Shown piece after piece: positions 1-64,000 of a stretch of 64,000 nucleotides of DNA. The notes under the pieces are model-generated. The model made no database searches and was not told the origin of the DNA. It saw nothing but the letters and a program-made list of their open reading frames with translations. Numbering within the stretch: the first letter of the stretch is position 1; each line of letters starts with the position of its first letter. The stretch covers positions 62,001-126,000 of the forward strand of contig NZ_BONC01000010.1 of assembly GCF_016862515.1 (NCBI RefSeq), written 5' to 3'. Both the position numbers and the translations under genes were made by a program. The stretch is from Asanoa iriomotensis (GTDB lineage: Bacteria; Actinomycetota; Actinomycetes; Mycobacteriales; Micromonosporaceae).

Positions 1-214
1 CCAGGTGACGTTCACCGCCGCCCAGCACGCCGACGTGCTCACGGTGCCGGTGGCGGCGCTGGTCGCGCTGGCCGAGGGCGGCTACGGGGTGGAGCTGGTC
101 GAGGGGTCGACGACCCGGTACACCCGCGTCGAGACCGGGCTGTTCGCCAACGGCCGGGTCGAGATCACCGGCGACGGCATCGCCGAGGGCGTCACGGTCG
201 GGATTCCGAAATGA
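1..214 (+). CDS. C-terminal end of an efflux membrane-fusion (HlyD/MacA-like) protein, partial
   Basis: Only the last 70 or so codons are present; the gene begins before the window. The residues match the C-terminal beta-barrel and membrane-proximal part of MacA/HlyD-type adaptors: a '[12 protein letters not shown]' strand, then '[21 protein letters not shown]', the usual end of peptidoglycan-binding/HlyD fusion proteins. The stop TGA overlaps the ATG of the ABC ATPase (ATGA), which implies translational coupling in an adaptor-ATPase-permease operon. In this family the adaptor spans the cell wall or periplasmic space and works with a MacB-like permease. The family call is inferred from the short tail together with its neighbours. 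Confidence 0.7.
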
Positions 215-864
215 TCGAGCTGACGGACGTCTCGAAGGTCTACCCGGGCGGCGTCGCGGCGCTGCGCGGGGTGAGCGTGGCGATCGGCGAGCGGGAGCTG
301 GTCGCGATCGTCGGACCGTCCGGGTCCGGCAAGTCGACGATGCTGCACCTGCTCGGCACGCTCGACGTGCCGAGCGCCGGGACGGTCAGGGTGGACGGGC
401 ACGACGTGTCGCGCCTGTCCGACCGGCAGCTCTCGGCGCTGCGGGCCCGCCGGATCGGCTTCGTGTTCCAGAGCTTCCACCTGGCACCGGGCGTGAGCGC
501 GCTCGACAACGTCGCCGACGGTCTGTTGTACGCCGGTGTGCCGCTCACCGAGCGCCGGCGCCGGGCGGCCGAGGCGCTGGACCGGGTCGGGCTGTCGGAG
601 CGGCTCGAGCACGAGCCGCACGAGCTTTCGGGCGGCGAGCGGCAGCGGGTGGCGATCGCCCGGGCCGTCGTCGGTGCGCCGGGCGTGCTGCTGGCCGACG
701 AGCCGACCGGCAACCTGGACTCGGCGGCCGGCGCGGGCGTGCTGGCCCTCCTGCGCGACCTGCACGCGGCGGGCACCACGGTCGTGGTGATCACCCACGA
801 CCGGGAGATCGCGGCGAGCCTGCCCCGCCAGGTGCGGATGCGCGACGGGGCGGTGGTCGCGTGA
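211..864 (+). CDS. ABC transporter ATP-binding protein, MacB/LolD-like
   Basis: A 217-residue ATPase of the MacB/LolD/FtsE class (3.A.1.122-like) that should power the permease encoded next. Visible motifs are Walker [10 protein letters not shown] at about residues 35-43, the Q-loop 'FQSFH' near 86-90, the signature [14 protein letters not shown] from about 139, Walker [13 protein letters not shown] at about 159-170 and the H-loop 'VVITHD'. The 'DEPTGNLD' form is typical of this class. Its ATG overlaps the upstream adaptor stop, and its own TGA overlaps the GTG of the permease, so all three genes form one operon. The likely substrate is a peptide, lipoprotein, macrolide or other amphipathic compound and cannot be told from the sequence. 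Confidence 0.93.
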
Positions 865-2060
865 GCACGCTGGCACCGGCCCGGCTGCGCCCGCGCGACG
901 TCGTGCGGGTGGGTGCGGTGGGCCTGCGTACCCGGCCGACCCGGGCTCTGCTCTCCGCGTTGGGCATCGCGATCGGCATCGCGGCCATGATCGCGGTGGT
1001 CGGCATCTCCGCGTCGTCCCGGGCCGACCTGGACCGCGAGCTGGCGGCCCTGGGGACGAACCTGCTGACCGTCACGCCCGGGAAGTCCATCTTCGGCGAG
1101 GACGCGAACCTGCCGCTGGCGGCCGAGTCGATGATCGAGCGGATCGGACCGGTCCGGTCGACGTCGGCGGTCGGCGCCGTCGGTGGCGCGAGCGTCTACC
1201 GCACGGACCGGATCCCGCAGGCACAGACCAACGGCCTTGCCACGTACGCCGCGCGGATCGACCTGCTGGACACCGTTTCGGCGGCAGTCCGAAGTGGAGT
1301 CTGGCTGAACGAGGCGACGGCAGGTTATCCGGCGGTCGTCCTCGGCGATGCCGCGGCCCGCCGGCTGGGCATCGGTCACGCCGGGCCGGACGTCTCGATC
1401 GTGGTGGGCGGCGAGGAGTTCGTGGTGGTCGGCATCCTGGCGCCGGTCGCGCTCGCCGAGAACCTGGACAGCGCCGCCATCATGGGCTGGCCGGTGGCAC
1501 AGCGGCTGTTCGGCTTCGACGGCCATGCCACGACCGTCTACACGCGTTCGGACGAGTCCCAGGTCGAAGCGGTCCGCGCGGTCCTGGGCCCGACCGCGAA
1601 CCCGGAGGCACCGAACGAGGTCGACGTGTCGCGCCCGTCGGACGCCCTGACGGCCCAGCGCGCGGCCGGCGCGGCGTTCACGGGCCTGCTCCTGGGCCTG
1701 GGCGCGGTGGCGTTGCTGGTCGGCGGCGTCGGGGTGGCCAACACGATGGTCATCTCGGTGCTGGAACGCCGCGGTGAGATCGGCCTGCGCCGGTCGCTGG
1801 GCGCGACCCGCGGCCAGATCCGCACCCAGTTCCTGGCGGAGTCGCTGCTGCTGTCGGCCCTGGGCGGCATCGGCGGCGTGCTGCTCGGCGTCGTCGTGAC
1901 CACCGGGTACGCGTACTACCAGGGTTGGCCGACCACGGTGCCCGGCTGGGCAACGGCGGGCGGGTTGGCGGCGACCGTGGTGATCGGGGGGATCGCCGGG
2001 CTGTATCCGGCCATCCGCGCGGCCCGCCTCTCCCCGACGGAGGCGCTCGCGACGCCGTGA
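861..2060 (+). CDS. ABC transporter permease, MacB/FtsX family
   Basis: A 399-residue permease with the MacB plan. One N-terminal membrane segment ('[21 protein letters not shown]') is followed by a long extracytoplasmic MacB_PCD domain (about 60-270) and three C-terminal helices of the FtsX domain. '[20 protein letters not shown]' is the characteristic cytoplasmic coupling segment. The GTG start overlaps the ATPase stop as GTGA. With the adaptor and ATPase it should form a tripartite export or mechanotransmission machine in the cytoplasmic membrane. The gene ends three bases before the convergent AfsR-like gene, with no room for a terminator between them. Confidence 0.92.
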
Positions 2061-2062
2061 AG

Positions 2063-3919
2063 TCAGCGGTCGACGAGCAGGTCGGCGACCGGTCCGGCGG
2101 TGAGCATGCCGCTGGCGGCGCCGGCCAGCTCGTCGGCCGCCGGGGCGAGCGCGGCGCGGGCCACGGCGGCCCGGTCCTGGTCACCGAGCCGCATCGCGGC
2201 CCGGGCCGTCAGGCACCAGAGGGCTTCCTGCATGAGGTCCGGCGGCGGGTCCGGAGCCCGGCGCAGAGCTCCCCTGTCCCGCTCTAGCAGCGGGCGCGCC
2301 CACGGCGCGTAGGGACCCCAGTCCGTGTCGGCGGGGAAGTCCAGGTCCAGGCCGCGCCAGGTGCGCAGGCACAGCAGCGCCAGCGGCAGCAGGCCCTCCT
2401 CGACGCCGGGCATCCCCGCTCCCCGCAGGGTCGTCGCGGCCGCGCGGTAGGCGGCTTCGACCGCGGGTGTCGCACCGCCGGTGGCGGCGAGCCGCAGGGC
2501 CGCGTACCAGGCCGTGAACACGCCGACCAGGGGCCGGCCGTGCCGCGCCGCCAACGCGTCGGCTGCGGCGGCGTGCGCGTCCGCCGCGGCGAAGTCGGCC
2601 AGCGCCGACCGCGACTGCAGCCGGATCAGGTGGCCGAGGATCTCGTACGACGCGAGGCCGTGGCGGGCCGACAGCGCGACCAGTTCCGCGCCGATCGCGT
2701 CCCGCTGCGGCGCCAGCCCTGGCCGCCCGAACGTCTGCATGTAGCGGCCGTTCAGCGCGAACGCCAGCAGCGCCTGGTCGCCGAGCTCCCGCGCGATCCG
2801 CTCCGCCTCGACCGCGGCCCGCGCGCCCCGCGGCGTGCCGGTGCCGCGCGACTCGACGGCGATGGTCGCGAGCAACCGGGCCGCGACCGGCGAGCCGGGC
2901 GGCACCGCCGACAGCGCGCGCTGCGCGGCGGCCACGACCCGGGCGGCCAGGGGCGGGTCGTCGGATCTCGGCCAGATGGCGGGCACGTCGTAGCTGCCGA
3001 TCACCCGGGCCGTCAGCTCCGGGTCGCCCAGGCGTTCCGCCGCCTCGATGATGGTCAGGCGCTGCTCGCGCGCCGCGGCCAGGCCGCCGCCGACCGCCAG
3101 GCCGCGCAGCAGGTCGACCGTCGACTCCAGGCGGGCCGGTGTGCCGGAGCCGACCGTGCGGTCGTAGGCCGCGGCCGCTTCCGCCCACAAGTCGTCCGTT
3201 GGGCGCAGGATGTCCGTTTCCAGGCGGCGTAGCTCCGGGCCCGGGTCCACTCCGAGCTGGTCCCGCAGCAGGGCGCGGGCCCGGCGCAGGACCGCGAGGG
3301 CGTCGCCCTGGCGGTTGGCTCGCCACAGCGCCTCCGCCAGCAGGCGCCACGCGGTCTCGCGCCACGGGTGGCCGGCCGCGTGGGCGTCCAGCTCCGGGAC
3401 CGCCTCCGCGGCGCGGCCCGTGGACAGCAGCTCGGCGGCGTGCAGCTCGACCGCGCGCAGGCGCAGCTCCTCCAGGCGCGCCCGTTCCGCGGTGGCCCAC
3501 GGCTCGTCCAGGCCGGCGTACGCCGGACCCCGCCACCAGCCGAGCGCCTCCGGCAGCAGGTCTTGTGCGGCGACCGCAGCCTCGAAGCGCCAGGCGTCGA
3601 CGGCGTCCGGCGGCAGCCGCAGCGCGTACCCCGGGCCCTCGGTGACCAGCACGCGGGCCGGCGTGCGGGGTGGCCGGTCAGGTTCCAGCGCGCGGCGCAG
3701 CGCCGCCACGAACGTGCGGAGCGCACTCACCGCGCCCGCCGGCGGGTCCGGCCAGAGATCGTCCGCCAGGCGGTCGACCGGCACCACCCGCCCGCCGGCG
3801 GCCACCAGGCGGGCCAGCACCGCCCGGTGCCGCGGGCCGCGCAGGTCGATCGGGGTGCCGTCCGCGGCCCACGCGACCACCGGGCCCAGGACGCCGATTT
3901 CGACAGACACGCAGGTCAA
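2063..3919 (-). CDS. AfsR/DnrI/RedD (SARP)-type regulator with BTAD domain
   Basis: A 618-residue transcription factor. Residues 1-95 form an OmpR-like winged helix ('LRGPRHRAVLARLVAAGG', 'VPVDRLADDLW'). Residues 95-245 are the bacterial transcriptional activation domain ('FEAAVAAQDLLPEALGWW', 'ELDAHAAGHPWRETAWRLLAEAL'). The remaining 370 residues are Ala/Leu-rich helical repeats resembling a TPR-like sensor arm. There is no NB-ARC ATPase domain, so it is shorter than AfsR proper. It starts divergently from the dehalogenase-like hydrolase at 3993 and may control that gene, which is inferred only from position. SARPs often activate secondary metabolism, but no biosynthetic cluster is adjacent. 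Confidence 0.88.
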   Translation of the reverse strand: MTCVSVEIGVLGPVVAWAADGTPIDLRGPRHRAVLARLVAAGGRVVPVDRLADDLWPDPPAGAVSALRTFVAALRRALEPDRPPRTPARVLVTEGPGYALRLPPDAVDAWRFEAAVAAQDLLPEALGWWRGPAYAGLDEPWATAERARLEELRLRAVELHAAELLSTGRAAEAVPELDAHAAGHPWRETAWRLLAEALWRANRQGDALAVLRRARALLRDQLGVDPGPELRRLETDILRPTDDLWAEAAAAYDRTVGSGTPARLESTVDLLRGLAVGGGLAAAREQRLTIIEAAERLGDPELTARVIGSYDVPAIWPRSDDPPLAARVVAAAQRALSAVPPGSPVAARLLATIAVESRGTGTPRGARAAVEAERIARELGDQALLAFALNGRYMQTFGRPGLAPQRDAIGAELVALSARHGLASYEILGHLIRLQSRSALADFAAADAHAAAADALAARHGRPLVGVFTAWYAALRLAATGGATPAVEAAYRAAATTLRGAGMPGVEEGLLPLALLCLRTWRGLDLDFPADTDWGPYAPWARPLLERDRGALRRAPDPPPDLMQEALWCLTARAAMRLGDQDRAAVARAALAPAADELAGAASGMLTAGPVADLLVDR

Positions 3920-3992
3920 CGTAGCGCGCTCATCGGTTGCTCATCCGCCGCCGGCACGCTGGCGGTGATCGACCACGTTGAAGGGAACACAC

Positions 3993-4862
3993 ATGATCTC
4001 CGGTTTCGAGCAGCGCCGCGTCACCGTCGCCGACGGCGTGCGCCTGCACGCCGCGGTGGGTGGTGCGGGTCGCCCGATCGTGCTCCTGCACGGCTTTCCG
4101 CAGACCCACCTGATGTGGCGGCACGCCGCCGCCGACCTGGCCGCGGACCACACGGTCATCTGCCCGGACCTGCGCGGGTACGGCGCCAGCGACAAGCCGG
4201 CCGCGGTGAGCGAGGACACCTATTCCAAGCGGACCATGGCCGCCGACGTCGTGGCCCTGGCCCGTGAGCTCGGCCACGACCGGTTCGCCCTCGCCGGGCA
4301 CGACCGCGGTGCGCTGGTCGCGTTCCGCGCCGGCCTCGACCATCCCGACACCGTCACCCACGTCGCGCTGCTCGACGTGCTGCCGACGCTGGACATGTGG
4401 GACGTGCTGCACGGCGTCGACGCGGCCGTGGCGTACCACCTCTATCTGATGGCGCAGCCACCCGGTCTGCCCGAGCGGATGATCGAGGCGAGCGCGGACG
4501 CGTTCTTCGGCTCCTTCCTCGACGCCTGGGGCAAGAACCCGGCGGCGATCCCGCCCGACGTGCGCGCCGCCTACCTGGCCGCCTCCCGGGCCGCGGTGCC
4601 GTCGATCGTGGCCGACTACCGCGCCTCCGCGGGCATCGACGTCGCGCACGACCGCGCCGACCGGGCCGCCGGGCACCGCCTGGCCATGCCGGTCACGGTC
4701 GTGCAGCAGGACTGGGGCGCGGCCCTCGGCTACGACGCGGCGGCGCTGTGGCGGGCCTGGGCGCCCGACCTCGTGCACCGCACCACGACGGCCGGACATT
4801 TCATGGTGGAAGAAAGACCCGCGGAAATCGTCAATCTGTTGCGTGAACTGCCTACTCGGTAG
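3993..4862 (+). CDS. Alpha/beta hydrolase, haloacetate-dehalogenase-like
   Basis: A 289-residue alpha/beta hydrolase close to fluoroacetate/haloacetate dehalogenases. Shared blocks are 'HGFPQTHLMW', 'DLRGYGASDKP', 'YSKRTMAADVV', the nucleophile elbow GHDRG with Asp104, 'YLMAQP' and the late catalytic His in 'TAGHFMVEE'. Two substrate residues of known fluoroacetate dehalogenases differ: the second carboxylate-binding Arg of 'GHDRGxR' is Leu108, and the halide-binding Trp of 'YHW' is Leu150 (His149 is kept). The substrate is therefore probably not fluoroacetate; another haloacid or an epoxide is possible. ATG 3993 is chosen because AAGGGA lies about 6 bases upstream; an in-frame TTG at 3978 has no such site. 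It is divergent from the SARP gene. Confidence 0.85.
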   Translation: MISGFEQRRVTVADGVRLHAAVGGAGRPIVLLHGFPQTHLMWRHAAADLAADHTVICPDLRGYGASDKPAAVSEDTYSKRTMAADVVALARELGHDRFALAGHDRGALVAFRAGLDHPDTVTHVALLDVLPTLDMWDVLHGVDAAVAYHLYLMAQPPGLPERMIEASADAFFGSFLDAWGKNPAAIPPDVRAAYLAASRAAVPSIVADYRASAGIDVAHDRADRAAGHRLAMPVTVVQQDWGAALGYDAAALWRAWAPDLVHRTTTAGHFMVEERPAEIVNLLRELPTR

Positions 4863-4952
4863 GACGATGCCGCACATCGGGTCCGTCGTGCTGGGCGGGG
4901 GTGGCGCTCTACGGTGGACAGCGATGCCGCAGTAGGGAAGGGGCCACGACCC

Positions 4953-5696
4953 GTGCACGAGGTTTCGGAGTCTCCGCAGGAGTGGCAGGGCGACGCCGTC
5001 GACGATCCACTGCCGACGGTCCACCGCCGGGTGATGCTGACCGACCTGCCAGAGAGCGGTCTGGCCGACATCGCCCGCCGGCTCAAGCTCGCCCTGCCCG
5101 AACCCGATCCAGCGAGACCCGAAACCGTGCGCACGTTGGCGCTCGACCTTGATCCTGCCTCTGAGTTCGAGCGCGGGCGCACGCCCGCGATTGAGCGCGG
5201 GTCCCAGCCCGCGGGCGAGCGCGGGCCCGAGCCTGAGGGCGTGGCCGAGCCCGAGTACGCGACCGCACCCCCAGCCGGAGCCGAGCCCGAGTCCGCAGCC
5301 GAAGCCGCAGTCGAGCTCGAACTCGCGACGGAACCCCACCCCCGGTTGGACGAGACCCGGCCCGCGCTCGCCGCCCTACCAGCAGCCGACATCGAGGAGC
5401 TAGCCAGCGGCCTGTTGGCGCGCGTCGTGGGCGGCCCGTCGCACGGCCAACCCGCCGCCACCGACGAGCTCTACCGGCACCTGTCACTCGCCAACGTCCA
5501 GCGGATCGACGCGTTCGTCTACCGGGTGGAGGTCGGCCGACCGGTCGTGGTCGTCCGGCCCTCCACCGCCCCCGAGGGCACCCGCACCCTGCACCGCGTC
5601 GTCCGCGCCGCGGACGTCTGGATCGGGGTGCCGACCGCGACGATCCTCAACCCACCGACCGACCTCCACGAAGCCGTCTACTACGCCCTGGACTAG
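4953..5696 (+). CDS. Hypothetical protein with a Pro/Glu/Ala-rich middle
   Basis: I do not recognise this 247-residue protein. An N-terminal segment of about 60 residues contains 'LPESGLADIARRLKLALPEP'. A low-complexity linker rich in Glu, Pro and Ala follows, with repeats such as 'GPEPEG', 'AEPEYA' and 'AEPESAAEA'. A compact C-terminal half (about 130-247) has alternating strands ('FVYRVEVGRPVVVVRPST', 'LHRVVRAADVWIGVPTATI'). GTG 4953 is preferred because AGGGAAGGGG lies upstream; the frame is open back to GTG 4914. There is no signal peptide or membrane segment. It lies between the hydrolase and the convergent sugar-binding lipoprotein gene and may be monocistronic. The codon pattern matches its neighbours, so it is probably a real gene. 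Confidence 0.7.
   Translation: MHEVSESPQEWQGDAVDDPLPTVHRRVMLTDLPESGLADIARRLKLALPEPDPARPETVRTLALDLDPASEFERGRTPAIERGSQPAGERGPEPEGVAEPEYATAPPAGAEPESAAEAAVELELATEPHPRLDETRPALAALPAADIEELASGLLARVVGGPSHGQPAATDELYRHLSLANVQRIDAFVYRVEVGRPVVVVRPSTAPEGTRTLHRVVRAADVWIGVPTATILNPPTDLHEAVYYALD
5181..5340 (+). repeat. Low-complexity GAGCCCGAG-type coding repeat
   Basis: Degenerate short repeats of the type gag-ccc-gag/gcg-ggc-gag encode the Glu/Pro/Ala linker of the hypothetical protein. All repeat units keep the reading frame. This is consistent with slippage or expansion inside a disordered linker rather than a mobile element. Confidence 0.6.
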
Positions 5697-5699
5697 GGC

Positions 5700-7004
5700 C
5701 TAGTCCACGAAGATCGTCTTCTTCTGGTTCTCGATGCTCTTCAGGATGTTGGGTGCGTCGCCCGGCTTCTTGATGAACTCCTGGAACGCCGGGATGATCA
5801 CCGTGGAGGCGAAGTCCGGCCGGGTGTCCCGGTCGAGGAACTGCGCGATGTTCTTGGCGCTGCCGACCAGCTCCGCCGACTTCTTCTGGATCGTCGTGTA
5901 GGCGCTCGTGTCGGCCTTGGCGTTCGACGAGATGAACGGCTCGCCGAGCTTGCTCGCCTCCGCCGCCGCGTTCGGGCTGGCCAGGTAGGCCAGCAGCTTT
6001 TTCGCGCCGCCCTCGTTCTTCGGCTTCGCGCTCATGCAGAAGCCGTCGATCGGCGCGTCGATGGCGTCCGCGCCGATCGTCGGGTCGATCTCCGGGAAGG
6101 TGAACAGGTCGACGTCCTCCCGCTCGTCCTGCGGGAACTGGTCGAGCAGGAACGTGCCGAGCAGGTACATGCCGGCCTTCTTCTGCTGCAGCGCCTGCGC
6201 CGCCTCCTGCCACGTGCGGCCCAGCGAGTCGGTCGCGTGCAGCGGCAGGAACTGCGCCCACGTGTCGAAGACCTTCCGCACCTCGGCGCTCTCCCAGGAG
6301 CCCTTGCCAGCCATCAGGTCGACGTGGAACTGGTAGCCGTTGATCCGCAGGTTGAGGATGTCGAACGTGCCCATCGCCGGCCAGCCGTCCTTGTCGGCGA
6401 AGCTGATCGGGGTCAGGCCGTCGGCCTTCATCCTGCCGGCGAGCGTCACCAACTCGTCGAACGTCTGCGGCACGAGGTAGCCGCGCTCGGTCCAGAGGCT
6501 CTTGCGGTAGAACATCGCCCACGGGTAGTAGGACTGCGGCACGAAGTACTGCTTGCCGTCGTCGCCGGTCGACGCCGTCTTGAACGATTCGTTGACGCCG
6601 TCGAGGGGCCAGACGTCGCTGATGTCGCCGATCAGGCCGCGCCGGGCGAAGAACCGCATCCGGTAGCCCGCGAACCAGGAGAACACATCGTCCGGGTTGC
6701 CTTGCAGGTAGTTGTTGATGTTCTCCTGGAACGTGTTGTGGTCGATCTCGTTGAGCTTGACCGTGTAGCCGGCGTTCTTGGCCTGGAAGTCGGCCGCGGC
6801 CGCCTGGCGTTGCTTGGCGAACGTCGAGCCGACCTCGTTGGAGCCGAAGGTCACCTCGCCACCGGCGGCACCACCGCCGTTGTCGTCGTCGCCGCACGCG
6901 GCGAGCGCGGGCGCGGCCGCCAGGGCCGCCGCGCCGAGCAGCAGGGACCGCCGGGGCACGGGCATACCGAACAGGGCGGGAGCCGGGGAAAACTGGTCTT
7001 TCAT
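5700..7004 (-). CDS. Sugar ABC transporter substrate-binding lipoprotein (alpha-galactoside locus)
   Basis: A 434-residue family 1 solute-binding protein (SBP_bac_1). A twin-Arg-free signal 'RRSLLLGAAALAAAPALAAC' ends in the lipobox LAAC, so the mature protein would be anchored outside the membrane by its Cys. The body has the usual sugar-binder blocks ('FGSNEVGSTFAKQR', 'FVPQSYYPWAMFYRKSLW', 'AQALQQKKAGMYLLG'). ATG 7004 has GGAGG 6 bases upstream; an internal ATG at 6965 is less likely. It is co-directional with the GH27 gene upstream, and the matching permeases are divergent at 9193 and 10071. The natural ligand is inferred to be an alpha-galactoside from the neighbouring enzyme. Confidence 0.9.
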   Translation of the reverse strand: MKDQFSPAPALFGMPVPRRSLLLGAAALAAAPALAACGDDDNGGGAAGGEVTFGSNEVGSTFAKQRQAAAADFQAKNAGYTVKLNEIDHNTFQENINNYLQGNPDDVFSWFAGYRMRFFARRGLIGDISDVWPLDGVNESFKTASTGDDGKQYFVPQSYYPWAMFYRKSLWTERGYLVPQTFDELVTLAGRMKADGLTPISFADKDGWPAMGTFDILNLRINGYQFHVDLMAGKGSWESAEVRKVFDTWAQFLPLHATDSLGRTWQEAAQALQQKKAGMYLLGTFLLDQFPQDEREDVDLFTFPEIDPTIGADAIDAPIDGFCMSAKPKNEGGAKKLLAYLASPNAAAEASKLGEPFISSNAKADTSAYTTIQKKSAELVGSAKNIAQFLDRDTRPDFASTVIIPAFQEFIKKPGDAPNILKSIENQKKTIFVD

Positions 7005-7033
7005 CCGATCCTCCAGACGACGAGCGATGCAGA

Positions 7034-9100
7034 TCAGCAGAGGAGGCGGGCGTCGGCCCAGTCGGCGTGGTCGTAGTCGACGCCGTTGCCGCCGTCGCCG
7101 ACCACGAGGCGCAGCGCCGCGCGGCCGGTCACGTCGAGGTCGACCACCACCGGGCCGCTGGCGAGCGTCACCGCCGGGCTGGTGTAGAGGGTCGCGCCGT
7201 CGGCCAGCACCGTGAAGACCACCCGGGCGGTGGCCGAGCTGACCTCGGCGTCGATGCCCGCGACGGCGGTGAACCGCTCGCAGGCGCCGTTGAGGTTGAC
7301 GGTCAGGTCGCCGGGCGCGTGCGCGCCGATGCCACGGACGTAGCTGACCCCGCCGACGGTGACCACCGCGCCGTCGCCCGCGGCCTGCTCACCGTTGGAC
7401 TGGTCGCGCTCCGCCGGCCCCCAGCCGTTGCCGCCGGTGAACCCCGGCACCGAGCCGGTGCCGGGCGCCGCGCAGGTCAGCGTCGCACCACCCCAGTCGG
7501 CGTGGTCGTAGTTGGCGTTGTCCCGACCGTCGGTGACGCGAAGCTCCAATGTGGCGTATCCGCCCGTCGCCACGCGCAGCGAGGTCGGCCCGTCCGCGGC
7601 CCGTTTCACCGGGCTGTAGGCGAGCAACCGCCCGTCGCCGTACACCTGGAAGCGCACCGACGCGGCGGCGTTGGTCACCTCGTCGTCGACGCCGACGGAC
7701 GCGGAGAACAGCGGGCAGGCGCGACCCAGGTAGAGGTGCACGGCGCTGTCCGCGTGCACGCCGACGCCCTTCGCGTACGTCGTGCCGTTGACGGTCAGTG
7801 TGCCGCCGTCCCCGGCGGCCTGCTCGCCGTTGGCCCGGTTGCGCTCGGCCGGACCCCAGAAGTTGCTGGACGCGAGCCAGGCCGCGTCGCCGACCTGGTG
7901 CGTGCCGGCCGCGGGTGCGGCGGCCAGGGAGCCGGACCGGTTGACCCGGAACATCGCGACGCCGTGCGCGGGCACGCTCGCCGAGACGGCCCCGGTCGAG
8001 GTCGAGGTGGCACCGGTCCAGAGGTTGCGCAACGCGTACCCGGTGGAGCCGCCGAGGCCGACCTCGGCGGCGGAGGTGGTGATCGTCGCGGTCGCCGCCG
8101 TGCGGTTGAAGAGCACGACCGCGGCACCGCCGTCGCTCATCGGCTTGGCCCAGACCTCCGTCTCGCCGAAGTCGCGCATCTTGCGGCCCTGCGAACCGCC
8201 CCAGTCCTGGTTGACCGCGATCACCTCGGCGTTGCGGATGATCGCAAGCGTCTGCGCGGACATCGACCGCAGGTCGTTGCCGAGCAGCAGCGGCGCGTTG
8301 AGCAGGGCCCAGAGGCTGAAGTGGGCCGTGTATTCCGTGGTGGTCATGCCGCCGTTGCCGACCTCGAGCATGTCGGGGTCGTTGAAGCCGTTGTTGCGGG
8401 CGAACGGCTCGAGCCCGACCTGCTGGTCGAGCAGCGAGAGCACGCTGCCCCAGGTGTCGGTGATGTCGCCGGTAGTGCGCCACAGGCTGCCGCCGACCCG
8501 GGGCGCGAACAGCCACGGCTCGGCCAGGCCCCAGTTGCAGATGCTGTAGACGATCGCCCGCCCGGACGCCTTCAGCGCGTCGCCCATCGCCTGGTAGCGC
8601 TGTGCGTCCGGCCGGCCCTGGTGGTTGCAGTTGTCGTACTTGAGGAGGTCGACCTCCCAGGCGGCGAACGTGTTGGCGTCGATCACCTCGTGGTCGAGGC
8701 TGCCGGGCAGCCCCTGGCAGGTCGCGGTGCCGGCGGACTCGTAGATGCCCAGCTTGAGCCCCCGGGCGTGGACGTAGTCGGCCAGGGCCTTGATCCCCGA
8801 CGGGAACCGGGTCGGGTGGGGCTGCAGGCGGCCCTGCGCGTCGCGGGTGGAGGCCATCCAGCAGTCGTCGATGTTGACGTACCGGTAGCCCAGGTCGTCG
8901 AGGTTGTTGGCGACGATCGCGTCGGCGGTCTGCCGGATCAGGTTCTGGTCGATGTCGCAGCCGAACCTGTTCCAGCTGTTCCAGCCCATCGGCGGCGCCG
9001 TGATCGGCACGACCGGGGTCGCGGCCGCGGCGGGCGACGGGACGGCCAGTACGGCCGCACCGAGGATCATGGCGACCGACAAAGCGAGCGGTTTACGCAT
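7034..9100 (-). CDS. Secreted GH27 alpha-galactosidase with two NPCBM domains
   Basis: A 688-residue secreted enzyme. Signal peptide about 1-27 ('MRKPLALSVAMILGAAVLA'). The GH27 catalytic barrel (about 35-310) has 'PPMGWNSWN', 'IDDCWM', the nucleophile in 'LLKYDNC' (Asp156) and the 'NDPDMLEVGNGGM' segment carrying the acid/base. A beta-sandwich (about 310-390) follows, then two tandem NPCBM-like carbohydrate-binding modules, each with the pair 'WGPAER...SNGEQAAGDG' and 'GVHAD' or 'GIGAHAP'. It should release terminal alpha-galactose from galacto-oligosaccharides or galactomannan outside the cell. ATG 9100 is preferred over an in-frame TTG at 9112. It shares an operon with the binding protein and faces the permeases across a 92-bp control region. 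Confidence 0.93.
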   Translation of the reverse strand: MRKPLALSVAMILGAAVLAVPSPAAAATPVVPITAPPMGWNSWNRFGCDIDQNLIRQTADAIVANNLDDLGYRYVNIDDCWMASTRDAQGRLQPHPTRFPSGIKALADYVHARGLKLGIYESAGTATCQGLPGSLDHEVIDANTFAAWEVDLLKYDNCNHQGRPDAQRYQAMGDALKASGRAIVYSICNWGLAEPWLFAPRVGGSLWRTTGDITDTWGSVLSLLDQQVGLEPFARNNGFNDPDMLEVGNGGMTTTEYTAHFSLWALLNAPLLLGNDLRSMSAQTLAIIRNAEVIAVNQDWGGSQGRKMRDFGETEVWAKPMSDGGAAVVLFNRTAATATITTSAAEVGLGGSTGYALRNLWTGATSTSTGAVSASVPAHGVAMFRVNRSGSLAAAPAAGTHQVGDAAWLASSNFWGPAERNRANGEQAAGDGGTLTVNGTTYAKGVGVHADSAVHLYLGRACPLFSASVGVDDEVTNAAASVRFQVYGDGRLLAYSPVKRAADGPTSLRVATGGYATLELRVTDGRDNANYDHADWGGATLTCAAPGTGSVPGFTGGNGWGPAERDQSNGEQAAGDGAVVTVGGVSYVRGIGAHAPGDLTVNLNGACERFTAVAGIDAEVSSATARVVFTVLADGATLYTSPAVTLASGPVVVDLDVTGRAALRLVVGDGGNGVDYDHADWADARLLC

Positions 9101-9134
9101 GATCAGCACCAATCTTCGTGCCGCTACAACGTTA

Positions 9135-9152
9135 CGTCAGTAAATATTGACG
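9135..9152. promoter_or_regulatory. Inverted repeat in the divergent alpha-galactoside control region
   Basis: CGTCA (9135-9139) and TGACG (9148-9152) form arms around an AT-rich centre (GTAAATAT). The hexamer GTTACG also occurs twice, at 9131 and 9153. The site lies between the GH27 start (9100) and the first permease (9193) and is the only AT-rich stretch there. It is a plausible operator and promoter for both directions. The binding regulator is unknown, and no sugar regulator gene sits beside this locus. Confidence 0.45.
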
Positions 9153-9192
9153 GTTACGATCATGCAAGGTGTTCGATCTATGGAGGTGCGCG

Positions 9193-10074
9193 ATGCGCAG
9201 CCCGAGACGGCTGACGGTGCGCGACCGGATCGTCGTCGCGCTGATGATCGGCGTACCGCTGCTGTTCGTGATCCTGCTGGTCTGGTTGCCGGCGCTCGGG
9301 TCGGTCGCCCTCTCGTTCTCCCGATGGGAGGGGTTCGGGGGCCTGGGCTCGATCGACTGGATCGGCTTCGAGAACTACAAGAACATCGCCACGATCTACC
9401 CGCCGTTCTGGCCGGCGATCTGGCACAACGTCATCTGGGTCGGCTTCCTGTTCCTGATACCGACGCCGCTCGGGATGTTCCTGGCTGTGCTGCTCGACAA
9501 GGAGATCCGCGGCAGCCGGTTCTACCAGACCGCGTTCTACCTGCCGGTCATCCTGTCGCTGGCGCTCACCGGCTTCATCTGGCAGCTCATCTACTCGCGC
9601 GACCAGGGCCTGCTCAACGCGGTGCTGGGGACGCAGATCGACTGGTACGGCGACCCGAACGTCAACCTGTGGGCGGTGCTGGCGGCCACCGCCTGGCGGC
9701 ACACCGGCTACATCATGCTGATCTACCTGGCCGGGCTGAAGGCGGTCGACGCCGGCCTGCGCGAAGCGGCCAAGGTGGACGGTGCCAGCGAGGCGCGGAC
9801 GTTCTTCTCGGTCGTCTTCCCGGTCATGCGCCCGATCAACCTGATCGTCCTGGTGATCACGATCATCGAGTCGCTGCGGGCGTTCGACATCGTCTGGATC
9901 GTCAACAAGGGCCGCAACGGGCTCGAGGTGATCGCCGCGCTGGTGGCGCAGAACATCATCGGCGAGGCCAGCCGGATCGGCTTCGGGTCGGCACTGGCGA
10001 CCATCATGCTGCTGATCTCGTCGATCTACGTCGTCGTGCACCTGCGCGCCACCACGAGGGGTGATGACCGGTGA
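9193..10074 (+). CDS. Sugar ABC transporter permease (MalF-like)
   Basis: A 293-residue binding-protein-dependent permease with six predicted helices, beginning 'DRIVVALMIGVPLLFVILL'. The conserved EAA loop is 'REAAKVDGASEARTFFSVVF', the contact site for a cytoplasmic ATPase. ATG 9193 has GGAGG (9182-9186) at ideal spacing; a GTG at 9169 gives an unlikely extension. It ends in a GTGA overlap with the second permease gene. Together with the lipoprotein at 5700 it should import the products of the GH27 enzyme. No ATPase gene is present; such importers in actinobacteria commonly share a genome-wide MsiK-type ATPase. Confidence 0.92.
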   Translation: MRSPRRLTVRDRIVVALMIGVPLLFVILLVWLPALGSVALSFSRWEGFGGLGSIDWIGFENYKNIATIYPPFWPAIWHNVIWVGFLFLIPTPLGMFLAVLLDKEIRGSRFYQTAFYLPVILSLALTGFIWQLIYSRDQGLLNAVLGTQIDWYGDPNVNLWAVLAATAWRHTGYIMLIYLAGLKAVDAGLREAAKVDGASEARTFFSVVFPVMRPINLIVLVITIIESLRAFDIVWIVNKGRNGLEVIAALVAQNIIGEASRIGFGSALATIMLLISSIYVVVHLRATTRGDDR

Positions 10075-10886
10075 AGCCGCGTCTCGTGCTGCACGCATTC
10101 CTCGCCGTCATGGCGGTCGGCTGGCTCGTCCCGTTGCTGTGGGGCGTCTTCAACTCGCTGCGGGACTACAGCTACACCGGTACGCACGGCTACTTCTCCT
10201 TCGGCGGCTTCACCTTCCAGAACTACGTGGACGCCTGGGAGCGTGCGGAGTTCGGCGAGAAGTTCCTCAACTCGATCTACATCACCGTGCCGGCCGTGGT
10301 CGCGACGCTGTTCCTGGCCTCGTGCGCCGCGTTCGTCCTGGCCCGCTTCAGCTTCAAGCTAAACCTGACGCTGCTGGGCATCTTCGTGGCGGCCAACCTG
10401 CTGCCGCCACAGGCGCTGCTGATCCCGGTCTACCGGGCGTTCCGGGAGCTGGGGCTGCTCGACAGCTACATCGGCGTGGTGCTCATCAACACCGCGTTCC
10501 AACTCGGCTTCTGCACGCTGGTGCTGAGCAACTACATGAAGACCATCCCGCACGAGTTGTACGAGTCGGCAGAGGTCGACGGCGCCGGCGTCCCCCGGCA
10601 GTTCTTCACGCTGACCCTGCCACTGGTGCGACCGGCGTTGGCGGCACTGACCACGCTCCAGGTGACCTGGATCTACAACGAGTTCTTCTGGCCGACGGTC
10701 CTGATCACCGACGGCGACAAATACCCGATCACCAGCTCCCTGAACAACCTCCGCGGCGAGTTCTTCACGGACTACAACCTCTTGTCGGCCGGCTCGATCA
10801 TCGTCGCGCTGCCCACGCTGCTGGTGTTCTTCGTCCTCCAACGACAGTTCGTCTCGGGCCTGACCCTGGGTTCCACGAAGGGCTAG
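10071..10886 (+). CDS. Sugar ABC transporter permease (MalG-like)
   Basis: A 271-residue second permease of the alpha-galactoside importer. The first helix is 'LHAFLAVMAVGWLVPLLWGVF', and the EAA loop is 'ELYESAEVDGAGVPRQFFTLTLPLVRP'-like, near residue 160. The MalG-type C-terminus ends 'LQRQFVSGLTLGSTKG'. The GTG start overlaps the preceding stop, so the two permeases are translated in tandem. After its stop the operon ends without a clear hairpin and runs into a metallopeptidase remnant. Confidence 0.92.
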   Translation: MKPRLVLHAFLAVMAVGWLVPLLWGVFNSLRDYSYTGTHGYFSFGGFTFQNYVDAWERAEFGEKFLNSIYITVPAVVATLFLASCAAFVLARFSFKLNLTLLGIFVAANLLPPQALLIPVYRAFRELGLLDSYIGVVLINTAFQLGFCTLVLSNYMKTIPHELYESAEVDGAGVPRQFFTLTLPLVRPALAALTTLQVTWIYNEFFWPTVLITDGDKYPITSSLNNLRGEFFTDYNLLSAGSIIVALPTLLVFFVLQRQFVSGLTLGSTKG

Positions 10887-10903
10887 ACATGCCCCGCGCT
10901 TAG

Positions 10904-11200
10904 CGAACGGATCGCACGGCGACACGGCTCCTGGCGACACCCCAGCACGAACGGGAGGCTGACGCGTTCGCGGCGGAGTTCCTTACCCCGCGCGACAGCA
11001 TCCTGCCTGCGCTGCCCGGCCGGGCAGAACTGCGCCGGTTGGCCGAGCTGCAAAAGGTCTGGGGTGTGTCGGTGGACTCACTCCTGTACCGATGCCGGGA
11101 GGTGGGGCTGTTGTCGGAGCAGGCCGCAGGCCGTGCGTGGCGGCGGCTGGAGCTTGTCACACCGACGTCCGGTGCTCCGGCTGGTTCCCTAGCCGGCTAG
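10904..11200 (+). pseudogene. Remnant of an ImmA/IrrE-family metallopeptidase (C-terminal part only)
   Basis: The frame is open from the stop at 10901-10903 to TAG 11198-11200 and encodes 'HEREADAFAAEFLTPRDSIL', 'RRLAELQKVWGVSVDSLLYR' and 'GLLSEQAAGRAWRR'. This is the typical C-terminal half of ImmA/IrrE (Peptidase_M78) proteins, in which the HEXXH zinc motif lies just upstream of this block. No HEXXH and no good start codon are present; the 5' part has been replaced by sequence after the permease stop. It therefore looks like a truncated, non-functional leftover of a regulatory protease, often found with an XRE repressor on mobile elements. This remnant fills most of the 310-bp interval between the flanking genes. 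Confidence 0.72.
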
Positions 11201-11673
11201 CGACCCGCCAGCGGGAGGACCGAATCCGGGAGGCGGCCCGTTGGGCGGTAGACCACGCACATGATGACGCGGTCGCCGTCCGCCCAGGTCTCGGCTGTTG
11301 GCAGGACCGGGTAGAAGTCGAGGCCCTCGGCCGACGGGCCGCGCCACAGTTTGTCGAATGCCTGGCCGCAGCGGTCCCAGCCGAACGCCGCGACGGTCGG
11401 GCGGTCGAAGGTGCCCTCGGCCGCGTGCACGAAACCGTACGACTGGTTGTCGGCGCCCTCCGTGCACGGCACGTAGACGACCACCTTGTCGTTGGCCATC
11501 CGGTCGTACTCCGGGTCGTCGAAGCACTCGGTGGCCTCGATGTTGAGCAGGCCGGTGGTCTCGGCGTCGAGGAAGGCGTCGGTCTTCTTCACCGGTGCGT
11601 CCGGCGGCGTGGCGAACAGCGTTCCGAGTGCCAGCGCCGTGGCCGCCACTCCGACCCAGCGGATAACAGGCAC
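11197..11673 (-). CDS. Secreted or membrane-anchored Septum_form-family protein
   Basis: A 158-residue protein with an N-terminal hydrophobic segment ('VIRWVGVAATALALGTLF') acting as signal or anchor. A Cys-containing extracytoplasmic domain follows, resembling the 'Septum formation' family (PF13845): 'ECFDD', 'VVYVPCTEGADNQSYGFV', 'DRCGQAFDKLW', 'ADGDRVIMCVVYRP'. Four Cys residues probably form two disulfides outside the cell. The family occurs widely in actinobacteria and its exact role is unsettled. The start is GTG. Its stop interleaves with that of the metallopeptidase remnant on the same CTAG. Confidence 0.7.
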   Translation of the reverse strand: MPVIRWVGVAATALALGTLFATPPDAPVKKTDAFLDAETTGLLNIEATECFDDPEYDRMANDKVVVYVPCTEGADNQSYGFVHAAEGTFDRPTVAAFGWDRCGQAFDKLWRGPSAEGLDFYPVLPTAETWADGDRVIMCVVYRPTGRLPDSVLPLAGR

Positions 11674-11745
11674 CCGGGGACCGTAGGCGGCCGCGCTGGC
11701 TGCCGGGCCAACGCCGGATGTCGGTCCGGCTGCGCTCGGATGGCC

Positions 11746-11778
11746 GCCTGTCAGCGGTCTTTCAGCTGTTCTTCAGTT
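11746..11778 (+). promoter_or_regulatory. Pho-box-like array of three 11-bp direct repeats
   Basis: Three contiguous 11-mers occur: GCCTGTCAGCG, GTCTTTCAGCT and GTTCTTCAGTT. The second and third share a TTCAGYT core at exact 11-bp phasing. Tandem 11-bp units are the architecture of PhoP boxes in actinobacteria. The array lies 87 bp before the start of a secreted phosphatase gene, the expected target under phosphate limitation. The match is to architecture rather than to the full streptomycete GTTCACC consensus, so it is a prediction. Confidence 0.55.
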
Positions 11779-11864
11779 CATCCGTAGGAAACGTCGAGGT
11801 GCGGTGGCCGTTGATCGGCTTTGGCTGAATGCGCGTGTCGCAAATCCCTGAGGAGGGACCAAAG

Positions 11865-13535
11865 TTGAGTGAGGTCAAGAGGCCTTTCCACGCCGGCCGT
11901 CGTCGCGCGGCGATCGCGGCGATCGGTGCCGCGGCGCTGTTCGCCGGTGGTGTCGCGTTCGGCCCGGCCGCGTTCGGTGACGCCGCGCCTACCAAGTTCC
12001 CGGCTGCCGAGTACTACAAGCCGACCCCGGTGCCGGACCGGGTCATCCTGATCCCGACCGACCAGCCCGCCACCAGCCAGCGCGTCTCGTGGCGCGCCGA
12101 GGCGTCCGCCGAGTGGGCGCAGGCGCAGATCCTCGAGGCGCCCAAGGCCCTCGGCGACGTCGCGCCGGCCGCCGGCGCGGTGCGCACCGTCAAGGCGTTC
12201 GCCAACACCCCGGTCAACACCTCGCTGGGGTACGCCTCGACGTACCACTCGGTGGAGTTCACCGAGCTCAAGCCTGAGACGCGGTACACGTACCGGGTCG
12301 GCGACGGCACCAACTGGAGCGAGTGGATCGACTTCACCACCGCCGCCGAGGGCTTCTCGCCGTTCTCGTTCATCTACTACGGCGACGCGCAGAACTACAT
12401 CGACAGCGCCGTGCCGCGGGTGTTCCGCCAGGCGTTCGCCGACCGGCCGCAGGCCAAGGTGATCGTCAACGCCGGTGACCTCATCGACTCCGCGAACAGC
12501 GAGGAGCAGTGGGGCCAGTGGTACAAGGCCGGCAGCTTCATCGACGGCCAGATCAACAACATCTCGGTGACCGGCAACCACGAGTACAGCGGCACCAGCC
12601 TGTCGTCGTTCTGGGCGCCGCAGTTCCCGTACCCGGACAACGGGCCGGCCTGGGGTGACGAGCCGGCGCTGAAGTCGACGTCGTACTCGGTCGACTACCA
12701 GGGTGTGCGGTTCATCGGGCTGAACACCAACGTCCAGAGCATCCCGCAGTACATGGACGCGCAGACCGCGTGGCTCGAGGGCCTGCTCAAGGACAACCCG
12801 AACAAGTGGACCGTGGTGACCTTCCACCACCCCGTCTACTCGACCGCCGAGGGCCGCAACAACCCGATCGTCCGGGCGCAGTGGGGTCCGCTGTTCGAGA
12901 AGTACGGCGTGGACCTGGTGCTCCAGGGCCACGACCACACCTACGGCCGGGGCAGCACCACCGCCTCCAAGAAGTCGGCGACCGTGCACAACAGCACCGT
13001 TTACGCGGTGTCGGTGTCCGGCGGCAAGATGTACGACGTCGACGGTTCCGTGTGGACCGACAACGGCGCCGACATCATGGCGAAGACCGAGGACTCGCAG
13101 CTCTACCAGATGATCGACGTCAAGGCGGACTCGCTGGTCTACGAGGCCCGCTACGCCAACGGCAAGCACTTCGACGGCGTCGTCGTGCGCAAGAACGACG
13201 CGGGCGAGCGGACCGTCAACGAGTGGCGCACGCCCGAGACCACCACGGGTGAGCACGTCATCGTCAACACGACCACGCCGAAGGTGGGCAGCAAGCTGGC
13301 CGTCACCGCCTACGGGTACGACCCGAGCGAGTCGGTCGACATCTACCTGCGCAAGACCAGCACCGCCGAGGGCAAGCCCGGCATCCTGATCGCCACCAAG
13401 AAGGCCGACGAGCTGGGCCGGTTGGACTACACGTTCACCCTGCCGGGCAGCGCGGCCGGCGGCAGCACCCACACGGTGTACCTGGAGAGCCGCACCCAGC
13501 AGATCTACAGCCCGCTGATCACCGTCAAGAAGTAA
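11865..13535 (+). CDS. Secreted purple-acid-phosphatase-like metallophosphoesterase
   Basis: A 556-residue exported enzyme. The signal region ends near 'FAGGVAFGPAAFGDA'. An N-terminal FN3-like purple acid phosphatase domain (about 45-165) includes 'YHSVEFTELKPETRYTYRVG'. A calcineurin-like domain (about 170-420) shows metal ligands in 'YYGDAQ', 'NAGDLID', 'TGNHEY', 'TFHHPVY' and 'QGHDHTYGR'. A C-terminal Ig-like domain follows. The start is TTG 11865, since AGGAGGG sits about 7 bases before it; ATG 11829 lacks a site. It should hydrolyse phosphomonoesters outside the cell. A Pho-box-like repeat upstream and a strong hairpin just after the stop support an independent phosphate-regulated unit. 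Confidence 0.9.
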   Translation: MSEVKRPFHAGRRRAAIAAIGAAALFAGGVAFGPAAFGDAAPTKFPAAEYYKPTPVPDRVILIPTDQPATSQRVSWRAEASAEWAQAQILEAPKALGDVAPAAGAVRTVKAFANTPVNTSLGYASTYHSVEFTELKPETRYTYRVGDGTNWSEWIDFTTAAEGFSPFSFIYYGDAQNYIDSAVPRVFRQAFADRPQAKVIVNAGDLIDSANSEEQWGQWYKAGSFIDGQINNISVTGNHEYSGTSLSSFWAPQFPYPDNGPAWGDEPALKSTSYSVDYQGVRFIGLNTNVQSIPQYMDAQTAWLEGLLKDNPNKWTVVTFHHPVYSTAEGRNNPIVRAQWGPLFEKYGVDLVLQGHDHTYGRGSTTASKKSATVHNSTVYAVSVSGGKMYDVDGSVWTDNGADIMAKTEDSQLYQMIDVKADSLVYEARYANGKHFDGVVVRKNDAGERTVNEWRTPETTTGEHVIVNTTTPKVGSKLAVTAYGYDPSESVDIYLRKTSTAEGKPGILIATKKADELGRLDYTFTLPGSAAGGSTHTVYLESRTQQIYSPLITVKK

Positions 13536-13548
13536 CCCAGTTTCTGGT

Positions 13549-13577
13549 GCGGGCCGGCGCTTTTCGCGCCGGCCCGC
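13549..13577 (+). terminator. Hairpin after the phosphatase gene
   Basis: GCGGGCCGGCGC (13549-13560) pairs perfectly with 13566-13577 around a TTTTC loop. The hairpin starts 14 bases after the phosphatase stop and has no long T tract behind it. It probably acts as a terminator or partial attenuator ahead of the gene at 13602. Confidence 0.7.
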
Positions 13578-13601
13578 ATCGTCGTCCTGTTTGGAGCATC
13601 C

Positions 13602-14204
13602 GTGAGACGGTTGGTTCTCGGTGCGCTGGTCGCGCTGGCCCTCTTCGGCTCGGCCGCGCCGGCCGCCGCGCACCCGTTCGGCCCGCCCTCGACCGCGAAG
13701 GTCACCGTGCGCGGCACCTCGCTGACGCTGGTCTGGCACGCGGCCGAGGACGACTGGGTGGCGCTCGGCCAGTCCCTCGGCGCGTTCGACGACCCGTCCA
13801 CGGAGCTGACCGGCGAGGAGAAGCTGCAGCGCTCGCCGGCGGTGCACCGGTACCTGCTGGAGCGGATGACCGTGTCGCAGGCCGGCCGCCCGTGCCCGGG
13901 GGAGCTGGGCGAGCTGAACGACCTGCTCGGCACCGGCGCGACGATCGAGTTCGAGTGCCCGGCCAAGATCGACGAGGTGAAGATCAAGCTGGCGGCGCTG
14001 ATGGACCTGAACGACGCGTACCGCACCGTCCTGGTCGGTGACTCCGAGGCGCTGTTCACGGTGACGACGCCGGAGCAGCAGGTGCGGCTGCACGGGTCGG
14101 CGGTGCCGGGGGCGGTGCTGCCGCTCGCGATCGGCACGTTCGCCGTGGTCGTGCTCGGCGTAGTCGCGGCCGTGGTCCTGCGTCGCCGGCGGCGGTCCGC
14201 GTGA
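13602..14204 (+). CDS. Exported membrane-anchored protein of the NicO transporter pair
   Basis: A 200-residue protein with a cleavable signal ('RRLVLGALVALALFGSAAPAAA') followed by 'HPFG', so the mature N-terminus would begin with His. The extracytoplasmic domain (about 25-160) has two Cys ('GRPCPG', 'FECPAK') that may pair. One C-terminal membrane helix ('VLPLAIGTFAVVVLGVVAAVV') ends in an Arg-rich stop-transfer tail. GTG 13602 has TTGGAG upstream and overlaps the next gene by a GTGA. Comparable proteins precede NicO/RcnA-like permeases, so a metal-capturing or regulatory subunit is inferred. I cannot assign a biochemical role. Confidence 0.65.
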   Translation: MRRLVLGALVALALFGSAAPAAAHPFGPPSTAKVTVRGTSLTLVWHAAEDDWVALGQSLGAFDDPSTELTGEEKLQRSPAVHRYLLERMTVSQAGRPCPGELGELNDLLGTGATIEFECPAKIDEVKIKLAALMDLNDAYRTVLVGDSEALFTVTTPEQQVRLHGSAVPGAVLPLAIGTFAVVVLGVVAAVVLRRRRRSA

Positions 14205-14974
14205 CCGGGATCGAGGAGCTGGACAACCGGCTGATCACATTGTTCGACGGCGGCGCGGTCTTCTGGGTGTTGCTGCTGGTCGCCCTCGGCGTGGGTGCGG
14301 CCCACGCGGTGGCGCCGGGCCACGGCAAGACCATCACGGCGGCCTATCTGGTGGGTACGCACGGCCGCTACCGCGACGCTGTGCGGCTCGGCGTGATCGT
14401 GGCGGTCATGCACACGTTCTCGGTGCTGGTGCTGGCCCTGCTCTGGGTGGGGCTCAGCGTGTCGGCGAGCATCGGCACGAAGTCGGTCACGGCGTGGATG
14501 CAGGTGGCGGCGGGCCTCGTGGTGATCGCCGTCGGCGGCCGCCTCGCGTGGCGCCAACTCCGCCACCGCCACCAGCACAAGCACGGTCATCATCACCATC
14601 ACTCGCACGGCGAGGGCCACCATCACTCGCATGGCGAGGACGAGGCGACCGATCCGTGGTCGCGGCGCGGCCTGGTGGCCCTCGCCCTGTCGGGCGGCCT
14701 GCTGCCGTCGCCGTCGGCGTTCCTGCTGCTGGTCAGTGGGCTGCTCACCGGCCGGTCGATGGACGCGTTGATCCTGGTGCTGGCGTTCGGTGTGGGCATG
14801 GCGGTGACCCTGACCGCGGTCGGCGTGGTCACGGTGCGGGGCTTCGGCGCGCTGGCCGCGCGTACCCGCAAATGGTCCGCGGTCGCGGCCTGGACCCCCG
14901 CGGTGGCCGGTGTGGCCGTCGCCACCGCGGGCTTCCTCTACGTCGCCGCGGCAGTCTCCACACTCACCACCTAG
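14201..14974 (+). CDS. NicO/HoxN-type nickel/cobalt transporter or exporter
   Basis: A 257-residue polytopic protein. 'HAVAPGHGKT' at about 35-44 is the metal-site signature of the NicO (RcnA-like) family, and 'VMHTFSVLVL' carries the second conserved His. Residues 122-147 form a cytoplasmic-loop His cluster with repeated 'HHHSHGE', a typical nickel/cobalt-binding loop, and 'GGLLPSPSAFLLLVSG' begins the second helix bundle. It is coupled by a GTGA overlap to the exported protein. The direction of transport (uptake or RcnA-like efflux) cannot be decided from sequence. No NikR-like regulator is nearby. Confidence 0.85.
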   Translation: MTGIEELDNRLITLFDGGAVFWVLLLVALGVGAAHAVAPGHGKTITAAYLVGTHGRYRDAVRLGVIVAVMHTFSVLVLALLWVGLSVSASIGTKSVTAWMQVAAGLVVIAVGGRLAWRQLRHRHQHKHGHHHHHSHGEGHHHSHGEDEATDPWSRRGLVALALSGGLLPSPSAFLLLVSGLLTGRSMDALILVLAFGVGMAVTLTAVGVVTVRGFGALAARTRKWSAVAAWTPAVAGVAVATAGFLYVAAAVSTLTT

Positions 14975-15020
14975 CGCGGTTTCGGCCCGCACCGAGGTGG
15001 GAAGGCGGCTTGGTGTGGGC

Positions 15021-16106
15021 ATGTCGACGGCGGGTGCTCCCGCGCAGACCGAGACACGCGCTGTCGGCGGTGTTTCGGCGCGTTCGCGGCTGACCCGCGC
15101 CGGCCTGCTGGCCGCCGGCATCGGCCTGACGGTCTGGGGCGCGTTCCACGCGAAATCCGTCGGCGCCTCGTGGTCGGCGGCCTGGCACCACGTGGTGCAG
15201 TTGGGCTGGCTGTGGCTGATCGGCCTGGGTGTGCTGTGGTTCCTGGGGTTGTGCGTGCACACGATCGTGCTCACCGCCTCGATGCCGGGTCTGTCGCACC
15301 GGCGGGCGTTGGCGCTCAACCTGTCGGGCAGTTTCGTCGCGAACGTGTTGCCGCTGGGTGGGGTGGCCGGCACCGTGCTGAACCTAGGCATGGCCCGCAC
15401 CTGGGGACACAGCAACATGGACTTCGCCCGGTTCGTCGTCGTGTCGAAGGCCGCGGACCTGGTGGCGAAGCTGATCTTGCCGGTGGCCGCCGTGGTCGCC
15501 TTGCTGGCGTGGGGTTCGGTGGCGCTCGGCCGGGGCAGCATGCTGTGGCTGTTGGCGTCGCTGGCGTGTCTGGGGGTGGCGGCGCTCGTGGCCGCGGCCA
15601 TCGCCGGCCGGGCTAGACCCATGCTCCGCATGGTCGCCGCCCTCGAACGTTTCTGCCGTTGGTGTACCCGAAAGGTGGGCGCCCGGATCCCCGTGGAGTT
15701 CTCCGCGGACGCGGTCCGCCTGGCGGAGACCACGGACGGGCTGGTGCGCCGGCGATGGCTGCAGCTGACCGTCGGAATGGCCGGCTATCTCGTGCTGCAG
15801 GGCGGGTTGCTGTGGCTGTGCATGGTGGCGGTCGGTGTCCACCTGTCGCCGCCCGTGATCTTCGCCGGCCTGGTCGCGGAACGGGTGCTCACCCTGTTCG
15901 CGTTGACCCCCGGTGGGGTGGGGCTGGTCGAGACCGGCGCGATCGCCGTCCTGATCGCCCTGGGCACCGCCCCGACCGGCGCGCTGGCCGGTGTCCTGCT
16001 CTATCGCGCGTACATCTTCCTCGCCGAGATCCCCTTCGGTGGCCTCGCCACCGTCCTGTGGCTGGTCGGCCGGGGCACCACCCGACGAAAGGCCGTGACG
16101 ACCTGA
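15021..16106 (+). CDS. LPG-synthase-TM (UPF0104/flippase-like) membrane protein
   Basis: A 361-residue protein with about eight hydrophobic segments of the lysylphosphatidylglycerol synthase TM-region family (PF03706), including 'LSGSFVANVLPLGGVAGTVL', 'SKAADLVAKLILPVAAVVA' and 'AERVLTLFALTPGGVGLVETG', the latter near-diagnostic. There is no soluble aminoacyltransferase domain, so this is the stand-alone flippase-like form. ATG 15021 is taken as the start; the frame stays open further back only into the previous gene. It is followed 41 bases later by the GT4 gene, so it likely takes part in lipid or glycolipid handling with the coupled genes downstream. Confidence 0.85.
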   Translation: MSTAGAPAQTETRAVGGVSARSRLTRAGLLAAGIGLTVWGAFHAKSVGASWSAAWHHVVQLGWLWLIGLGVLWFLGLCVHTIVLTASMPGLSHRRALALNLSGSFVANVLPLGGVAGTVLNLGMARTWGHSNMDFARFVVVSKAADLVAKLILPVAAVVALLAWGSVALGRGSMLWLLASLACLGVAALVAAAIAGRARPMLRMVAALERFCRWCTRKVGARIPVEFSADAVRLAETTDGLVRRRWLQLTVGMAGYLVLQGGLLWLCMVAVGVHLSPPVIFAGLVAERVLTLFALTPGGVGLVETGAIAVLIALGTAPTGALAGVLLYRAYIFLAEIPFGGLATVLWLVGRGTTRRKAVTT

Positions 16107-16147
16107 GCACGTAGCTGCCACCGCCAGCGGACTGGAGGCCTACCGCG

Positions 16148-17308
16148 ATGCGCATCGCCCACGTGACCGACGTCTATCTGCCTCGCGTCGGCGGGATCGA
16201 GTTGCAGGTGCACGACCTCGCGGCCAGGCAGCGGGCGGCCGGACACGAGGCGGTCGTCGTGACGGCCACGCCGGGACCCGGCCTGGAGTCGGTGGTGCGG
16301 CTGGGCGAGGGCGCACTCCAGCTCGGCACCTACCGTGGCATGTGGCCCGGTTCCGGCCGCCAGGCGTTGGCGCTGTCGGGTGCCGACGTCGTACACGCGC
16401 ATGTCTCGTCCTTTTCGCCGCTCGCGTGGGCCGTCTGCCGGGCGGCCGCCGCGCGGGAGGTGCCGACCGTGGTGTCCGTGCACTCGATGTGGCAGGACGT
16501 CCCGATGTTCCGCCACTACGTGCGCCTGAAAGGGGCCGCCGGCTGGCCGGTCGTGTGGACCGCGGTCAGCAACGCGGCGGTAGGTGGGGTTCAGGAGGCC
16601 CTGCACGGGGCGCCGGTGGCCGTGCTGCCCAACGGAATCGACCCGGCCGACTGGCTGCTGCCGGCCCGGCGGCGCGGAGACGACGTGCTCACGTTCATCA
16701 GCGTCATGCGGATGACCCGCGGCAAGCAGCCACGGGACCTGCTGAAGACGCTGCTGTCGCTGAGCGCGAGCCGGCCCGGCCGGTTCCGGGCGGTGCTGGT
16801 GGGCGACGGCCCGTTGCTGCCGAGCCTGCGCCGCGACCTGAACGCCGCCGCACCCGGCACGGGAATCCGGCTGACCGGCGCGCTCGACCGGAGCAGCATC
16901 CGCCTGCTGCTCGCCCGGTCCGACGTCTACCTGGCGCCGTCCCCGCGGGAGTCGTTCGGCATCGCCGCGCTGGAGGCGCGCAGCGCCGGCCTGCCGGTCG
17001 TCGCGCGGGCGGGCAGCGGGGTGGCCGACTTCATCCGGCACGGCACCGAGGGTTGGCTCGTGCGCTCCGGTGACGACCTGGCGCGGACCGTCGCCGGCCT
17101 GCTCGACGAGCCGGGGCGGCTGGCCGCCGTGGCACGGCACAACCGCAGCGTGGCGCCGCGGATCTCGTGGCAGACGGTCCTCGACTCCGCCGACGCTCTG
17201 TACGCCGCGGCGGCCCGGCGGATCGGGCTCGAGCCGGGGGAGCGCGGGGAGTTCGGCGAGCTCGCGGAGTTCGGCGAGTTCCGCGAGTTCGCGGGAAGTG
17301 CGGCATGA
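16148..17308 (+). CDS. Glycosyltransferase family 4 protein
   Basis: A 386-residue GT-B enzyme. The N-terminal acceptor domain opens with 'HVTDVYLPRVGGIELQVHDLA' and has 'VVHAHVSSFSP'. The linker 'VLPNGID' and the donor domain ('FISVMRMTRGKQ', 'LVGDGPL', 'SDVYLAPSPRESFGIAALEA') show the GT4 E-x7-E motif. It should transfer a nucleotide-activated sugar to a lipid or glycan on the cytoplasmic side. TGGAGG precedes ATG 16148. Its last 25 residues are a Glu/Phe/Gly repeat ('GEFGELAEFGEFREF') not expected in the family. Its stop overlaps the ATG of the deacetylase gene. Confidence 0.92.
   Translation: MRIAHVTDVYLPRVGGIELQVHDLAARQRAAGHEAVVVTATPGPGLESVVRLGEGALQLGTYRGMWPGSGRQALALSGADVVHAHVSSFSPLAWAVCRAAAAREVPTVVSVHSMWQDVPMFRHYVRLKGAAGWPVVWTAVSNAAVGGVQEALHGAPVAVLPNGIDPADWLLPARRRGDDVLTFISVMRMTRGKQPRDLLKTLLSLSASRPGRFRAVLVGDGPLLPSLRRDLNAAAPGTGIRLTGALDRSSIRLLLARSDVYLAPSPRESFGIAALEARSAGLPVVARAGSGVADFIRHGTEGWLVRSGDDLARTVAGLLDEPGRLAAVARHNRSVAPRISWQTVLDSADALYAAAARRIGLEPGERGEFGELAEFGEFREFAGSAA
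17242..17293 (+). repeat. Short in-frame GAGTTCGGCGAG repeat at the end of the GT4 gene
   Basis: Near-identical 9- to 12-bp units (gagttcggcgag, ctcgcggagttcggcgag, ttccgcgagttc) encode Glu-Phe-Gly-Glu repeats at the extreme C-terminus. Replication slippage that left the stop and the overlapping deacetylase start intact would explain it. Confidence 0.6.
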
Positions 17309-18144
17309 CCCGCCCGGGCGGCTTCACGGTGGTCGCCTTCCACGCCCATCCGGACGACGAGGCCCTGCTCACCGGCGGCACGCTCGCCCGGCTCGCCGCC
17401 GACGGGCACCGGGTCGTGCTGGTCGTGGCCACGCTCGGCGAGGCCGGTCTGTCCGCCGGTCCGACGGGCGACGCACTGGCCGCCCGGCGGCGCGACGAGC
17501 TTCGCACGGCGGCGTCGGCGCTCGGGTGCGCACGGGTGGTGGAACTCGGCTACCTCGACTCGGGACTGCGCGCCGACTATCGCCCGCCGGACGGTGCGCA
17601 CCGCTTCGTCGACGTGCCGGTCGCGACGGCGGCCGCACGTCTCGCCGAGATCCTGCTCGCCGAACGCGCCGAGGTGCTCACCACCTACGACCCGCGCGGT
17701 GGTTACGGACATCCAGACCACGTGCAGGTGCACCGCGTCGGCGCGGCGGCTGCCCGGCTGGCCGGCACGCCGATCGTGCTGGAAGCGACCGTCGACCGCC
17801 GGCCGCTGCGCCCGATCCTGGCCGTGCTGCGGTTGACCGGGTCGCTGCTGCCCCGCCTGCCCCTGGGCGGAGCGAGCACCGTCTTCACCGACCACGCGGT
17901 CATCACGCACGCGATCGACGTGCGGCCCTTCCTGCGCCAGAAACGCGCGGCGCTCAAGGCGCACGCCAGCCAGACCGAGGGTGGTCGGGGGCCGCGCACG
18001 CTGGCCATCCTCAGCCGCCTGCCGCTGCCGGTGTTGGCGGCGGTGGCGGGCCGGGAATGGTTCGTCGAGACCGGCCGCGCCCCGGGGCAGCCGTTCGCGG
18101 ACGACGTCTTTCTCAGCTTGCGAGAGCGACCGGCCAGGTGCTGA
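17305..18144 (+). CDS. PIG-L (LmbE)-family deacetylase
   Basis: A 279-residue zinc-dependent deacetylase. 'FHAHPDDEALLTGGTL' holds the HPDD metal and catalytic motif near residues 14-18, and 'GHPDHVQVH' supplies the second His pair near 133-140. The family removes acetyl groups from N-acetylglucosaminyl compounds (MshB, Mca, PIG-L). It overlaps both neighbours: ATGA with the GT4 gene, and a seven-base overlap with the GDPD gene. Deacetylation of the sugar added by the GT4 enzyme is a natural inference. Nothing marks it as MshB specifically. Confidence 0.9.
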   Translation: MTRPGGFTVVAFHAHPDDEALLTGGTLARLAADGHRVVLVVATLGEAGLSAGPTGDALAARRRDELRTAASALGCARVVELGYLDSGLRADYRPPDGAHRFVDVPVATAAARLAEILLAERAEVLTTYDPRGGYGHPDHVQVHRVGAAAARLAGTPIVLEATVDRRPLRPILAVLRLTGSLLPRLPLGGASTVFTDHAVITHAIDVRPFLRQKRAALKAHASQTEGGRGPRTLAILSRLPLPVLAAVAGREWFVETGRAPGQPFADDVFLSLRERPARC

Positions 18145-18728
18145 CGGTCGCGCACCGCGCGGGCAACCGAGTCGCCGACCTGCGTGCGGCGCTGGCATCC
18201 GATGTGGACCTGATCGAGGCCGACGTCCACCTCCGCGCCGGCACCCTCCAGATCGGACACGGAATCCTCGGCCGCCGCCTCGTGCCCGCGCCGACCCTCG
18301 ACGAGATCCTCGCGGTCATGGACGGAGACCCGCGGCTGCTGCTGGATCTCAAGGGCCTCTCGACAGCGGTGGCCACCGCGGCTGCGGCCATGTTGGTCGA
18401 CACGCCTGTCGCGCTGTCCGCGCGCAACTGGCGGATGTTCGACGCGTTCGGTCCCCGGCAACGTCTCTGGCGCATCTATGCGGCCGGCAACAGGTGGGAA
18501 CTGCACCGGCTCCGCGAACGGATCGGCCACCCGTCCATCCGGGCCGTGTCGGTCCGGCGCCGCCTGCTGACTCCGGCCGTCGTCGCCGAACTGCGCGGGC
18601 ACGGGATCACGGTGCTGGTGTGGCCGGTGAGTTCTAAGGCGGCGGTCGCCGACGCCCGCCGCCTCGGCGCCTCGGGCGTGATCGGAAAGAACCTGGCCCT
18701 GCTCGAAGGCATCAACCGGCAGCCGTGA
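18138..18728 (+). CDS. Short glycerophosphodiester phosphodiesterase-like protein
   Basis: A 196-residue protein with the start of a GDPD barrel: 'VAHRAGN', then 'LIEADVHLRAGTLQIGHG', giving the HR...ExD...H metal motif. 'DPRLLLDLKG' and 'HGITVLVWPVSS' fit later strands, and 'ARRLGASGVIGKNLALL' resembles the usual 'GVDGIITDxP' end. It is shorter than typical 230-250-residue enzymes, with one or two helices reduced. GTG 18138 lies inside the deacetylase gene, so expression is coupled. It could cleave glycerophosphodiester headgroups or teichoic-acid-like units as part of the envelope module. Confidence 0.8.
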   Translation: MLTVAHRAGNRVADLRAALASDVDLIEADVHLRAGTLQIGHGILGRRLVPAPTLDEILAVMDGDPRLLLDLKGLSTAVATAAAAMLVDTPVALSARNWRMFDAFGPRQRLWRIYAAGNRWELHRLRERIGHPSIRAVSVRRRLLTPAVVAELRGHGITVLVWPVSSKAAVADARRLGASGVIGKNLALLEGINRQP

Positions 18729-18741
18729 GGCCCGCGGCTGC
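18719..18741 (+). terminator. Weak hairpin at the end of the glycolipid-type operon
   Basis: GCAGCCG (18719-18725) pairs with CGGCTGC (18735-18741) across a 9-base loop that spans the GDPD stop codon. It has no T tract. It may mark the end of the operon before the enoyl-CoA hydratase gene. Confidence 0.4.
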
Positions 18742-18762
18742 CCCGCACGGAGGGTGATCCAC

Positions 18763-19581
18763 GTGACGCAGATCAACATCACCAAGGAGTCGCCGTCGTT
18801 CTGGCGCGCCTCTTTCGACAACCCGCCGGTCAACGTCTTCGGCGCGCAGATGATCATCGAGCTGCGCGCTCTGCTGTACGCGGCCGAGAACGATCCCGAC
18901 CTCGTCGTCATCGTGTTCGAGAGCGCCGATCCTTCCTATTTCATCGCGCACTGGGACCTGGCCGACGACCTGTCCGCTCTGGCCGACCAGCCGCCGCCGG
19001 TCACCGGGCAGCAGCCGTTCGTGGACGTCATGGTGCGCATGAGCAAGCTGCCGGTCCTGACGATCAGCAAGCTCCGCGGTCGGGCGCGCGGGGCCGGCAG
19101 CGAGTTCCTGCTGGCGACCGACATCCGGTTCGCGAGCCGGGAGCGCACCCTGATCGGCCAGTTCGAGATGGGCGCGGGCAGCGTCCCGCCGGGCGGCGGG
19201 GCGCCGGCCCGCTTGCCGCGTCTCGTCGGTCGCGGGCGGGCGTTGGAAATCCTGATGGGCGCCCAGGACTTCGACGGGGACCTCGCCGAACGGTACGGCT
19301 ACGTCAACCGGGCCGTTCCGGACGCCGAGCTGGACGATTTCGTCACGGCTTTCGCGAGCCGGGTGGCGGCGTTCGACCGCAAGGCAGTGGCGGAGATGAA
19401 GGGATGGGTGGACGCGGTCACCCTTCCCGACGACAGCGAGTTCCCGGCACAGTCGGCCGCCTTCGCGGCCCGGCTGGGCGGGCCGCGCTACCGGAGCTGG
19501 GCGGAACACGCGTTCGCAGCGGGCCTGCAGCAGTCAGGCGACGTCGAGGAGCGCCTCGGCACCGTTTCCGTCGATTTCTGA
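18763..19581 (+). CDS. Enoyl-CoA hydratase/isomerase-family protein
   Basis: A 272-residue crotonase-fold protein. 'RGRARGAGSEFLLATDIRFA' is the first oxyanion and Glu segment (the family has GGGxELALxCD), and 'FEMGAGSVPPGGGAPARLPRLVGRGRALEI' occupies the second with an altered 'PEVxLGIxPGxGG' motif. The N-terminal A-[S/G]-A-x-K-type loop is replaced by 'SADPSYFIAHWDLADDL', so acyl-CoA binding may be atypical. GTG 18763 follows CGGAGGG at 18748-18754, while the GTG at 18754 overlaps that site. No other fatty-acid genes are adjacent, and the substrate is unknown. Confidence 0.82.
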   Translation: MTQINITKESPSFWRASFDNPPVNVFGAQMIIELRALLYAAENDPDLVVIVFESADPSYFIAHWDLADDLSALADQPPPVTGQQPFVDVMVRMSKLPVLTISKLRGRARGAGSEFLLATDIRFASRERTLIGQFEMGAGSVPPGGGAPARLPRLVGRGRALEILMGAQDFDGDLAERYGYVNRAVPDAELDDFVTAFASRVAAFDRKAVAEMKGWVDAVTLPDDSEFPAQSAAFAARLGGPRYRSWAEHAFAAGLQQSGDVEERLGTVSVDF

Positions 19582-19609
19582 GCGCGCAGCCGCCGGAGAT
19601 CGGCGTCGG

Positions 19610-20818
19610 CTACTCGCGGGTTTCTGCTCCTATGCCGCTCCCCGCCGCGTCCGCTGTCTTCGGGTTGTTGGCGCTCGCGTCCGCGTCCGCGTTCGCGCTC
19701 GTCTTCGTGTCCGCGCTCGTCTTCGTGTCCGCGGTCTTGTTGGCGCTCGTGTCCGTGCCGGTGTTCGCGGTCGTGCCCGTTTCCGCGCGCGGGTCCGTGT
19801 CCGTGTTCGTCTTCGCGCTCGTGTCCGGACTCGTGTCCGGGCTCGTGCCCGGGCTCTTGGCCGTGCTCTCGACCGCGCTCTCGCTCGTCTCGGGTGACTT
19901 GGCGCGGTGGAAGGTCACGCTCATGATGGCCACGATCGCCGCACCGACGATCAGGCCGAGGATTGCGCTGGCAACCGTGTTGACCAGCCAGCCGACGATG
20001 CCACCGAGGGCGCCCGTGGCGTCGTGGGCCGCCTCCTCGATGTGGTGCACGAACTCGTAGAGGACGTGCAGACCTAGCTCGTCCGCACCGACCAGCAGGA
20101 TGTGTCCGCCGACCCACAGCATCGCGGCGGTGCCTACCACCGTGAGGACGGCCAGGACCCGGGGCATCGCCTTCACCAGGCCGCGGCCGAACCGGGCGAC
20201 AGCCTGGCCCGGTAGCTCGGCCAGGCGCAGGCCGACGTCGTCCATCTTCACGATCAGGCCGACCGCGCCGTACACCAGGACGGTCATGGCGATCGCGACG
20301 ATCACGAGAATTGTCAGCCGGGCCACGAAGGACTCGTCGGCCACCTCGTTCAGCGAGATCACCATGATCTCCGCCGACAGGATGAGGTCGGTCCGGATCG
20401 CGCCGGAGACCAACGTCTTCTCGTCCGGTTGCTGTTTCTCGGCCGGGCCGTGGGCGTCGTGATGGGTGATCTTGGCCCAGACCTTCTCAGCGCCCTCGTA
20501 GCACAGGTAGGCGCCGCCGAGCATGAGCAGCGGGGTCAGCAGCCACGGGAGGAACTGGCTGAGCACCAGGATCACCGGCAGGATGATCAGGAACTTGTTG
20601 CGCAGCGAGCCCAGCGCGATGCGCTTGACGATCGGCAGCTCGCGCTCTGCCGCCAGGCCACGCACGTACTGCGGGGTGACGGCCGCATCGTCGATGACGA
20701 CCCCGGCGGCCTTCGAACCGGCCTTGGCCGCGGCCACCCCGACGTCGTCGATGGACGCGGCCGCCGCGCGCGCCAAGACCGCCACGTCATCCAGCAGTGC
20801 TGCGAGTCCAGCGCTCAC
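19610..20818 (-). CDS. DUF808-family inner membrane protein (YedI-like)
   Basis: A 402-residue membrane protein. The DUF808 core (1-300) begins 'SAGLAALLDDVAVLARAAAAS' and contains 'KAAGVVIDDAAVTPQYV', 'FLIILPVILVLSQFLPWLL' and 'LGGIVGWLVNTVASAILGLI', typical of the family, with about five to six membrane segments. A long hydrophilic tail of Ser/Thr/Asp/Lys repeats ('TSPDTSPDTSAKTNTDTD', 'TSADTKTSANADADAS') follows and is absent from usual members. GTG 20818 follows GAAGGAG at five bases; a TTG three bases earlier is too close. The cellular role of DUF808 is not known. Confidence 0.85.
   Translation of the reverse strand: MSAGLAALLDDVAVLARAAAASIDDVGVAAAKAGSKAAGVVIDDAAVTPQYVRGLAAERELPIVKRIALGSLRNKFLIILPVILVLSQFLPWLLTPLLMLGGAYLCYEGAEKVWAKITHHDAHGPAEKQQPDEKTLVSGAIRTDLILSAEIMVISLNEVADESFVARLTILVIVAIAMTVLVYGAVGLIVKMDDVGLRLAELPGQAVARFGRGLVKAMPRVLAVLTVVGTAAMLWVGGHILLVGADELGLHVLYEFVHHIEEAAHDATGALGGIVGWLVNTVASAILGLIVGAAIVAIMSVTFHRAKSPETSESAVESTAKSPGTSPDTSPDTSAKTNTDTDPRAETGTTANTGTDTSANKTADTKTSADTKTSANADADASANNPKTADAAGSGIGAETRE
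19640..19905 (-). repeat. Low-complexity coding repeat in the DUF808 tail
   Basis: About 260 bp of degenerate hexamers and octamers (variants of cgtgtc, gctcgtgtccg and cgtcttcgtgtc on the + strand) encode the Ser/Thr/Asp-rich C-terminal tail. The repetition is stronger at DNA level than in any neighbouring gene and keeps the frame throughout. This suggests slippage-driven growth of a disordered extension. Confidence 0.65.
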
Positions 20819-20950
20819 CAATGCTCCTTCGCCATCGACACGTGCGTGTGCCGGCCCATTCTCGCCCGCATCCGCAATACACGCAGCACTGGGCGCCCTC
20901 GGTGATCGACGGGCACGCCGCCGGCGGCGCGAGCCAGCTAACCTGCGGCC

Positions 20951-21409
20951 ATGGTCGAGTCTGTTGATCTATCGAGCCCAGCCGCACGCCGGGAAGTGCT
21001 CCGAATGATCGACCTGGCCGACCCCGGCCCGCACCACGTGTTGCTCCGGGAGATCTTCGACCTCGAGCGGACCTGGCGCGAAGGTCCGGACGGCGGCGAG
21101 AGCGACGAGTTCGAGAACATCTATCTGACCGCCTTCCTGCTCTTCCTGATCGGCGATCCCACGGACGCGCCCCGCCTGTACGCGGCGAAGTACCGCACGC
21201 GGGACATGGACCTGGGGTCCGGCTTCGATGCCCAGTCGGCCTTCGGAGCGGGCAGGTCCGAAACGCTTCGATGGCTTCTCGAGAACGGTTACACCGAGGA
21301 GCACGAGCAGCTGTCGCAGTGGGATGAGGACGAGATCGAGCGCTGGGCCGGGTACGCACGGGGCTACTTCTACTCACCCGACGGCGTTCTGCTGCTGGAC
21401 CCGCTCTAG
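20951..21409 (+). CDS. Hypothetical acidic protein
   Basis: A 152-residue soluble protein that I do not recognise. It is acidic and mostly helical, with 'MIDLADPGPHHVLLREIFDLERTW', 'EFENIYLTAFLLFLIGDPTDA', 'LRWLLENGYTEEHEQLSQW' and a C-terminal 'YARGYFYSPDGVLLLDPL'. The shape recalls small immunity or SMI-like proteins, but there is no diagnostic motif and no toxin gene alongside. It is divergent from DUF808 (133-bp gap) and converges on the TetR gene, sharing a CTAG for both stops. Confidence 0.65.
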   Translation: MVESVDLSSPAARREVLRMIDLADPGPHHVLLREIFDLERTWREGPDGGESDEFENIYLTAFLLFLIGDPTDAPRLYAAKYRTRDMDLGSGFDAQSAFGAGRSETLRWLLENGYTEEHEQLSQWDEDEIERWAGYARGYFYSPDGVLLLDPL

Positions 21410-21966
21410 GGCAAAAGGTGTTCGGCCAGGGCGCGGGCGTCGCGGGCCGGGTGTCCGGCGGGTCGGGCCGCGCCGGTGGCCAGGGTTCCTTCGATGAGCA
21501 GCATGAGTTGGTCCGTCACCCGGGCCGGGTGCGGCAGGCTCAGCCGGCTCACCTCGCGGGCCAGCAGTTGGTGCAGCGACTGCCGGTATTCCCGGGTGAT
21601 CTCGTGCGCCGGGTGGGCCGGGTCGGCGAGCGCCAGGTCGGCGCCCAGGTAGCGGCAACCCCGGAAATCGGGTGCGCTGACGACCTGGTCGAGCATGTCG
21701 AAGACGGCCAGGAGCCGCGCCCTTGGATCGTCGCCGGCCGCGGCGATCGCCGACCGGTAAGCGTCGAGGTCTTCGGCCGCCGCGCGGCGTAGCACCTCGG
21801 CGATCAGGCCGTCCTTGCCGCCGAAGTGCTCGTAGAGCGAGCGGCGGGCGACGTTGGCCGCCGTCAACAGCGCGTCGACCCCGACGTTGACGCCCTGCTC
21901 GTAGCTCAGCCGCTGCGCCGCGGTGAGCAGCCGCTCCCGCGGGCCCGGCTGGATGCGCGTGCTCAC
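21406..21966 (-). CDS. TetR-family transcriptional regulator
   Basis: A 186-residue regulator. The N-terminal HTH (about 10-55) includes 'RERLLTAAQRLSYEQGVN', 'VDALLTAANVARRSLYEHFG' and 'KDGLIAEVL'. The C-terminal ligand domain shows a TetR_C pattern with 'FRGCRYLGADLALADPAHPAH'. GTG 21966 is the first start that gives a normal TetR N-terminus; the longer open frame runs into the opposite-strand gene. It is divergent from the SnoaL-like gene, with a palindromic site between them, so it probably represses that gene and itself. Confidence 0.88.
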   Translation of the reverse strand: MSTRIQPGPRERLLTAAQRLSYEQGVNVGVDALLTAANVARRSLYEHFGGKDGLIAEVLRRAAAEDLDAYRSAIAAAGDDPRARLLAVFDMLDQVVSAPDFRGCRYLGADLALADPAHPAHEITREYRQSLHQLLAREVSRLSLPHPARVTDQLMLLIEGTLATGAARPAGHPARDARALAEHLLP

Positions 21967-21993
21967 CCGCCGATTCTGCCAAACCTTGACCAG

Positions 21994-22037
21994 TAGAACA
22001 ACCGGTCGATATATTGCGGAGTAGACCGAACGTTCTA
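21994..22037. promoter_or_regulatory. Inverted operator pair between TetR and SnoaL-like genes
   Basis: TAGAAC-aac-CGGTC (from 21994) and GACCG-aac-GTTCTA (to 22037) are inverted copies separated by 16 bp that contain TATATT. The second half includes the self-palindrome GAACGTTC (22028-22035). The position over the likely promoters and the symmetry fit a TetR-dimer-pair operator. Confidence 0.65.
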
Positions 22038-22053
22038 TCAGAGAGGACGGCCC

Positions 22054-22437
22054 GTGGACGACACCGGCGAGATCATCCGGCGGTTCAACGACGCGTTCCT
22101 GCGGCACGACCCCGAGAAGCTCGACGACCTGATCGGCGAGGACTGCGTGATGGAGGCGATCCAGCCGGCTCCGGACGGGGCACGCTACGAGGGCGGCGCC
22201 GCGTGCCTGGCGTTCTGGCAGGCGCTGGCGGGCGACCACACGACCCAGTTCGAGGACGAGGAGATCACCGTGGCCGGCGACCGGGCGACCATCCGGTGGC
22301 GCTACCGCTACGGCGCCGGCACCGGCGACTACGTGCGCGGCGTCAACCTCATGCGCGTGCGGGACGGCAGGATCGTCGAGGCCCTCGGCTACAGCAAGAC
22401 CCCGGGCGAGGAGGCCGTCCCGCTCGCCGCGCGTTAG
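22054..22437 (+). CDS. SnoaL/NTF2-like domain protein
   Basis: A 127-residue protein with an NTF2/SnoaL cone fold: 'EIIRRFNDAFLRHDPEKLDDL', 'CVMEAIQPAPDGARYEGGAA', 'FEDEEITVAGDRATIRWRYR' and 'GVNLMRVRDGRIVEALGYSK'. Such proteins act as small isomerases, hydrolases or binding proteins for hydrophobic ligands, and the sequence does not say which. GTG 22054 follows AGAGGA. It is divergently paired with the TetR gene, implying ligand-induced expression. Its last codons are part of a 48-bp tandem duplication. Confidence 0.82.
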   Translation: MDDTGEIIRRFNDAFLRHDPEKLDDLIGEDCVMEAIQPAPDGARYEGGAACLAFWQALAGDHTTQFEDEEITVAGDRATIRWRYRYGAGTGDYVRGVNLMRVRDGRIVEALGYSKTPGEEAVPLAAR

Positions 22438-22507
22438 GACGTCAGCGCGACGGCCGCGGAGGCCGTCCCGCTCGCCGCGCATTTAAGACGTCAGCGCGAC
22501 GGCCGCA
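22411..22507. repeat. 48-bp imperfect tandem duplication across two convergent gene ends
   Basis: The unit at 22411-22458 recurs at 22459-22507, beginning in both with GAGGCCGTCCCGCTCGCC and continuing through GACGTCAGCGCGACGGCC. There is one single-base length change and a few substitutions. The first copy holds the final codons and stop of the SnoaL-like gene (+). The second holds the final codons and TAA of the phosphodiester glycosidase gene (-). Each copy still contains a readable but unused version of the other gene's end. Confidence 0.9.
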
Positions 22508-25500
22508 GAGGCCTTGACGCCGTTGACCGTGACCGTCAGCGTCACCGCGCCGCCGGCGCGCAGGGCGGTCAGCCGGCCGGTCGACGGGTCGAACCAGGCG
22601 CGGTCGCCCGGTCGGACGCCCAGCACCGACCCCACGTGCAGGTCCGGCGAGCCCGACCACTGCGCCGTCACCGGCGCGGCCACCGGCACCGCCCGGCCAC
22701 CGGGCTGCGTCAGCGTCGCACCAACCGCCGCGGGCGTGCCGACCGCAACCGTCGCCGGCGCCGTCACGGTCACCGCGTCAACGTGTGGGTTGACCTCCGC
22801 ATCGATCCATCGTGGACCTTCGGCCAGCGGGTTGAGTCGGGCCAGCGCGGCCTCGCCCGGCGTGACCGGGTCGATGCCGAGCATGGTCCAGCCGGTGAAC
22901 CCGCCCAGGTGCGCTGCGGTCGACGGCTCCTTGCCGCTGTTGCCGTTGATCAGGTACGGCACGCCGTCCACCCGATCCGCGTGGAACGTGCCGACGTGCG
23001 CGCCCACGAACGCCGCGCCCTTGCCGGTGCGGTGCTGCAGGTCCGCCAGCCACTGCTCGACGAGTGCCGCCTCCTTGCGGTCGCCGAGCTGGCTCGCCTT
23101 GGCCGGGGTGGGATCGCGCGGCGGGTGATGGGCGAACACCGCCACCGAGCCGATCCGCGGGTCCGTGGCCGCCGAGTCGAGCGCGGCCCGCAGCGCGAGC
23201 AACTGGTCGAAGCCGCCGCCGCGCAGGCTGCCGGTGCTCGTGTCGAGCGTGACCAGGCGCGTCCCCTTGTGGTCGAACACCCGCGACGTCGGACCGAACG
23301 CCGACGTGAAGTTCGTGATCGGCGCACCCATGATCTCGTGGTTGCCCGGCACGTAGAAGTAGGGCAGTGCCCCGCCCAGCTCCTCGTCGAGGATCTGCTT
23401 CGCGAGGGCGAAATCCTGCGGGTACGCCGTGTCGACCAGGTCACCGTCGATCACCAGGAAGTCCGGCCGGGCGGCCCGGATCTCCCGCAGCGTCCGCCGC
23501 GCCCGTGCGACCTGGGTGCTGTCGGGGTCCGCGGCCACGAACTGCGCGTCGGAGAGCACCGCGAGCCGCCACGGCGCACCGTCCACAGTGCCGTTTCGCA
23601 GCACGACGCGGTCGGTCCGCGGCGGCTCCGGCGGCGCGTCGACCGGCGGCGCGACCCGCGCGACGATGTCGTCGATCACGATGTCGGTCTGGTACGCCTC
23701 CGCCGGGTCGGTCTCGGCCACGTAGAACCGCCGGATCCGCACGGGATACTGCACGCCCGGCGGCACCGCCATCTCCACGTACCGCCAACCGGTCCAGGTG
23801 ATGTAGGGGCCGCGCAGCACGTGCTGCTGGTCGAGCGCGTCGTGCAGGTGCAGGCTCGGCCACTCGCCCTTGCCGTTGCCGTAGATCCACATGCCGAACG
23901 CCTGCGGCTGCCCGTCCACCGGGATCCACTGTGGCGGGTCGGCGTAAGCGGCCCGCGTGCCGGTCGACTGGCCGAAGTCGTACGCCATCCGCAGCCCGTT
24001 GCCGGTGTGGCCCGGCGCCGGCGCGACCGACCCGGTGGCCCGCGCGGCGCTGAATTTCCACGCCGCCGCGTCGTCGAACGTCGCGACCGGCACGTCGGTG
24101 AGGCCGATCGTCACCGGCACCACCGTGCGCTGCCCGTTGACGGTCGCCGTGACCAGCCCGGAGCCGCCCTCCCTGACGGCGCGCACGGTGAAGAAGCCGT
24201 TGGTGCCGGGCGTCACCTCCACCAGCGAGGGGTCGTACACGAGCCGCACGTCACCGGGCTCGATCGGCGCGCCGTTGCCCTCCGCGTCGTAGCCGACCAC
24301 GCCGAACGTCCCGGTCGAGCCGGCGCCGTCGAGCGCCACCTTGTCGGCGGTCGCGTCCACCCTGGACAGTGGCCCGAGCACGACGAGGTCGACGGAACCC
24401 CGGGCACTCCCGCGCGACGCGGTCACGGTCGCCGAGCCCGGCAGCAGGCCGCGGAACACGCCGTCGGCCGACACCGTCCCGTTCAGCACCCGGTTGGACC
24501 GCCAGGCCGGCGCGCCCGCCGCGGGGCCGTAGGTCTCGTCGTAGCCGGCCGCCGACAACCGCCGGGTCAGCCCCGGGAACACCCGGTCCGGCCGCCCGCC
24601 GCGCACCGGCCCGATGCCCGGCGCGGCCGCCGGGTCGGTCACGGTCTTCACCCAGTACGCCCGCAGTAGCCCGCTCCCCTCGGGCGCGTAGACCGCCAGC
24701 CCGTTGGGCACCGGCCGCTCGGACCCGTCGGACGGCGCGTTCTCGACCCGCACGGCCGGTGCGCCCGGCTCGCGGGCCACCAGCGTCGACGAGCCGCCGC
24801 CGTCGAGGTTGAGCGCGTCGTGCGCGCCGAGAGAGGCCATCAGCCGGCCCAACTCGGTGAGCGTGACGCCGCGGCTGTCCGCCTGCCGCCCGTCCACGGT
24901 CAGCATGATCATTTTCTTGCCGTCGGCGGAGAAGCCGACCGCGGTGCGCGGCTCGGGCGTCACGTCGCCGATGTCCTGCGGCACGCCGCCCTTGACCAGC
25001 ACCCGGTTGCCGCCGATGGCCGCCGCCACGGCCCGGTCGTCGGACGGCCGCGCCTTGTACGTCACGTCGACCGGGTCGCCCGCTCGCAGACCGGCCAGCG
25101 CGTCGGCGCCGGCGTCGCGGCCGAGCAGGACCGTCGTGCCCGCCGGGATCGGACCCCGCCCCGCGGCGTTCGCGACCGCGGCGACCCGGCCGCCGGCCAG
25201 CGTCACCTCCGTCACCCGCGCGGCGCCGGCCACCGCGCGGGCCCGGTCGTAGTCGCCCCACAGCGCGGTGAACACGCCCACGCCGCCCGCCTGCACGAGG
25301 TTGTTGAACTGCGTCAGCGTGATCGGGCCGCCGGGCAGCGCGGCGGTGCCCGCGAAGTAGAACTGCACGACGCGACCGACCCCGTCCGGCCCGACCGCGA
25401 CGCCGTCGGGGTGGCCGGCGACCGGCGACTGCACGAGCGCGCCGTCCCGCACCCCGATGCCCTGCGCCGCACCGGACTGGTTGATGTCGAAGAAGTCCCC

Positions 25501-25878
25501 GTTGACCGCGGCGACCGCGCCTTCCTGGTCGACGACCCCACGCAGCGGTGCGGTCCTGGCCACCGCGCCGGTGTTGACGTACCCGACCGAGAGGCCGGAA
25601 CTGCCGAGGTCGGCGGTCAGCGCGTCGGCCCGCGTCCAGCCGTTGGCGTCCAGCCGGTCGAAGGAGGTCAGCTCGAGCCCAGGCGCGACCGGCCGGGTGC
25701 GCCGGTCGGTCTCGATCGACTGCTCGACGGCCGGCGCCACCGACGTCGACGGTGCCGGGTATGACGACGCGGCGGTCGAGTCAACGCCGTCGACGGGCGC
25801 GGCGACGGCCGGACCACCACCGAGCAGCACGGCCAGCAGGGGCAACAGCAAAGGCGCGGCGGATCGACGGGAACCCAT
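22483..25878 (-). CDS. Secreted fusion of phosphodiester glycosidase (NAGPA-like) and metallophosphoesterase
   Basis: A 1131-residue exported protein. Signal peptide about 1-26 ('APLLLPLLAVLLGGGPAVAA'). The NAGPA domain (about 60-390) has 'AAVNGDFFDINQSGAAQGIG' and 'ALNLDGGGSSTLVA', the family's hallmark blocks. An Ig-like stretch follows, then a carbohydrate-binding-like sandwich (about 560-700) with 'PQAFGMWIYGNGKGEWPSLH'. The calcineurin-type phosphoesterase (about 725-1000) has 'LSDAQF', 'IDGDLVD', 'VPGNHEIMG', 'AHHPP' and 'GAHVGT'. A final Ig-like domain of about 90 residues ends the protein. ATG 25878 starts the signal peptide; the frame is open further but only over another gene. It likely trims sugar-phosphodiester-linked polymers and then releases phosphate. 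Confidence 0.87.
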   Translation of the reverse strand: MGSRRSAAPLLLPLLAVLLGGGPAVAAPVDGVDSTAASSYPAPSTSVAPAVEQSIETDRRTRPVAPGLELTSFDRLDANGWTRADALTADLGSSGLSVGYVNTGAVARTAPLRGVVDQEGAVAAVNGDFFDINQSGAAQGIGVRDGALVQSPVAGHPDGVAVGPDGVGRVVQFYFAGTAALPGGPITLTQFNNLVQAGGVGVFTALWGDYDRARAVAGAARVTEVTLAGGRVAAVANAAGRGPIPAGTTVLLGRDAGADALAGLRAGDPVDVTYKARPSDDRAVAAAIGGNRVLVKGGVPQDIGDVTPEPRTAVGFSADGKKMIMLTVDGRQADSRGVTLTELGRLMASLGAHDALNLDGGGSSTLVAREPGAPAVRVENAPSDGSERPVPNGLAVYAPEGSGLLRAYWVKTVTDPAAAPGIGPVRGGRPDRVFPGLTRRLSAAGYDETYGPAAGAPAWRSNRVLNGTVSADGVFRGLLPGSATVTASRGSARGSVDLVVLGPLSRVDATADKVALDGAGSTGTFGVVGYDAEGNGAPIEPGDVRLVYDPSLVEVTPGTNGFFTVRAVREGGSGLVTATVNGQRTVVPVTIGLTDVPVATFDDAAAWKFSAARATGSVAPAPGHTGNGLRMAYDFGQSTGTRAAYADPPQWIPVDGQPQAFGMWIYGNGKGEWPSLHLHDALDQQHVLRGPYITWTGWRYVEMAVPPGVQYPVRIRRFYVAETDPAEAYQTDIVIDDIVARVAPPVDAPPEPPRTDRVVLRNGTVDGAPWRLAVLSDAQFVAADPDSTQVARARRTLREIRAARPDFLVIDGDLVDTAYPQDFALAKQILDEELGGALPYFYVPGNHEIMGAPITNFTSAFGPTSRVFDHKGTRLVTLDTSTGSLRGGGFDQLLALRAALDSAATDPRIGSVAVFAHHPPRDPTPAKASQLGDRKEAALVEQWLADLQHRTGKGAAFVGAHVGTFHADRVDGVPYLINGNSGKEPSTAAHLGGFTGWTMLGIDPVTPGEAALARLNPLAEGPRWIDAEVNPHVDAVTVTAPATVAVGTPAAVGATLTQPGGRAVPVAAPVTAQWSGSPDLHVGSVLGVRPGDRAWFDPSTGRLTALRAGGAVTLTVTVNGVKASAAVALTS

Positions 25879-25949
25879 GCCGCGAGCCAACCGGAACCTG
25901 GAGAAATGTTCAAGGTACGGAGCAGTACGTGAAGGAAAACTCCGGTGGA

Positions 25950-25979
25950 TCCCGTGACGGGAGCGTTCCTTTAGACGCT
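25950..25979. promoter_or_regulatory. Clustered palindromes between the phosphodiester glycosidase and propeller genes
   Basis: TCCCGT-G-ACGGGA (25950-25962) is directly followed by AGCGT/ACGCT arms (25962-25966 and 25975-25979). Both lie in the 141-bp divergent intergenic region. They may be an operator or a transcribed hairpin; no regulator is assigned. Confidence 0.35.
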
Positions 25980-26019
25980 GTAACGGGTGGCAACGCACCG
26001 TTCGTTCGAAAGGAACAAC

Positions 26020-27366
26020 ATGCGCAGGATCTCCACGATCGCCGGTATCGCCGCGACGCTCCTCGTCGCCGGTGGACCGCCCGCCTCCGCACAGACCGAC
26101 TACGACCAACCCCTCGAGACGGCCAACTCGACCACACTCTTCAACGGCTTCGCCGACCTGGCCAAGAGCGACGCGACCGGCCGGATCCTGATCAGTCCCG
26201 GTCGAGGTTTCGACGAGATCATCGTCGCCGACCTCGACGGGCAGGTGATCGGCGCGGTTCCCGGTCAAGCGGGGGCGACCGGGCTCGCGCTGAGCAAGGA
26301 CGGGCGCACCGCGTATGCGGCACTGGCCGACGCGGGCGCGGTCAGCGTGATCGACGTGGCCACCGCCACCGAGACGGCGCGCTACCCGATCGGCGGCAAC
26401 ACCTGCCCGTACGACGTCGCGCTGGCCGGCGGCAAGCTCTGGTTCAGCTACGGCTGCTACGGCATCTCGAACTCGGCCATCGGCTCGATCGACATCGCCG
26501 CGCCGGGCACGCCGATGGCGCTGGGCCAGGGCGGCTACCTCACCTTCACACCGCGGCTGGCCAGCGGTTCCATCGACGACGGCGTGCTGTTCGCGGCAGT
26601 GGAGGGCGAGTTCCCGAACCGCCTGATCAGCTACGACGTCTCCGGGGGCACGGCGGTCCGGCGCACGGCTCTGGAAGACCGGCTGAGCAGCGTCAGCGAG
26701 TTCACGGTCACCCCGGACGGGTCGGCGATCATCGCGGCCACGCCCGGCGAATACCAGTTCACCACCAAGCTGGGCCGCTACTCGACCACCGACCTCACCG
26801 AGCAGGGCCGGTACGCCGTCCCCGGCCAGGTGGTCGGCATCGCCGTCGAGCCGGACGGGCGGGTCGCGACCTACTCCGACGACCACGGGATCGCCTACTT
26901 CGCCCCGGGTGAGTACGAACCGCGCTGGGTCGTCTACCGGAACTTCGCGCCCGGGCTCGACCCCGCCCACCGGGGCATCGCGATCGGCGGGCCGGGGCGG
27001 CTCCACCTGGTGCAGAAGATGCTCAGCAACTCGATGATGGCGCTGACGACGGTCGACGCCACGCCGATGGGCACGTCGCTGGCCGTCGAAGGACCTTTCT
27101 TCGCGTACGTCCGGAAGCCCGTCACCTTCACCGGCACGCTCGCGGCCGCCGACGGCACGGCGACCGGCGTGCGGACCGTGCAGGTCACCCGGCGCGACCC
27201 GCGCGGCACGACGGTCCTGCGCGACGTGCTGACCGCGGCCGACGGGTCGTTCACGGTCACCGACAAGCCGCGCGTGGTCGGCGAGACCACCTGGACGTTC
27301 ACCTTCGCGGGCACGGAACGGTTGCTGCCGTCCACCTTCGACGTGGGGCTGACCGTCGACCGGTAA
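26020..27366 (+). CDS. Secreted beta-propeller (YncE-like) protein with Ig-like tail
   Basis: A 448-residue exported protein. Signal peptide about 1-25 ('MRRISTIAGIAATLLVAGG'). A seven-bladed-type propeller (about 30-340) has repeats such as 'GATGLALSKDGRTAYAALAD', 'VSVIDVATATETARYPIGGN', 'FTVTPDGSAIIAATPGEY' and 'VVGIAVEPDGRVATYSDDHG'. A C-terminal Ig-like domain (about 355-448) reads 'VTFTGTLAAADGTATGVRTV'. No enzyme motif is visible, so a binding or cell-surface role is the most that can be said. ATG 26020 has GAAAGGA upstream. It is divergent from the phosphodiester glycosidase gene. Confidence 0.8.
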   Translation: MRRISTIAGIAATLLVAGGPPASAQTDYDQPLETANSTTLFNGFADLAKSDATGRILISPGRGFDEIIVADLDGQVIGAVPGQAGATGLALSKDGRTAYAALADAGAVSVIDVATATETARYPIGGNTCPYDVALAGGKLWFSYGCYGISNSAIGSIDIAAPGTPMALGQGGYLTFTPRLASGSIDDGVLFAAVEGEFPNRLISYDVSGGTAVRRTALEDRLSSVSEFTVTPDGSAIIAATPGEYQFTTKLGRYSTTDLTEQGRYAVPGQVVGIAVEPDGRVATYSDDHGIAYFAPGEYEPRWVVYRNFAPGLDPAHRGIAIGGPGRLHLVQKMLSNSMMALTTVDATPMGTSLAVEGPFFAYVRKPVTFTGTLAAADGTATGVRTVQVTRRDPRGTTVLRDVLTAADGSFTVTDKPRVVGETTWTFTFAGTERLLPSTFDVGLTVDR

Positions 27367-27377
27367 CGTGCGATGGC

Positions 27378-28523
27378 GTGACCATCCGCGTACGGGAGTT
27401 CCTGGCTGGGCCCGGCGCCGGCACCGATCTGCTGGCGCTGGGCGAGCCGACACACGGTGAGCCGGCGTTCGCGTTCGCCCGCAACGAGATCTTCCGGGAG
27501 CTGGTCGGGCTGGGCTTCCGCTCGATCGCCCTGGAGTCCGACCGGATCGCCGGGCTCGTCGCGGACGCGTACGTCCAAGGTGCGCCGGAGACGCTCGACT
27601 CCGCGCTGGCCGACGGGTTCAGCCACGGCTTCGGCCCGTTGCCGGGCAACCCGGAGCTGCTCGACTGGATGCGTTCCCACAACGCCGCCCGCCCGGCCGC
27701 GGAGCGGGTCACGCTGCACGGCTTCGACGCGCCGCTGGAGATGACCGGTGCGCCGAGCCCGCGCCGCTACCTGGCGCACGTGCTGGCCTACCTGGGCGAA
27801 CACGTCGACCCGCCGGCCGACATCGACGCGCTGGTCGGTGCCGACGAGCAGTGGACCGACGCCGAGGCGATCCTCGACCACACGCGCTCGGTCGGGCGTA
27901 CACCCGAGGCGTTCCGGCTCCGCGCGATCGCCGCCGACCTGCGGACCGCGCTCCATGCGTCGGCGCCGCAACTCGTCGCGGCCTCCTCCCTCGCCGCCTG
28001 GCGGCGCGCCGACCTGCACGCCGACGTGGCCGAGCGGGTGCTGGGCTACCACGCCGAGGCAGCGGCACCGGCGCCGCAGGCGTTGCGCACGTCGCGCCTG
28101 CTCGGGGTGCGGGACGCCTGGATGGCGCACAACCTGCTCGACATCCGCGCCCAGGAGCAGCACCGCGGACCGACGCTGGTGTTCGCCAGCAACCGGCACG
28201 TGCAGCGCCCGCCGAGCACGTGGCAGCTCGCCGGCATGAACCTCGAATGGTCGTGCGCGGGATCGATCGTGTCGGCCCTGCTCGGCGACCGCTACCGGGT
28301 GATCGTCGGCAGTCTGGGCGCGAGCACGCCGTTGGGGCTGCCGGCCGCGGCCGAGGGCACGTTCGAGGCGGCGCTTTCCGCGGCGGCCGACGGAGCGACG
28401 CTCTTCGTCGGTGCGGCGATCGACGGCCGAACGCGGACCGACATGACGCCGGAACAGGGTTACTTCCCGCTCGACCGGGAGCTGATCGCCACCAGCGACG
28501 GGATTCTGCACATCCCGGGCTGA
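27378..28523 (+). CDS. Erythromycin esterase-family protein
   Basis: A 381-residue member of the erythromycin esterase family (PF05139). 'ALGEPTHGEPAFAFARNEIF' carries the catalytic His of the EreA/B 'GExTHG' motif, and 'GFRSIALESDRIAG' carries the Glu. 'FASNRHVQRPPSTW' matches the third conserved block with its His. In true resistance enzymes the fold hydrolyses the macrolide lactone; most chromosomal homologues have unknown substrates. It starts 11 bases after the propeller gene, so co-transcription is likely. Confidence 0.85.
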   Translation: MTIRVREFLAGPGAGTDLLALGEPTHGEPAFAFARNEIFRELVGLGFRSIALESDRIAGLVADAYVQGAPETLDSALADGFSHGFGPLPGNPELLDWMRSHNAARPAAERVTLHGFDAPLEMTGAPSPRRYLAHVLAYLGEHVDPPADIDALVGADEQWTDAEAILDHTRSVGRTPEAFRLRAIAADLRTALHASAPQLVAASSLAAWRRADLHADVAERVLGYHAEAAAPAPQALRTSRLLGVRDAWMAHNLLDIRAQEQHRGPTLVFASNRHVQRPPSTWQLAGMNLEWSCAGSIVSALLGDRYRVIVGSLGASTPLGLPAAAEGTFEAALSAAADGATLFVGAAIDGRTRTDMTPEQGYFPLDRELIATSDGILHIPG

Positions 28524-28638
28524 GCCGTCCCGAACATCGGTCAATACGAACTATTCGCGTTGCGGGACAAGGTCAACTAGCAGAGATCGATACTCTTCCA
28601 CTCATGAATTCACGCTCGATGAGTGGTTGGGGGCCGTC

Positions 28639-29883
28639 TTGGCAGTGAGTTCCAGGTCCGTCTCGCGTGTGCGGCGGGCACTACGCAATGTGCTGGTCAC
28701 CTCGGCGGTGGCGGCCGTGACGCTCGCGGGCGTCGCGGGGCCGGCGTCGGCCAGGCCCAAGCCCGGGCCGGGTGGCGCCGTCGACCAGCTCCAGATCAGT
28801 CAACGGCCGTTGGTCGACGCCGCCACGCGGATCCGCGCGGTGGTCGACGAGGAGCGGTCCAACTTCGCGGGCATCGAGCTCGTCGGCTCCACCGAGCTGC
28901 GGCTCTATTGGAAGGGCACGCCACCGCCCGCGGTGGCCAAGGTCGTCGGGCAGCTGCGGCCTCGCGTTCCGATCAAGGTGCTTCCGGCGGCGTACGCGCT
29001 GCGCGAGCTCAAGGCCGAAGCCACGCGGCTCGTCGCGTCCGGCACCGGCGTCGTCCTGGCCGCGCCGCTCACCGACGGCAGCGGCCTGCAGGTCCGCGTG
29101 ACGGCGCAGGCCAGGATGGCTGACCCGCGCACGCTGACCGCCATGCCGACCAAGGTGGAGGTCGGCGACGCGCCGACCGCGACCGGCAGATGGGCCGACA
29201 CGTCACCGTTCTGGGGCGGGTCGACCATCGAACGACAGGTCAGCCCCACCACGATCGGGCGTTGCACGAGCGGTTTCGCGGGTCAGCGCAACGGCCAGAA
29301 GGTGCTGATCACGGCCGCCCACTGTGGCCCCACGGGCGCGGTGTGGCGGACGCCGAGCGGCACCTACTTCCCGCCCATCGGCGTCGGCACGGCCAACCAC
29401 CGCGTGGCCGACCTGGAGGCGCTGTTCATCCCGGTGGGCGACCACCGGGGCCGGATCTACGACGGCGGGGTCGACCCGACGGGCCAGGGCATCGGCGAGT
29501 TCTCCAAGGCGGTAGCCGGCTGGGGTCCGCCCGAGGTCGGTCAGTACGTCTGCCAGTCCGGCAGCTACTCCGGCGTCCGCTGCAGCCTGCGGATCACGCT
29601 GAAGTGGGTCAGCTACTCGCTCAACGGCGTCATCGTCACCAACGGCGTCGAGGCACAGCGCGACGACCGCGCCAACGCGGTCGGCAAGGGTGACAGCGGC
29701 GGGCCGGTGTTCCGGCTCTCCAGCGACCCGAACCGGGTCATCGCCCTCGGCGTCCAGTCGGCCGCGGACGGCAGCAAGCCGGCCACCTGCACGGGCATCG
29801 CGACCGAATGCTACTGGCGGCTGTACTTCGCCGACATGACCCAGATCGTCGGCCGCACCGGATTCACCATCACGGTCGGCTGA
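28639..29883 (+). CDS. Secreted trypsin-like (S1) serine protease
   Basis: About 414 residues. The signal region 'RALRNVLVTSAVAAVTLAGVAGPASA' is followed by a pro-region (about 30-190) and a chymotrypsin-fold domain. The triad is visible as 'LITAAHC' (His), 'RVADLEALFI' (Asp) and 'GKGDSGGPV' (Ser), the order of streptogrisin-like enzymes. Cys pairs 'RCTSG'/'AAHC' and 'YVCQSG'/'RCSLR' suggest disulfides. The start is uncertain: TTG 28627, TTG 28639 and GTG 28645 are in frame, and the GGGGG at 28629-28633 best suits 28639. A strong bidirectional hairpin follows the stop. Confidence 0.88.
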   Translation: MAVSSRSVSRVRRALRNVLVTSAVAAVTLAGVAGPASARPKPGPGGAVDQLQISQRPLVDAATRIRAVVDEERSNFAGIELVGSTELRLYWKGTPPPAVAKVVGQLRPRVPIKVLPAAYALRELKAEATRLVASGTGVVLAAPLTDGSGLQVRVTAQARMADPRTLTAMPTKVEVGDAPTATGRWADTSPFWGGSTIERQVSPTTIGRCTSGFAGQRNGQKVLITAAHCGPTGAVWRTPSGTYFPPIGVGTANHRVADLEALFIPVGDHRGRIYDGGVDPTGQGIGEFSKAVAGWGPPEVGQYVCQSGSYSGVRCSLRITLKWVSYSLNGVIVTNGVEAQRDDRANAVGKGDSGGPVFRLSSDPNRVIALGVQSAADGSKPATCTGIATECYWRLYFADMTQIVGRTGFTITVG

Positions 29884-29890
29884 CGGCACG

Positions 29891-29929
29891 ACGGCGCCGG
29901 CGGAGCCGTTCTAGCTCCGCCGGCGCCGT
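29891..29929. terminator. Bidirectional terminator between convergent genes
   Basis: ACGGCGCCGGCGGAGC (29891-29906) is perfectly complementary to 29914-29929, with loop CGTTCTA. It sits between the stops of the protease (+) and the membrane-anchored hypothetical gene (-), so it serves both strands. Confidence 0.85.
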
Positions 29930-29933
29930 TGCT

Positions 29934-30422
29934 TCAGTCGATCCGGATCGAGTCGGAGATCGTCGCGACCAGGGCGGGGTCGCTGGACACGACCTCGACG
30001 ACGATGTCCCGGTCGGGCACCACCGCCATCCACCGGGTGCGCCCGTCGGGCAGGGCTCCTTCGCTGGTGCGCACCGCCACGCCACCGATCTCGGCGGGCG
30101 TCGTGGCCGCGCTGTTCGCCGGGTCGGCCGACAGGTCCGACTCGCGCAACTCCACGTAGCTGACCTTCGGCGCCGGGTCGATGGCACAGGTGGGCACGTT
30201 GCCGGGATCGAGCACGTAGGTGTCGGCCACGGGGGTGCCGCACTCCAACCGGTTCTTCGGCCACGCTTCGGGCACCACGACGCTGACGCCCTCTTTGCTG
30301 ATCTCCCGGCCGGCGGCGGTGACCCGCTCACCGTCGCCCGACCCGCCGCGCACGAACCAGACCGCCGCGACGACGACCACCACACCAACGCCCGCGGCGC
30401 CCCAGACCCAGATCCTCTTCAT
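29934..30422 (-). CDS. Hypothetical membrane-anchored extracytoplasmic protein
   Basis: A 162-residue protein with one N-terminal membrane helix ('MKRIWVWGAAGVGVVVVVAA') and an outside domain. Two Cys ('RLECGTPV', 'VPTCAID') could pair. 'RMAVVPDRDIVVEVVSSDP'-like C-terminal strands resemble small actinobacterial lipoprotein-like domains. No signature motif is present, and I cannot assign a function. ATG 30422 is used because the preceding frame encodes an Arg-rich stretch incompatible with a leader. Confidence 0.65.
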   Translation of the reverse strand: MKRIWVWGAAGVGVVVVVAAVWFVRGGSGDGERVTAAGREISKEGVSVVVPEAWPKNRLECGTPVADTYVLDPGNVPTCAIDPAPKVSYVELRESDLSADPANSAATTPAEIGGVAVRTSEGALPDGRTRWMAVVPDRDIVVEVVSSDPALVATISDSIRID

Positions 30423-30487
30423 CCCACCAACCCCACGTCGCCCGTTTCGGATTCGACGCCCAGCGCCCGCCCTCGGTTGCACTTCGG

Positions 30488-30712
30488 CTATCGGATCAAA
30501 CCGGTCTCGGGATCGACCTGCGCGAGGAAGGCATGGATCGCGGCCCGATGGTCAGCCTCAGTGGATGATCTGCCGTCCGACGATGCCGAGCTGAAGCCAT
30601 AGCCCGGGTTGGGCCCGGAAATCCAGGTGTAGTCGTACTGTCCAGGATGATCGCGGCGCGCGACAACGTCGAACACCTCTCCATCGACTTCGACGCGAAC
30701 GGACGGCTGCAC
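30488..30712 (-). CDS. Small hypothetical protein
   Basis: A 74-residue protein: 'VRVEVDGEVFDVVARRDHPG' then 'YDYTWISGPNPGYGFS' and 'HRAAIHAFLAQVDPETGLIR'. The strand-strand-helix pattern and actinobacterial codon bias suggest a real small gene. It has no membrane segment and no Cys. It is read away from the TetR gene at 30748, whose start lies 36 bases from its GTG, and is followed by the membrane-anchored hypothetical gene on the same strand. Confidence 0.6.
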   Translation of the reverse strand: MQPSVRVEVDGEVFDVVARRDHPGQYDYTWISGPNPGYGFSSASSDGRSSTEADHRAAIHAFLAQVDPETGLIR

Positions 30713-30747
30713 GTCTTCACGCTAGCCGCGCAGGGGAGACTCGTGTC

Positions 30748-31332
30748 ATGACCTATCGGCGCTCGGCCGGGTCGCCGCGGGGGGATGCGCGGCGGCGGGA
30801 GTTGCTTGACCTTGTCACCGAGGATCTGGCTGTCAACGGGCTGGTCGACTTCTCGTTGCGCCGAGCGGCCAAGGCCGCCGGCACGACGCACAAGGTGCTG
30901 CTCTATCACTTCGAGAGCGCCGAGGATCTGTTGCAGCGGGCCGTGGCGCAGTTGCGTGAGCGGCGGATCGCTCGCGGCCTCGGGGCCGCTGCCGAGGCGC
31001 CCACGCTCGCCGGGCGGGTGCGCGCTCTCTGGCCCGTGCTGACCAGCGGGGAGTCGTGGGTGCTCGACCAGGCGATCGGGCTCGCGATCTACGACGCCGA
31101 CCGGCACGGCGGGCTCGCGCGGGGCGGGACCCAGCAGTATCTTCCGGCGCTCGTCTCACTCTGCCCTCCGGCGTGGTCGCCGGAGCGTAAGACCGAGGTC
31201 GCCGCGATGATCCTGGCCACGCTGCGGGGGTTTCTCATCGATCTGCGTACGAGTGGCGGCGACCCGGTCAGCGTCGACGTCGGCTTCGCCGCGTTGAGTC
31301 GCGCCCTCGAACGTGAGGAGGCCGCGGGCTAG
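30748..31332 (+). CDS. TetR-family transcriptional regulator
   Basis: A 194-residue regulator. The HTH (about 15-60) reads 'RRELLDLVTEDLAVNGLVDF', 'SLRRAAKAAGTTHKVLLYHF' and 'SAEDLLQRAV'. The C-terminal all-helical domain includes 'LDQAIGLAIYDADRHG'. ATG 30748 has GGGAGA upstream. It is followed 59 bases later by a hydrolase and a methyltransferase on the same strand, so it may regulate them as part of one unit. Confidence 0.87.
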   Translation: MTYRRSAGSPRGDARRRELLDLVTEDLAVNGLVDFSLRRAAKAAGTTHKVLLYHFESAEDLLQRAVAQLRERRIARGLGAAAEAPTLAGRVRALWPVLTSGESWVLDQAIGLAIYDADRHGGLARGGTQQYLPALVSLCPPAWSPERKTEVAAMILATLRGFLIDLRTSGGDPVSVDVGFAALSRALEREEAAG

Positions 31333-31391
31333 ACGCTTTGCGAACCACGTGGTTCACTTCGAGGGAGAGACCTGGAAGGGGGACCAGGCAC

Positions 31392-32408
31392 ATGAAGACG
31401 ATCCAGACCTCGGCCGGCCCGATCGCCTACACCGACTCCGGCGGAGGCGGCACCGGACCGACCATCGTGTTCCTGCACGGCATGCTGATGGACGGCTCAC
31501 TCTGGGACCAGACCGTCGCCGCGCTCACCGCCGACCACCGCTGTGTGGTGCCCACCCTGCCGATGGGTGCACACCAACTGCCGGCGAAGGCCGACGCCGA
31601 CCTCTCGTTGCCCGGCCTGGCCAGGTTGGTCGAGGAACTTCTCGCGGCGCTCGACCTCGACGACGTCACGCTGGTCGGCAACGACACCGGTGGAGCGTTG
31701 GCTCAGCTCGTGGTGGCCGGCGACCCCGCGCGGGTGTCCCGGGTGGTGCTCGCGTCGTGCGAGGCCTTCGACAACGTTCCGCCCGGCCTGACCGGCCGCA
31801 CACTGGCGTTCGCCGGCCTGCTGCCACCGCGCCTGTTCGGCCTGTTCATGACCCAGATGCGGGTCCGCGCCCTGCGCCGCCTGCCGGTCGCGTTCGGCTG
31901 GCTGACGAAACGCGGCGACGCGACCACGGCGCGCTGGATCCGGCCCGTCCTGCGTGAGGCCGGCATCCGCCGGGACGCGACCCGCATGTTGCGCGCGATC
32001 CGCCGCGACCGGGACGTCCTCAACCGCGTGGCCGTGCCGCGACTGTCCAATTTCGACGGCCCCGCCCTGGTGCTCTGGGCCCGCGCCGACCGGGTCATGC
32101 CGCCGGTGCACGGCGGCCGCCTGGCCGCGCTCTTTCCGCACGGCCGCCTGGTCGAGGTCGACGACACGGCCACGCTGATCCCACTCGACCAGCCCGGCGT
32201 CTTCGCCAGGAACCTCGCCGATTTCGTCCGCGCTACCGCGAGAACATGCAGACCGGGTTCGACGCCCTGGTCGAGCTGTACTACACCTACTGGGGCGAAT
32301 ACTTCCACCTGGCCCTGTTCGAGCCGGGCGACGATCCGGCCGACCTGGTCACCGCCTACGAGCGCACCCACGAGCGGTACCTCGACGCGATCGGGGGCCC
32401 GGGCGTAA
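31392..32408 (+). CDS. Alpha/beta hydrolase with abnormal C-terminal read-through
   Basis: An open frame of 338 codons. Residues 1-285 are a normal alpha/beta hydrolase: 'VFLHGMLMDGSLWDQTV', elbow 'LVGNDTGGALAQLV' (Asp in the nucleophile place), 'LVLWARADRVMPP' for the late acid and 'FARNLADFVRA' as the usual last helix. The expected catalytic His near the end is not obvious ('VEVDDTATLIPLDQP'), so activity is uncertain. The final 55 or so residues (32240-32408) are an out-of-frame reading of the methyltransferase gene, rich in Thr, Ser, Pro and Trp. This suggests that a deletion or frameshift joined the two genes and removed the original stop. Confidence 0.75.
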   Translation: MKTIQTSAGPIAYTDSGGGGTGPTIVFLHGMLMDGSLWDQTVAALTADHRCVVPTLPMGAHQLPAKADADLSLPGLARLVEELLAALDLDDVTLVGNDTGGALAQLVVAGDPARVSRVVLASCEAFDNVPPGLTGRTLAFAGLLPPRLFGLFMTQMRVRALRRLPVAFGWLTKRGDATTARWIRPVLREAGIRRDATRMLRAIRRDRDVLNRVAVPRLSNFDGPALVLWARADRVMPPVHGGRLAALFPHGRLVEVDDTATLIPLDQPGVFARNLADFVRATARTCRPGSTPWSSCTTPTGANTSTWPCSSRATIRPTWSPPTSAPTSGTSTRSGARA

Positions 32409-33103
32409 ATCGGATCATGGACGTGGCCTGTGGTGGCGGGGCGCTCTCGGCGTGGCTGGCCGATCGCACGACCGCGGACGTGGTCGGCGTCGACCAGTCG
32501 GCCAGCCAGCTCGCGCACGCCCGCCGGTGGCTCGCCGGCGGAACCCGACCGAAGCTGCGTTTCGTCCAGCAGGACGTCATGCGTCTCGGTGACCTCGCCG
32601 AGCCGCCCGTCGATGCCGTGATCTGCCTCGACGCCGCCTGCTACTTTCCCGACCGCCGGGCGGCGCTGCGCGGGATGGCGGCCCGCCTGCGCCCGGGGGG
32701 CCGGGTGCTGCTGGTCGACTGGTGCCGCGCCGAACACGCCACCAGGCTGCAGCGCGAGCTGATCCTCGATCCACTGTGCCGCTACTGGGCGATCGCCGAT
32801 CTGGAGACCGCCGAAGGCTATCGCCGGTCGTTCGAGACCGCTGGCTTCCACGTCCTCGCCCTGGACGACCTGTCCGACCAGGTGACGCCCAACTGGGAGC
32901 GCGGCTACCAGGCGGCGCTGCGCGCCGTCGCCGAACCGGTCCGGATCGACCGGATCCTGCGCCTGGCCGCCGCCGCCGTCAGGCACGGCAGCCTGGCCGT
33001 CCAAGCGGCCAAGGAGCAGTTCCAGGTCGCACTGCTCGCCAAGGCCGCCGCCGACTCGGGGCTGCTCCGCTACGTGTCGGTCCAGGCCGAGCGCGTCACG
33101 TGA
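32246..33103 (+). CDS. Class I SAM-dependent methyltransferase
   Basis: A 285-residue methyltransferase. Motif I is 'IMDVACGGGALSAWLAD' (about 57-73), with 'DVVGVDQSASQLAHARR' as motif II, 'QQDVMRLGDL' and 'DAVICLDAACYFPD' as motif III, and 'LRPGGRVLLVDW' after it. The overall plan matches Erg6/gamma-tocopherol-type small-molecule methyltransferases. The N-terminus is oddly short: the frame upstream continues as 'FRPRYRENM', which looks like family sequence, so an original longer N-terminus may be lost. It overlaps the hydrolase reading frame by 163 bases. Confidence 0.87.
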   Translation: MQTGFDALVELYYTYWGEYFHLALFEPGDDPADLVTAYERTHERYLDAIGGPGVNRIMDVACGGGALSAWLADRTTADVVGVDQSASQLAHARRWLAGGTRPKLRFVQQDVMRLGDLAEPPVDAVICLDAACYFPDRRAALRGMAARLRPGGRVLLVDWCRAEHATRLQRELILDPLCRYWAIADLETAEGYRRSFETAGFHVLALDDLSDQVTPNWERGYQAALRAVAEPVRIDRILRLAAAAVRHGSLAVQAAKEQFQVALLAKAAADSGLLRYVSVQAERVT

Positions 33104-33569
33104 GTTGAGCCAGCGGGAGCGGGCCCCGGGTCTTGACCGTGCGGATCGCGAACGTGCTGTGCGCGTCGACGATCGACGGGATGGTCAGGATCTGGTCGAT
33201 GAGCAGGTGTTCGTACGCGGCCAGGTTGGCGACCGCCGCTTCGACCAGGATGTCGGCGCGGCCGGAGATGATGTGGCACGCGACGATCTCCGGGATGGCG
33301 GTCAGCGCCGCCTCGATCCGGGCGGCCGTCTCCCGGGAGTGGTGGTCGACCCGCAGCTCGACGAAGACCGTGAGGTCGAGGCCGAGCCGGGCGCGGTCGA
33401 GCTCCGCCCGGTAACCCGCGATCAGGCCGTCCGACTCCAGCGCCCGCACCCGGCGCAGGCACGCCGACGGTGACAGGCTGACCGCCTCGGCCAGGTCGAC
33501 GTTGGCGATCCGGCCGTCGGCCTGGAGCCGGTCAAGGATGGCGCGGTCGGTGCTGTCGTACGACGTCAT
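33096..33569 (-). CDS. Lrp/AsnC-family transcriptional regulator
   Basis: A 157-residue regulator. The AsnC-type HTH spans about 1-60 ('DSTDRAILDRLQADGRI', 'VDLAEAVSLSPSACLRRVRAL'). The RAM ligand-binding domain spans about 65-145 ('HIISGRADILVEAAVANLAA', 'IVDAHSTFAI'). ATG 33569 gives the canonical N-terminus. It is divergent from an amino-acid/polyamine-type permease, the classic arrangement in which an Lrp-type protein senses the transported substrate. Three symmetric sites lie between them. Confidence 0.9.
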   Translation of the reverse strand: MTSYDSTDRAILDRLQADGRIANVDLAEAVSLSPSACLRRVRALESDGLIAGYRAELDRARLGLDLTVFVELRVDHHSRETAARIEAALTAIPEIVACHIISGRADILVEAAVANLAAYEHLLIDQILTIPSIVDAHSTFAIRTVKTRGPLPLAQLT

Positions 33570-33599
33570 CGGCACATCATGCGATCGGAGGCGCGATCC

Positions 33600-33670
33600 G
33601 CGCAACGATGTTGCGCCTTGAAGATCAACAGCAGGCACATTTGCCATCGCGTGCGGCGGCACAGTTGCCA
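33600..33670. promoter_or_regulatory. Putative Lrp/AsnC operators
   Basis: GCGCAAC-gat-GTTGCGC (33600-33616) is a perfect 17-bp palindrome. Two further near-palindromes, GGCACATTTGCCA (33634-33646) and GGCACAGTTGCCA (33658-33670), repeat with a 24-bp period. Multiple phased sites are typical of Lrp octamer wrapping. They fill the 112-bp gap between the regulator and the permease start at 33682. Confidence 0.6.
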
Positions 33671-33681
33671 GACTCCGGAGT

Positions 33682-35067
33682 ATGACCAGCGACATCGGCA
33701 CAGCCCGTGGCAGCGCGCTCTACATCGGAGCACTGCTCGGTCCCGGTCTCCTGCTGCTTCCCGGGCTCGCGGCGCACCAGGCCGGCCCGGCCTCCGTCGT
33801 CGCCTGGGCCGTGCTGCTCGGCGCCTCGGCGCTGTTCGCCGTCGTCTTCGCGGCGCTCGGCGTGCGGCATCCGTCGGCCGGCGGCGTCTGGGGCTACGCC
33901 ACCGCCGGGCTCGGGCCCCGCGCCGGCCGGGCGGTCGGCTGGTGCTTCCTGGCCGGTGTGATCGCCGGTGCGCCGATCGTCTGCGTGATCGGCGGCAACT
34001 ACGTCGCCGAGTTGACCGGCGGCGGCGTCCGGGTCGCCGTCATCACCGCGGCCCTGCTGCTCGTCGGCACACTGACCGTCATCGCGCTGGGCGTGCGCGC
34101 CTCGGCGAGCGTCCAGTTCGGACTCGTCGCCCTGCTCCTGGTGATCGTGGTCGGTGCGGTGGTCGGTGCGGCGCCCGCCGCCGAGGCCGACAACTGGACA
34201 CCGTTCGCTCCACACGGCTGGTCCGCGATCGGGCGGGCAGCCGCGACGCTGATGCTCGCGTTCGTCGGCTGGGAGGCGATCGCGCCGCTGACCACCCGGA
34301 TCGCCAAGCCGCACCGGGTCATCGCGATCGCGTTCACCGCCACCGCGGTCATCTACCTGGCGCTGGGCATCGTGACCGTCGCGGCGCTCGGCGACCGGGC
34401 CGGCACCGAGGTGCCGCTGGCCGCGCTGCTCACCATCGGGCTCGGCGGCACGGCCGGCACCGCCGTCGCGGCGGTCGGCGCCGTGGTGCTCACGGTCGGG
34501 GCGGTCCTCGCCTACGTCTCGGGCGCGGCGAGCCTGGCCCGCGCGCTCCGGCCTAAGGGCGGGTCCTGCCGATCAACGCGGCCTGCGACGGGCCCAGCCG
34601 CCGCCTGGCGGCGTCTCGGGATCATCCGGATACAACACCGGTATCCGGGCAATCCCGAGCCACTGCCAGACAACGCCTGGACTCCGTCTCGGCTCACGTT
34701 GATCGGCAGGACCCGCCCTTTGCCGGTCCGGACCGACACCCTGCCGCCCTGGCTCGCGGGCGCGGTGCTCGTCTCCGGTCTCGTGCTGATCGGGCCCTTG
34801 GCCACCGGGCGGATCGACCTGACCACCCTGGTCAACGTGCCCACCACGTTCTTCCTCGTGGTCTACCTCGGCTGCACCGCGGCCGGCTGGCGGCTGCTGC
34901 GCGGCGGCCCGCGGATCTGCGCGGCGGTCGCCTGCGGCATGGTCGCGGTCGTGCTGGCCTTCTGCGGGTTCGCGCTGGTCCCGGCCGCCCTCGTCACGCT
35001 GGCAGCGGTCATCAGGTGGCCACGCTTGCTGCCGTTGCGGGCCGAGGCTAGTCTCCGCGAGAGGTAG
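33682..35067 (+). CDS. APC-superfamily permease carrying an in-frame repeat-element insertion
   Basis: A 461-residue amino acid/polyamine permease. Helix 1 has 'YIGALLGPGLLLLPGLAAHQ' (the unwound G-x-G region of the APC fold), and 'GGVWGYATAGLGP' and 'TLMLAFVGWEAIAPLTTRI' are typical of the YjeH/SteT-like group. Residues 292-347 are encoded entirely by a 166-bp inverted-repeat element ('SCRSTRPATGPAAAWRRLG', 'HRYPGNPEPLPDNAW'). They lie in an Arg-rich, probably cytoplasmic loop after 'GAASLARALRP'. The frame stays open and the last helices follow in phase ('LAGAVLVSGLVLIGPLA'), so a functional product with a 55-residue loop extension is possible. It is probably controlled by the divergent Lrp regulator. 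Confidence 0.85.
   Translation: MTSDIGTARGSALYIGALLGPGLLLLPGLAAHQAGPASVVAWAVLLGASALFAVVFAALGVRHPSAGGVWGYATAGLGPRAGRAVGWCFLAGVIAGAPIVCVIGGNYVAELTGGGVRVAVITAALLLVGTLTVIALGVRASASVQFGLVALLLVIVVGAVVGAAPAAEADNWTPFAPHGWSAIGRAAATLMLAFVGWEAIAPLTTRIAKPHRVIAIAFTATAVIYLALGIVTVAALGDRAGTEVPLAALLTIGLGGTAGTAVAAVGAVVLTVGAVLAYVSGAASLARALRPKGGSCRSTRPATGPAAAWRRLGIIRIQHRYPGNPEPLPDNAWTPSRLTLIGRTRPLPVRTDTLPPWLAGAVLVSGLVLIGPLATGRIDLTTLVNVPTTFFLVVYLGCTAAGWRLLRGGPRICAAVACGMVAVVLAFCGFALVPAALVTLAAVIRWPRLLPLRAEASLRER
34555..34720. repeat. MITE-like inverted-repeat element, copy 1 (inside permease gene)
   Basis: The 166-bp element has perfect 24-bp terminal inverted repeats: left begins AAGGGCGGGTCCTGCC (34555-34578), right is its complement (34697-34720). 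An internal hairpin GCCGCC-GCCT-GGCGGC lies at 34597-34612. It matches copy 2 at 43115-43280 with the same length and 13 differences by my count. It carries no transposase and no clear target duplication. Its interior is GC-rich like the host. Confidence 0.92.
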
Positions 35068-35068
35068 C

Positions 35069-35083
35069 TCGAAACATTTTCGA
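35069..35083. promoter_or_regulatory. LacI-type operator before the first LacI gene
   Basis: TCGAAA-CAT-TTTCGA is a perfect inverted repeat 16 bases before the GTG of the LacI-family gene at 35099. The same CGAAA/TTTCG half-sites recur upstream of the GH3 operon at 39595. This suggests autoregulation or cross-regulation by a LacI protein. Confidence 0.65.
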
Positions 35084-35098
35084 CGTGGGGAGACGAGG

Positions 35099-36133
35099 GT
35101 GCCGGAGGGCCCGCGGGCCACGCTCGCGATGGTGGCCGAGTCGTGCGGCGTCTCGCTGCCCACGGTCTCCAAGGTGCTCAACGGCCGCGCCGACGTCGCC
35201 GCCGCCACCCGGGCGCGGGTCGAGGAGGCGCTGCGGGCGCACAACTACCGCCCGCCGGGCGCGCGGACGCGGGGCATGCCGGCCGCTGCCCGCACGGTCG
35301 AGCTGGTCTTCGACGACATCATCAGCCCGTACGCGACCGAAGTGCTGCACGGTGTCACCGACGGCGGCGACGAGCTCGGCGTCGACGTGGTGGTCCGCCG
35401 CCTGCCCTCGCTCTCCGAGAAGCCGCCGCGCACCGAGGCTGCCTGGGCACGGCGACTGACCGAGGCCGGGCGCAAGGGCCTGATCGTGGTCACCTCCGAG
35501 CTGACCTCGCGCCAGCTCGCCGCGTTCGACCGCGCGGGCCTCTCGCTGGTCGTCATCGACCCGGTCAACCTGCCCCGCTCCGACGTGGTCAGCGTCGGCG
35601 CCACCAACTGGAGCGGCGGGCTGGAGGCCACCGACCATCTGATCCGCCTCGGCCACCGGCGGATCGCGTTCGTCGGCGGGCCGGTCGCGTCGTCGCCGAG
35701 CCGGGCCCGGCTGCACGGCTACCGCGCGGCCCTGGAGAACGCCGGCATCCGCTCCGACCCGGCGCTGATCCGCAACGGCTCGTTCGACTTCGTCTCCGGG
35801 CTGATGCTCGGCGGCGAGCTGCTGTCGGCGAAGGAGCCACCGACCGCGGTGTTCGCGGCCAGCGACCCCACCGCGGTGGGCGTGTTCGCCGCTGCCCAGG
35901 CACGCGGCCTGCGGGTGCCCGACGACCTGAGCGTCGTCGGGTTCGACGACACCTACCTGACGGTGATGTCGATGCCGGCACTCACCTCCGTGCGGCAGCC
36001 GCTGCGGGAGATGGGCCGGGTCGCCCTGCGTACCCTGTTGAGCTTGATCGCGGGGGAGAAGCTCGACTCGCACCACGTCGAGCTGGCCACCACGCTCGTG
36101 GTCCGCGAGTCGACAGCCAAGCCGCGACGCTAA
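35099..36133 (+). CDS. LacI-family transcriptional regulator (paralogue 1)
   Basis: A 344-residue LacI/GalR protein. HTH about 8-28 ('LAMVAESCGVSLPTVSKVLN') with hinge 'RARVEEALRAHNYRPP'. The periplasmic-binding-like sensor spans about 65-340: 'VELVFDDIISPYATEVLHGV', 'VVIDPVNLPRSDVVSVGATN', 'HRRIAFVGGPVASSPS' and 'DDLSVVGFDDTYLTVMSMP'. It is very similar to the convergent paralogue at 36130; the ends 'HHVELAT-LVVRxST' are nearly identical, so they stem from a duplication. Its own promoter region carries a CGAAA/TTTCG palindrome. It probably senses a xylo- or gluco-oligosaccharide taken up by the importer at 39910. Confidence 0.9.
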   Translation: MPEGPRATLAMVAESCGVSLPTVSKVLNGRADVAAATRARVEEALRAHNYRPPGARTRGMPAAARTVELVFDDIISPYATEVLHGVTDGGDELGVDVVVRRLPSLSEKPPRTEAAWARRLTEAGRKGLIVVTSELTSRQLAAFDRAGLSLVVIDPVNLPRSDVVSVGATNWSGGLEATDHLIRLGHRRIAFVGGPVASSPSRARLHGYRAALENAGIRSDPALIRNGSFDFVSGLMLGGELLSAKEPPTAVFAASDPTAVGVFAAAQARGLRVPDDLSVVGFDDTYLTVMSMPALTSVRQPLREMGRVALRTLLSLIAGEKLDSHHVELATTLVVRESTAKPRR

Positions 36134-37164
36134 ACGGAAGCGGTCGAGCCTCGCACGACCAGCTCCGTCGCCAGCTCGACGTGGTGCGAGTCGAGTCGCT
36201 CGCCGGCCGCCAGCCGCAGGGCGGTGCGCAGCGCCACGCCGCCCATCTCCCGCAAGGGTTGGCGCACCGTGGTCAGCGGCGGTGAGGACAGGCGGGCGAC
36301 CTCGGTGTCGTCGAAGCCGACCACGCTCAGGTCGTCGGGCACCCGCAGCCCGCGCGCCCGGGCCGCCTCGATCACGCCGGCCGCCGTCTCGTCGCTGCCG
36401 GCGAAGATCGCTGTCGGCGGCGCCGGCAGGTCGAGCAGGGCAGCGCCGCCCGCGACGCCGTCCCGATAGCGGAAGTCGCCGGTGCGCTGGTATTCGTCGG
36501 GCACCGTGACACCGGCCGCCTCCAACGCGGCCCGGTAGCCGTGCAGCCGGGCCTGGTTGCAGGCCGACCGGGTCGCGCCGCCGACGTAGCCGATCCGCCG
36601 GTGGCCCAGCGACAGCAGGTGCTGGGCCGCGGCCAGCCCGCCGGCGAAGTTGGTCGAGCCGACGCTGGTGACCCGGTCGCGCTGGAGGTTGAGCGGGTCG
36701 ATCACGACGAGCGGCAGGTGGGCGCGGGTGAGCGCGGCGATGTCCGCGGAGGTCAGCTCGTCGACCACCGCGATCACCGCCCGGCGGCCCGCGGTGGCCA
36801 GGTCGCGGGCCCAGCCGCGCGGTCGCGAAGGGTCGGTGCCGGCCGCGGCGCGCGGGCGGACGCTGACCACGACCGCGACACCCGCGTCGCCGCCGGCCTC
36901 CAGCACACCCTGGATGATCTCCGTCGAGTAGGCATTCAGCTCGCCGTTGAACATCAGCTCGATCCGGGCCGTGGCCGGGCTGCCCTTGGCCGCCGGTGAC
37001 CGGCGACCGATGTAGGCGTGCTGCTCCAGCAGCGACTCCACCAGCGCGCGGGTCTCCGGGCCCACGTCGGAGCGACCGTTGACCACCTTGGACACGGTGG
37101 TCACGGACACGCCGGCCGACGCGGCGACGGTGGCCAGCGTCGCGCGCCGAACCTTGGGCGGCAC
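36130..37164 (-). CDS. LacI-family transcriptional regulator (paralogue 2)
   Basis: A 344-residue LacI/GalR protein. HTH 'LATVAASAGVSVTTVSKVVN' and sensor blocks 'ARIELMFNGELNAYSTEIIQ', 'DPLNLQRDRVTSVGSTNF' and 'DDLSVVGFDDTEVARLSSPP'. GTG 37164 is preferred because AGAGGAAGG lies six bases upstream; ATG codons at 37182-37185 lack a site. It lies immediately downstream of the GH3 gene on the same strand and should be in its operon. Its stop interleaves with paralogue 1 (convergent, CTAA). Two sequence-similar regulators in one locus could split control of two operator types seen nearby. Confidence 0.9.
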   Translation of the reverse strand: MPPKVRRATLATVAASAGVSVTTVSKVVNGRSDVGPETRALVESLLEQHAYIGRRSPAAKGSPATARIELMFNGELNAYSTEIIQGVLEAGGDAGVAVVVSVRPRAAAGTDPSRPRGWARDLATAGRRAVIAVVDELTSADIAALTRAHLPLVVIDPLNLQRDRVTSVGSTNFAGGLAAAQHLLSLGHRRIGYVGGATRSACNQARLHGYRAALEAAGVTVPDEYQRTGDFRYRDGVAGGAALLDLPAPPTAIFAGSDETAAGVIEAARARGLRVPDDLSVVGFDDTEVARLSSPPLTTVRQPLREMGGVALRTALRLAAGERLDSHHVELATELVVRGSTASV

Positions 37165-37181
37165 GGACGACCTTCCTCTCA

Positions 37182-39557
37182 TCACGGACCAGTTGGTGCG
37201 ACTGCCACCGGTGTGTCCAGGCGCCGGTCGTGCCCGACGACGCGGGTCGGCCCGGCGAGCCGTACCGTACCGCGCAGCGGCAGGTCCTCGGCGGACGTGC
37301 CGACCAGCACGTCGACGTCGCCGGCCTCGACGATCCGGCGCAGGTCGCGGCCCGTGAACGCGGTGCGGTCGGCGTGCACGGCGAACGTCACGTCGGCGGC
37401 CGCGCCGGGCGCCAGCTCGACCCGGGCGAACCCGGCGAGCTGCTTGACCGGGCGGACCACCTGGGCGACCACGTCGTGCAGGTAGAGCTGAACGACCTCG
37501 GCGCCGGACCGGTCACCGGTGTTGCGGACCCGGGCGCTGACGGTGAACTCGCCGTCGGTCGCCACCTCGGCAGCCGAGACCCGCAGATCGGAGACCACGA
37601 AGCTGGTGTAGGACCGCCCGTGCCCGAACGGGAACAGCGGCGTCGGGTCGAGGCTGCTGATGTCGGTGCTGTCCGCACCGAGCGGCGGTTGCAGGTAGGT
37701 GCCCGGCTGGCCACCGGGGTCGCGCGGGATCTGCACCGGCAGCTTGCCGCTGGGCTGCACCCGGCCGGAGAGCACGCCGGCGATCGCGGCGCCGCCCTCC
37801 TCGCCCGGCATGAACGCCTGGACCAGCGCGGCGGCCCGGCCGTGCACCTCGCCGAGCGCGTAGGGGCGGCCGGAGACCACCACCACGACCACCGGCGTGC
37901 GGGTGGCCAGCAGCTCCGCGAGCAGGTCGGCCTGCACGCCCGGCAGCCGCAGGTCGGGCGCGTCGCAGCCCTCGCCGGAGGTGCCGTGCGCGAACAGCCC
38001 GGCCAGGTCGCCCACGAACGCCACGCAGACGTCCGCCGCGCGGGCCGCCGCGACCGCGGCCGCGAAACCCGACCGGTCGTCGCCCTGGATCTCGCAACCC
38101 GGCTCGTACGCGATGTCCGCACCCGGCAGCTCGGCGCGCAGCGCGTCGACCGCGGTCGGCACGTCGACACCGAGGCCGAGCCCCGGGTGCCGGGGCAGCA
38201 CGTGGTTGGGGAACGCGTAGCAGCCCATGAACGTGCGGGGCTCGGCGGCGCACGGCCCGACCACCGCGACCCGCCCGGTGCCGGCCAGCGGCAACGCGCT
38301 GCCCGGGTCGAGCAGCACGATCGAGCGCTCGGCGATCTCCCGGGCCAGCGCCCGGTTGGCGGCCGAGTCGAGCGCGACGGTGTCGGCGCCGGCGACCGAG
38401 CCTTCCGGTGTCCACGAAGGATCGAGCAGGCCCAGCGAGACCTTCTGGGTGAGCAGCCGGCGGGCGGCCCGGTCGACGAGCTCCTCGGGGACCTTGCCCG
38501 CGCGTACCAACGCTTCCAGCGCGGCGCCGTAGCCGATCGTGTCGGGCAGCTCCACGTCGATGCCGGCGGCCAGGGCCAGCGCGCCGGCCTCGGCGTCGTC
38601 GGCGGCGATGTGGTGCATGGAGGCCAGGAACGGCACCGCCCAGTAGTCGGAGACCACCGTGCCGGTGAAGCCCCAGTCGTCGCGCAGCACGTCGGTGAGC
38701 AGCCACCGGTCGGCGCCGGCGGGCACGCCGTCGACGTCGGCGTAGGAGTTCATCACCGAGCCGGCGCCCGCGACCGCCACCGCGGTCTCGAACGGCGGCA
38801 GGATCACGTCGATCAGCTCGCGCCGGCCCATCGAGACCGGGCCGTGGTTGCGCGCGCCGCGGGACGCGGAGTAGCCGGCGAAGTGCTTGAGAGTGGCGAT
38901 CACGCCCGCGCTCTGCAGCCCGCGCACGTAGGCGGCACCCAGCATCGAGACCAGGTAAGGGTCTTCGCCCATCGTCTCCTCGACCCGGCCCCAGCGGTAG
39001 TCGCGCACGACGTCGAGCACCGGGGACAGGCCCTGGTGCACGCCGACCGCGGCCATGTCGCGGCCGATCGCGGCGGCCATCCGCTCGACCAGGTCGGGGG
39101 AGAACGTGGCGGCCCAGGCGATCGCGGCGGGGTAGACGGTCGCGCCGTAGCTGGTGAAGCCGGTGAGGCACTCCTCGTGCACCAGGGCCGGGATGCGCAG
39201 CCGATGGGCGTCGAGCACGACGTGGTGCTGCCGCACCAGCTCAGCCGCGCCCTCGACGGCGGTGACCGGTGCGCTGCCGTACACCCGGGTGAGGTGACCG
39301 AGGCCGTGCCGGCTGACCTCCTCGAGCGGCCGGTCGCCCGCGGAGAAGACGTCCTGCATCGGCGCGACGTTGTGGTCCTCGACGAAGATCGGCTCGGCGT
39401 CGGGCTCGTGCAGGTCCTTGCGCAGCCACCGGCTGCCGAGCTGGGCGATCTTCTCTTCGAGGGTCATCGCGCGAAGCATCAGCTCGACCCGGTCGGCGAC
39501 GGGGCGGCTGGTGTCGTTCCACGGCTGGGTCGCGACCTGCGCGGGTTGGGTGGTCAC
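37182..39557 (-). CDS. GH3 beta-glycosidase (beta-xylosidase/beta-glucosidase type)
   Basis: A 791-residue intracellular GH3 enzyme without a signal peptide. The N-terminal barrel (about 25-350) has 'HEECLTGFTSYGATVYPAAI', 'WGRVEETMGEDPYL', 'TLKHFAGYSASRG' and the nucleophile in 'GTVVSDYWAV' (Asp304). The alpha/beta sandwich (about 390-610) has 'EIAERSIVLLD', 'VAFVGDLAGLFAHGTSGEGCD' and 'VVVVVSGRPYALGEV'. A fibronectin-III-like domain (about 650-720) follows 'FPFGHGRSYTSF'. The cytoplasmic location fits hydrolysis of imported oligosaccharides. The xylosidase idea rests on similarity in layout to bxl-type loci and on the adjacent transketolase, and is not proven. It is divergent from the importer and carries a LacI-type operator upstream. 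Confidence 0.9.
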   Translation of the reverse strand: MTTQPAQVATQPWNDTSRPVADRVELMLRAMTLEEKIAQLGSRWLRKDLHEPDAEPIFVEDHNVAPMQDVFSAGDRPLEEVSRHGLGHLTRVYGSAPVTAVEGAAELVRQHHVVLDAHRLRIPALVHEECLTGFTSYGATVYPAAIAWAATFSPDLVERMAAAIGRDMAAVGVHQGLSPVLDVVRDYRWGRVEETMGEDPYLVSMLGAAYVRGLQSAGVIATLKHFAGYSASRGARNHGPVSMGRRELIDVILPPFETAVAVAGAGSVMNSYADVDGVPAGADRWLLTDVLRDDWGFTGTVVSDYWAVPFLASMHHIAADDAEAGALALAAGIDVELPDTIGYGAALEALVRAGKVPEELVDRAARRLLTQKVSLGLLDPSWTPEGSVAGADTVALDSAANRALAREIAERSIVLLDPGSALPLAGTGRVAVVGPCAAEPRTFMGCYAFPNHVLPRHPGLGLGVDVPTAVDALRAELPGADIAYEPGCEIQGDDRSGFAAAVAAARAADVCVAFVGDLAGLFAHGTSGEGCDAPDLRLPGVQADLLAELLATRTPVVVVVVSGRPYALGEVHGRAAALVQAFMPGEEGGAAIAGVLSGRVQPSGKLPVQIPRDPGGQPGTYLQPPLGADSTDISSLDPTPLFPFGHGRSYTSFVVSDLRVSAAEVATDGEFTVSARVRNTGDRSGAEVVQLYLHDVVAQVVRPVKQLAGFARVELAPGAAADVTFAVHADRTAFTGRDLRRIVEAGDVDVLVGTSAEDLPLRGTVRLAGPTRVVGHDRRLDTPVAVAPTGP

Positions 39558-39594
39558 GGGGTGGTGCCTCCTTCGCGCAAGATAGCGGAACGGT

Positions 39595-39611
39595 CTTCGA
39601 AACTTTCGAAG
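39595..39611. promoter_or_regulatory. Perfect 17-bp LacI-type operator upstream of the GH3 operon
   Basis: CTTCGAAA-C-TTTCGAAG is a perfect palindrome 38 bases upstream of the GH3 start. The CGAAA/TTTCG core equals the site before LacI paralogue 1 and resembles the CGAA-N-TTCG operators reported for BxlR-type xylobiose regulators. Confidence 0.7.
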
Positions 39612-39721
39612 CTGGCGGTGCTCTTGCGGACCGTCCGGCTACCGGCGGTCAGCGTCGGGACCATGGCGACGTGCCTTGCGCTGGGCTTACTTTCGCCGAT
39701 CAGAACGGCGGCTTCAAGCCC

Positions 39722-39750
39722 TTGACACGTTGATGGCGGAATCCTACGTT
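39722..39750 (+). promoter_or_regulatory. Candidate promoter of the sugar importer operon
   Basis: A consensus -35 TTGACA (39722-39727) is followed after 17 bp by TACGTT (39745-39750) as -10. A second CTACGTTAA box follows at 39763. The 352-bp gap 39558-39909 otherwise holds the two palindromes listed separately and no gene. Confidence 0.55.
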
Positions 39751-39826
39751 GACTTGAAAATTCTACGTTAATTTGCGAGATCACCGGCCGAAAATTCCCT
39801 GACCGGGCACCCATGTGCATGGCTGT

Positions 39827-39838
39827 GGGAGCGCTCCC
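39827..39838. promoter_or_regulatory. GGGAGCGCTCCC operator before the sugar-binding protein gene
   Basis: This perfect 12-bp palindrome, in context TGGGAGCGCTCCCT, matches the well-known LacI-family cel-box/CebR consensus TGGGAGCGCTCCCA. It lies 72 bases before the GTG at 39910 and downstream of the likely promoter, where a bound repressor would block elongation. Confidence 0.75.
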
Positions 39839-39909
39839 TCACGGCCGGTGACGTCGCGCCCTCGATCGATCAGCCGCGCCTGACGCGGCACACGAGTACG
39901 GAGGTCAGC

Positions 39910-41247
39910 GTGGAGCGCAACATCCTGTCCCGGCGGAACTTCCTGGGTCTCTCCATGGGCGTGGGCGCCGGTGTCGCGCTCGCCGCCTGCGGCAGCTCCG
40001 GTCCCGGCACCGGGTCCGGTGGCGGCAGCGGTGCCGGTGCGGCCAGCTACTGGTTCCTCACCGGCGCACCTGGTGAGGGCATCCGCACCAACACCGTCAA
40101 CCGGTTCAACCAGGCCAACCCCAACAGCAAGATCACTGCGACGACGTTCCAGAACGACGCGTACAAGACGAAGATCAAGACTGCCATCGGCGCCGGCCAG
40201 GCGCCGACCATCATCTGGGGCTGGGGCGGCGGCACGCTGCGCAGCTACGTCCAGGCCGGCCAGGTCGAGGACCTGACCTCGTGGTTCGGCGAGAACGCGG
40301 CCGTCAAGGACCGGCTGTTCCCGTCGTCGTTCGGTGCGGCCACCATCGACGGCAAGATCTACGCGATGCCCGCCGAGACAGTGCAGCCGATCGTCCTGTT
40401 CTACAACAAGCGGGCCTTCGAGAAGATCGGCGCGCAGCCCCCGACGACCTGGGGCGACGTCATGGACCTCGTGCCCAAGTTCAACGCGGCGAAGATCGCG
40501 CCGTTCTCCCTCGGCGGCCAGTCGCGCTGGACCAACATGATGTGGCTCGAGTTCCTCTTCGACCGCATCGGCGGCAGCGAGGTCTTCCAGGCGGTCTTCG
40601 ACGGCCAGAAGGACGCCTGGTCGCACCCGGCCGCGTTGCAGGCGCTGACCATGACCCAGGACCTCATCAAGGCCGACGGGTTCATCAAGGGCTTCTCCTC
40701 GATCACCGCCGACTCCAACGCCGACCAGGCATTGCTCTACACGGGCAAGGCGGCGATGATGCTGCACGGTACGTGGACCTACGGCGGTATGGCCGCCGAC
40801 GGAGGTGACTTCGTGTCCAGTGGCAGCCTCGGCTACATGAACTTCCCGCCGGTCGACGGCGGCAAGGGCGACGTCTCCGACACGGTCGGCAACCCCGGGC
40901 AGTACTACTCGATCTCCTCGAAGGCCACGGCCGAGCAGAAGGAGACCGCGAAGAAGTTCTTCAAGGACGCGGTGCTCGCCGACGCCGAGGTCAAGGAGTG
41001 GGTGGACGCCGGTGCGGTGCCGATCGTCAAGGGCACCGAGAGCGCGTTCAGCGCCTCCAAGGACGCCGACTTCCTGAAGTTCGTCTACAACACGTCGGCC
41101 AACGCCAAGACCTTCGCGCAGTCGTGGGACCAGGCGCTGAGCCCGACCGCGGCGGAGAAGCTGCTCGACAACATCGCGCAGCTCTTCCAGCTCAAGATCT
41201 CGCCACAGCAGTGGGTGACCAACATGAACGGGACGATCGGGCAATGA
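39910..41247 (+). CDS. Sugar ABC transporter substrate-binding lipoprotein
   Basis: A 445-residue SBP_bac_1 protein. The signal begins 'LSRRNFLGLSMGVGAGVALAAC', with twin Arg and lipobox LAAC, so it is perhaps Tat-exported and lipidated. A Gly/Ser linker leads to the ligand domain: 'AGQAPTIIWGWGGGTLRSYV', 'ETVQPIVLFYNKRAFEK', 'FSLGGQSRWTNMMWLEFLFD' and 'GKAAMMLHGTWTYGG'. GTG 39910 follows GGAGGT. It ends in an ATGA overlap with the first permease. The layout (SBP, two permeases, GH3, LacI) parallels beta-xyloside and cello-oligosaccharide import loci. Confidence 0.92.
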   Translation: MERNILSRRNFLGLSMGVGAGVALAACGSSGPGTGSGGGSGAGAASYWFLTGAPGEGIRTNTVNRFNQANPNSKITATTFQNDAYKTKIKTAIGAGQAPTIIWGWGGGTLRSYVQAGQVEDLTSWFGENAAVKDRLFPSSFGAATIDGKIYAMPAETVQPIVLFYNKRAFEKIGAQPPTTWGDVMDLVPKFNAAKIAPFSLGGQSRWTNMMWLEFLFDRIGGSEVFQAVFDGQKDAWSHPAALQALTMTQDLIKADGFIKGFSSITADSNADQALLYTGKAAMMLHGTWTYGGMAADGGDFVSSGSLGYMNFPPVDGGKGDVSDTVGNPGQYYSISSKATAEQKETAKKFFKDAVLADAEVKEWVDAGAVPIVKGTESAFSASKDADFLKFVYNTSANAKTFAQSWDQALSPTAAEKLLDNIAQLFQLKISPQQWVTNMNGTIGQ

Positions 41248-42170
41248 CCACCCTCGCTCCGCCCGTCCAGCGGAGGAGCAGCGAACAGACCTCCGCGGGC
41301 GGGCGGAGCGGGCCCGTCGCGTGGCTGGCCCTCCCGGCGTTCCTGATGTTCGCCGCGTTCGGGATCATCCCGCTGATCGGCGTGCTGGTGCTCAGCTTCA
41401 CGCAGTGGGACGGCATCGGCGACATCCACCCGGCGGGCTTCGACAGCTGGACCACGGTCCTCAAGGATCCCGGTCTGGTGCACGCGCTCTGGGTCACCTT
41501 CCTGATCATGGCGCTGTCCTGGGCCTTCCAGACCCCGCTCAGCCTGCTGATCGGCGTCTACCTGGCGACGCAGAACCGCTACCGCGAGATCCTCGCGGTC
41601 ATCTACTTCGTGCCGCTGCTGCTCAGCTCCGCGGCCCTGGCGATCACCTACAAGGCGCTGCTCGACCCCAACTTCGGGCTGGGCGCCGGGCTCGGCATCC
41701 CGTTGCTGCAACAGGACTGGCTCGGCCGCGACAACCTCGCCCTCGGCGTGCTGGTGTTCGTGGTCTCGTGGCAGTTCATCCCGTTCCACTCCCTGATCTA
41801 CCAGAGCGGCGTGCGGCAGATCCCGACCGCGATGTACGAGGCGTCCGAGATCGACGGTGCCGGCCGGGTGCGGCAGTTCTTCAGCATCACGCTGCCCCAG
41901 CTCAAGTACACGATCATCACGTCGTCGACGCTGATGGTGGTCGGCTCGCTGACGTTCTTCGACCTGATCTTCGTGCTCACCGCCGGCGGGCCCGGTGACG
42001 CCACCCGCGCGCTCGCTCTCGACATGTACAAGCGCGGTTTCCAGGCCAACCTGATGGGCCCGGCGAGCGTGATCGCGGTGATCCTCGTGCTGGTCGGCCT
42101 CGGGCTCGCGCTGCTGCTGCGCCGCCTGGGCGGGCGGGACGCGACCGAGAGCCAGATGGAAGGCGTGTGA
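41244..42170 (+). CDS. Sugar ABC transporter permease (MalF-like)
   Basis: A 308-residue permease with six helices, the first being 'ALPAFLMFAAFGIIPLIGVL'. The EAA loop is 'AMYEASEIDGAGRVRQFFSI', near residue 195. ATG 41244 overlaps the SBP stop. The next permease starts two bases after its stop. No ATPase gene accompanies them, so a shared MsiK-like ATPase elsewhere is expected. Confidence 0.92.
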   Translation: MTTLAPPVQRRSSEQTSAGGRSGPVAWLALPAFLMFAAFGIIPLIGVLVLSFTQWDGIGDIHPAGFDSWTTVLKDPGLVHALWVTFLIMALSWAFQTPLSLLIGVYLATQNRYREILAVIYFVPLLLSSAALAITYKALLDPNFGLGAGLGIPLLQQDWLGRDNLALGVLVFVVSWQFIPFHSLIYQSGVRQIPTAMYEASEIDGAGRVRQFFSITLPQLKYTIITSSTLMVVGSLTFFDLIFVLTAGGPGDATRALALDMYKRGFQANLMGPASVIAVILVLVGLGLALLLRRLGGRDATESQMEGV

Positions 42171-42171
42171 C

Positions 42172-43074
42172 GTGGCGACGACCCTGACGACGACGGCGCC
42201 CGACCGGACGACCGAACCACGCGCGCCGCACCGGCCCGTCCTGCGCGGCCGCCGCCGGCGGGTCAACCTGCCGGCCGGCGTGGCGGGCCTGATCTGGCTG
42301 GCGATCGTGCTGATCCCGCTCTACTGGATCCTCATCACCAGCCTCAAGACGCAGGCCAACTATTTCCTCAGCAACCCGTTCACGCCGCCGACCGATCCGA
42401 CCCTCGACAACTACCGCATGGTGATCGAGGCCGACTTCGTCCGGTACTTCGTCAACAGCGTGATCGTGACGGCGGGCGCGGTCATCCCGGCCGTGGCGAT
42501 CTCGTTCATGGCCGCGTACGCGATCGTCCGGGCCGGCAACCGCAGCCGGTTCCTGCGCGCGGTCAACTCGGTGTTCCTGATGGGCCTGGCGATCCCGCTG
42601 CAGGCCGTGATCATCCCGGTCTACCTGATCATCATCCGGCTCAAGATGTATGACACCCTGATGGCGATCATCCTGCCCTCGATCGCCTTCGCCATCCCGC
42701 TGTCCGTGCTGGTGCTCTCCAACTTCATCCGCGACGTGCCGCGCGAGCTGTTCGAGTCGATGCGGATGGACGGCGCCAGCGAGTGGGGCACGCTCCGGCA
42801 CCTGGCATTCCCGCTCGTGCGGCCCGCGCTGATGACCGTGACGATCTACAACGGACTGTCCATCTGGAACGGCTTCCTGCTGCCGCTGATCCTGACCCAA
42901 AGCCCCACTCAGCGCACGCTGCCGCTGGCGCTGTGGACCTTCCAGGGGCAGTACAGCATCAACGTGCCCGCGGTGCTCGCGTCCGTGGTGCTGACCACCC
43001 TGCCGATCCTCGCGCTCTACGTGGTCGGCCGGCGGCAGCTGGTCAGCGGCCTGACGGCCGGCTTCAGTAAGTAG
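42172..43074 (+). CDS. Sugar ABC transporter permease (MalG-like)
   Basis: A 300-residue permease. A Thr/Arg-rich N-terminus of about 35 residues precedes 'GLIWLAIVLIPLYWILITSL'. The EAA loop is 'ELFESMRMDGASEWGTLRHL', and the C-terminus 'GRRQLVSGLTAGFSK' is typical of MalG. It is the last gene of the importer operon before the second 166-bp repeat element, which separates it from the transketolase gene. Confidence 0.92.
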   Translation: MATTLTTTAPDRTTEPRAPHRPVLRGRRRRVNLPAGVAGLIWLAIVLIPLYWILITSLKTQANYFLSNPFTPPTDPTLDNYRMVIEADFVRYFVNSVIVTAGAVIPAVAISFMAAYAIVRAGNRSRFLRAVNSVFLMGLAIPLQAVIIPVYLIIIRLKMYDTLMAIILPSIAFAIPLSVLVLSNFIRDVPRELFESMRMDGASEWGTLRHLAFPLVRPALMTVTIYNGLSIWNGFLLPLILTQSPTQRTLPLALWTFQGQYSINVPAVLASVVLTTLPILALYVVGRRQLVSGLTAGFSK

Positions 43075-43114
43075 GTTCAACGTCCCCGCGCGGGGTATGC
43101 GGCCCGGAAGGGAC

Positions 43115-43280
43115 TAGGGCCTGTCCTGCCGATCAACGCGGCCTGCGACGGGCCCAGCCGCCGCCTGGCGGCGTCCCGGGATCACCCAGATACAACACCG
43201 GTATCCGGGCAATCCCGGGCCACCACCAGACAACGCCTGGACTCCGTCTCGGCTCGCGTTGATCGGCAGGACAGGCCCTA
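43115..43280. repeat. MITE-like inverted-repeat element, copy 2 (intergenic)
   Basis: The 166-bp element has perfect 26-bp terminal inverted repeats: left begins TAGGGCCTGTCCTGCC (43115-43140), right is its complement (43255-43280). It has the same internal GCCGCC/GGCGGC hairpin and a CCGGG-CAAT-CCCGG hairpin (43206-43219). The outer arm bases differ from copy 1 yet remain paired. It lies between the importer operon and transketolase and probably would be co-transcribed or act as an attenuator. The 229-bp intergenic interval holds nothing else but the ribosome-binding site of the next gene. Confidence 0.92.
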
Positions 43281-43303
43281 AACCACGCCGCGAAGGGGAC
43301 ACC

Positions 43304-45175
43304 GTGACCAGCACAGCGACCATCGCCGACCTGTCCACCGCGCGCGAGGTGGCCCGGCAGCTCCGGGTCGACTCCGTGCGGTCCAGCACGAGCGCCGGAT
43401 CCGGCCATCCCACCTCGAGCATGTCGGCCGCCGACCTGCTCGCGGTGCTGGTCACCCGGCACCTGCGCTACGACTGGGACAACCCGGGGAACGACGCCAA
43501 CGACCACCTCATCTTCTCCAAGGGCCACGCCTCACCGCTGCTGTACGCCGTGTACAAGGCGGTGGGCGTGATCTCCGACGAGGAGCTGATGACCGGCTAC
43601 CGGCGGTTCGGGCAGCGGCTGCAGGGCCATCCCACGCCGGTGCTGCCCTGGGTCGACGTGGCCACGGGCTCGCTCGGCCAGGGTCTGCCGGACGGTGTCG
43701 GCGTGGCGCTGGCCGGGCGCTACCTCGACGAGGTGCCCTACCGCGTCTGGGTGCTCTGCGGCGACAGCGAGATGGCCGAGGGATCGATGTGGGAGGCGCT
43801 GGACAAGGCCGCCTACTACCGGCTCTCGAACCTGGTCGCGATCGTCGACGTCAACCGGCTCGGCCAGAGCGGGCCGACGGAACTGCAATGGGACCTCGAC
43901 GCGTACGCCCGGCGGGCCGAGTCGTTCGGCGCCCGCGTGCTGATCGTCGACGGGCACGACGTGGACGCGATCGACGAGGCGTACACCTCGGCCACAAACC
44001 GCACCGACGACCGCCCGACGGTGATCCTCGCCCGCACGCTCAAGGGCCGCGGCTTCAGCGAGGTCGAGAACCTGGAGGGCTGGCACGGCAAGCCGCTGCC
44101 GGCGGAGATGGCGCAGCGGGCGATCCGGGAGCTGGGCGGCGAGAGCGACCTGGTGGTGCGCGGTCCGCAACCGCCGGACGAGCAGCCGGCGACCCGGCCG
44201 GCGCCGCGGGAGATGCCGGATCTGCCGCGCTGGGAGGTCGGTGAGAAGGTCGCGACGCGGCGGGCGTACGGCGACGCGCTGACCGCGCTCGGCGGCGGCC
44301 ACCCGCGGATCGTGGCGCTCGACGGCGAGGTCGGCAACTCCACCTACTCGGAGGAGTTCGCGAAGGCGTTCGGCGACCGGTTCTTCGAGATGTACATCGC
44401 CGAGCAGCAGATGATCGCGGCCGCGGTCGGGCTGTCCGTGCGGCACTACGTCCCGTTCGCCTCCACGTTCGCGGCGTTCCTGTCGCGGGCGTACGACTTC
44501 ATCCGGATGGCGTCCATCTCGCGCGCGAACATCCGGCTGGTCGGCTCGCACGCCGGCGTCGAGATCGGCGCGGACGGGCCGTCCCAGATGGCGCTGGAGG
44601 ACCTGGCAATGCTGCGGGCCGTGCAGGGCTCGACGGTGCTCTACCCCAGCGACGCGGTCAGCACGGCCGCGCTGGTGCGGGCCATGGTCGGGCTGGACGG
44701 CGTGAGCTACCTGCGCACGACCCGCGGCGCGTACCCGGTGCTCTACGACCAGGGCGAGGACTTCCCGATCGGCGGGTCCAAGGTGCTGCGGTCGAGCCCC
44801 GACGACGCGGTGACGCTGGTCGGTGCCGGCGTGACCCTGCACCAGTGCCTGGCGGCGGCCGACCAGCTCGCGGCCGACGGCATCCGGGCGCGGGTGATCG
44901 ACCTGTACTCGGTCAAGCCGATCGACACCGCGACCCTGCGCGACGCCGTGGCCGCCACCGACGGGCGGATCGTCGTCGTCGAGGACCATCACCCGGAGGG
45001 CGGGCTCGGCTCGGCGGTCGCCGACGCGCTGCTGGCCGCCGGCGCGCCGACGCTGCGCTTCACCCACCTCGCGGTGCGCGAGCTGCCCGGCTCCGGCTCG
45101 ACGGCCGAGCAGCTCGGTGCCGAGGGCATCGACGCCGACACCATCGCCGGCGCCGCCCGCGCGCTGACTAGTTGA
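43304..45175 (+). CDS. Transketolase (one-piece, thiamine-dependent)
   Basis: A 623-residue enzyme. The N-terminal TPP domain has 'SAGSGHPTSSMSAADLLAVL', 'FSKGHASPLLYAVYKA' and 'GDSEMAEGSMWEALDKAAYYRLSNLVAIVDVN' (the GDG-like motif). The pyrimidine domain has 'DGEVGNSTYSEEFAK', 'EMYIAEQQMIAAAVGLS' with the catalytic Glu, and 'YVPFASTFAAFLSRAYDFIRM'. The C-terminal domain has 'VIDLYSVKPIDTATLRDAV'. It resembles mammalian-type TKTL more than the classical 660-700-residue bacterial enzyme. GTG 43304 follows GAAGGGG. Its place after a beta-glycoside importer suggests pentose-phosphate flow from xylose units. It converges on the zinc-finger gene with an 8-base overlap. Confidence 0.9.
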   Translation: MTSTATIADLSTAREVARQLRVDSVRSSTSAGSGHPTSSMSAADLLAVLVTRHLRYDWDNPGNDANDHLIFSKGHASPLLYAVYKAVGVISDEELMTGYRRFGQRLQGHPTPVLPWVDVATGSLGQGLPDGVGVALAGRYLDEVPYRVWVLCGDSEMAEGSMWEALDKAAYYRLSNLVAIVDVNRLGQSGPTELQWDLDAYARRAESFGARVLIVDGHDVDAIDEAYTSATNRTDDRPTVILARTLKGRGFSEVENLEGWHGKPLPAEMAQRAIRELGGESDLVVRGPQPPDEQPATRPAPREMPDLPRWEVGEKVATRRAYGDALTALGGGHPRIVALDGEVGNSTYSEEFAKAFGDRFFEMYIAEQQMIAAAVGLSVRHYVPFASTFAAFLSRAYDFIRMASISRANIRLVGSHAGVEIGADGPSQMALEDLAMLRAVQGSTVLYPSDAVSTAALVRAMVGLDGVSYLRTTRGAYPVLYDQGEDFPIGGSKVLRSSPDDAVTLVGAGVTLHQCLAAADQLAADGIRARVIDLYSVKPIDTATLRDAVAATDGRIVVVEDHHPEGGLGSAVADALLAAGAPTLRFTHLAVRELPGSGSTAEQLGAEGIDADTIAGAARALTS

Positions 45176-45512
45176 GCTTGAGCTGCCAGTCGGCGGGCAC
45201 CCGGTCGGCCGGGCCAGGCACGGACTGGTCGGCCGGGTGGCTCTGCGGGTCCGCGAGCGGCGGGCCTTCGAGGAAGTCGCCGGTCGTGTAGTCGTAGTAC
45301 CAGTCCTCGCCGGGCTCGTACGAGCGGATGATCTTGTGTGTGCTCGTGGTCGCGTGCTTGGTGGCGTGCTGCGACGGCGAGTTGTCGCAGCAGCCGATGT
45401 GCCCGCAGGTGGCGCACCGCCGCAGGTGCAGCCACCAGCCGCCGCTCTCTTCGCAGTCCGCGCATCCGGTGCCGGACGGGGGCACCTCGGGTCGTACCAG
45501 TTGTTCGGTCAC
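45168..45512 (-). CDS. UBP-type zinc-finger protein
   Basis: A 114-residue protein with the ZnF-UBP Cys/His pattern: 'GCADCEESGGWWLHLRRCATCGHIGCCD', then 'SQHATKHATTSTHKII'. A C-terminal Pro-rich tail ends 'DWQLKLN'. In eukaryotes this fold binds ubiquitin C-termini; the bacterial form is common in actinobacteria and its partner is unknown. GTG 45512 is preceded by AGGAGGAGGAACC. It overlaps transketolase by eight bases at its 3' end. Confidence 0.85.
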   Translation of the reverse strand: MTEQLVRPEVPPSGTGCADCEESGGWWLHLRRCATCGHIGCCDNSPSQHATKHATTSTHKIIRSYEPGEDWYYDYTTGDFLEGPPLADPQSHPADQSVPGPADRVPADWQLKLN

Positions 45513-45596
45513 GGTTCCTCCTCCTGGTTTTCGCCTTGTACCCCCGCCGGGCCCGGTCTCACGTGATCATTCGAGCACCCCACGTAAGATCGCCAG

Positions 45597-46211
45597 GTGA
45601 GTGGCCTGCTCAACAGCCTGCTCGACCAGCGGGCGATCCTCGTCTACGTGATCGTCGGCCTGGTCGTGTTCGCCGAGGACGCCCTCTTCTTCGGCTTCAT
45701 CCTGCCTGGCGAGACCGCCGCCGTCCTCGGCGGCGTCGCGGCGAGTCTCGGGCACGTCAGCGTGGTCTGGATGAGCGTGATCGTGGTGGCGGCGGCGATC
45801 ATCGGCGACACGGTGGGCTACGAGATCGGCTCGCGCTGGGGCTACCGCCTGCTGAGCGTGAAGGTGCTCCAGAAACGTGAGAAACAGGTGGAGTCGGCCC
45901 GGTCGTTGATCGCCAGACGGGGCGGGCCGGCGGTGTTCCTGGGACGGTTCATCGCGTTCCTGCGCGCGTTCGTGCCGTTCCTGGCCGGCGCTTCGCACAT
46001 GCACTACCGCCGGTTCCTGGCCTGGAACGCGCTCGGCGGCCTGGTCTGGGGCGTGGGCTCGGTGCTGCTCGGCTTCCTCGCGGGCCACTCGTACCAGATG
46101 ATCGAGGCCGCGGTCGGCAAGTGGGCCGCGATCGGGATCGGCGCGGCCGTGGTGGCCGCGCTGCTGGCCTGGGCGATCTACCGCCGGGTGCGCGAGCGCC
46201 GCGCGCACTAG
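45597..46211 (+). CDS. DedA-family membrane protein
   Basis: A 204-residue DedA (SNARE-associated, PF09335) protein. 'FAEDALFFGFILPGETAAVLGG' holds the acidic E/D and 'PGE' motif, and 'GDTVGYEIGSRWGYRLL' and 'FLGRFIAFLRAFVPFLAGASHM' hold the conserved Gly-Arg motif (G-x-R-F-x-P-type). About five membrane segments and a basic tail are visible. Members are thought to be lipid scramblases or transporters needed for membrane homeostasis. Its stop shares a CTAG with the convergent TetR gene. Confidence 0.9.
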   Translation: MSGLLNSLLDQRAILVYVIVGLVVFAEDALFFGFILPGETAAVLGGVAASLGHVSVVWMSVIVVAAAIIGDTVGYEIGSRWGYRLLSVKVLQKREKQVESARSLIARRGGPAVFLGRFIAFLRAFVPFLAGASHMHYRRFLAWNALGGLVWGVGSVLLGFLAGHSYQMIEAAVGKWAAIGIGAAVVAALLAWAIYRRVRERRAH

Positions 46212-46744
46212 GGTCGCGCGGCCAGCTTGATGGCGGCGGTCAGGTCCGCGGCCGTGAGGGCGCCGTCGGGGTCGATCAGCCACTGGATGGCCAGGCCGGC
46301 CAGCAGAGCCTGGGCCAGACCGCCGAGCAACCGAGCCTCCTCGCCCTCGCCGGCGCCGAACAGCCCGGCCAGCTCGGTGCGGCCCGTGCGCTGGCCGGCG
46401 ACCAGGAAGTCGTGGATCTCCGGCAGCCGGTCGACCTGGCCGGCGAGCTCGAACTGGGTGGTCCAGAGCGGGCGCTGCGTGCGCACCGACTCGATCACCG
46501 CCGCCCAGACCGCCTCGGCCGAGCCGTCGGTGGTCTGCAGCGCCGTGGCCAGCTCGCCGCCCCACTCGGCCAGTGCCTCCATCAGCGCCTGGTTGAGCAG
46601 CTCGCGGGTCGAGCCGAAGTGGTAGCCGATCGCGGCGAGGCTGACCCCGGCCGCCGTGGCGATGTCGCGGGCGGTGGTGCGGGTGTAGCCGATGTCGCGC
46701 AGGCACTGCTTGGCACCCGCGATCAGGCTCTCCCGGTTTCCCAT
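46208..46744 (-). CDS. TetR-family transcriptional regulator
   Basis: A 178-residue regulator. HTH 'IAGAKQCLRDIGYTRTTARD', 'IATAAGVSLAAIGYHFGS' and 'TRELLNQALME'. A C-terminal dimer domain includes 'AIQWLIDPDGALTAADL', as in many TetR_C_6-like members. ATG 46744 starts the canonical N-terminus. It is divergent from an HxlR gene across a 79-bp symmetric region, so mutual control is likely. Confidence 0.88.
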   Translation of the reverse strand: MGNRESLIAGAKQCLRDIGYTRTTARDIATAAGVSLAAIGYHFGSTRELLNQALMEALAEWGGELATALQTTDGSAEAVWAAVIESVRTQRPLWTTQFELAGQVDRLPEIHDFLVAGQRTGRTELAGLFGAGEGEEARLLGGLAQALLAGLAIQWLIDPDGALTAADLTAAIKLAARP

Positions 46745-46754
46745 CCGGCGATTG

Positions 46755-46791
46755 TACAAGTGTCCAAGAACGGCTTGGTGTACGACTTGTA
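46755..46791. promoter_or_regulatory. Nested inverted repeats between TetR and HxlR genes
   Basis: Outer arms TACAAGT (46755-46761) and ACTTGTA (46785-46791) enclose inner arms CCAAG (46764-46768) and CTTGG (46774-46778) around AACGG. TTGTACAA at 46753 is also self-palindromic. Both flanking genes encode dimeric repressors, so the site may serve either one. Confidence 0.6.
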
Positions 46792-46823
46792 ACCGGCGCC
46801 CGACCTCTGTGACGATGGAGGGC

Positions 46824-47171
46824 ATGACCGAGGAGTGCACCGCTCGCGAGGTGCTCGACCGGGTCGGCGGCAAGTGGAGCATCGCGATCATCGTGGCCGC
46901 GGCCCAGGGCCCGGTGCGGTTCACCGAGCTGGAGCGGTCGATCGACGGGATCAGCCGGCGGATGCTCGCCCTCACCCTGCGCAATCTCGAACGCGACGGC
47001 CTGCTGACCCGCACGGTCTACCCGACCGTCCCGCCCAAGGTCGAGTACGTCGCGACCGACCTGGCCCGGGAGATCTACGACGCGCTGGTCACGCTGACCA
47101 CCTGGGCCGAGCGGCACCGCGCGGAGATCGCCGCCGCGCGGGCCGCGTACGACCGGCGGGCGGCGTCCTGA
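46824..47171 (+). CDS. HxlR-family transcriptional regulator
   Basis: A 115-residue winged-helix protein. '[20 protein letters not shown]' is the HxlR signature with its single N-terminal Cys, the redox or aldehyde sensor in several members. '[20 protein letters not shown]' and '[25 protein letters not shown]' follow. ATG 46824 is used; an in-frame ATG at 46815 is possible, since the GGAGG falls between them. It is followed one base later by the pentapeptide gene, so both share a transcript. Confidence 0.88.
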
Positions 47172-47172
47172 C

Positions 47173-47949
47173 ATGGAGCTGACCGCGGACTGCACCCGCT
47201 GCGTGGGCCTGTGCTGCGTCGTGCCCGCCTTCGCCAAGTCCGTCGACTTCGCGATCGACAAGCCCGCCGGCCAGCCCTGCCCGCACCTGGGCGGCGACTT
47301 CCGCTGCGGCATCCACAGCAAGCTGCGGGCGGAGGGCTTCCGCGGCTGCACGGTCTACGACTGCTTCGGCGCGGGCCAGCACCTCACCCAGGAGACCTTC
47401 GGCGGCCGCGTCGACCGGCCGGCGATGGTCGCCGCCTTCCCGGTGATGCGGGAGCTGCACGAGCTGCTCTTCTATCTGACCGCGGCGCTGGAGCTGAAGC
47501 TGCCGGGGTCGCAACGGGCGGCGCTGGAGACCGCCCGAGCGCAGACGGAGGCGCTGACCGGCGGCACGGCCGACGAGCTGACGAAGCTCGACGTCGCGCC
47601 GCACTGGGCGGCCGTCAACGACCTGCTGATCCGGGCGAGCGCCACCGTGCGCGGCACCGCCACCGGGCCGCACCGCGAGCGCCGGGGAGCCGATCTGGTC
47701 GGCAAGGACCTGCGCCGCACCGACCTGCGGGCGGCCAACCTGCGCGGCGCGTACCTGATCGGGGCCGACCTGCGTGGCAGCGACCTGAGCTGGGCCGACC
47801 TGATCGGCGCGGATCTGCGCGACGCCGACCTGCGCGGTGCCCGCCTGCGCACCGCGTTGTTCGTGACACAGCCCCAGGTCGAGTCGGCCCGGGGCGACCA
47901 CGGGACGGCGCTGCCGACGGGGCTGCGCCGCCCCGACCATTGGGGCTAG
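47173..47949 (+). CDS. Pentapeptide-repeat protein with Cys-rich N-terminal domain
   Basis: A 258-residue protein. Residues 1-60 hold a Cys-rich cluster ('[15 protein letters not shown]', 'PCPHLGG', 'RCGIHSKL', 'GCTVYDCFG') like the YkgJ/CxxCxxCC metal-binding family. Residues 165-225 are pentapeptide repeats of the A(D/N)Lxx type ('[19 protein letters not shown]', '[18 protein letters not shown]'), forming a right-handed quadrilateral helix of about 12 units. The combination recurs in actinobacteria and its function is unknown. It shares a transcript with the HxlR gene and ends on a CTAG shared with the HesB-like gene. Confidence 0.85.
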
Positions 47950-48230
47950 CTGAGCTGCTCGCCCACTTCGAACTGGACCGCGCCGTTGGCGTCGACGGCC
48001 GCGTCCAGCGACTTGTCGTCGAGCACCCGGGCGGCTTCGCCGTCGAGGAACAGCCGGGCGCCGGACGTGTCGACGACCTGGTCGCCCTCCTGCGGCGAGG
48101 TGGCGAGGCTCATCGTGAGCGCGCCCTGTGTCGGGTCGGACGCGATGCGGACGCCGGCACCGTCCGGCAGGTTCTGCTGGCCGGTGAGGTCGCGGATCAC
48201 CGCGACCGCGTTGTCGGTCACTGCGAGCAT
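47946..48230 (-). CDS. HesB/IscA-like protein lacking the cluster cysteines
   Basis: A 94-residue protein: '[20 protein letters not shown]', '[21 protein letters not shown]' and '[20 protein letters not shown]'. The A-type carrier beta fold is evident. The three Cys that bind Fe-S in IscA/ErpA (one central, two in a C-terminal CxC) are all missing; the C-terminus is '[11 protein letters not shown]'. This resembles the degenerate HesB-like proteins widespread in actinobacteria. GGAGGG precedes ATG 48230. Confidence 0.8.
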
Positions 48231-48385
48231 GGTGAAACCCTCCAGTTTTGCGGCAGGGGAAATCGTTGAGACCGCAACTGATAGGGAAGCCGTTCCCAAA
48301 CGGCGAGCGGTTCTGCGGCCGTCCAAGAACCACGTAACCCTCCGGCGCCGGATCTCGCAACCCGAACGCGACTTAACATGAGTTC

Positions 48386-49297
48386 ATGAACCCGATGCCC
48401 GGCTCTGTATCCATCCGCGAGGTCGCACCCCGAGATGGGCTCCAGAACGAGGATCCGGTGCCGACCGCGGCCAAGATCGAGCTGCTGGACGCGCTGTCGG
48501 GCACGGGCGTACGGCGGATCGAGGCGGTCTCGTTCGTGCACCCGAAGGCGATTCCCCAGATGGCGGACGCCGACGCGGTGTGGTCGCAGGTGCGCAAGTC
48601 GCCTGCTGTGCGCTACTCGGCCCTCGTGCCCAACTCGCGGGGTGCCCAGCGCGCCCTGGCGGCCGGTTTCACCGAGGTCGAGGTCGTGGTCTCGGCGAGT
48701 GACACGCACAACAAGCGCAACGTCAACCGCTCGACCGCCGAGTCGCTCGACGACATCGCCGCGCTGATCGAGGAACTGCACGGCGCGGGCGCGAGCGCCG
48801 AGGTGATCATCGCGACCAGCTTCGGCTGCCCCTTCGAGGGCGACGTCGACCCCAAGCGGGTCGCCGACATCGTCGACCGGGTGGTGGCGGACGGTGCCGA
48901 CCGGATCGCGTTCGGCGACACGACCGGCATGGCCACCCCGCGCCGGGTCACCGACGTGGTCACCCTCGTGCGCGAGCGCCAGCCGGACATCCCGGTGCTG
49001 CTCCACTTCCACAACACCAGGGGCACGGCGCTCGCCAACATCCTGACCGCGCTCGACCTGGGCATCACCGAGTTCGACGCGAGCGTGGGCGGGCTGGGCG
49101 GCTGCCCCTACGCACCGGGCGCGACCGGCAACGTGGCCACCGAGGAGGTCGTGCACATGCTCGAGGACATGGGCATCGACACCGGCATCGACCTGGACGC
49201 GCTGGTCGAGGCGGCGGCGCTGGCGCAGCGGGTCGTCGGCCGTGAGCTGCCGTCGGGTGTGCTGCGGGCGGGTCCGCGCACCAGACTGGTGTCGTGA
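48386..49297 (+). CDS. mvaB: Hydroxymethylglutaryl-CoA lyase
   Basis: A 303-residue HMGL/DRE-TIM barrel enzyme. 'VAPRDGLQNEDPVPTAAKIEL' holds the RDGLQNE metal/substrate motif, 'GFTEVEVVVSASDTHNKRNVNR' is typical, 'HFHNTRGTALANI' supplies His ligands, and 'GLGGCPYAPGATGNVATEE' carries the catalytic Cys loop. It splits HMG-CoA (or a related 3-hydroxy-3-methyl acyl-CoA) to acetoacetate and acetyl-CoA in leucine catabolism. The usual isovaleryl-CoA and methylcrotonyl-CoA carboxylase genes are not nearby. The start has only a weak ribosome site. Its TGA overlaps the GTG of an AraC-type gene. Confidence 0.92.
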   Translation: MNPMPGSVSIREVAPRDGLQNEDPVPTAAKIELLDALSGTGVRRIEAVSFVHPKAIPQMADADAVWSQVRKSPAVRYSALVPNSRGAQRALAAGFTEVEVVVSASDTHNKRNVNRSTAESLDDIAALIEELHGAGASAEVIIATSFGCPFEGDVDPKRVADIVDRVVADGADRIAFGDTTGMATPRRVTDVVTLVRERQPDIPVLLHFHNTRGTALANILTALDLGITEFDASVGGLGGCPYAPGATGNVATEEVVHMLEDMGIDTGIDLDALVEAAALAQRVVGRELPSGVLRAGPRTRLVS

Positions 49298-49710
49298 ACG
49301 TCGAACACCTGCGACGGGCGCGCGATCTGATCGACCGGGAATACGCCCGGCCGCTGGACGTGCCCGCGCTGGCCCGCGCCGCGCTGATGTCGCCGTCGCA
49401 CTTCGCGCGCCAGTTCCGTGTGGCCTTCGGCGAGACGCCCTACCAATACCTGATGACCCGGCGGATCGAGCGGGCCCAGGCGCTGCTGCGCCGGGGCGAC
49501 CTGTCGGTCACCGAGGTCTGCGTGGCGGTCGGTGCGACCTCGCTCGGCTCGTTCAGCGCGCGGTTCACCGAACTGGTGGGCGAGCCGCCGTCGGCGTACC
49601 GCGCCCGGGACCACAGCCGGCTCGCGGCGGTGCCGGCGTGCTTCGCCAAACGGCTGACCCGGCCGACAAGAGCAGTTTCGGAGAAGCGGCGGGCGCCTGC
49701 CCGGGCCTAG
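49294..49710 (+). CDS. AraC-family regulator, DNA-binding domain only
   Basis: A 138-residue protein made of the two AraC HTHs: 'LARAALMSPSHFARQFRVAFGETPYQYL' and 'VCVAVGATSLGSFSARFTELVGEPPSAYR', the second with the conserved GxxSxxxFxxxFxxxxGxxPxxYR pattern. There is no N-terminal sensor domain, and the last 30 residues are basic. A GTGA overlap couples it to mvaB, and it sits 10 bases before a VOC protein gene. Short AraC plus glyoxalase pairs are common in actinobacteria and probably form a ligand-responsive unit. Confidence 0.9.
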   Translation: MNVEHLRRARDLIDREYARPLDVPALARAALMSPSHFARQFRVAFGETPYQYLMTRRIERAQALLRRGDLSVTEVCVAVGATSLGSFSARFTELVGEPPSAYRARDHSRLAAVPACFAKRLTRPTRAVSEKRRAPARA

Positions 49711-49720
49711 CGTCGAAGGC

Positions 49721-50137
49721 ATGAACCTGACGCTTTCGCACTGCTTCATCCTCGTCGACGACCAGGACAAGGCGCTCGCCTTCTACCGTGACGTGCTGGG
49801 CCTCGAGGTCCGCAACGACGTCGACATGACCGACTGGGGCAACCCCTGGCGGTGGATCACGGTCGGGGTGCCCGGCCAGCCCGGCATCGAGATCGGGCTC
49901 GACCCGGCGGTCTCGCGGGCGCCGGACGACCAGGCGGCCATCCGCGAGCTGATCGCCAAGGGTGCGCTGGCGGCGCTGATCTTCGACACCGAGGACTGCG
50001 ACGCGACGTTCGAACAGGTCCGCGCGTCCGGTGCCGAGGTGCTGCAGGAGCCGATCGACCAGCCGTACGGGGTGCGCGACTGCGCGTTCCGCGACCCGTC
50101 CGGCAACATGGTCCGCTTCAGCGAGCGGCGCGGGTGA
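49721..50137 (+). CDS. VOC (glyoxalase/bleomycin-resistance fold) protein
   Basis: A 138-residue VOC protein. 'LSHCFILVDDQDKALAFYRDVLGLEVRNDV', 'WRWITVGVPGQPGIEIGLDP' and 'GVRDCAFRDPSGNMVRFSE' give the paired beta-alpha-beta-beta-beta units and metal-type residues (His4-like, Glu). The ligand is unknown; drug sequestration or aldehyde isomerisation are possibilities. Its stop overlaps the left arm of a very strong hairpin. Confidence 0.88.
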   Translation: MNLTLSHCFILVDDQDKALAFYRDVLGLEVRNDVDMTDWGNPWRWITVGVPGQPGIEIGLDPAVSRAPDDQAAIRELIAKGALAALIFDTEDCDATFEQVRASGAEVLQEPIDQPYGVRDCAFRDPSGNMVRFSERRG

Positions 50138-50180
50138 AGGAACGGTCCGTTGTTAATGCGTTAACAACGGACCGTTCCTT
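50137..50180. terminator. Perfect 20-bp-arm bidirectional terminator
   Basis: The arm AAGGAACGGTCCGTTGTTAA (50137-50156) pairs exactly with 50161-50180 around TGCG. The A/T-rich outer ends give a run of As on one side and Ts on the other, as in bidirectional rho-independent terminators. It separates the VOC gene (+) from the end of the leftward cox operon (-). Confidence 0.93.
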
Positions 50181-50184
50181 TCGC

Positions 50185-51030
50185 TTAGGCCAGGCTGGCG
50201 ACCGCCCGCCTGGTCAGCACGCCGGCCAGGTGGCGCCGGTAGTCGGCGCCGGCGAGCAGGTCGTCGCTCGGCCGGGTGTCGTCGGCCGCCCGGGCCGCGG
50301 CCGCGCCGACGGCCGCCGGGCTGTCGGCGCCGGCCAGCGCCGCCTCGGCCCGGCGCGCCCGCAGCGGGGTCGAGCCCATGTTCGTCAGCCCGACCCGGGC
50401 CTCCGCGATCGCGCCGTTCTCCCGGCGGACCAGTGCGGCCACGCCGACCAGGGCCCAGCCCTGCGCGACCCGGTTGAACTTCTCGTAGCGGCCCACCCAG
50501 GAGCCCTGTTTGGGCACCCGGACCGCGACCAGCACCTCGTCGGGCGCGACCACGCTCTCCAGATAGTCGACGAAGAACTCGCTCGCGGGCACGACGCGGC
50601 GCCCGTGCGGACCGGCGATCTCCAGCGACGCGCCCAGCACCAGCGCCACCGCGGGCAGGTCGCCGGCCGGGTCGGCGTGCGCCAACGACCCGGCGAACGT
50701 GCCGCGGTGCCGGATCTGCCGGTCGGCCACCGTCGAGGTGGCCTGCGCCAGCAGCGGCACGTGCGCGTTGACCAGCGGATCCCGCAGCACGCGGGCGTGG
50801 GTGACCATCGCGCCGATGACGATCGTGTCGCCGTCCTCGCGGACGTGCCGCAACTCCTCGACGCCGCCGAGGTCGACCAGCGTGCTCGGGGCCGCGAACC
50901 GCATCCGCAGCAATGGCAGCAGGCTCTGCCCGCCGGCGATCACCTTGGCGTCCTCGCCCGCGTCGCGCAGTGCGGAGATCGCCTCGTCGACGGTCGTCGG
51001 TGCGGCGTAGTCGAACGTCGGCGGGATCAT
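50185..51030 (-). CDS. coxM: Molybdenum hydroxylase FAD-binding medium subunit (CoxM-like)
   Basis: A 281-residue FAD subunit. 'PPTFDYAAPTTVDEAISALR' opens, and 'VIAGGQSLLPLLRMRFAAPSTLVDL' is the first FAD loop. 'STVADRQIRHRGTFAGSLAHADPAGDLP' matches the second FAD motif (normally 'GGNxAHADPAxD'). The C-terminal CO_deh_flav_C domain ends the chain. It transfers electrons from the [2Fe-2S] subunit to an acceptor. ATG 51030 overlaps the coxL stop by four bases. Confidence 0.92.
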   Translation of the reverse strand: MIPPTFDYAAPTTVDEAISALRDAGEDAKVIAGGQSLLPLLRMRFAAPSTLVDLGGVEELRHVREDGDTIVIGAMVTHARVLRDPLVNAHVPLLAQATSTVADRQIRHRGTFAGSLAHADPAGDLPAVALVLGASLEIAGPHGRRVVPASEFFVDYLESVVAPDEVLVAVRVPKQGSWVGRYEKFNRVAQGWALVGVAALVRRENGAIAEARVGLTNMGSTPLRARRAEAALAGADSPAAVGAAAARAADDTRPSDDLLAGADYRRHLAGVLTRRAVASLA

Positions 51031-53387
51031 GCCGCACCTCCCTGGACGGCCCGCCAGACCCGCTCCGGCGTGCACGGCATCGCGATGTCGTTGACACCCA
51101 TCGGGCGCAGCGCGTCGACGATCGCGTTGACGACCGCCGGCGTCGAGGCGATCGTGCCGGCCTCGCCGACGCCCTTCGTGCCCAGTGGATGGTCGGGGGC
51201 CGGGCTCTCCGTGCGGTCGGTGACGAACGACGGCAGGTCGGCCGCCGTCGGCAGGGTGTAGTCGACCAGCGTGCCGGTCATCAGGTTGCCGTCCTCGTCG
51301 TACACGGCCTCCTCGAAGAGCGCCTGCGCGATGCCCTGGGCGATGCCGCCGTGCACCTGACCCTCGACGATCAGCGGGTTGATCACCCGGCCGATGTCGT
51401 CGACGGCCACGTACTTCCGGATGCTCACCCGGCCGGTCTCCGTGTCGACCTCGGTCGCGCACAGGTGGGTGCCGTGCGGGAACGAGAAGTTGACCGGGTC
51501 GTAGACCGCGTCGGCGTCGAGCGTCGGCTCGATCCCGTCGGGCAGGTCGTGCGCCGCGAACACCGCCAGCGCGCAGTCGGCGAGCGTCCGGCCGCCGTCG
51601 GGGTTGCCGCGCACCCGGAACCGGCCCTCGGCGAACTCGAGGTCGGCCGGGTCGCACTCGAGCATGTGCGCGGCGATCGGTTTGGCCTTGTCGAGGACCT
51701 TCTGGCAGGCGTTGTAGAGCGCGATGCCGCCGACCGCGAGCGAGCGCGAGCCGTAGGTGTCGAGTCCCTTGTAGGAGGTGCGGGTGTCGCCGTGCAGCAC
51801 CTCGACGTCCTCGAACGGCACGCCGAGCTGGTCGGCCACGATCTGGCTCCACGCCGTCTCGTGACCCTGGCCGTGCGGCGACGTGCCGGTGACCACCTCG
51901 ACCTTGCCGGTGGGCAGCATGCGTACGCTCGCGGTCTCCCAACCACCGGCGCCGTAGCGCAGCGCGCCGAGCACCCGCGACGGCGCGAGCCCGCACATCT
52001 CCGTGTAGGTCGAGATGCCGATGCCGAGGTGCACGGTGTCGCCTTCCGCCCGGCGGGCCTCCTGCTCCTTGCGCAGCTCGTCGTAGCCGAACAGCTCCAT
52101 GGCCTTGTCGGTGGCCTTGTCGTAGTCGCCGGAGTCGTACTGCAGGCCGCACACCGTGGTGAACGGGAACTCGTCGGCCTTGATCCAGTTGCGCCGGCGT
52201 ACCTCCATCGGATCGAGCCCGAGCTCGGTGGCCAGCTCGTCCATCAGCCGCTCGATCGCGTACGTGGCCTCCGGCCGCCCGGCGCCCCGGTAGGCGTCGG
52301 TGATCGTGGTGTTGGTAAAGACACCCGAGCATTCGAAGCGGTACGCGGGGAACTTGTAGATCGCGTTGTACATGAACGCGCCGAGGATCGGTACGCCCGG
52401 CCCGACCAGGCCCATGTAGGCGCCCATGTTGGCCATCAGCTTGACCCGCAGGCCGGTCACGGTGCCGTCGCGGCGGGCGGCCAGCTCGACGTCCTGGATC
52501 ACGTCGCGGCCGTGGTGGGCCGAGACCAGGCTCTCGGAGCGGGACTCCGTGTATTTCACCGGGCGCCCCAGCCGCTTCGCGGCCACGAAGGCGATCAGCT
52601 CCTCCGGCGTCACCTGCAGCTTGCCGCCGAACCCGCCGCCGACGTCGGGTGCGATCACGCGGACCTTGTGCTCCGGCGTGCCGGTGACCGCGGCGAGCAG
52701 GAACCGCAGGATGTGCGGGATCTGGGTGGCCGACCAGATCGAGTAGACGTCGCCGGTCGGGTCGACGACCACGCTGCGCGGCTCCATGAAGGCCGGGATC
52801 AGCCGCTGCTGGACGTACCGCCGACGGATCACGACCTCCGCGTCGTCGAGCGCCGCGGCGGCGTCGCCGCCCGTGCCGGCCTCGCCCGAGTCGAACACCC
52901 AGGTGTAGCCCCGGTTGGTGCCCTTGTCGGCGTGCACCAGGTCGGCGCCGTCGGCCAGGGCCGCCTCCATGTCGAGCACGGCCGGCAGCGGCTCGTAGTC
53001 GACCTCGATCGCGGCGAGCGCGTCGAGGGCCGCCGCCCGGGATCGGGCCGCCACCACGGCGACCGCCTCGCCCATGAACTTCACCTCGTCGACCGCGATT
53101 GGCGGCCGGTCGGGGAGCACCATGTCCTCGGTGACGGGCCAGGCGCAGGGCAGCGCGCCCTGCACGTCGGCGACGTCACGGCCGGAGAAGGCCTCGACGA
53201 CGCCCTTCGTCGCCAGCGCGGGCGACACGTCGATGCTGCTGATCCTGGCGTGCGCCATCGGGCTGCGCAGGATCGCCAGGTGCAGCATCCCGGGCAGCGT
53301 GACGTTCTCCGTCCAGGTGGTGCGGCCGGTGATCAGCCGGGCGTCCTCTTTGCGGCGGCGGGCGCTGCCGACCTCGGTGACAGTCAT
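51027..53387 (-). CDS. coxL: Form II CoxL-like molybdopterin large subunit
   Basis: A 786-residue catalytic subunit of the xanthine dehydrogenase family. 'RRKEDARLITGRTTWTENV' starts it, and 'DVGGGFGGKLQVTPEEL' and 'EVVTGTSPHGQGHETAWSQI' are cofactor-binding blocks. Residues 365-371 read AYRGAGR. Form I, bona fide CO dehydrogenases, have AYRCSFR with the Cys that binds copper, so this protein is form II and its true substrate is probably an aldehyde or N-heterocycle rather than CO. The C-terminal 'GEAGTIASTPAVVNAIVDAL' with the proton-accepting Glu is intact. It lies between coxS and coxM. Confidence 0.93.
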   Translation of the reverse strand: MTVTEVGSARRRKEDARLITGRTTWTENVTLPGMLHLAILRSPMAHARISSIDVSPALATKGVVEAFSGRDVADVQGALPCAWPVTEDMVLPDRPPIAVDEVKFMGEAVAVVAARSRAAALDALAAIEVDYEPLPAVLDMEAALADGADLVHADKGTNRGYTWVFDSGEAGTGGDAAAALDDAEVVIRRRYVQQRLIPAFMEPRSVVVDPTGDVYSIWSATQIPHILRFLLAAVTGTPEHKVRVIAPDVGGGFGGKLQVTPEELIAFVAAKRLGRPVKYTESRSESLVSAHHGRDVIQDVELAARRDGTVTGLRVKLMANMGAYMGLVGPGVPILGAFMYNAIYKFPAYRFECSGVFTNTTITDAYRGAGRPEATYAIERLMDELATELGLDPMEVRRRNWIKADEFPFTTVCGLQYDSGDYDKATDKAMELFGYDELRKEQEARRAEGDTVHLGIGISTYTEMCGLAPSRVLGALRYGAGGWETASVRMLPTGKVEVVTGTSPHGQGHETAWSQIVADQLGVPFEDVEVLHGDTRTSYKGLDTYGSRSLAVGGIALYNACQKVLDKAKPIAAHMLECDPADLEFAEGRFRVRGNPDGGRTLADCALAVFAAHDLPDGIEPTLDADAVYDPVNFSFPHGTHLCATEVDTETGRVSIRKYVAVDDIGRVINPLIVEGQVHGGIAQGIAQALFEEAVYDEDGNLMTGTLVDYTLPTAADLPSFVTDRTESPAPDHPLGTKGVGEAGTIASTPAVVNAIVDALRPMGVNDIAMPCTPERVWRAVQGGAA

Positions 53388-53397
53388 CAGCTCTCCC

Positions 53398-54000
53398 TCA
53401 CGGCACCGGCTGCGGGATGGTCTCGTCGGGCACGTCCTGGCGGGGCAGGCCCGAGTCCGGTGTCTGCGCCTCACCCGCCCGCGGGGACGGCGGGGCGGGC
53501 TCGGCGTCGCCGCCGGCGCTGCGGATCTCGGCGCTCGCCTCCCGCACCGCGCGGACGATGTTCTGGTAGCCGGTGCACCGGCAGAGGTTGCCCTCCAACC
53601 CTTCGCGGATCTCGGCCTCGGTCGGGTCGGGGTTCTCCGTCAGCAGGTCGACCGCGGCCATGATCATGCCGGGGGTGCAGAACCCGCATTGCAGGCCGTG
53701 TGCCTCGTGGAACGCCCGCTGCACCGGGTGCAGCGTGCGGTCGGGGCCGGCGAGGCCCTCGATCGTGGTGATCTCCCGGCCGTCGGCCTGGACGGCCAGG
53801 ACCGAGCAGCTCTTGATGCCCTGCTTGCGCCCCTCGGGGTCGGTCATCAGCACGGTGCACGCGCCGCAGTTGCTGGTGTCGCAACCAACGACGGTGCCAA
53901 CCTTGCCGAGGCTTTCACGCAGGTGATGGACGAGCAGGGTGCGCGGTTCGACGTCGTCCTCGTATTCGACTCCGTCGACTTTCATCGATACCCGGGTCAT
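53398..54000 (-). CDS. coxS: [2Fe-2S] small subunit (CoxS-like)
   Basis: A 200-residue iron-sulfur subunit. Plant-type cluster ligands are '[12 protein letters not shown]' (Cys40, 45, 48) plus Cys65, and the second, alpha-helical cluster is in 'QCGFCTPGM' and '[10 protein letters not shown]'. A 35-residue Pro/Glu-rich tail beyond the family's end is unusual. ATG 54000 gives the standard N-terminus. It is the first structural gene of S-L-M, 112 bp downstream of the VWA gene. Confidence 0.93.
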
Positions 54001-54112
54001 CAAGCCCTCCCGGCTTGCTCCACTGCGGCCGGTGGGGGCCGGCACGCATGCTCAGCTCAGGCGAAGCCCTTAGCCAATCCCGTCAGGAGCGACACCGCAA
54101 GGGGCCGCCGTG

Positions 54113-55219
54113 CTATTTCGCGATGATCAGCACTAGTTCGTCGAGCGCCTCGACGGTGTGACCGGCCACGAACTCGTCGAGGTGGGGGAGTGCCGCGGCC
54201 ATCCCGCCGGCCAGCGGTGCGAAGCCTTCCTTGCCGCGGTGGGGATTGACCCAGATCAGCCGGTACGCGAGGCGGGCCAGGCGGTGTGTCTGCGCGGCCA
54301 AGGCGGCGGGGTCGCCGCGTTCCCAGCCGTCGCTGAACACGACCACGATCGCGCCGCGGGCGGTGCCGCGCTGGCCCCAACGGTCGAGGAAGGCCTTGAC
54401 CGCGTCGGCCAGCCGGGTGCCGCCGTGCCAGTCCGGGATCGCGACCGACGCGGCGTGCAGGGCGGCGTCGGCGTCGCGGTGGCGCAGCGCGCGGGTGATC
54501 CGGGTGAGTCGCGTGCCGAGCGTGAACACCTCGGTGCGGGTCGGGCGGCGGCGGACGGCGGCGTGCGAGAACCGCAACAGGGCGTCCGCGTACGCGCTCA
54601 TCGAGCCGGACACGTCGACCAGCAGCACGAGCCGGCGCGGCCGTTCGGTGCGGCGGCGCCTGGCCAGCGTGGTCGGCTCACCGGCGTGCCGCAAGGCCGC
54701 GCGTACCGTGCGGGTCGCGTCGACCTCACCCCGTCGGGCGGGCCGGCGCCGGCGGCTGCGGCGGGGCGCGGGTTCGGGCCCGAGGAGCGCGAGCAGGCGC
54801 CGGACCTCGTCGCGCTCGGGCGCGGTGAGCAGGGCGAAGTCGCGCCGGCGGAGGATCTCGACGGTGCTGGCGGACAGACCGAGCACGTGCGGCTCGTCGT
54901 CGGTCGCGGTGCCTTCGCCGGGCGGACCCGAGGTGTACGGCGCGGCGACGCTGGGCAGGGTCGGCGTGGTGTCGAACGGGGTGCCCCGGCCAGGTCGGTG
55001 GCCGCCGAAGTAGGCGGCGAACGCGGCGTCGTAGATCGCCAGGTCGTCGGGTTCGCCGCAGAGCGTCTGGCGGCCGGCCCAGTAGAGGTCGCGTTCGTCG
55101 ACACCGAGCGCGTCGACCGCGCGGAGCATGGTCTGCACCCGGTCAGGCCCGGCATCGACTCCGGCGTGGCGCAGCGTCCGCGCGAACCCGACGACCAACG
55201 CCGTGAGGTCGGCGGTCAT
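54113..55219 (-). CDS. VWA-domain protein, CoxE-like
   Basis: A 368-residue protein of the CoxE/VWA family. The N-terminal part reads 'FARTLRHAGVDAGPDRVQTML', an Arg-rich linker lies near 190, and the VWA domain has the MIDAS 'LLVDVSGSMSAYADALL', 'DWHGGTRLADAVKAFLDRW' and 'VVVFSDGWERGD'. With the MoxR ATPase it should work as a chaperone pair that matures the Mo or Cu centre, as CoxD/CoxE do. ATG 55219 overlaps the MoxR stop. Confidence 0.9.
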   Translation of the reverse strand: MTADLTALVVGFARTLRHAGVDAGPDRVQTMLRAVDALGVDERDLYWAGRQTLCGEPDDLAIYDAAFAAYFGGHRPGRGTPFDTTPTLPSVAAPYTSGPPGEGTATDDEPHVLGLSASTVEILRRRDFALLTAPERDEVRRLLALLGPEPAPRRSRRRRPARRGEVDATRTVRAALRHAGEPTTLARRRRTERPRRLVLLVDVSGSMSAYADALLRFSHAAVRRRPTRTEVFTLGTRLTRITRALRHRDADAALHAASVAIPDWHGGTRLADAVKAFLDRWGQRGTARGAIVVVFSDGWERGDPAALAAQTHRLARLAYRLIWVNPHRGKEGFAPLAGGMAAALPHLDEFVAGHTVEALDELVLIIAK

Positions 55220-56097
55220 GGCCCGGCGATGCCGACGGCCCGCACGCGCGCGACGTCCTCGCGGTATTTGAGGACGGCACCCAGCGTGACCGCGGCCAAC
55301 TCGGGGTCGAGCGACCGGGCTCCGAGCGCGACGAGCGCACCGGCCCAGTCGATCGACTCGGCCACACCGGGCGGCTTGATCAGGTCGAGCTCCCGCATCC
55401 GCCCCGCGGCGGCGGCGACCTCGGCGGCCAGCCGCTCGGTGATCGCGGGCAACCGCTCGCGCAGGATCGCCACCTCGCGCTCGAACCCGGGATGCTCGAC
55501 CCAGTGGTAGAGACACCGGCGCTTGAGCGCGTCGTGCACCTCACGGGTGCGGTTGCTGGTCAACACGGTCAACGGCGGTGTCGCGGCGGCGATCCGACCG
55601 AGCTCGGGCACGGTGATCGCGGCCTCGGCGAGGATCTCCAGCAGGAAGGCCTCGAACTCGTCGTCGGCCCGGTCGACCTCGTCGACGAGCAGCACGCAGG
55701 GGTTGGTCTCCAGGGCCCGCAGGAGCGGCCGGGCGATCAGAAACCGCCGGTCGTAGAGCCCGGCCTCGAGCGCGGCGGCATCCAGCGGCGCACCGCTGGC
55801 GGCGGCCTCGGCGGCTCGCAGGTGCAGGATCTGCCGGGGAAAGTCCCAGTCGTAGAGCGCCTGCGCCGCGTCGAGCCCCTCGTAACACTGCAACCGCACC
55901 AGGGTGGCACCGGTCGCGGTGGCGAGGGCCTGCGCGAACGCGGTCTTGCCGACGCCGGCCTCACCTTCGAGGAACAGCGGTCGCCCGAGCTTGAGCGCCA
56001 GAAACCCCGCGGTGGCCAGCCCCTCGTCGGCGAGGTAGCCGGTGGTCGCCAACGCCGTGGCCAACGCGCCGGGGGATTCGGGCAGCGGAGTGCTCAC
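55216..56097 (-). CDS. MoxR-family AAA+ ATPase (CoxD-like)
   Basis: A 293-residue ATPase. Walker A is GEAGVGKT (residues 45-52) and Walker B 'CVLLVDEVDRADDEFEAFLL'. Sensor 1 is 'LTVLTSNRTREVHDALKRR', and 'CLYHWVEHPGFEREVAILR' follows. It is the first gene of the leftward operon and probably powers maturation of the hydroxylase together with the VWA protein. GTG 56097 is the likely start. Confidence 0.91.
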   Translation of the reverse strand: MSTPLPESPGALATALATTGYLADEGLATAGFLALKLGRPLFLEGEAGVGKTAFAQALATATGATLVRLQCYEGLDAAQALYDWDFPRQILHLRAAEAAASGAPLDAAALEAGLYDRRFLIARPLLRALETNPCVLLVDEVDRADDEFEAFLLEILAEAAITVPELGRIAAATPPLTVLTSNRTREVHDALKRRCLYHWVEHPGFEREVAILRERLPAITERLAAEVAAAAGRMRELDLIKPPGVAESIDWAGALVALGARSLDPELAAVTLGAVLKYREDVARVRAVGIAGP

Positions 56098-56134
56098 GCC
56101 GCCAACTATGCCAGCTTTCGTGATCGCCGGAACG

Positions 56135-56175
56135 GGGAGCGGGCCGGTGTGCAGGTGCCAGAGCGGCCCGCTCCC
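56135..56175 (-). terminator. Hairpin downstream of the MFS gene
   Basis: GGGAGCGGGCC (56135-56145) pairs perfectly with GGCCCGCTCCC (56165-56175) over a 19-base loop. It lies 14 bases beyond the MFS stop and before the MoxR start at 56097, so it should separate the exporter transcript from the cox operon. Confidence 0.6.
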
Positions 56176-56188
56176 ATCGGTCGAGGTG

Positions 56189-57631
56189 CTACCGGTTCGC
56201 GACCAGGTCCGCGGGCTCTGCACCGCCGGACACCGGGGCCGGCTTGCGCAGGGCCGCCGCCGCGACGAGCGCTCCCACGACGGCGATCAGTGCCGCACCG
56301 ATGAACGCGGCCGAGAAGCCGGTGGTCAGCGCGTCGCGATCCCCGAGCCGGTCCGCGCCGAACGCGGCGGCCACGGCGGTCATCGCCGCCAGGCCGAGCG
56401 CGGAACCCACCTGGTAGCTGGTGTTCACGATCCCCGACGCCAGCCCGCCTTCCTCGGGTCGGGCGCTGGAGATCGCTGTGCCCAGCGACGGGATGAAGGC
56501 CAGCGCCATGCCGAGAGCGGCCACGAGCGAGGCCGGCAGGACGTCGACCAGGAATGTGCCGTCGGAACGGGCCAGCGACAGCCAACCCATCCCGGCCGCG
56601 AGAAGGACCATCCCGGTGACCACCATGGACTTCGCGCCGAACCGGTTGATCGCCCACGGCGCCAGGACGATCATCCCCACCATGATGAGGACGGTCATCG
56701 GAAGCAGCGCGGCGCCACTCGGGAAGGCGCTGTAGCCCAGCACCTGTTGGAGATAGAGGTTCAGGAAGAACCACATCGGGATCCACGCGCCGCCCAGGAG
56801 AAGCTGGGCGAGGTTGGCCCCGCCGAGGTTCGGCGTGCGGAAGATGGCCAGCCGCATCAACGGCTGACGCCGGCGGGCCTGGATCGCCACGAACGCCAGC
56901 AGCAGTGCGACCGCCGCGGCCAGCACCAGCCACGTGCGTGCCGAGTCCCAGCCGACCTGCGGGGCCGCGACGATGCCGTATACGGCGGCACCGAGCCCGG
57001 CGGTCACCGTCGCCGCACCCGCCCAGTCGACGCTGCTGCGGCCGCCGGCCGCGCCGGACGGCATCAACGCCGGCGTGGCGAGCAGGGCCACGACCGCGAC
57101 CGGGATGTTGACGTAGAAGACCCACGGCCAGCTGACGTACTCGGTGATCACTCCGCCGAGGAACACGCCGGCCGTCCCGCCGGCCGGCGCCGCCGCGCCG
57201 TACCAGGCGAGCGCTCGGGTCAGCTCCCGGGGCGCGCCACCGAAGAGCATCATGAGCAGCGTCAGCGCCGACGGCGCGATCAGTGCCGCTCCGGCGCCCT
57301 GGACGGCCCGACCGGTCAACTCCATCGGGACCGACGCGGCCGTCCCGGCGACCACCGAGCCGACGAGCAGGATCGCCCAGCCCGCGGCGAACATCCGGCG
57401 GGCGCCGAACAGGTCCGACAGGCGGCCGCCGAGCAGCAGCAGACCACCGAACGCGACGACGTAGGCGTTGAAGACCCAGGACAGGTTCTCCTGGGAGAAC
57501 CCGAGATCCTCCCGCATCCTGGGCAGGGCCACGCCGATGATCGACGTGTCCATGATGACGATGAACTGTGCGGCGGCGACGAGCGAGAGCGCCCACCACC
57601 GCCGAGAAGACGAAGGCACCAGATGTCCCAT
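56189..57631 (-). CDS. MFS drug exporter, DHA2 (14-TM) family
   Basis: A 480-residue transporter with 14 hydrophobic segments. 'FIVIMDTSIIGVALPRM' contains the D1 motif of DHA2 members, 'GGRLSDLFGARRMF' is the A motif, 'LTGRAVQGAGAALIAPSALTLL' is the B/C region, and 'GGLASGIVNTSYQVGSALGLA' occurs in the second half. It should be a proton-driven multidrug efflux pump of the EmrB/QacA type. ATG 57631 is used; the frame upstream overlaps the copper chaperone gene. No regulator is adjacent. Confidence 0.9.
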   Translation of the reverse strand: MGHLVPSSSRRWWALSLVAAAQFIVIMDTSIIGVALPRMREDLGFSQENLSWVFNAYVVAFGGLLLLGGRLSDLFGARRMFAAGWAILLVGSVVAGTAASVPMELTGRAVQGAGAALIAPSALTLLMMLFGGAPRELTRALAWYGAAAPAGGTAGVFLGGVITEYVSWPWVFYVNIPVAVVALLATPALMPSGAAGGRSSVDWAGAATVTAGLGAAVYGIVAAPQVGWDSARTWLVLAAAVALLLAFVAIQARRRQPLMRLAIFRTPNLGGANLAQLLLGGAWIPMWFFLNLYLQQVLGYSAFPSGAALLPMTVLIMVGMIVLAPWAINRFGAKSMVVTGMVLLAAGMGWLSLARSDGTFLVDVLPASLVAALGMALAFIPSLGTAISSARPEEGGLASGIVNTSYQVGSALGLAAMTAVAAAFGADRLGDRDALTTGFSAAFIGAALIAVVGALVAAAALRKPAPVSGGAEPADLVANR

Positions 57632-57672
57632 CCGGCCCGACACCACGCGGCGCGGGCCAAGCCTGCTGTTGA

Positions 57673-57927
57673 TTACGGTTCGCTGACTCGGTAGCCCGCG
57701 GCGGTCACCGCGGCGGCGACGGCCAGGTCGTCGACGTCCCCGGCCACGGTGAGCCGCCCGCTGGCGGCGTCGACCTCGACTCCGGTCACGCCGGAGACCC
57801 TCCGCACCGCGGCATCCACCCGGGCCGCGCATGACGCGCACGTCATGCCCACGACGAGGAACTCCCGACCAAGACCGGCTGTCGTCGCGGCCGGATCCGT
57901 GGGCTGGCATGAACAGCTGTCACACAT
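57673..57927 (-). CDS. Copper chaperone, HMA domain (CopZ-like)
   Basis: An 84-residue heavy-metal-associated protein. 'FLVVGMTCASCAARVDAAVRR' has the GMTCxxC copper motif, and 'VTGVEVDAASGRLTVAGDV' and 'AAVTAAGYRV' complete the ferredoxin-like fold. An extra N-terminal 'CDSCSC' cluster of about ten residues is unusual and may bind more metal. Two CsoR-type palindromes lie directly upstream, so Cu(I)-induced expression is expected. No CopA ATPase is in the window. Confidence 0.88.
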   Translation of the reverse strand: MCDSCSCQPTDPAATTAGLGREFLVVGMTCASCAARVDAAVRRVSGVTGVEVDAASGRLTVAGDVDDLAVAAAVTAAGYRVSEP

Positions 57928-57945
57928 CTCGCACCTCCTGCGCTG

Positions 57946-57962
57946 ATACCCCTGGGGGGTAT
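57946..57962. promoter_or_regulatory. CsoR-type operator 1 upstream of the copper chaperone
   Basis: ATACCCC-TGG-GGGGTAT closely matches the copper-repressor CsoR consensus (TACCCC...GGGGTA). It lies 19 bases before the chaperone start on the minus strand. Confidence 0.8.
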
Positions 57963-57980
57963 GACGGCGAGACGTTAACA

Positions 57981-57995
57981 TACCCCCGGGGGGTA
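57981..57995. promoter_or_regulatory. CsoR-type operator 2 upstream of the copper chaperone
   Basis: TACCCCC-G-GGGGGTA (57981-57995) is a second perfect site about 34 bp from the first, suggesting binding of two CsoR tetramers or two overlapping promoters. It lies 16-22 bases beyond the stop end of the convergent-side hypothetical gene. Confidence 0.8.
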
Positions 57996-58018
57996 GGTAA
58001 AGCGGCGTGCTGGGGCTG

Positions 58019-58765
58019 TCAGTCGTCGGGCTCCACGGTGAACCACCAGTCGCCGCTGACGTGGACCTGCAGCCGGACGCCGAGGCTCGTGTCCGTGCGC
58101 ACCTCTCGGGCGTCCTGGGAGCTGCCGGGTATGTACGAGTAGTACCAGTTCCACTTCCAGGAGTTGTCGCGGAGATGGAACGACGTGCCCGGACCCCAGC
58201 CGCCCTTCTCGATCCGGTACACGTCCACGCCGGAGCGCTCGATCGCGTCGGACACCCGGTCGAAGGCGGCCTCGCTCGCGCCGTCGAGCGCTGGTTCGGG
58301 GTCGCTCGGGTTCGCACAGTCCGCCGCGCGATCCCGGAACGCACCCTGCGACCAGGTGAACACCCGGCACGTCGACCGGCCCCACCCGCCGGGCTCGTAC
58401 AGATAGCTGGTCAGTGCGAGGTCGGTCGTCGCCGGCAGCACCTGGCGCTGCAGGCTCTCGACGTCGTGCCGCAGCCGCTCGGGCGGGTAGATCGGCGGGT
58501 CACCCTGGTCCGGGAGCCCGCCGGCGCCCGGCCCGAACGGCACGGCGAACGTGCCGGCGTCCGGCAGTTGGATCGCGCCGCCCGCCGTGAGCCCGACGAG
58601 GACGGCCACGGCCGCGGCCACGCCGCCTCCGACCGTCCGCCGGGCGCGGCCGCGGCGCAGCGCACGTCGGGCGGCGGCGAGCGTCAGCCCGGCGTCCGGA
58701 CCGTATTCGGGGTAGCCGGGAGCGCCGGCCCGCAGGCGGGTGACGACGTCGTCATCGTCGCTCAT
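58019..58765 (-). CDS. Membrane-anchored partner of SigE-type sigma factor (putative anti-sigma)
   Basis: A 248-residue protein. The cytoplasmic N-terminus (1-40: 'VTRLRAGAPGYPEYGP') ends in an Arg cluster before one membrane helix ('VGGGVAAAVAVLVGLTAGG'). The outside domain (about 65-248) has aromatic-rich strands ('NSWKWNWYYSYIPGS') and Cys in 'TCRVF' and 'DCANP'. Its ATG overlaps the sigma gene's stop, the usual layout of an ECF sigma with its membrane regulator. It lacks a recognisable ZAS/RsrA zinc motif, so the anti-sigma role is inferred from context. Confidence 0.7.
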   Translation of the reverse strand: MSDDDDVVTRLRAGAPGYPEYGPDAGLTLAAARRALRRGRARRTVGGGVAAAVAVLVGLTAGGAIQLPDAGTFAVPFGPGAGGLPDQGDPPIYPPERLRHDVESLQRQVLPATTDLALTSYLYEPGGWGRSTCRVFTWSQGAFRDRAADCANPSDPEPALDGASEAAFDRVSDAIERSGVDVYRIEKGGWGPGTSFHLRDNSWKWNWYYSYIPGSSQDAREVRTDTSLGVRLQVHVSGDWWFTVEPDD

Positions 58766-59277
58766 CGCAGTTCCCCTTCCGCGAAGATCTGACGCAGCCG
58801 GGCGATTCCCCGCGCGTGGTGGGACTTGACTGTGCCGACCGAGATCTCCAGCTCGCGCGCGACCTCGGTCTCGGTGAGGTCGAGCAGGTGCCGCATGACC
58901 ACGACCCGCCGCTGCGTGAGCGGCAGCCGAGCTAGCGCCTGGACCACGGCGTTGCGGGCGACCACGGCGCCGGTGTGGTCCGGGCCGGCCCGGTCCGGCA
59001 GCGCGCCCGGGTCGACGAGCACCTCGCGACGCGTGCGACGCCACCCGTCGATGCGCAGGTTGACCAGGACCCGGCGCGCGTACGCCTGCGGGTCGCCGTC
59101 GCGTGCCGCCCGCCAGGAGCGGTAGGTGCGCTCGTAGGTGGCCTGGACGAGTTCCTCCGCCCGGACCGGGTCACCACACAACAGCACGGCGGTGCGCAGC
59201 AGATAGCGACCGGAGGCGGCCACGAAGTCGAGAAACTCTTCGTCACGCGTGCCCACGGCGGATCGCTCGCTGTCCAT
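58762..59277 (-). CDS. SigE-family ECF RNA polymerase sigma factor
   Basis: A 171-residue sigma-70 factor of the actinobacterial SigE subfamily (TIGR02983-like). Region 2 has 'FVAASGRYLLRTAVLLCGDPVRAEELVQATYERTYRSW', and region 4 has 'LPLTQRRVVVMRHLLDLTETEVARELEISVGTVKSHHARGIARLR', joined by a short linker. ATG 59277 starts it. It is translationally coupled to the membrane partner downstream. The signal and target promoters are unknown. Confidence 0.92.
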   Translation of the reverse strand: MDSERSAVGTRDEEFLDFVAASGRYLLRTAVLLCGDPVRAEELVQATYERTYRSWRAARDGDPQAYARRVLVNLRIDGWRRTRREVLVDPGALPDRAGPDHTGAVVARNAVVQALARLPLTQRRVVVMRHLLDLTETEVARELEISVGTVKSHHARGIARLRQIFAEGELR

Positions 59278-59335
59278 GCTCACATCAAGCCACCACGCAG
59301 CAGCATGACCGAACGTTGTCACGCGCGCGGAAGGA

Positions 59336-60271
59336 TCAGGCGAACAGCGCGCTGACGGACTCTCCGTTGTGGATGCGGCGCATGGCCTCGGCCAGGGCCG
59401 GGGCGATCGAGAGCACCGTCAGTTGCGGGACGCGTTTTTCGGCCGGGATCGGGACCGTGTTCGTGCAGACGATCTCGCGGACCCCGTCCAGCGTCGCCAG
59501 GCGGTCCAGGGCGTCCTCCGCGAACAGGCCGTGGGTGCAGACCAGGCGGATCGAGCGGGCCTTGAGCTGGTGCAGGTGGTCGACCAGCTCGATCACCGTG
59601 CTGCCCTTGGCGATCTCGTCGTCCAGGACGATCACGTCGCGGTCCGTGACGTCGCCGATGACCGCGCTGATGCGGACCCGGTCCTGGAAGCGTTGTTTCG
59701 CGCCCGCCGCCACCGGTGTGCCGAGCATCCGCGCGAACGCCGCCGCTTCCTTCGCGTTGCCCAGGTCCGGCGAGACCACGACCGTCTCGCTCAGGTCCTC
59801 GCCCTTGAAGTGGGCGGCCAGCTCGCGCAGCGCGTGCAGGTGGTCGACCGGGATGCTGAAGAAACCGTGCACCTGCGGCGAGTGCAGCGTCATCGCCAGC
59901 ACGCGGTGCGCGCCCGCCGACACCAGCAGGTCCGCGACCAGGCGGGCGCCGATCGAGATGCGCGGCGCGTCCTTCTTGTCCGAGCGGGCGTACGCGAAAT
60001 GGGGCAGCACCACCGTGATCCGCCCGGCCGAGGCGCCGCGGGCCGCGTCGATCATGAACAAGAGCTCGACCAGGTTCTCCTGGGTCGGCGCGACGATCGG
60101 CTGGATCAGGAAGACGTCGCGCTCCCGGCAGTTGGCCTGCAGCTGCACCTCTAGGCAGTCGTTGGCGAAGCGGGAGATCCTGGTCGGCAGCAACGGCACG
60201 CCCAGGTGGGCGCAGATGTCCGTTGCCAGCTCGGGATGGGCACCACCGCTGAAGACCGCGATCTCGCGCAC
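59336..60271 (-). CDS. Atypical ribose-phosphate pyrophosphokinase paralogue
   Basis: A 311-residue PRPP synthetase-fold protein. '[25 protein letters not shown]' opens, and '[22 protein letters not shown]' matches Prs. The flexible ATP loop is '[14 protein letters not shown]' where canonical Prs has 'YARQDRK'. The PRPP loop is '[15 protein letters not shown]', differing from the usual 'VDDMxDTAGT'. It may thus be a regulatory or substrate-shifted paralogue. GTG 60271 gives the family-like N-terminus. It is divergent from glycerol kinase with only 38 bases between starts. Confidence 0.85.
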
Positions 60272-60309
60272 GGATTCGATCCTATTCGGGCGCCCACCGG
60301 CCCGGCACA

Positions 60310-61776
60310 ATGGCCCGCATGCCGCACGTCGCCGCGATCGACCAAGGGACCACCTCCTCCCGCTGCATCGTCTTCGACGCCGACGGCGGGATCGTGTCCG
60401 TCGCCCGGCGCGAGCACCGCCAGCGCTATCCGCAGCCTGGTTGGGTCGAGCACGACGCCGCCGAGATCTGGGCCGACGTGCGCGCCGTCGTGGACGAGGC
60501 GGTCGCGGGATACGACATCGCCGCGCTCGGCATCACCAACCAGCGCGAGACCACCGTGGTCTGGGACCGGGTCACCGGCGAGCCCGTGCACCACGCGATC
60601 GTCTGGCAGGACACCCGGACCGAACCGATTCTGCGTACGCTCGCCGACCGTGCCGACGAGATCCGCCGGATCACCGGGTTGCCGCTGGCCACCTACTTCG
60701 CCGGGCCCAAGGTGCGCTGGCTGCTCGACCACGTCGACGGGCTGCGCGACCGCGCCGAGCGCGGTGACGTGCTGTTCGGCACCATCGACAGCTGGCTGAT
60801 CTGGAACCTGACCGGCCGGCACGTCACCGACGTCACCAACGCCAGCCGGACGCTGCTGATGGACCTGCGCACCCTCGACTGGAGCCCGGACCTGCTCGAC
60901 GCCATGGGCGTGCCGCGGGCGATGCTGCCCGAGATCCGGCCGTCGGCCGAGGTCTACGGGACGGCCCGCGGCGGGCTGGTGGACGGCGTGCCCGTGGCCG
61001 GCGCGCTCGGCGACCAGCAGGCGGCGCTGTTCGGGCAGGCCTGCTTCCAGCCCGGCGAGGGCAAGTGCACCTACGGCACCGGCAGCTTCCTGCTGGTCAA
61101 CACCGGTGCGACCCCGGTGGTGTCCCGGCACGGGCTGCTCACCACGGTCGGCTACCAGGTCGGCTCCGGCGCGCCCGCGTACGCCCTGGAAGGCGCGATC
61201 GCCGTGACCGGCGCACTGGTCCAGTGGCTGCGCGACAACCTCGGCCTGATCGGCAGCGCCGACGAGATCGAGGCGCTGGCGGCGTCGGTCGACGACAACG
61301 GCGGCTGCTACATCGTGCCGGCGTTCTCCGGGCTGTTCGCGCCGCACTGGCGCGGCGACGCGCGGGGCGTGATCGCCGGGCTGACCGGCTACATCACCCG
61401 CGCGCACGTGGCCCGCGCGGCGCTGGAGGCGAGCGCCTGGCAGACCCGCGAGGTGGTGGACGCGATGAACGCCGACACCGACGTGGCCCTGCGCCGGTTG
61501 CGGGTCGACGGCGGGATGACCGTCAACGACCTGCTCATGCAGACGCTGTCGGACGTGCTCGACCTGCCGGTGGTGCGACCGCGGGTCACGGAGACGACCT
61601 GCCTCGGCGCGGCCTACGCGGCCGGGCTCGCGGTGGGTTTCTGGCCGGACCTCGACGCGTTGCGCGCGCACTGGCAGGCCGACCGCGACTGGCAGCCCCT
61701 CGTGGACAAGGCCCGCCGCGAGCGCGAGTGGGCACAGTGGCGCAAGGCGGTGTCCCGTACCCTCGACTGGGTCTAG
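60310..61776 (+). CDS. glpK: Glycerol kinase
   Basis: A 488-residue FGGY kinase. '[16 protein letters not shown]' is the ATP-binding phosphate-1 motif, '[11 protein letters not shown]' and '[13 protein letters not shown]' are glycerol-site blocks, and '[11 protein letters not shown]' and '[10 protein letters not shown]' follow. The C-terminal FGGY signature '(G)[16 protein letters not shown]' is intact. It phosphorylates glycerol to sn-glycerol-3-phosphate. The usual glpF/glpD neighbours are absent. ATG 60310 is used; an ATG nine bases downstream is also possible. Confidence 0.93.
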
Positions 61777-61778
61777 TT

Positions 61779-62609
61779 TTACCAGGGTTCGCCGGTGAGC
61801 CGTTCGTAGATGTCGATGTAGCGCGCCCGGGTCACCGCCACGACGTCGGCCGGCACCGGTGGCGGCGTCGACTTCTTGTCCCAGCCCGCCTCGGTCGCCC
61901 AGTCGCGGACGAACTGCTTGTCGAACGAGAACTGGGCGCGCCCCGGCTCGTAGTCGTCGGCCGGCCAGAACCGCGACGAGTCCGGGGTCAGCACCTCGTC
62001 GGCCAGCACGAGGGCGCCGTCGGGCGCGCGACCGATCTCGATCTTGGTGTCCGCGATCAGCACGCCGCGCTCGGCCGCCAGCTCGGCGCCCCGCCGGTAG
62101 ACGGCCAGCGTGATGTCCCGGATCGCCTCCGCGGTCTCCCGCCCGACCTCGGCGATCACCTGGTCGAAGGAGATCGGCTCGTCGTGTGCGCCGGCGGGCG
62201 CCTTGGTGGACGGCGTGAAGATGGGGTCGGGCAGCCGGGCCGCCTCGACCAGGCCGGGTTCGAGCGGCACCCCGGAGACCGTGCCGGTGCGGTCGTACTC
62301 CCGCTTGCCGCCGCCGGTCAGATAGCCGCGGGCGACGCACTCGACCGGCAGCATGTCGAGCCGGCGGACCCGGATCGCCCGCCCGGCGAACTCGGCCGGC
62401 ACGTCGGTCCACGAGATCACGTGGTTGGGCACGATGCCGGCGAGCTGCTCGAACCACCACAGCGACAGCCGGGTCAGGATCGCGCCCTTGTCGGGAATCG
62501 GCGTCGGCAGGATCACGTCGTAGATGGACAGCCGGTCGGACGCCACCAGCACGAGCTCGTCGCCGTCGGCGTACACGTCACGGACCTTGCCCTGGTGCAC
62601 CAGCTCCAC
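61779..62609 (-). CDS. purC: SAICAR synthetase
   Basis: A 276-residue phosphoribosylaminoimidazole-succinocarboxamide synthase. '[27 protein letters not shown]' is the ATP lid, '[17 protein letters not shown]' and '[21 protein letters not shown]' are substrate blocks, and '[33 protein letters not shown]' matches the purine-site region. It catalyses the eighth step of de novo IMP synthesis. The nearby PRPP synthetase paralogue gives a loose purine link. GTG 62609 is the start. Confidence 0.93.
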
Positions 62610-62701
62610 GATTTCAGTAGATCACGGGCTGTTGACACCCGTCGGTACGGGCGGTCTAGTTGACGGTCCGGTAACTTGCCCCGACAGCGAGGAGTCCGCG
62701 C

Positions 62702-63955
62702 GTGCGCACCTTCCCCTGCCGGCCGGTGGTCGCGTTGCTCGCGGCCGTCTCGCTGCTGGCCGGCGGCTGCTCGGCGGGTCGCGAGGAAGGGTCGAGCGGC
62801 CCGGTGACGATCTCGGTTTTCTGGTACGGCGACCAGGCGCGCGCCGAACGCACCGAGGCGGCGCTCGAGCTCTACTCGACCCGGCACCCGGGCACCACGT
62901 TCAAAATCACCTGGCAGGGTGCGCAGGGCTACTACGACCGCCTGGCCACGCAGGCGGTGGGCGGCAACGCGCCCGACCTGTTCCAGATCGACGACAGCCG
63001 GCTGGTCGACTACGCCAACCGGGGGCTGCTGCTCGACCTGAGCGCGGCGGCCACGGACGGCCGGATCGACGTCACGGCGTTCCCGCCGGGGCTCGCCGGG
63101 TACGGCACCGTCAACGGCAAGGTGGTCGGGGTGGCCGCCGGCGCCGAGACCCCGGCCCTCGTCTACAACCGCACCATGGTCCGCGAGCTGCGGGTGGCCG
63201 AGCCGAAGACCGGTATGACCTATCCGCAGCTGTTCACCTGGGCCGCGGAGGTCGGCGAGGAGAGCGACGGCGAGATCGCGGGCCTGGCCGACGGGTCCGG
63301 CGACCTCGACGCGTACTGGATGTGGCTGCGGGCGCAGGGCAAGGACCTCTACGAGGGCGCCGCGCCCGGCTTCGCGCCCGGCGACACCGCACGGTGGTTC
63401 GCGATGTGGCAGGAGGCCCGCGCGGCCGACGCGATCGCCCGCCCGGCCGGCGAGCGGGCCCTGACCGAGGGTGCGGCCGTCGCCGCGTTCGGCTGGTCCG
63501 CCGAGTTCCCGGCCTGGCAGCAGCGCGACGACGACGATCTCGCGCTGGTCGCCCGCCCGGGCGACACCCGCGCGCAGTGGTCGCGGGCTTCCTACTACTG
63601 GGCTGGCTACCGCGGCACCCGGCACCCGGACGTGCTCGCCGACGTCGTCAACTTCCTGACCAACGACCCACAGGCCGGGCGCCAACTCGGCGACGTCCGG
63701 GGTTTCGCGCCGAACCTGGAGGTGCGCGAGGCCAACGCCACCGACCTGGCCGACGGGCCGGCCCGCACCGCGCACGAGTTCGAGAGCGCGATGCGTGACC
63801 GGATCGGCCCGTCGCCGGCCCCGCCGCCGGCCGCGCACGCCAAGCTGCGTGAGCTGCTGGCCGCGGCGGCCGCGACCGTGGCGAGCGAGAAATACAGCCC
63901 GGACGACGCCGCCGCCGAGTTCTCCCGCGCGGCCGCCACCGCCCTGGCGAGCTAG
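62702..63955 (+). CDS. Sugar-binding extracellular lipoprotein (SBP family 1)
   Basis: A 417-residue SBP_bac_1 protein. The signal 'RPVVALLAAVSLLAGGC' ends in the lipobox LAGGC. Ligand-domain blocks are 'VFWYGDQARAERTEAALELY', 'TWQGAQGYYDRLATQAVGGNAPDLFQID' and 'YWAGYRGTRHPDVLADVVNFL'. GTG 62702 follows GAGGAG. Its permeases should follow beyond the window or sit elsewhere; the next gene is convergent. The ligand is not evident. Confidence 0.88.
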   Translation: MRTFPCRPVVALLAAVSLLAGGCSAGREEGSSGPVTISVFWYGDQARAERTEAALELYSTRHPGTTFKITWQGAQGYYDRLATQAVGGNAPDLFQIDDSRLVDYANRGLLLDLSAAATDGRIDVTAFPPGLAGYGTVNGKVVGVAAGAETPALVYNRTMVRELRVAEPKTGMTYPQLFTWAAEVGEESDGEIAGLADGSGDLDAYWMWLRAQGKDLYEGAAPGFAPGDTARWFAMWQEARAADAIARPAGERALTEGAAVAAFGWSAEFPAWQQRDDDDLALVARPGDTRAQWSRASYYWAGYRGTRHPDVLADVVNFLTNDPQAGRQLGDVRGFAPNLEVREANATDLADGPARTAHEFESAMRDRIGPSPAPPPAAHAKLRELLAAAAATVASEKYSPDDAAAEFSRAAATALAS

Positions 63956-64000
63956 CCGCGCTTGCGGCTCCGCTTGGTGACGAGCACGACGGCGAGCACG
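63952..64000 (-). CDS. C-terminal end of a probable membrane protein, partial
   Basis: The last 15 codons of a leftward frame read 'VLAVVLVTKRSRKRG' and stop on the CTAG shared with the SBP gene. A hydrophobic stretch followed by a Lys/Arg tail fits the end of a membrane protein such as a permease. The rest lies beyond the window, so identity is unknown. Confidence 0.35.
   Translation of the reverse strand, partial: VLAVVLVTKRSRKRG

Follow-up and report, generated by a model that had tools for sequence, protein, structure and literature searches.

The closest described relatives of the element analysed here are the PHO boxes of Streptomyces, and their description is taken from excerpts of the papers cited. 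In Streptomyces coelicolor they are built from 11-nt units with the core GTTCACC, in operators that range from simple to complex (PMC4415409), the PhoP unit being GTTCACC plus 4 nt (PMC6988585). Weaker ancillary units, which are filled at higher PhoP levels, may flank the core units, and PhoP units overlap the -35 element at glpQ1 and glpQ2 (PMC7866108). Half a Pho box accompanied by TCA repeats lies upstream of a Streptomyces gene suggested to be PhoP dependent (PMC7244524). For mycobacterial RegX3 the published site reads GT/GTCAcc-n4 (PMC7884335), and for a regulator of phosphate genes in Microlunatus it reads GTTCACnnnnnGTTCaC (PMC6754071). The literature searched on Pho boxes together with Actinoplanes, on purple acid phosphatase together with PhoP, and on TTCAG or TTTCAG repeats yielded nothing specific to the element described below; TTTCAG in the matching excerpts was part of a primer in one case and of a single MprA site in the other.

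The element lies in the window, by which we mean the whole stretch of 64,000 nucleotides of Asanoa iriomotensis DNA that was analysed, part of a genome of 8.57 Mb. It precedes a gene for a predicted secreted purple acid phosphatase (11865..13535, + strand; Pfam PF16656 and PF00149, supported by orthologues), which starts translation at TTG 11865 behind a ribosome-binding-site-like GAGGAGG (11850-11856, + strand). At 91-92% identity the protein matches its counterparts in Asanoa ishikariensis and A. siamensis, and the gene is carried by five of six Asanoa genomes, the sixth (G002) having distant homologues only. The initial annotation had described three tandem 11-mers at 11746-11778, 87 bp before a purple-acid-phosphatase-like gene, and had suggested that, with a core nearer to TTCAGCT-N4-TTCAGTT than to the streptomycete GTTCACC, they may be a lineage-specific Pho box. 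The repeats are real and in exact 11-bp phase, with TCAG at 11751, 11762 and 11773; the distance from 11778 to the TTG is as described, and the Pfam matches agree with the naming of the gene. The annotation overlooked GTTCATC at 11776-11782, a motif that begins inside the reported feature and runs beyond it. The idea of a PhoP-type 11-bp array before a secreted phosphatase survives as a prediction and that of TTCAG as its core does not. The reported feature exists, but it is centred beside what is predicted to be an ordinary PhoP/RegX3-type operator. The region is likely to be both operator and promoter for a gene of the phosphate-starvation response, with a predicted PhoP/RegX3-type activator array.

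Pho boxes and regulator of the genome

The pattern GTTCAYC-N4-GTTCAYC with up to two mismatches occurs 174 times in the genome, against 24 times for the reversed control. Twelve dyads are near-perfect (one exact, 11 with one mismatch), and five of these adjoin phosphate genes, namely DUF47-PHO4 (pit)/PPK2, pstS, two other purple acid phosphatases and a VTC-domain gene. None of the genes that contain or flank the remaining seven was recognised as a phosphate gene; at least three of these dyads fall within reading frames. No strong dyad was detected near four of five PBP_like_2, five of six PhoD and 17 of 19 other metallophosphatase places. The phoU-phoR intergenic region contains GTTCACC and GTTCACT 22 bp apart, and phoU is divergent there from the genes for a PhoR-like kinase and a RegX3-like regulator. 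The best match of this phoU-linked regulator is RegX3 (PDB 2oqr, E 4e-108), and the C-terminal DNA-binding regions of the two are almost identical; the protein is the predicted RegX3 orthologue and, by position and box, the predicted counterpart of Streptomyces PhoP. Among the features by which PHO boxes are recognised, 11-nt tandem units, a GTTCACC-like core, a box at core Pho genes and a regulator beside phoU are found in the genome sequence.

Layout of the phosphatase promoter

Orthologues from 29 Micromonosporaceae loci (seven genera) were aligned ungapped on GTTCAYC and, 46 bp downstream of it, on the block TGGNTGAATGC; both motifs served as anchors, and the columns between +7 and +45 did not. 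GTTCAYC, on which the anchor had been chosen, is exact in 25 of the 29 and has one mismatch in four. Genus-weighted conservation peaks at TTCA (+1 to +4), G..A (+12 to +15), GTCG (+23 to +26) and GTCG (+34 to +37), with G conserved at +11/+12, and its autocorrelation at lag 11 is significant (p = 0.0019; taking the best of 15 lags, 5-19, gives 0.024). On the + strand of the window, unit 1 is GTTCATC (11776..11782), the strongest PHO direct-repeat unit, and unit 2 is GGAAACG (11787..11793; family form GGNCANN), in which column +15 is A with a genus-weighted frequency of 1.0. Units 3 and 4 are GGTGCGG (11798..11804) and CGTTGAT (11809..11815), both of the family form NGTCGNN and both recognised from column conservation and held-out loci. 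The last three units are weak in the window: a matrix built from only 12 units gives the dyad 9.0 bits and the first unit by itself 12.3, the second being degenerate. A score as high as that of the GTTCATC unit is reached at 66 of 667,562 positions when the same matrix is run over fetched DNA of the genome itself.

The downstream anchor corresponds in the window to the conserved block TGGCTGAATGC (11822..11832, + strand), which stands at +46 from GTTCAYC in the 29 Micromonosporaceae loci. It includes TGAATG (11826-11831), which begins 10 bp past the fourth unit and which we infer to be the -10 region of the phosphatase promoter; as a sigma-70 -10 element it is poor. The exact layout GTTCAYC-N39-TGGNTGAATGC is found in the genome at this promoter alone, the next best matches having two mismatches. 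Other readings of the promoter and leader were rejected. The +46 block is not an inverted PhoP unit, because TCAATGC variants break the TTCA core while AATG stays, and a leader peptide from the ATG in the block would vary in frame and length among relatives (by eye). A stable 5' hairpin was not significant (z-scores -0.71 in the window and -0.84 in a relative). The leader of the window (11833-11850) lacks an inverted-repeat stretch of ~20-30 bp (CCACCG...CGGTGG type) that follows the AATGC block and precedes the ribosome-binding site in the other four Asanoa orthologues.

The layout was also examined in a held-out test on six loci from other families, none of which had been used to define it. 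The pattern [GT][TC]C[AG] was present at +12, +23 and +34 in two, three and three of the six, and 33 other offsets in these loci gave a mean of 0.15 and at most one. In five Jiangella loci the corresponding counts were two, zero and zero, there were no +23/+34 units, and the downstream block stood 57 bp from GTTCAYC instead of 46. The Streptomyces odonnellii homologue (L026) is without the element. Additions upstream of the array differ by genus when compared by eye, GATCATGA at -8 being seen in several. In most of one genus (upstream regions of L177, L179, L181 and L182) the main pair is preceded, at a distance of 21 bp, by another GTTCAYC/GGYCAGG-type pair that looks like a tandem duplication of the operator.

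A divergent gene for a small protein (11197..11673, - strand) is the syntenic partner of the phosphatase gene, with a tblastn match in 40 of 40 loci and only sub-threshold Pfam matches (Septum_form). Its -10-like TACGGT (11680..11685, - strand) lies 7 bp upstream of the GTG start, so the transcript is probably leaderless. The divergent promoter follows the rule GTTCAYC-N10-TANNNT, spotted by eye and then measured, in 16 of the 40 loci with up to one mismatch in the unit and in 12 with a perfect unit; other spacers of 5-20 give zero or one, the other strand at most two, and shuffles a mean of 0.07. The spacing of 10 bp is the same as that between the fourth unit and TGAATG of the phosphatase promoter. 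The window's own divergent promoter has no GTTCAYC-N10 unit, which has been lost there. The 40-locus counts exclude L198 (unanchored), the G214 match (no locus), L025 (truncated) and L026, as well as L001-L010, L012, L022 and L024, which belong to Asanoa, Phytohabitans, Plantactinospora and other Micromonosporaceae and were left out as represented in the family set, the overlap not having been compared one by one.

We propose that the phoU-linked regulator most likely binds head to tail on the four 11-bp units that start at 11776, 11787, 11798 and 11809. With 10 bp between the end of the last unit and TGAATG, the bound regulator would stand in for a -35 element and bring in RNA polymerase when phosphate is short; such a spacing resembles PhoB-type activation in place of the -35 element.

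The TCAG repeats of Asanoa

The three 11-mers read from the window, GCCTGTCAGCG (11746-11756), GTCTTTCAGCT (11757-11767) and GTTCTTCAGTT (11768-11778), form an array on the + strand (11746..11778) that is limited to Asanoa. Their matrix registers are -27, -16 and -5 relative to GTTCATC, that is, about half a turn off its register, and the G of the third TCAG is the first base of GTTCATC. Allowing one mismatch, the triple occurs twice in the window, compared with a mean of 0.18 in shuffles, of which one in 100 reaches two; across the genome there are three exact occurrences, and 17 within one mismatch against three for the reversed-pattern control. The triple is uncommon, yet not unique in the genome. 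A better sign of function than rarity may be the invariance of its CAG bases, all nine of which are unchanged in the five Asanoa orthologues, where 30 of 76 upstream intergenic columns are invariant. In the same five-genome alignment the 27-bp array, with the consensus CAG..G.CT.TCAG..G..YT.CAG, has 16 invariant columns, and sampled 27-bp stretches of upstream intergenic DNA have 6-14. The five-genome consensus with up to two mismatches matched the five Asanoa loci and no further locus in 354 family genomes; the pattern having been built from those five loci, only the absence elsewhere is informative.

The initial annotation had also suggested a scan of the genome for the 11-mer pair near phosphate genes. 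Exact TTCAG-N6-TTCAG occurs at two sites in the genome, the reported promoter, which is the only one near a phosphate gene, and the intergenic region between a response-regulator gene and DedA. The genome scan found the exact pair at none of the located pst, phoU, PhoD and other metallophosphatase genes. At the second site (L104:4420-7194, - strand), genes for a kinase, an OmpR-family response regulator and DedA stand in a row, and TTTCAG-N5-TTTCAG in the short gap before DedA is a candidate operator of the neighbouring response regulator. An exact TCAG triple on the opposite strand is found directly upstream of the gene for a BTAD/AfsR-like regulator (L127:1400-3021).

We favour reading the triple as weak ancillary PhoP units specific to the genus, and by a matrix derived from other genes' boxes its members rank second to fourth among the offsets of the Asanoa promoters. 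The frequency of such a score speaks for chance: the sum-score of the triple is reached 20 times in 667,562 positions of the genome, about once per 33 kb of strand, so the triple alone is not decisive. That the TCAG repeats are chance or neutral features of a GC-rich promoter, in which only GTTCATC and the downstream units matter, would also fit their absence outside Asanoa; we nevertheless think it unlikely, given nine invariant CAG bases in five genomes against that background of columns. That TTCAG replaced GTTCACC as the core of a Pho box in this lineage is highly improbable. Its phase, position and target gene would suit such a box, as would the conservation of the triple in every Asanoa orthologue, but GTTCAYC is retained both at this promoter and at the phosphate genes of the genome, and the TCAG triple is confined to Asanoa. 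The genome scans contradict TTCAG as a genome-wide Pho box, with the exact pair missing from the phosphate genes located elsewhere and no other site among the family genomes.

The triple could also be the operator of another OmpR-fold regulator, either an OmpR-family response regulator or one of AfsR/SARP type, that competes with PhoP in Asanoa, which we regard as possible though not probable. The repeats are phased at 11 bp and yet about half a turn off, and since they share a base with GTTCATC, both sites cannot be filled together. The sole other exact TTCAG pair lies between OmpR-family response-regulator and DedA genes, and the BTAD/AfsR-like gene is directly preceded by one of the two other exact triples; with two TCAG-type sites beside genes for OmpR-fold regulators, a competing regulator stays conceivable, and competition of PhoP and AfsR at overlapping boxes is documented for Streptomyces in an excerpt of PMC6988585. 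Against it, a pair of neighbouring sites is no more than anecdote, and a PhoP-derived matrix scores the triple above background; nor did the literature searched on TTCAG and TTTCAG repeats give a motif of such a regulator. A more elaborate and doubtful form of the idea is a switch between two mutually exclusive registers. Asanoa would have added to the ancestral PhoP array a second operator, 11-bp phased, about half a turn off and with a base in common, from which PhoP in the alternative register, or another OmpR-fold regulator, would block or tune the activation of the phosphatase by phosphate starvation. The case illustrates that a genus-specific ancillary repeat can be mistaken for the core of a known box.

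Comparison with known systems

On sequence evidence, PhoP/RegX3-type control would extend in several actinobacterial families to a divergent gene pair, that of a secreted purple acid phosphatase and its small partner, with an explicit promoter layout of one GTTCAYC unit, three degenerate units, 10 bp and then the -10 element. If the TCAG triple is the site of a second OmpR-fold regulator, its overlap with the PHO array would recall the AfsR/SARP-PHO overlaps at phosphate promoters (excerpt of PMC6988585), TCAG being at most a putative AfsR site. With the pho box of E. coli PhoB, given as CTGTCAT in an excerpt of PMC4415409, the element shares 11-nt tandem units, and its first two 11-mers contain CTGTCAG and CTTTCAG, but across genera it is GTTCAYC, and not CTGTCAT, that is conserved. 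The element resembles the mycobacterial SenX3-RegX3 regulon in that the phoU-linked regulator has its closest match in RegX3, whose site has been published as GT/GTCAcc-n4 (excerpt of PMC7884335), and differs from it in its target, a divergent pair of purple acid phosphatase and small-protein genes, and in belonging to an actinomycete of another family. The Streptomyces PHO box is matched in its 11-nt units, its GTTCAYC core, its combination of a strong core unit with less conserved neighbours and its placement before secreted phosphatase, pst and pit genes. Unlike the strong dyad of Streptomyces, the promoter described here combines one strong unit with three degenerate ones (G..A, GTCG and GTCG) and carries, in Asanoa only, an extra TCAG array in another register.

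Follow-up and report, generated by a model that had tools for sequence, protein, structure and literature searches.

In-frame fusions of MITEs with genes have been called "not unusual", with the Rickettsia palindromic elements (RPEs) as their extreme case (review, PMC10969869): these are palindromic repeats of about 150 bp that lie in frame in many protein genes and add peptide to their products. In Coxiella burnetii, the hairpin MITEs QMITE1 and QMITE2 in some cases lengthen a reading frame or lie in phase within one (PMC5896051), and the ERIC and Correia/NEMIS elements are short palindromic hairpin MITEs with TA ends and a mostly intergenic location (PMC10969869 and general knowledge). We describe here a hairpin repeat from the soil actinobacterium Asanoa iriomotensis, two copies of which lie in the analysed window (a 64,000-nucleotide stretch of contig NZ_BONC01000010.1), the first of them within the reading frame of a permease gene.

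Likened by description to the RPEs, this repeat differs from them in that its host is a free-living actinobacterium, in that its ends match an IS5/IS427-type element, and in that, in place of recurrent in-frame insertion, we find one clear, stop-free in-frame case among about 105 copies. The ERIC and Correia/NEMIS elements, similar to it in general form, have other hosts, whereas here matched and strongly variable outer arms surround a core that is kept from genus to genus; QMITE1, at 300-400 bp, exceeds the repeat in length, has different ends and belongs to an intracellular pathogen. The permease capture itself is a known type of event, and the original prediction, which held such captures to be uncommon in free-living bacteria, was partly right, given the assessment in the review cited above; the repeat family and its matched arm variation are the more open matter. 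With its insert-free orthologues, the locus offers a clean example from a free-living actinobacterium of how a mobile hairpin that is not itself coding can join a membrane protein.

The permease and its additional loop segment

The host gene (positions 33682..35067, forward strand) is a 461-aa ORF of the APC family, with a match to Pfam PF13520 (AA_permease_2) over residues 12-289 (E 1.3e-20; 74.2 bits against a Pfam gathering cut-off of 27) and orthologues in five Asanoa genomes. No stop interrupts the frame across repeat copy 1, as had been predicted, and the stretch that alignment finds absent from the orthologues spans 165 nt (34555..34719, forward strand), read as codons 292-346 by arithmetic from position 33682; the predicted gain of about 55 residues thereby stands, only its end at residue 347 requiring correction. 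The junctions read ...ALRP[element]LPVRTDTLPPW..., and the remainder of the protein aligns in phase, the helices downstream of the repeat being in frame and aligned with those of the orthologues, in keeping with the earlier expectation and with no shift of frame relative to homologues.

At the corresponding place between TM8 and TM9, the stretch from the helix end ...LARALRP to the next helix (LPRW or similar) amounts to no more than about 4-11 residues in A. hainanensis (G003, locus L034), A. siamensis (G005, L032), a further genome (G004, L033) and the more distant G036 (L035). Since the orthologues are so short here, the segment is, judging from these alignments, a lineage-specific gain; among the species compared it is unique to that of the window, rather than a conserved segment carried by all orthologues, which supports the proposed capture of the repeat as a permease loop. 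Unrelated inserts of 34-50 residues follow ALRP in the same loop of A. ishikariensis (G001, L030), where the insert includes a tandem duplication, and of G002 (L031), indicating that the site tolerates length change. By sequence comparison the same loop has been lengthened in three of six Asanoa species, each time by different means, which illustrates how a permissive loop can grow.

In the APC fold the TM8-TM9 loop is cytoplasmic. The segment contains ten K/R and two D/E residues, and this basic charge suits such a location by the positive-inside rule; together with the helix order, from which the topology is deduced, it supports the predicted cytoplasmic placement. An AlphaFold model built with 8 sequences gives residues 293-352 low predicted order and places helices after them; its mean pLDDT of 54.7 is too low for a structural claim, which we dropped. 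Third-position GC of the codons drops from 0.93 ahead of the element to 0.75 within it and is 0.96 beyond it. The ratio of C-terminal to N-terminal divergence is 1.08-1.70 for the window permease and 1.14-2.22 for other species pairs, and this lack of excess C-terminal divergence suggests that permease function may have been retained despite the element.

Stop-free reading through the repeat is unremarkable. Of 33 aligned copies, 31 have no stop in the frame that the permease uses, and copy 1 is itself open in two of its three sense frames; in composition-matched shuffles, any one frame is open in about 36%. With openness shared in this way among copies, an open frame needs no selection. The original prediction that the element is stop-free in this frame is true, and ordinary. 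What is rare is the setting: when codon-position GC was used to look for coding sequence on either side of about 105 distinct copies, drawn from Asanoa and further genera (116 places were counted, about ten being the same copy twice), the permease copy alone had same-strand, same-frame, stop-free coding flanks. Where both flanking neighbours are clearly coding, they are arranged in tandem in 30 cases, convergently in 21 and divergently in 13, and in several tandem cases (L086, L110, L114 and others) the TAG at the element edge forms the stop codon of the upstream gene. Recurrent capture was rejected after the insert peptide was sought in 251 genomes of the family and the collected loci were assessed by codon-position GC, the permease copy alone passing; similar hits with long open frames, such as those in G001 and G002, were likewise rejected as captures, being intergenic once the coding frames were examined.

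The hairpin repeat and its ends

Both copies are 164 nt long and are assigned to the reverse strand. Copy 1 (34556..34719), antisense to the permease, folds with G.U wobbles around a CGGTGTT loop; copy 2 (43116..43279), 93% identical to it, falls between two genes, one for a sugar ABC permease and the other of transketolase type, and has TA at either side. Each is predicted to form a single long hairpin, with folding energies over 176 nt of -126.4 and -123.1 kcal/mol for copies 1 and 2 and z values of -12 and -13, respectively, against dinucleotide shuffles. On the forward strand, the terminal inverted repeats of copy 1 lie at 34556..34579 (left, AGGGCGGGTCCTGCCGATCAACGC) and 34696..34719 (right, complementary to the left and ending in GGCAGGACCCGCCCT), columns 3-26 of the alignment pairing with columns 143-166, and a private outer repeat, GGGCGGG, is present at both ends. 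Most copies have TA at both ends, whereas copy 1 has AA on the left and TT on the right, with an extra A at its left junction (CTAAGGG vs YTAGGG in most copies). A terminal TA, its own reverse complement, is indistinguishable from inverted repeat; at copy 1, with AA and TT instead, a target duplication is unreadable.

The description that suits the repeat best is that of a MITE whose ends are of IS5/IS427 type: it is short, has no transposase gene and occurs in many copies, with 22-47 covariance-model matches per Asanoa genome over both strands. The 21-nt terminal repeat TAGGGCGTGTCCTGCCGATCA, which is that of some copies in the same genome and two mismatches from that of copy 1, also occurs with a one-base variant in pairs flanking elements of about 0.93 kb in the sister species G004, so that the terminal repeats of the hairpin and of these transposase elements differ by 0-2 mismatches over 21 nt. 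The G004 elements have TA at their ends and carry two overlapping ORFs matching DUF4096 and DDE_Tnp_1, a layout that we take to be that of the IS427 group of the IS5 family. The shared terminal repeat fits a MITE using such ends, and the repeat would have been moved by a transposase, possibly that of an IS of the G004 type; it differs from these elements in having no transposase and, as far as seen, a core unrelated to the IS interior. No complete IS bearing the 21-nt terminal repeat was found in the draft genome of the window species, and searches with terminal-repeat patterns gave no pair at IS spacing, among the places listed, that could represent an autonomous IS for the other end types (CTATCCG... 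and CTGTTTCATAACTGGGG).

A known RNA family was rejected: Rfam 15 has no match at the gathering threshold in positions 33000-44000, and with five other copies it returned only mir-607, at 31 bits and far under the threshold of 94. Several draft contigs start or end inside element copies (L014, L015, L017, L019, L020).

Probable in-frame insertion and competing explanations

We put at roughly 0.8 the probability that a MITE with IS5/IS427-type ends inserted in frame into the TM8-TM9 loop of the APC permease in the Asanoa lineage, contributing about 55 extra, probably unstructured and positively charged residues. Insertion into the loop region would have been driven by transposase, and the net gain of 165 nt would have kept the frame by chance. 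The element with a TA duplication amounts to 164 nt, so that a one-base change at the junction would be needed, or else a non-standard insertion; the extra A at the left junction may be this 1-nt adjustment. The loop would then be translated as additional cytoplasmic residues, with transport kept. Against this reading, copy 1 shows no readable target duplication, the AlphaFold model is poor, and a recent inactivating insertion would look identical at the sequence level. The frame would in that case be open merely through the youth of the event and the openness of the element, and the protein would be either not made or not functional; the prevalence of open frames among the copies, with no selection needed, is compatible with this, as are the very stable hairpin placed in the mRNA and the departure of the element from the codon bias of its flanks. 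Yet the frame has been kept, although just one in three insertion lengths would do so, two further species also have a long loop here, and no excess change is seen downstream; we regard a disabling insertion as unlikely, though well short of negligible.

Far less probable is a new domain, structured or adaptive, whose peptide selection has moulded. The open frame in most copies and in two of three sense frames could be read in its favour, but this openness follows from GC-rich paired sequence that intergenic copies have in common, what is conserved across the family is the pairing of bases and not a reading frame, and the segment is confined to one of the species compared; on the same grounds of pairing-based conservation and open frames in intergenic copies, a conserved coding peptide was rejected. 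Equally improbable is a misjoining of the repeat into the permease during assembly, for which the draft state of the genome (187 contigs, several ending inside element copies) would give occasion: a single contig carries the two halves of the permease, correctly ordered and spaced, and the private outer repeat of copy 1 is present at both of its ends.

Family spread, matched arms and strand preference

Relatives of the repeat were found in 158 of 301 Micromonosporaceae genomes, belonging to 21 of the 44 genera sampled, and restriction to one genus was therefore rejected; many of these matches cover the core only (query positions 24-141). The 33 Asanoa copies give 72 predicted pairs, in which 98.7% of cells are able to pair, with double-sided change in 36 of the 72 pairs, against 19.7 when shuffled and 9-13 when partners are slid. 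Double-sided changes dominate in the outer arm, where one-sided changes are rare, and near-identical cores can carry quite different ends (GTCCTGCCGATCA, CTATCCGACGG and CTGTTTCATAACTGGGG), each matched within its copy. In an alignment across genera, double-sided change is seen in 42 of 64 pairs, with the CGGTGTT loop and inner motifs fixed.

G.T exceeds A.C by 313 to 72 in Asanoa and by 144 to 62 in other genera, under a scoring that treats both alike and with counts that are not independent, as the copies are related. In 53 of 53 copies the CGGTGTT strand has the lower predicted RNA folding energy (mean differences of about 35 and about 29 kcal/mol), these copies too being related. The G.T excess and the energy bias together point to one favoured strand in the hairpin family and to an RNA stage, or one in which that strand is present as single-stranded DNA. 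The matched arms and the favoured strand call for a mechanism, for which correction templated by the hairpin, an exchange of ends and selection acting on an RNA are candidates. We tentatively consider, as a view that may well prove wrong, that these are mobile hairpins found throughout the Micromonosporaceae. In this view one strand of the core, with its conserved loop and inner motifs, would work as a structured RNA (or as single-stranded DNA), the outer arms would be replaced or corrected in match so that one core can bear several IS-type ends, and the permease capture would be a by-product of this mobility. We could not find the family described in Rfam or in the papers searched; a literature search on such elements in Micromonosporaceae, which took in only a minority of subscription journals, found nothing relevant.

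Several Asanoa genomes also carry a diverged subfamily of the hairpin, of about 170 nt (L098, L099, L105, L107, L113-L116). One copy (L007; G000:C21:108163-108330) differs from the others in the orientation of its apical loop, which is inverted with respect to the stem as though the tip had flipped. Inverted repeats of another kind are found downstream of the permease, where two similar LacI-type regulator genes (35099-36133, forward strand; 36130-37185, reverse strand) face each other with ends overlapping by 4 nt and appear as inverted repeats that are 72-82% complementary.
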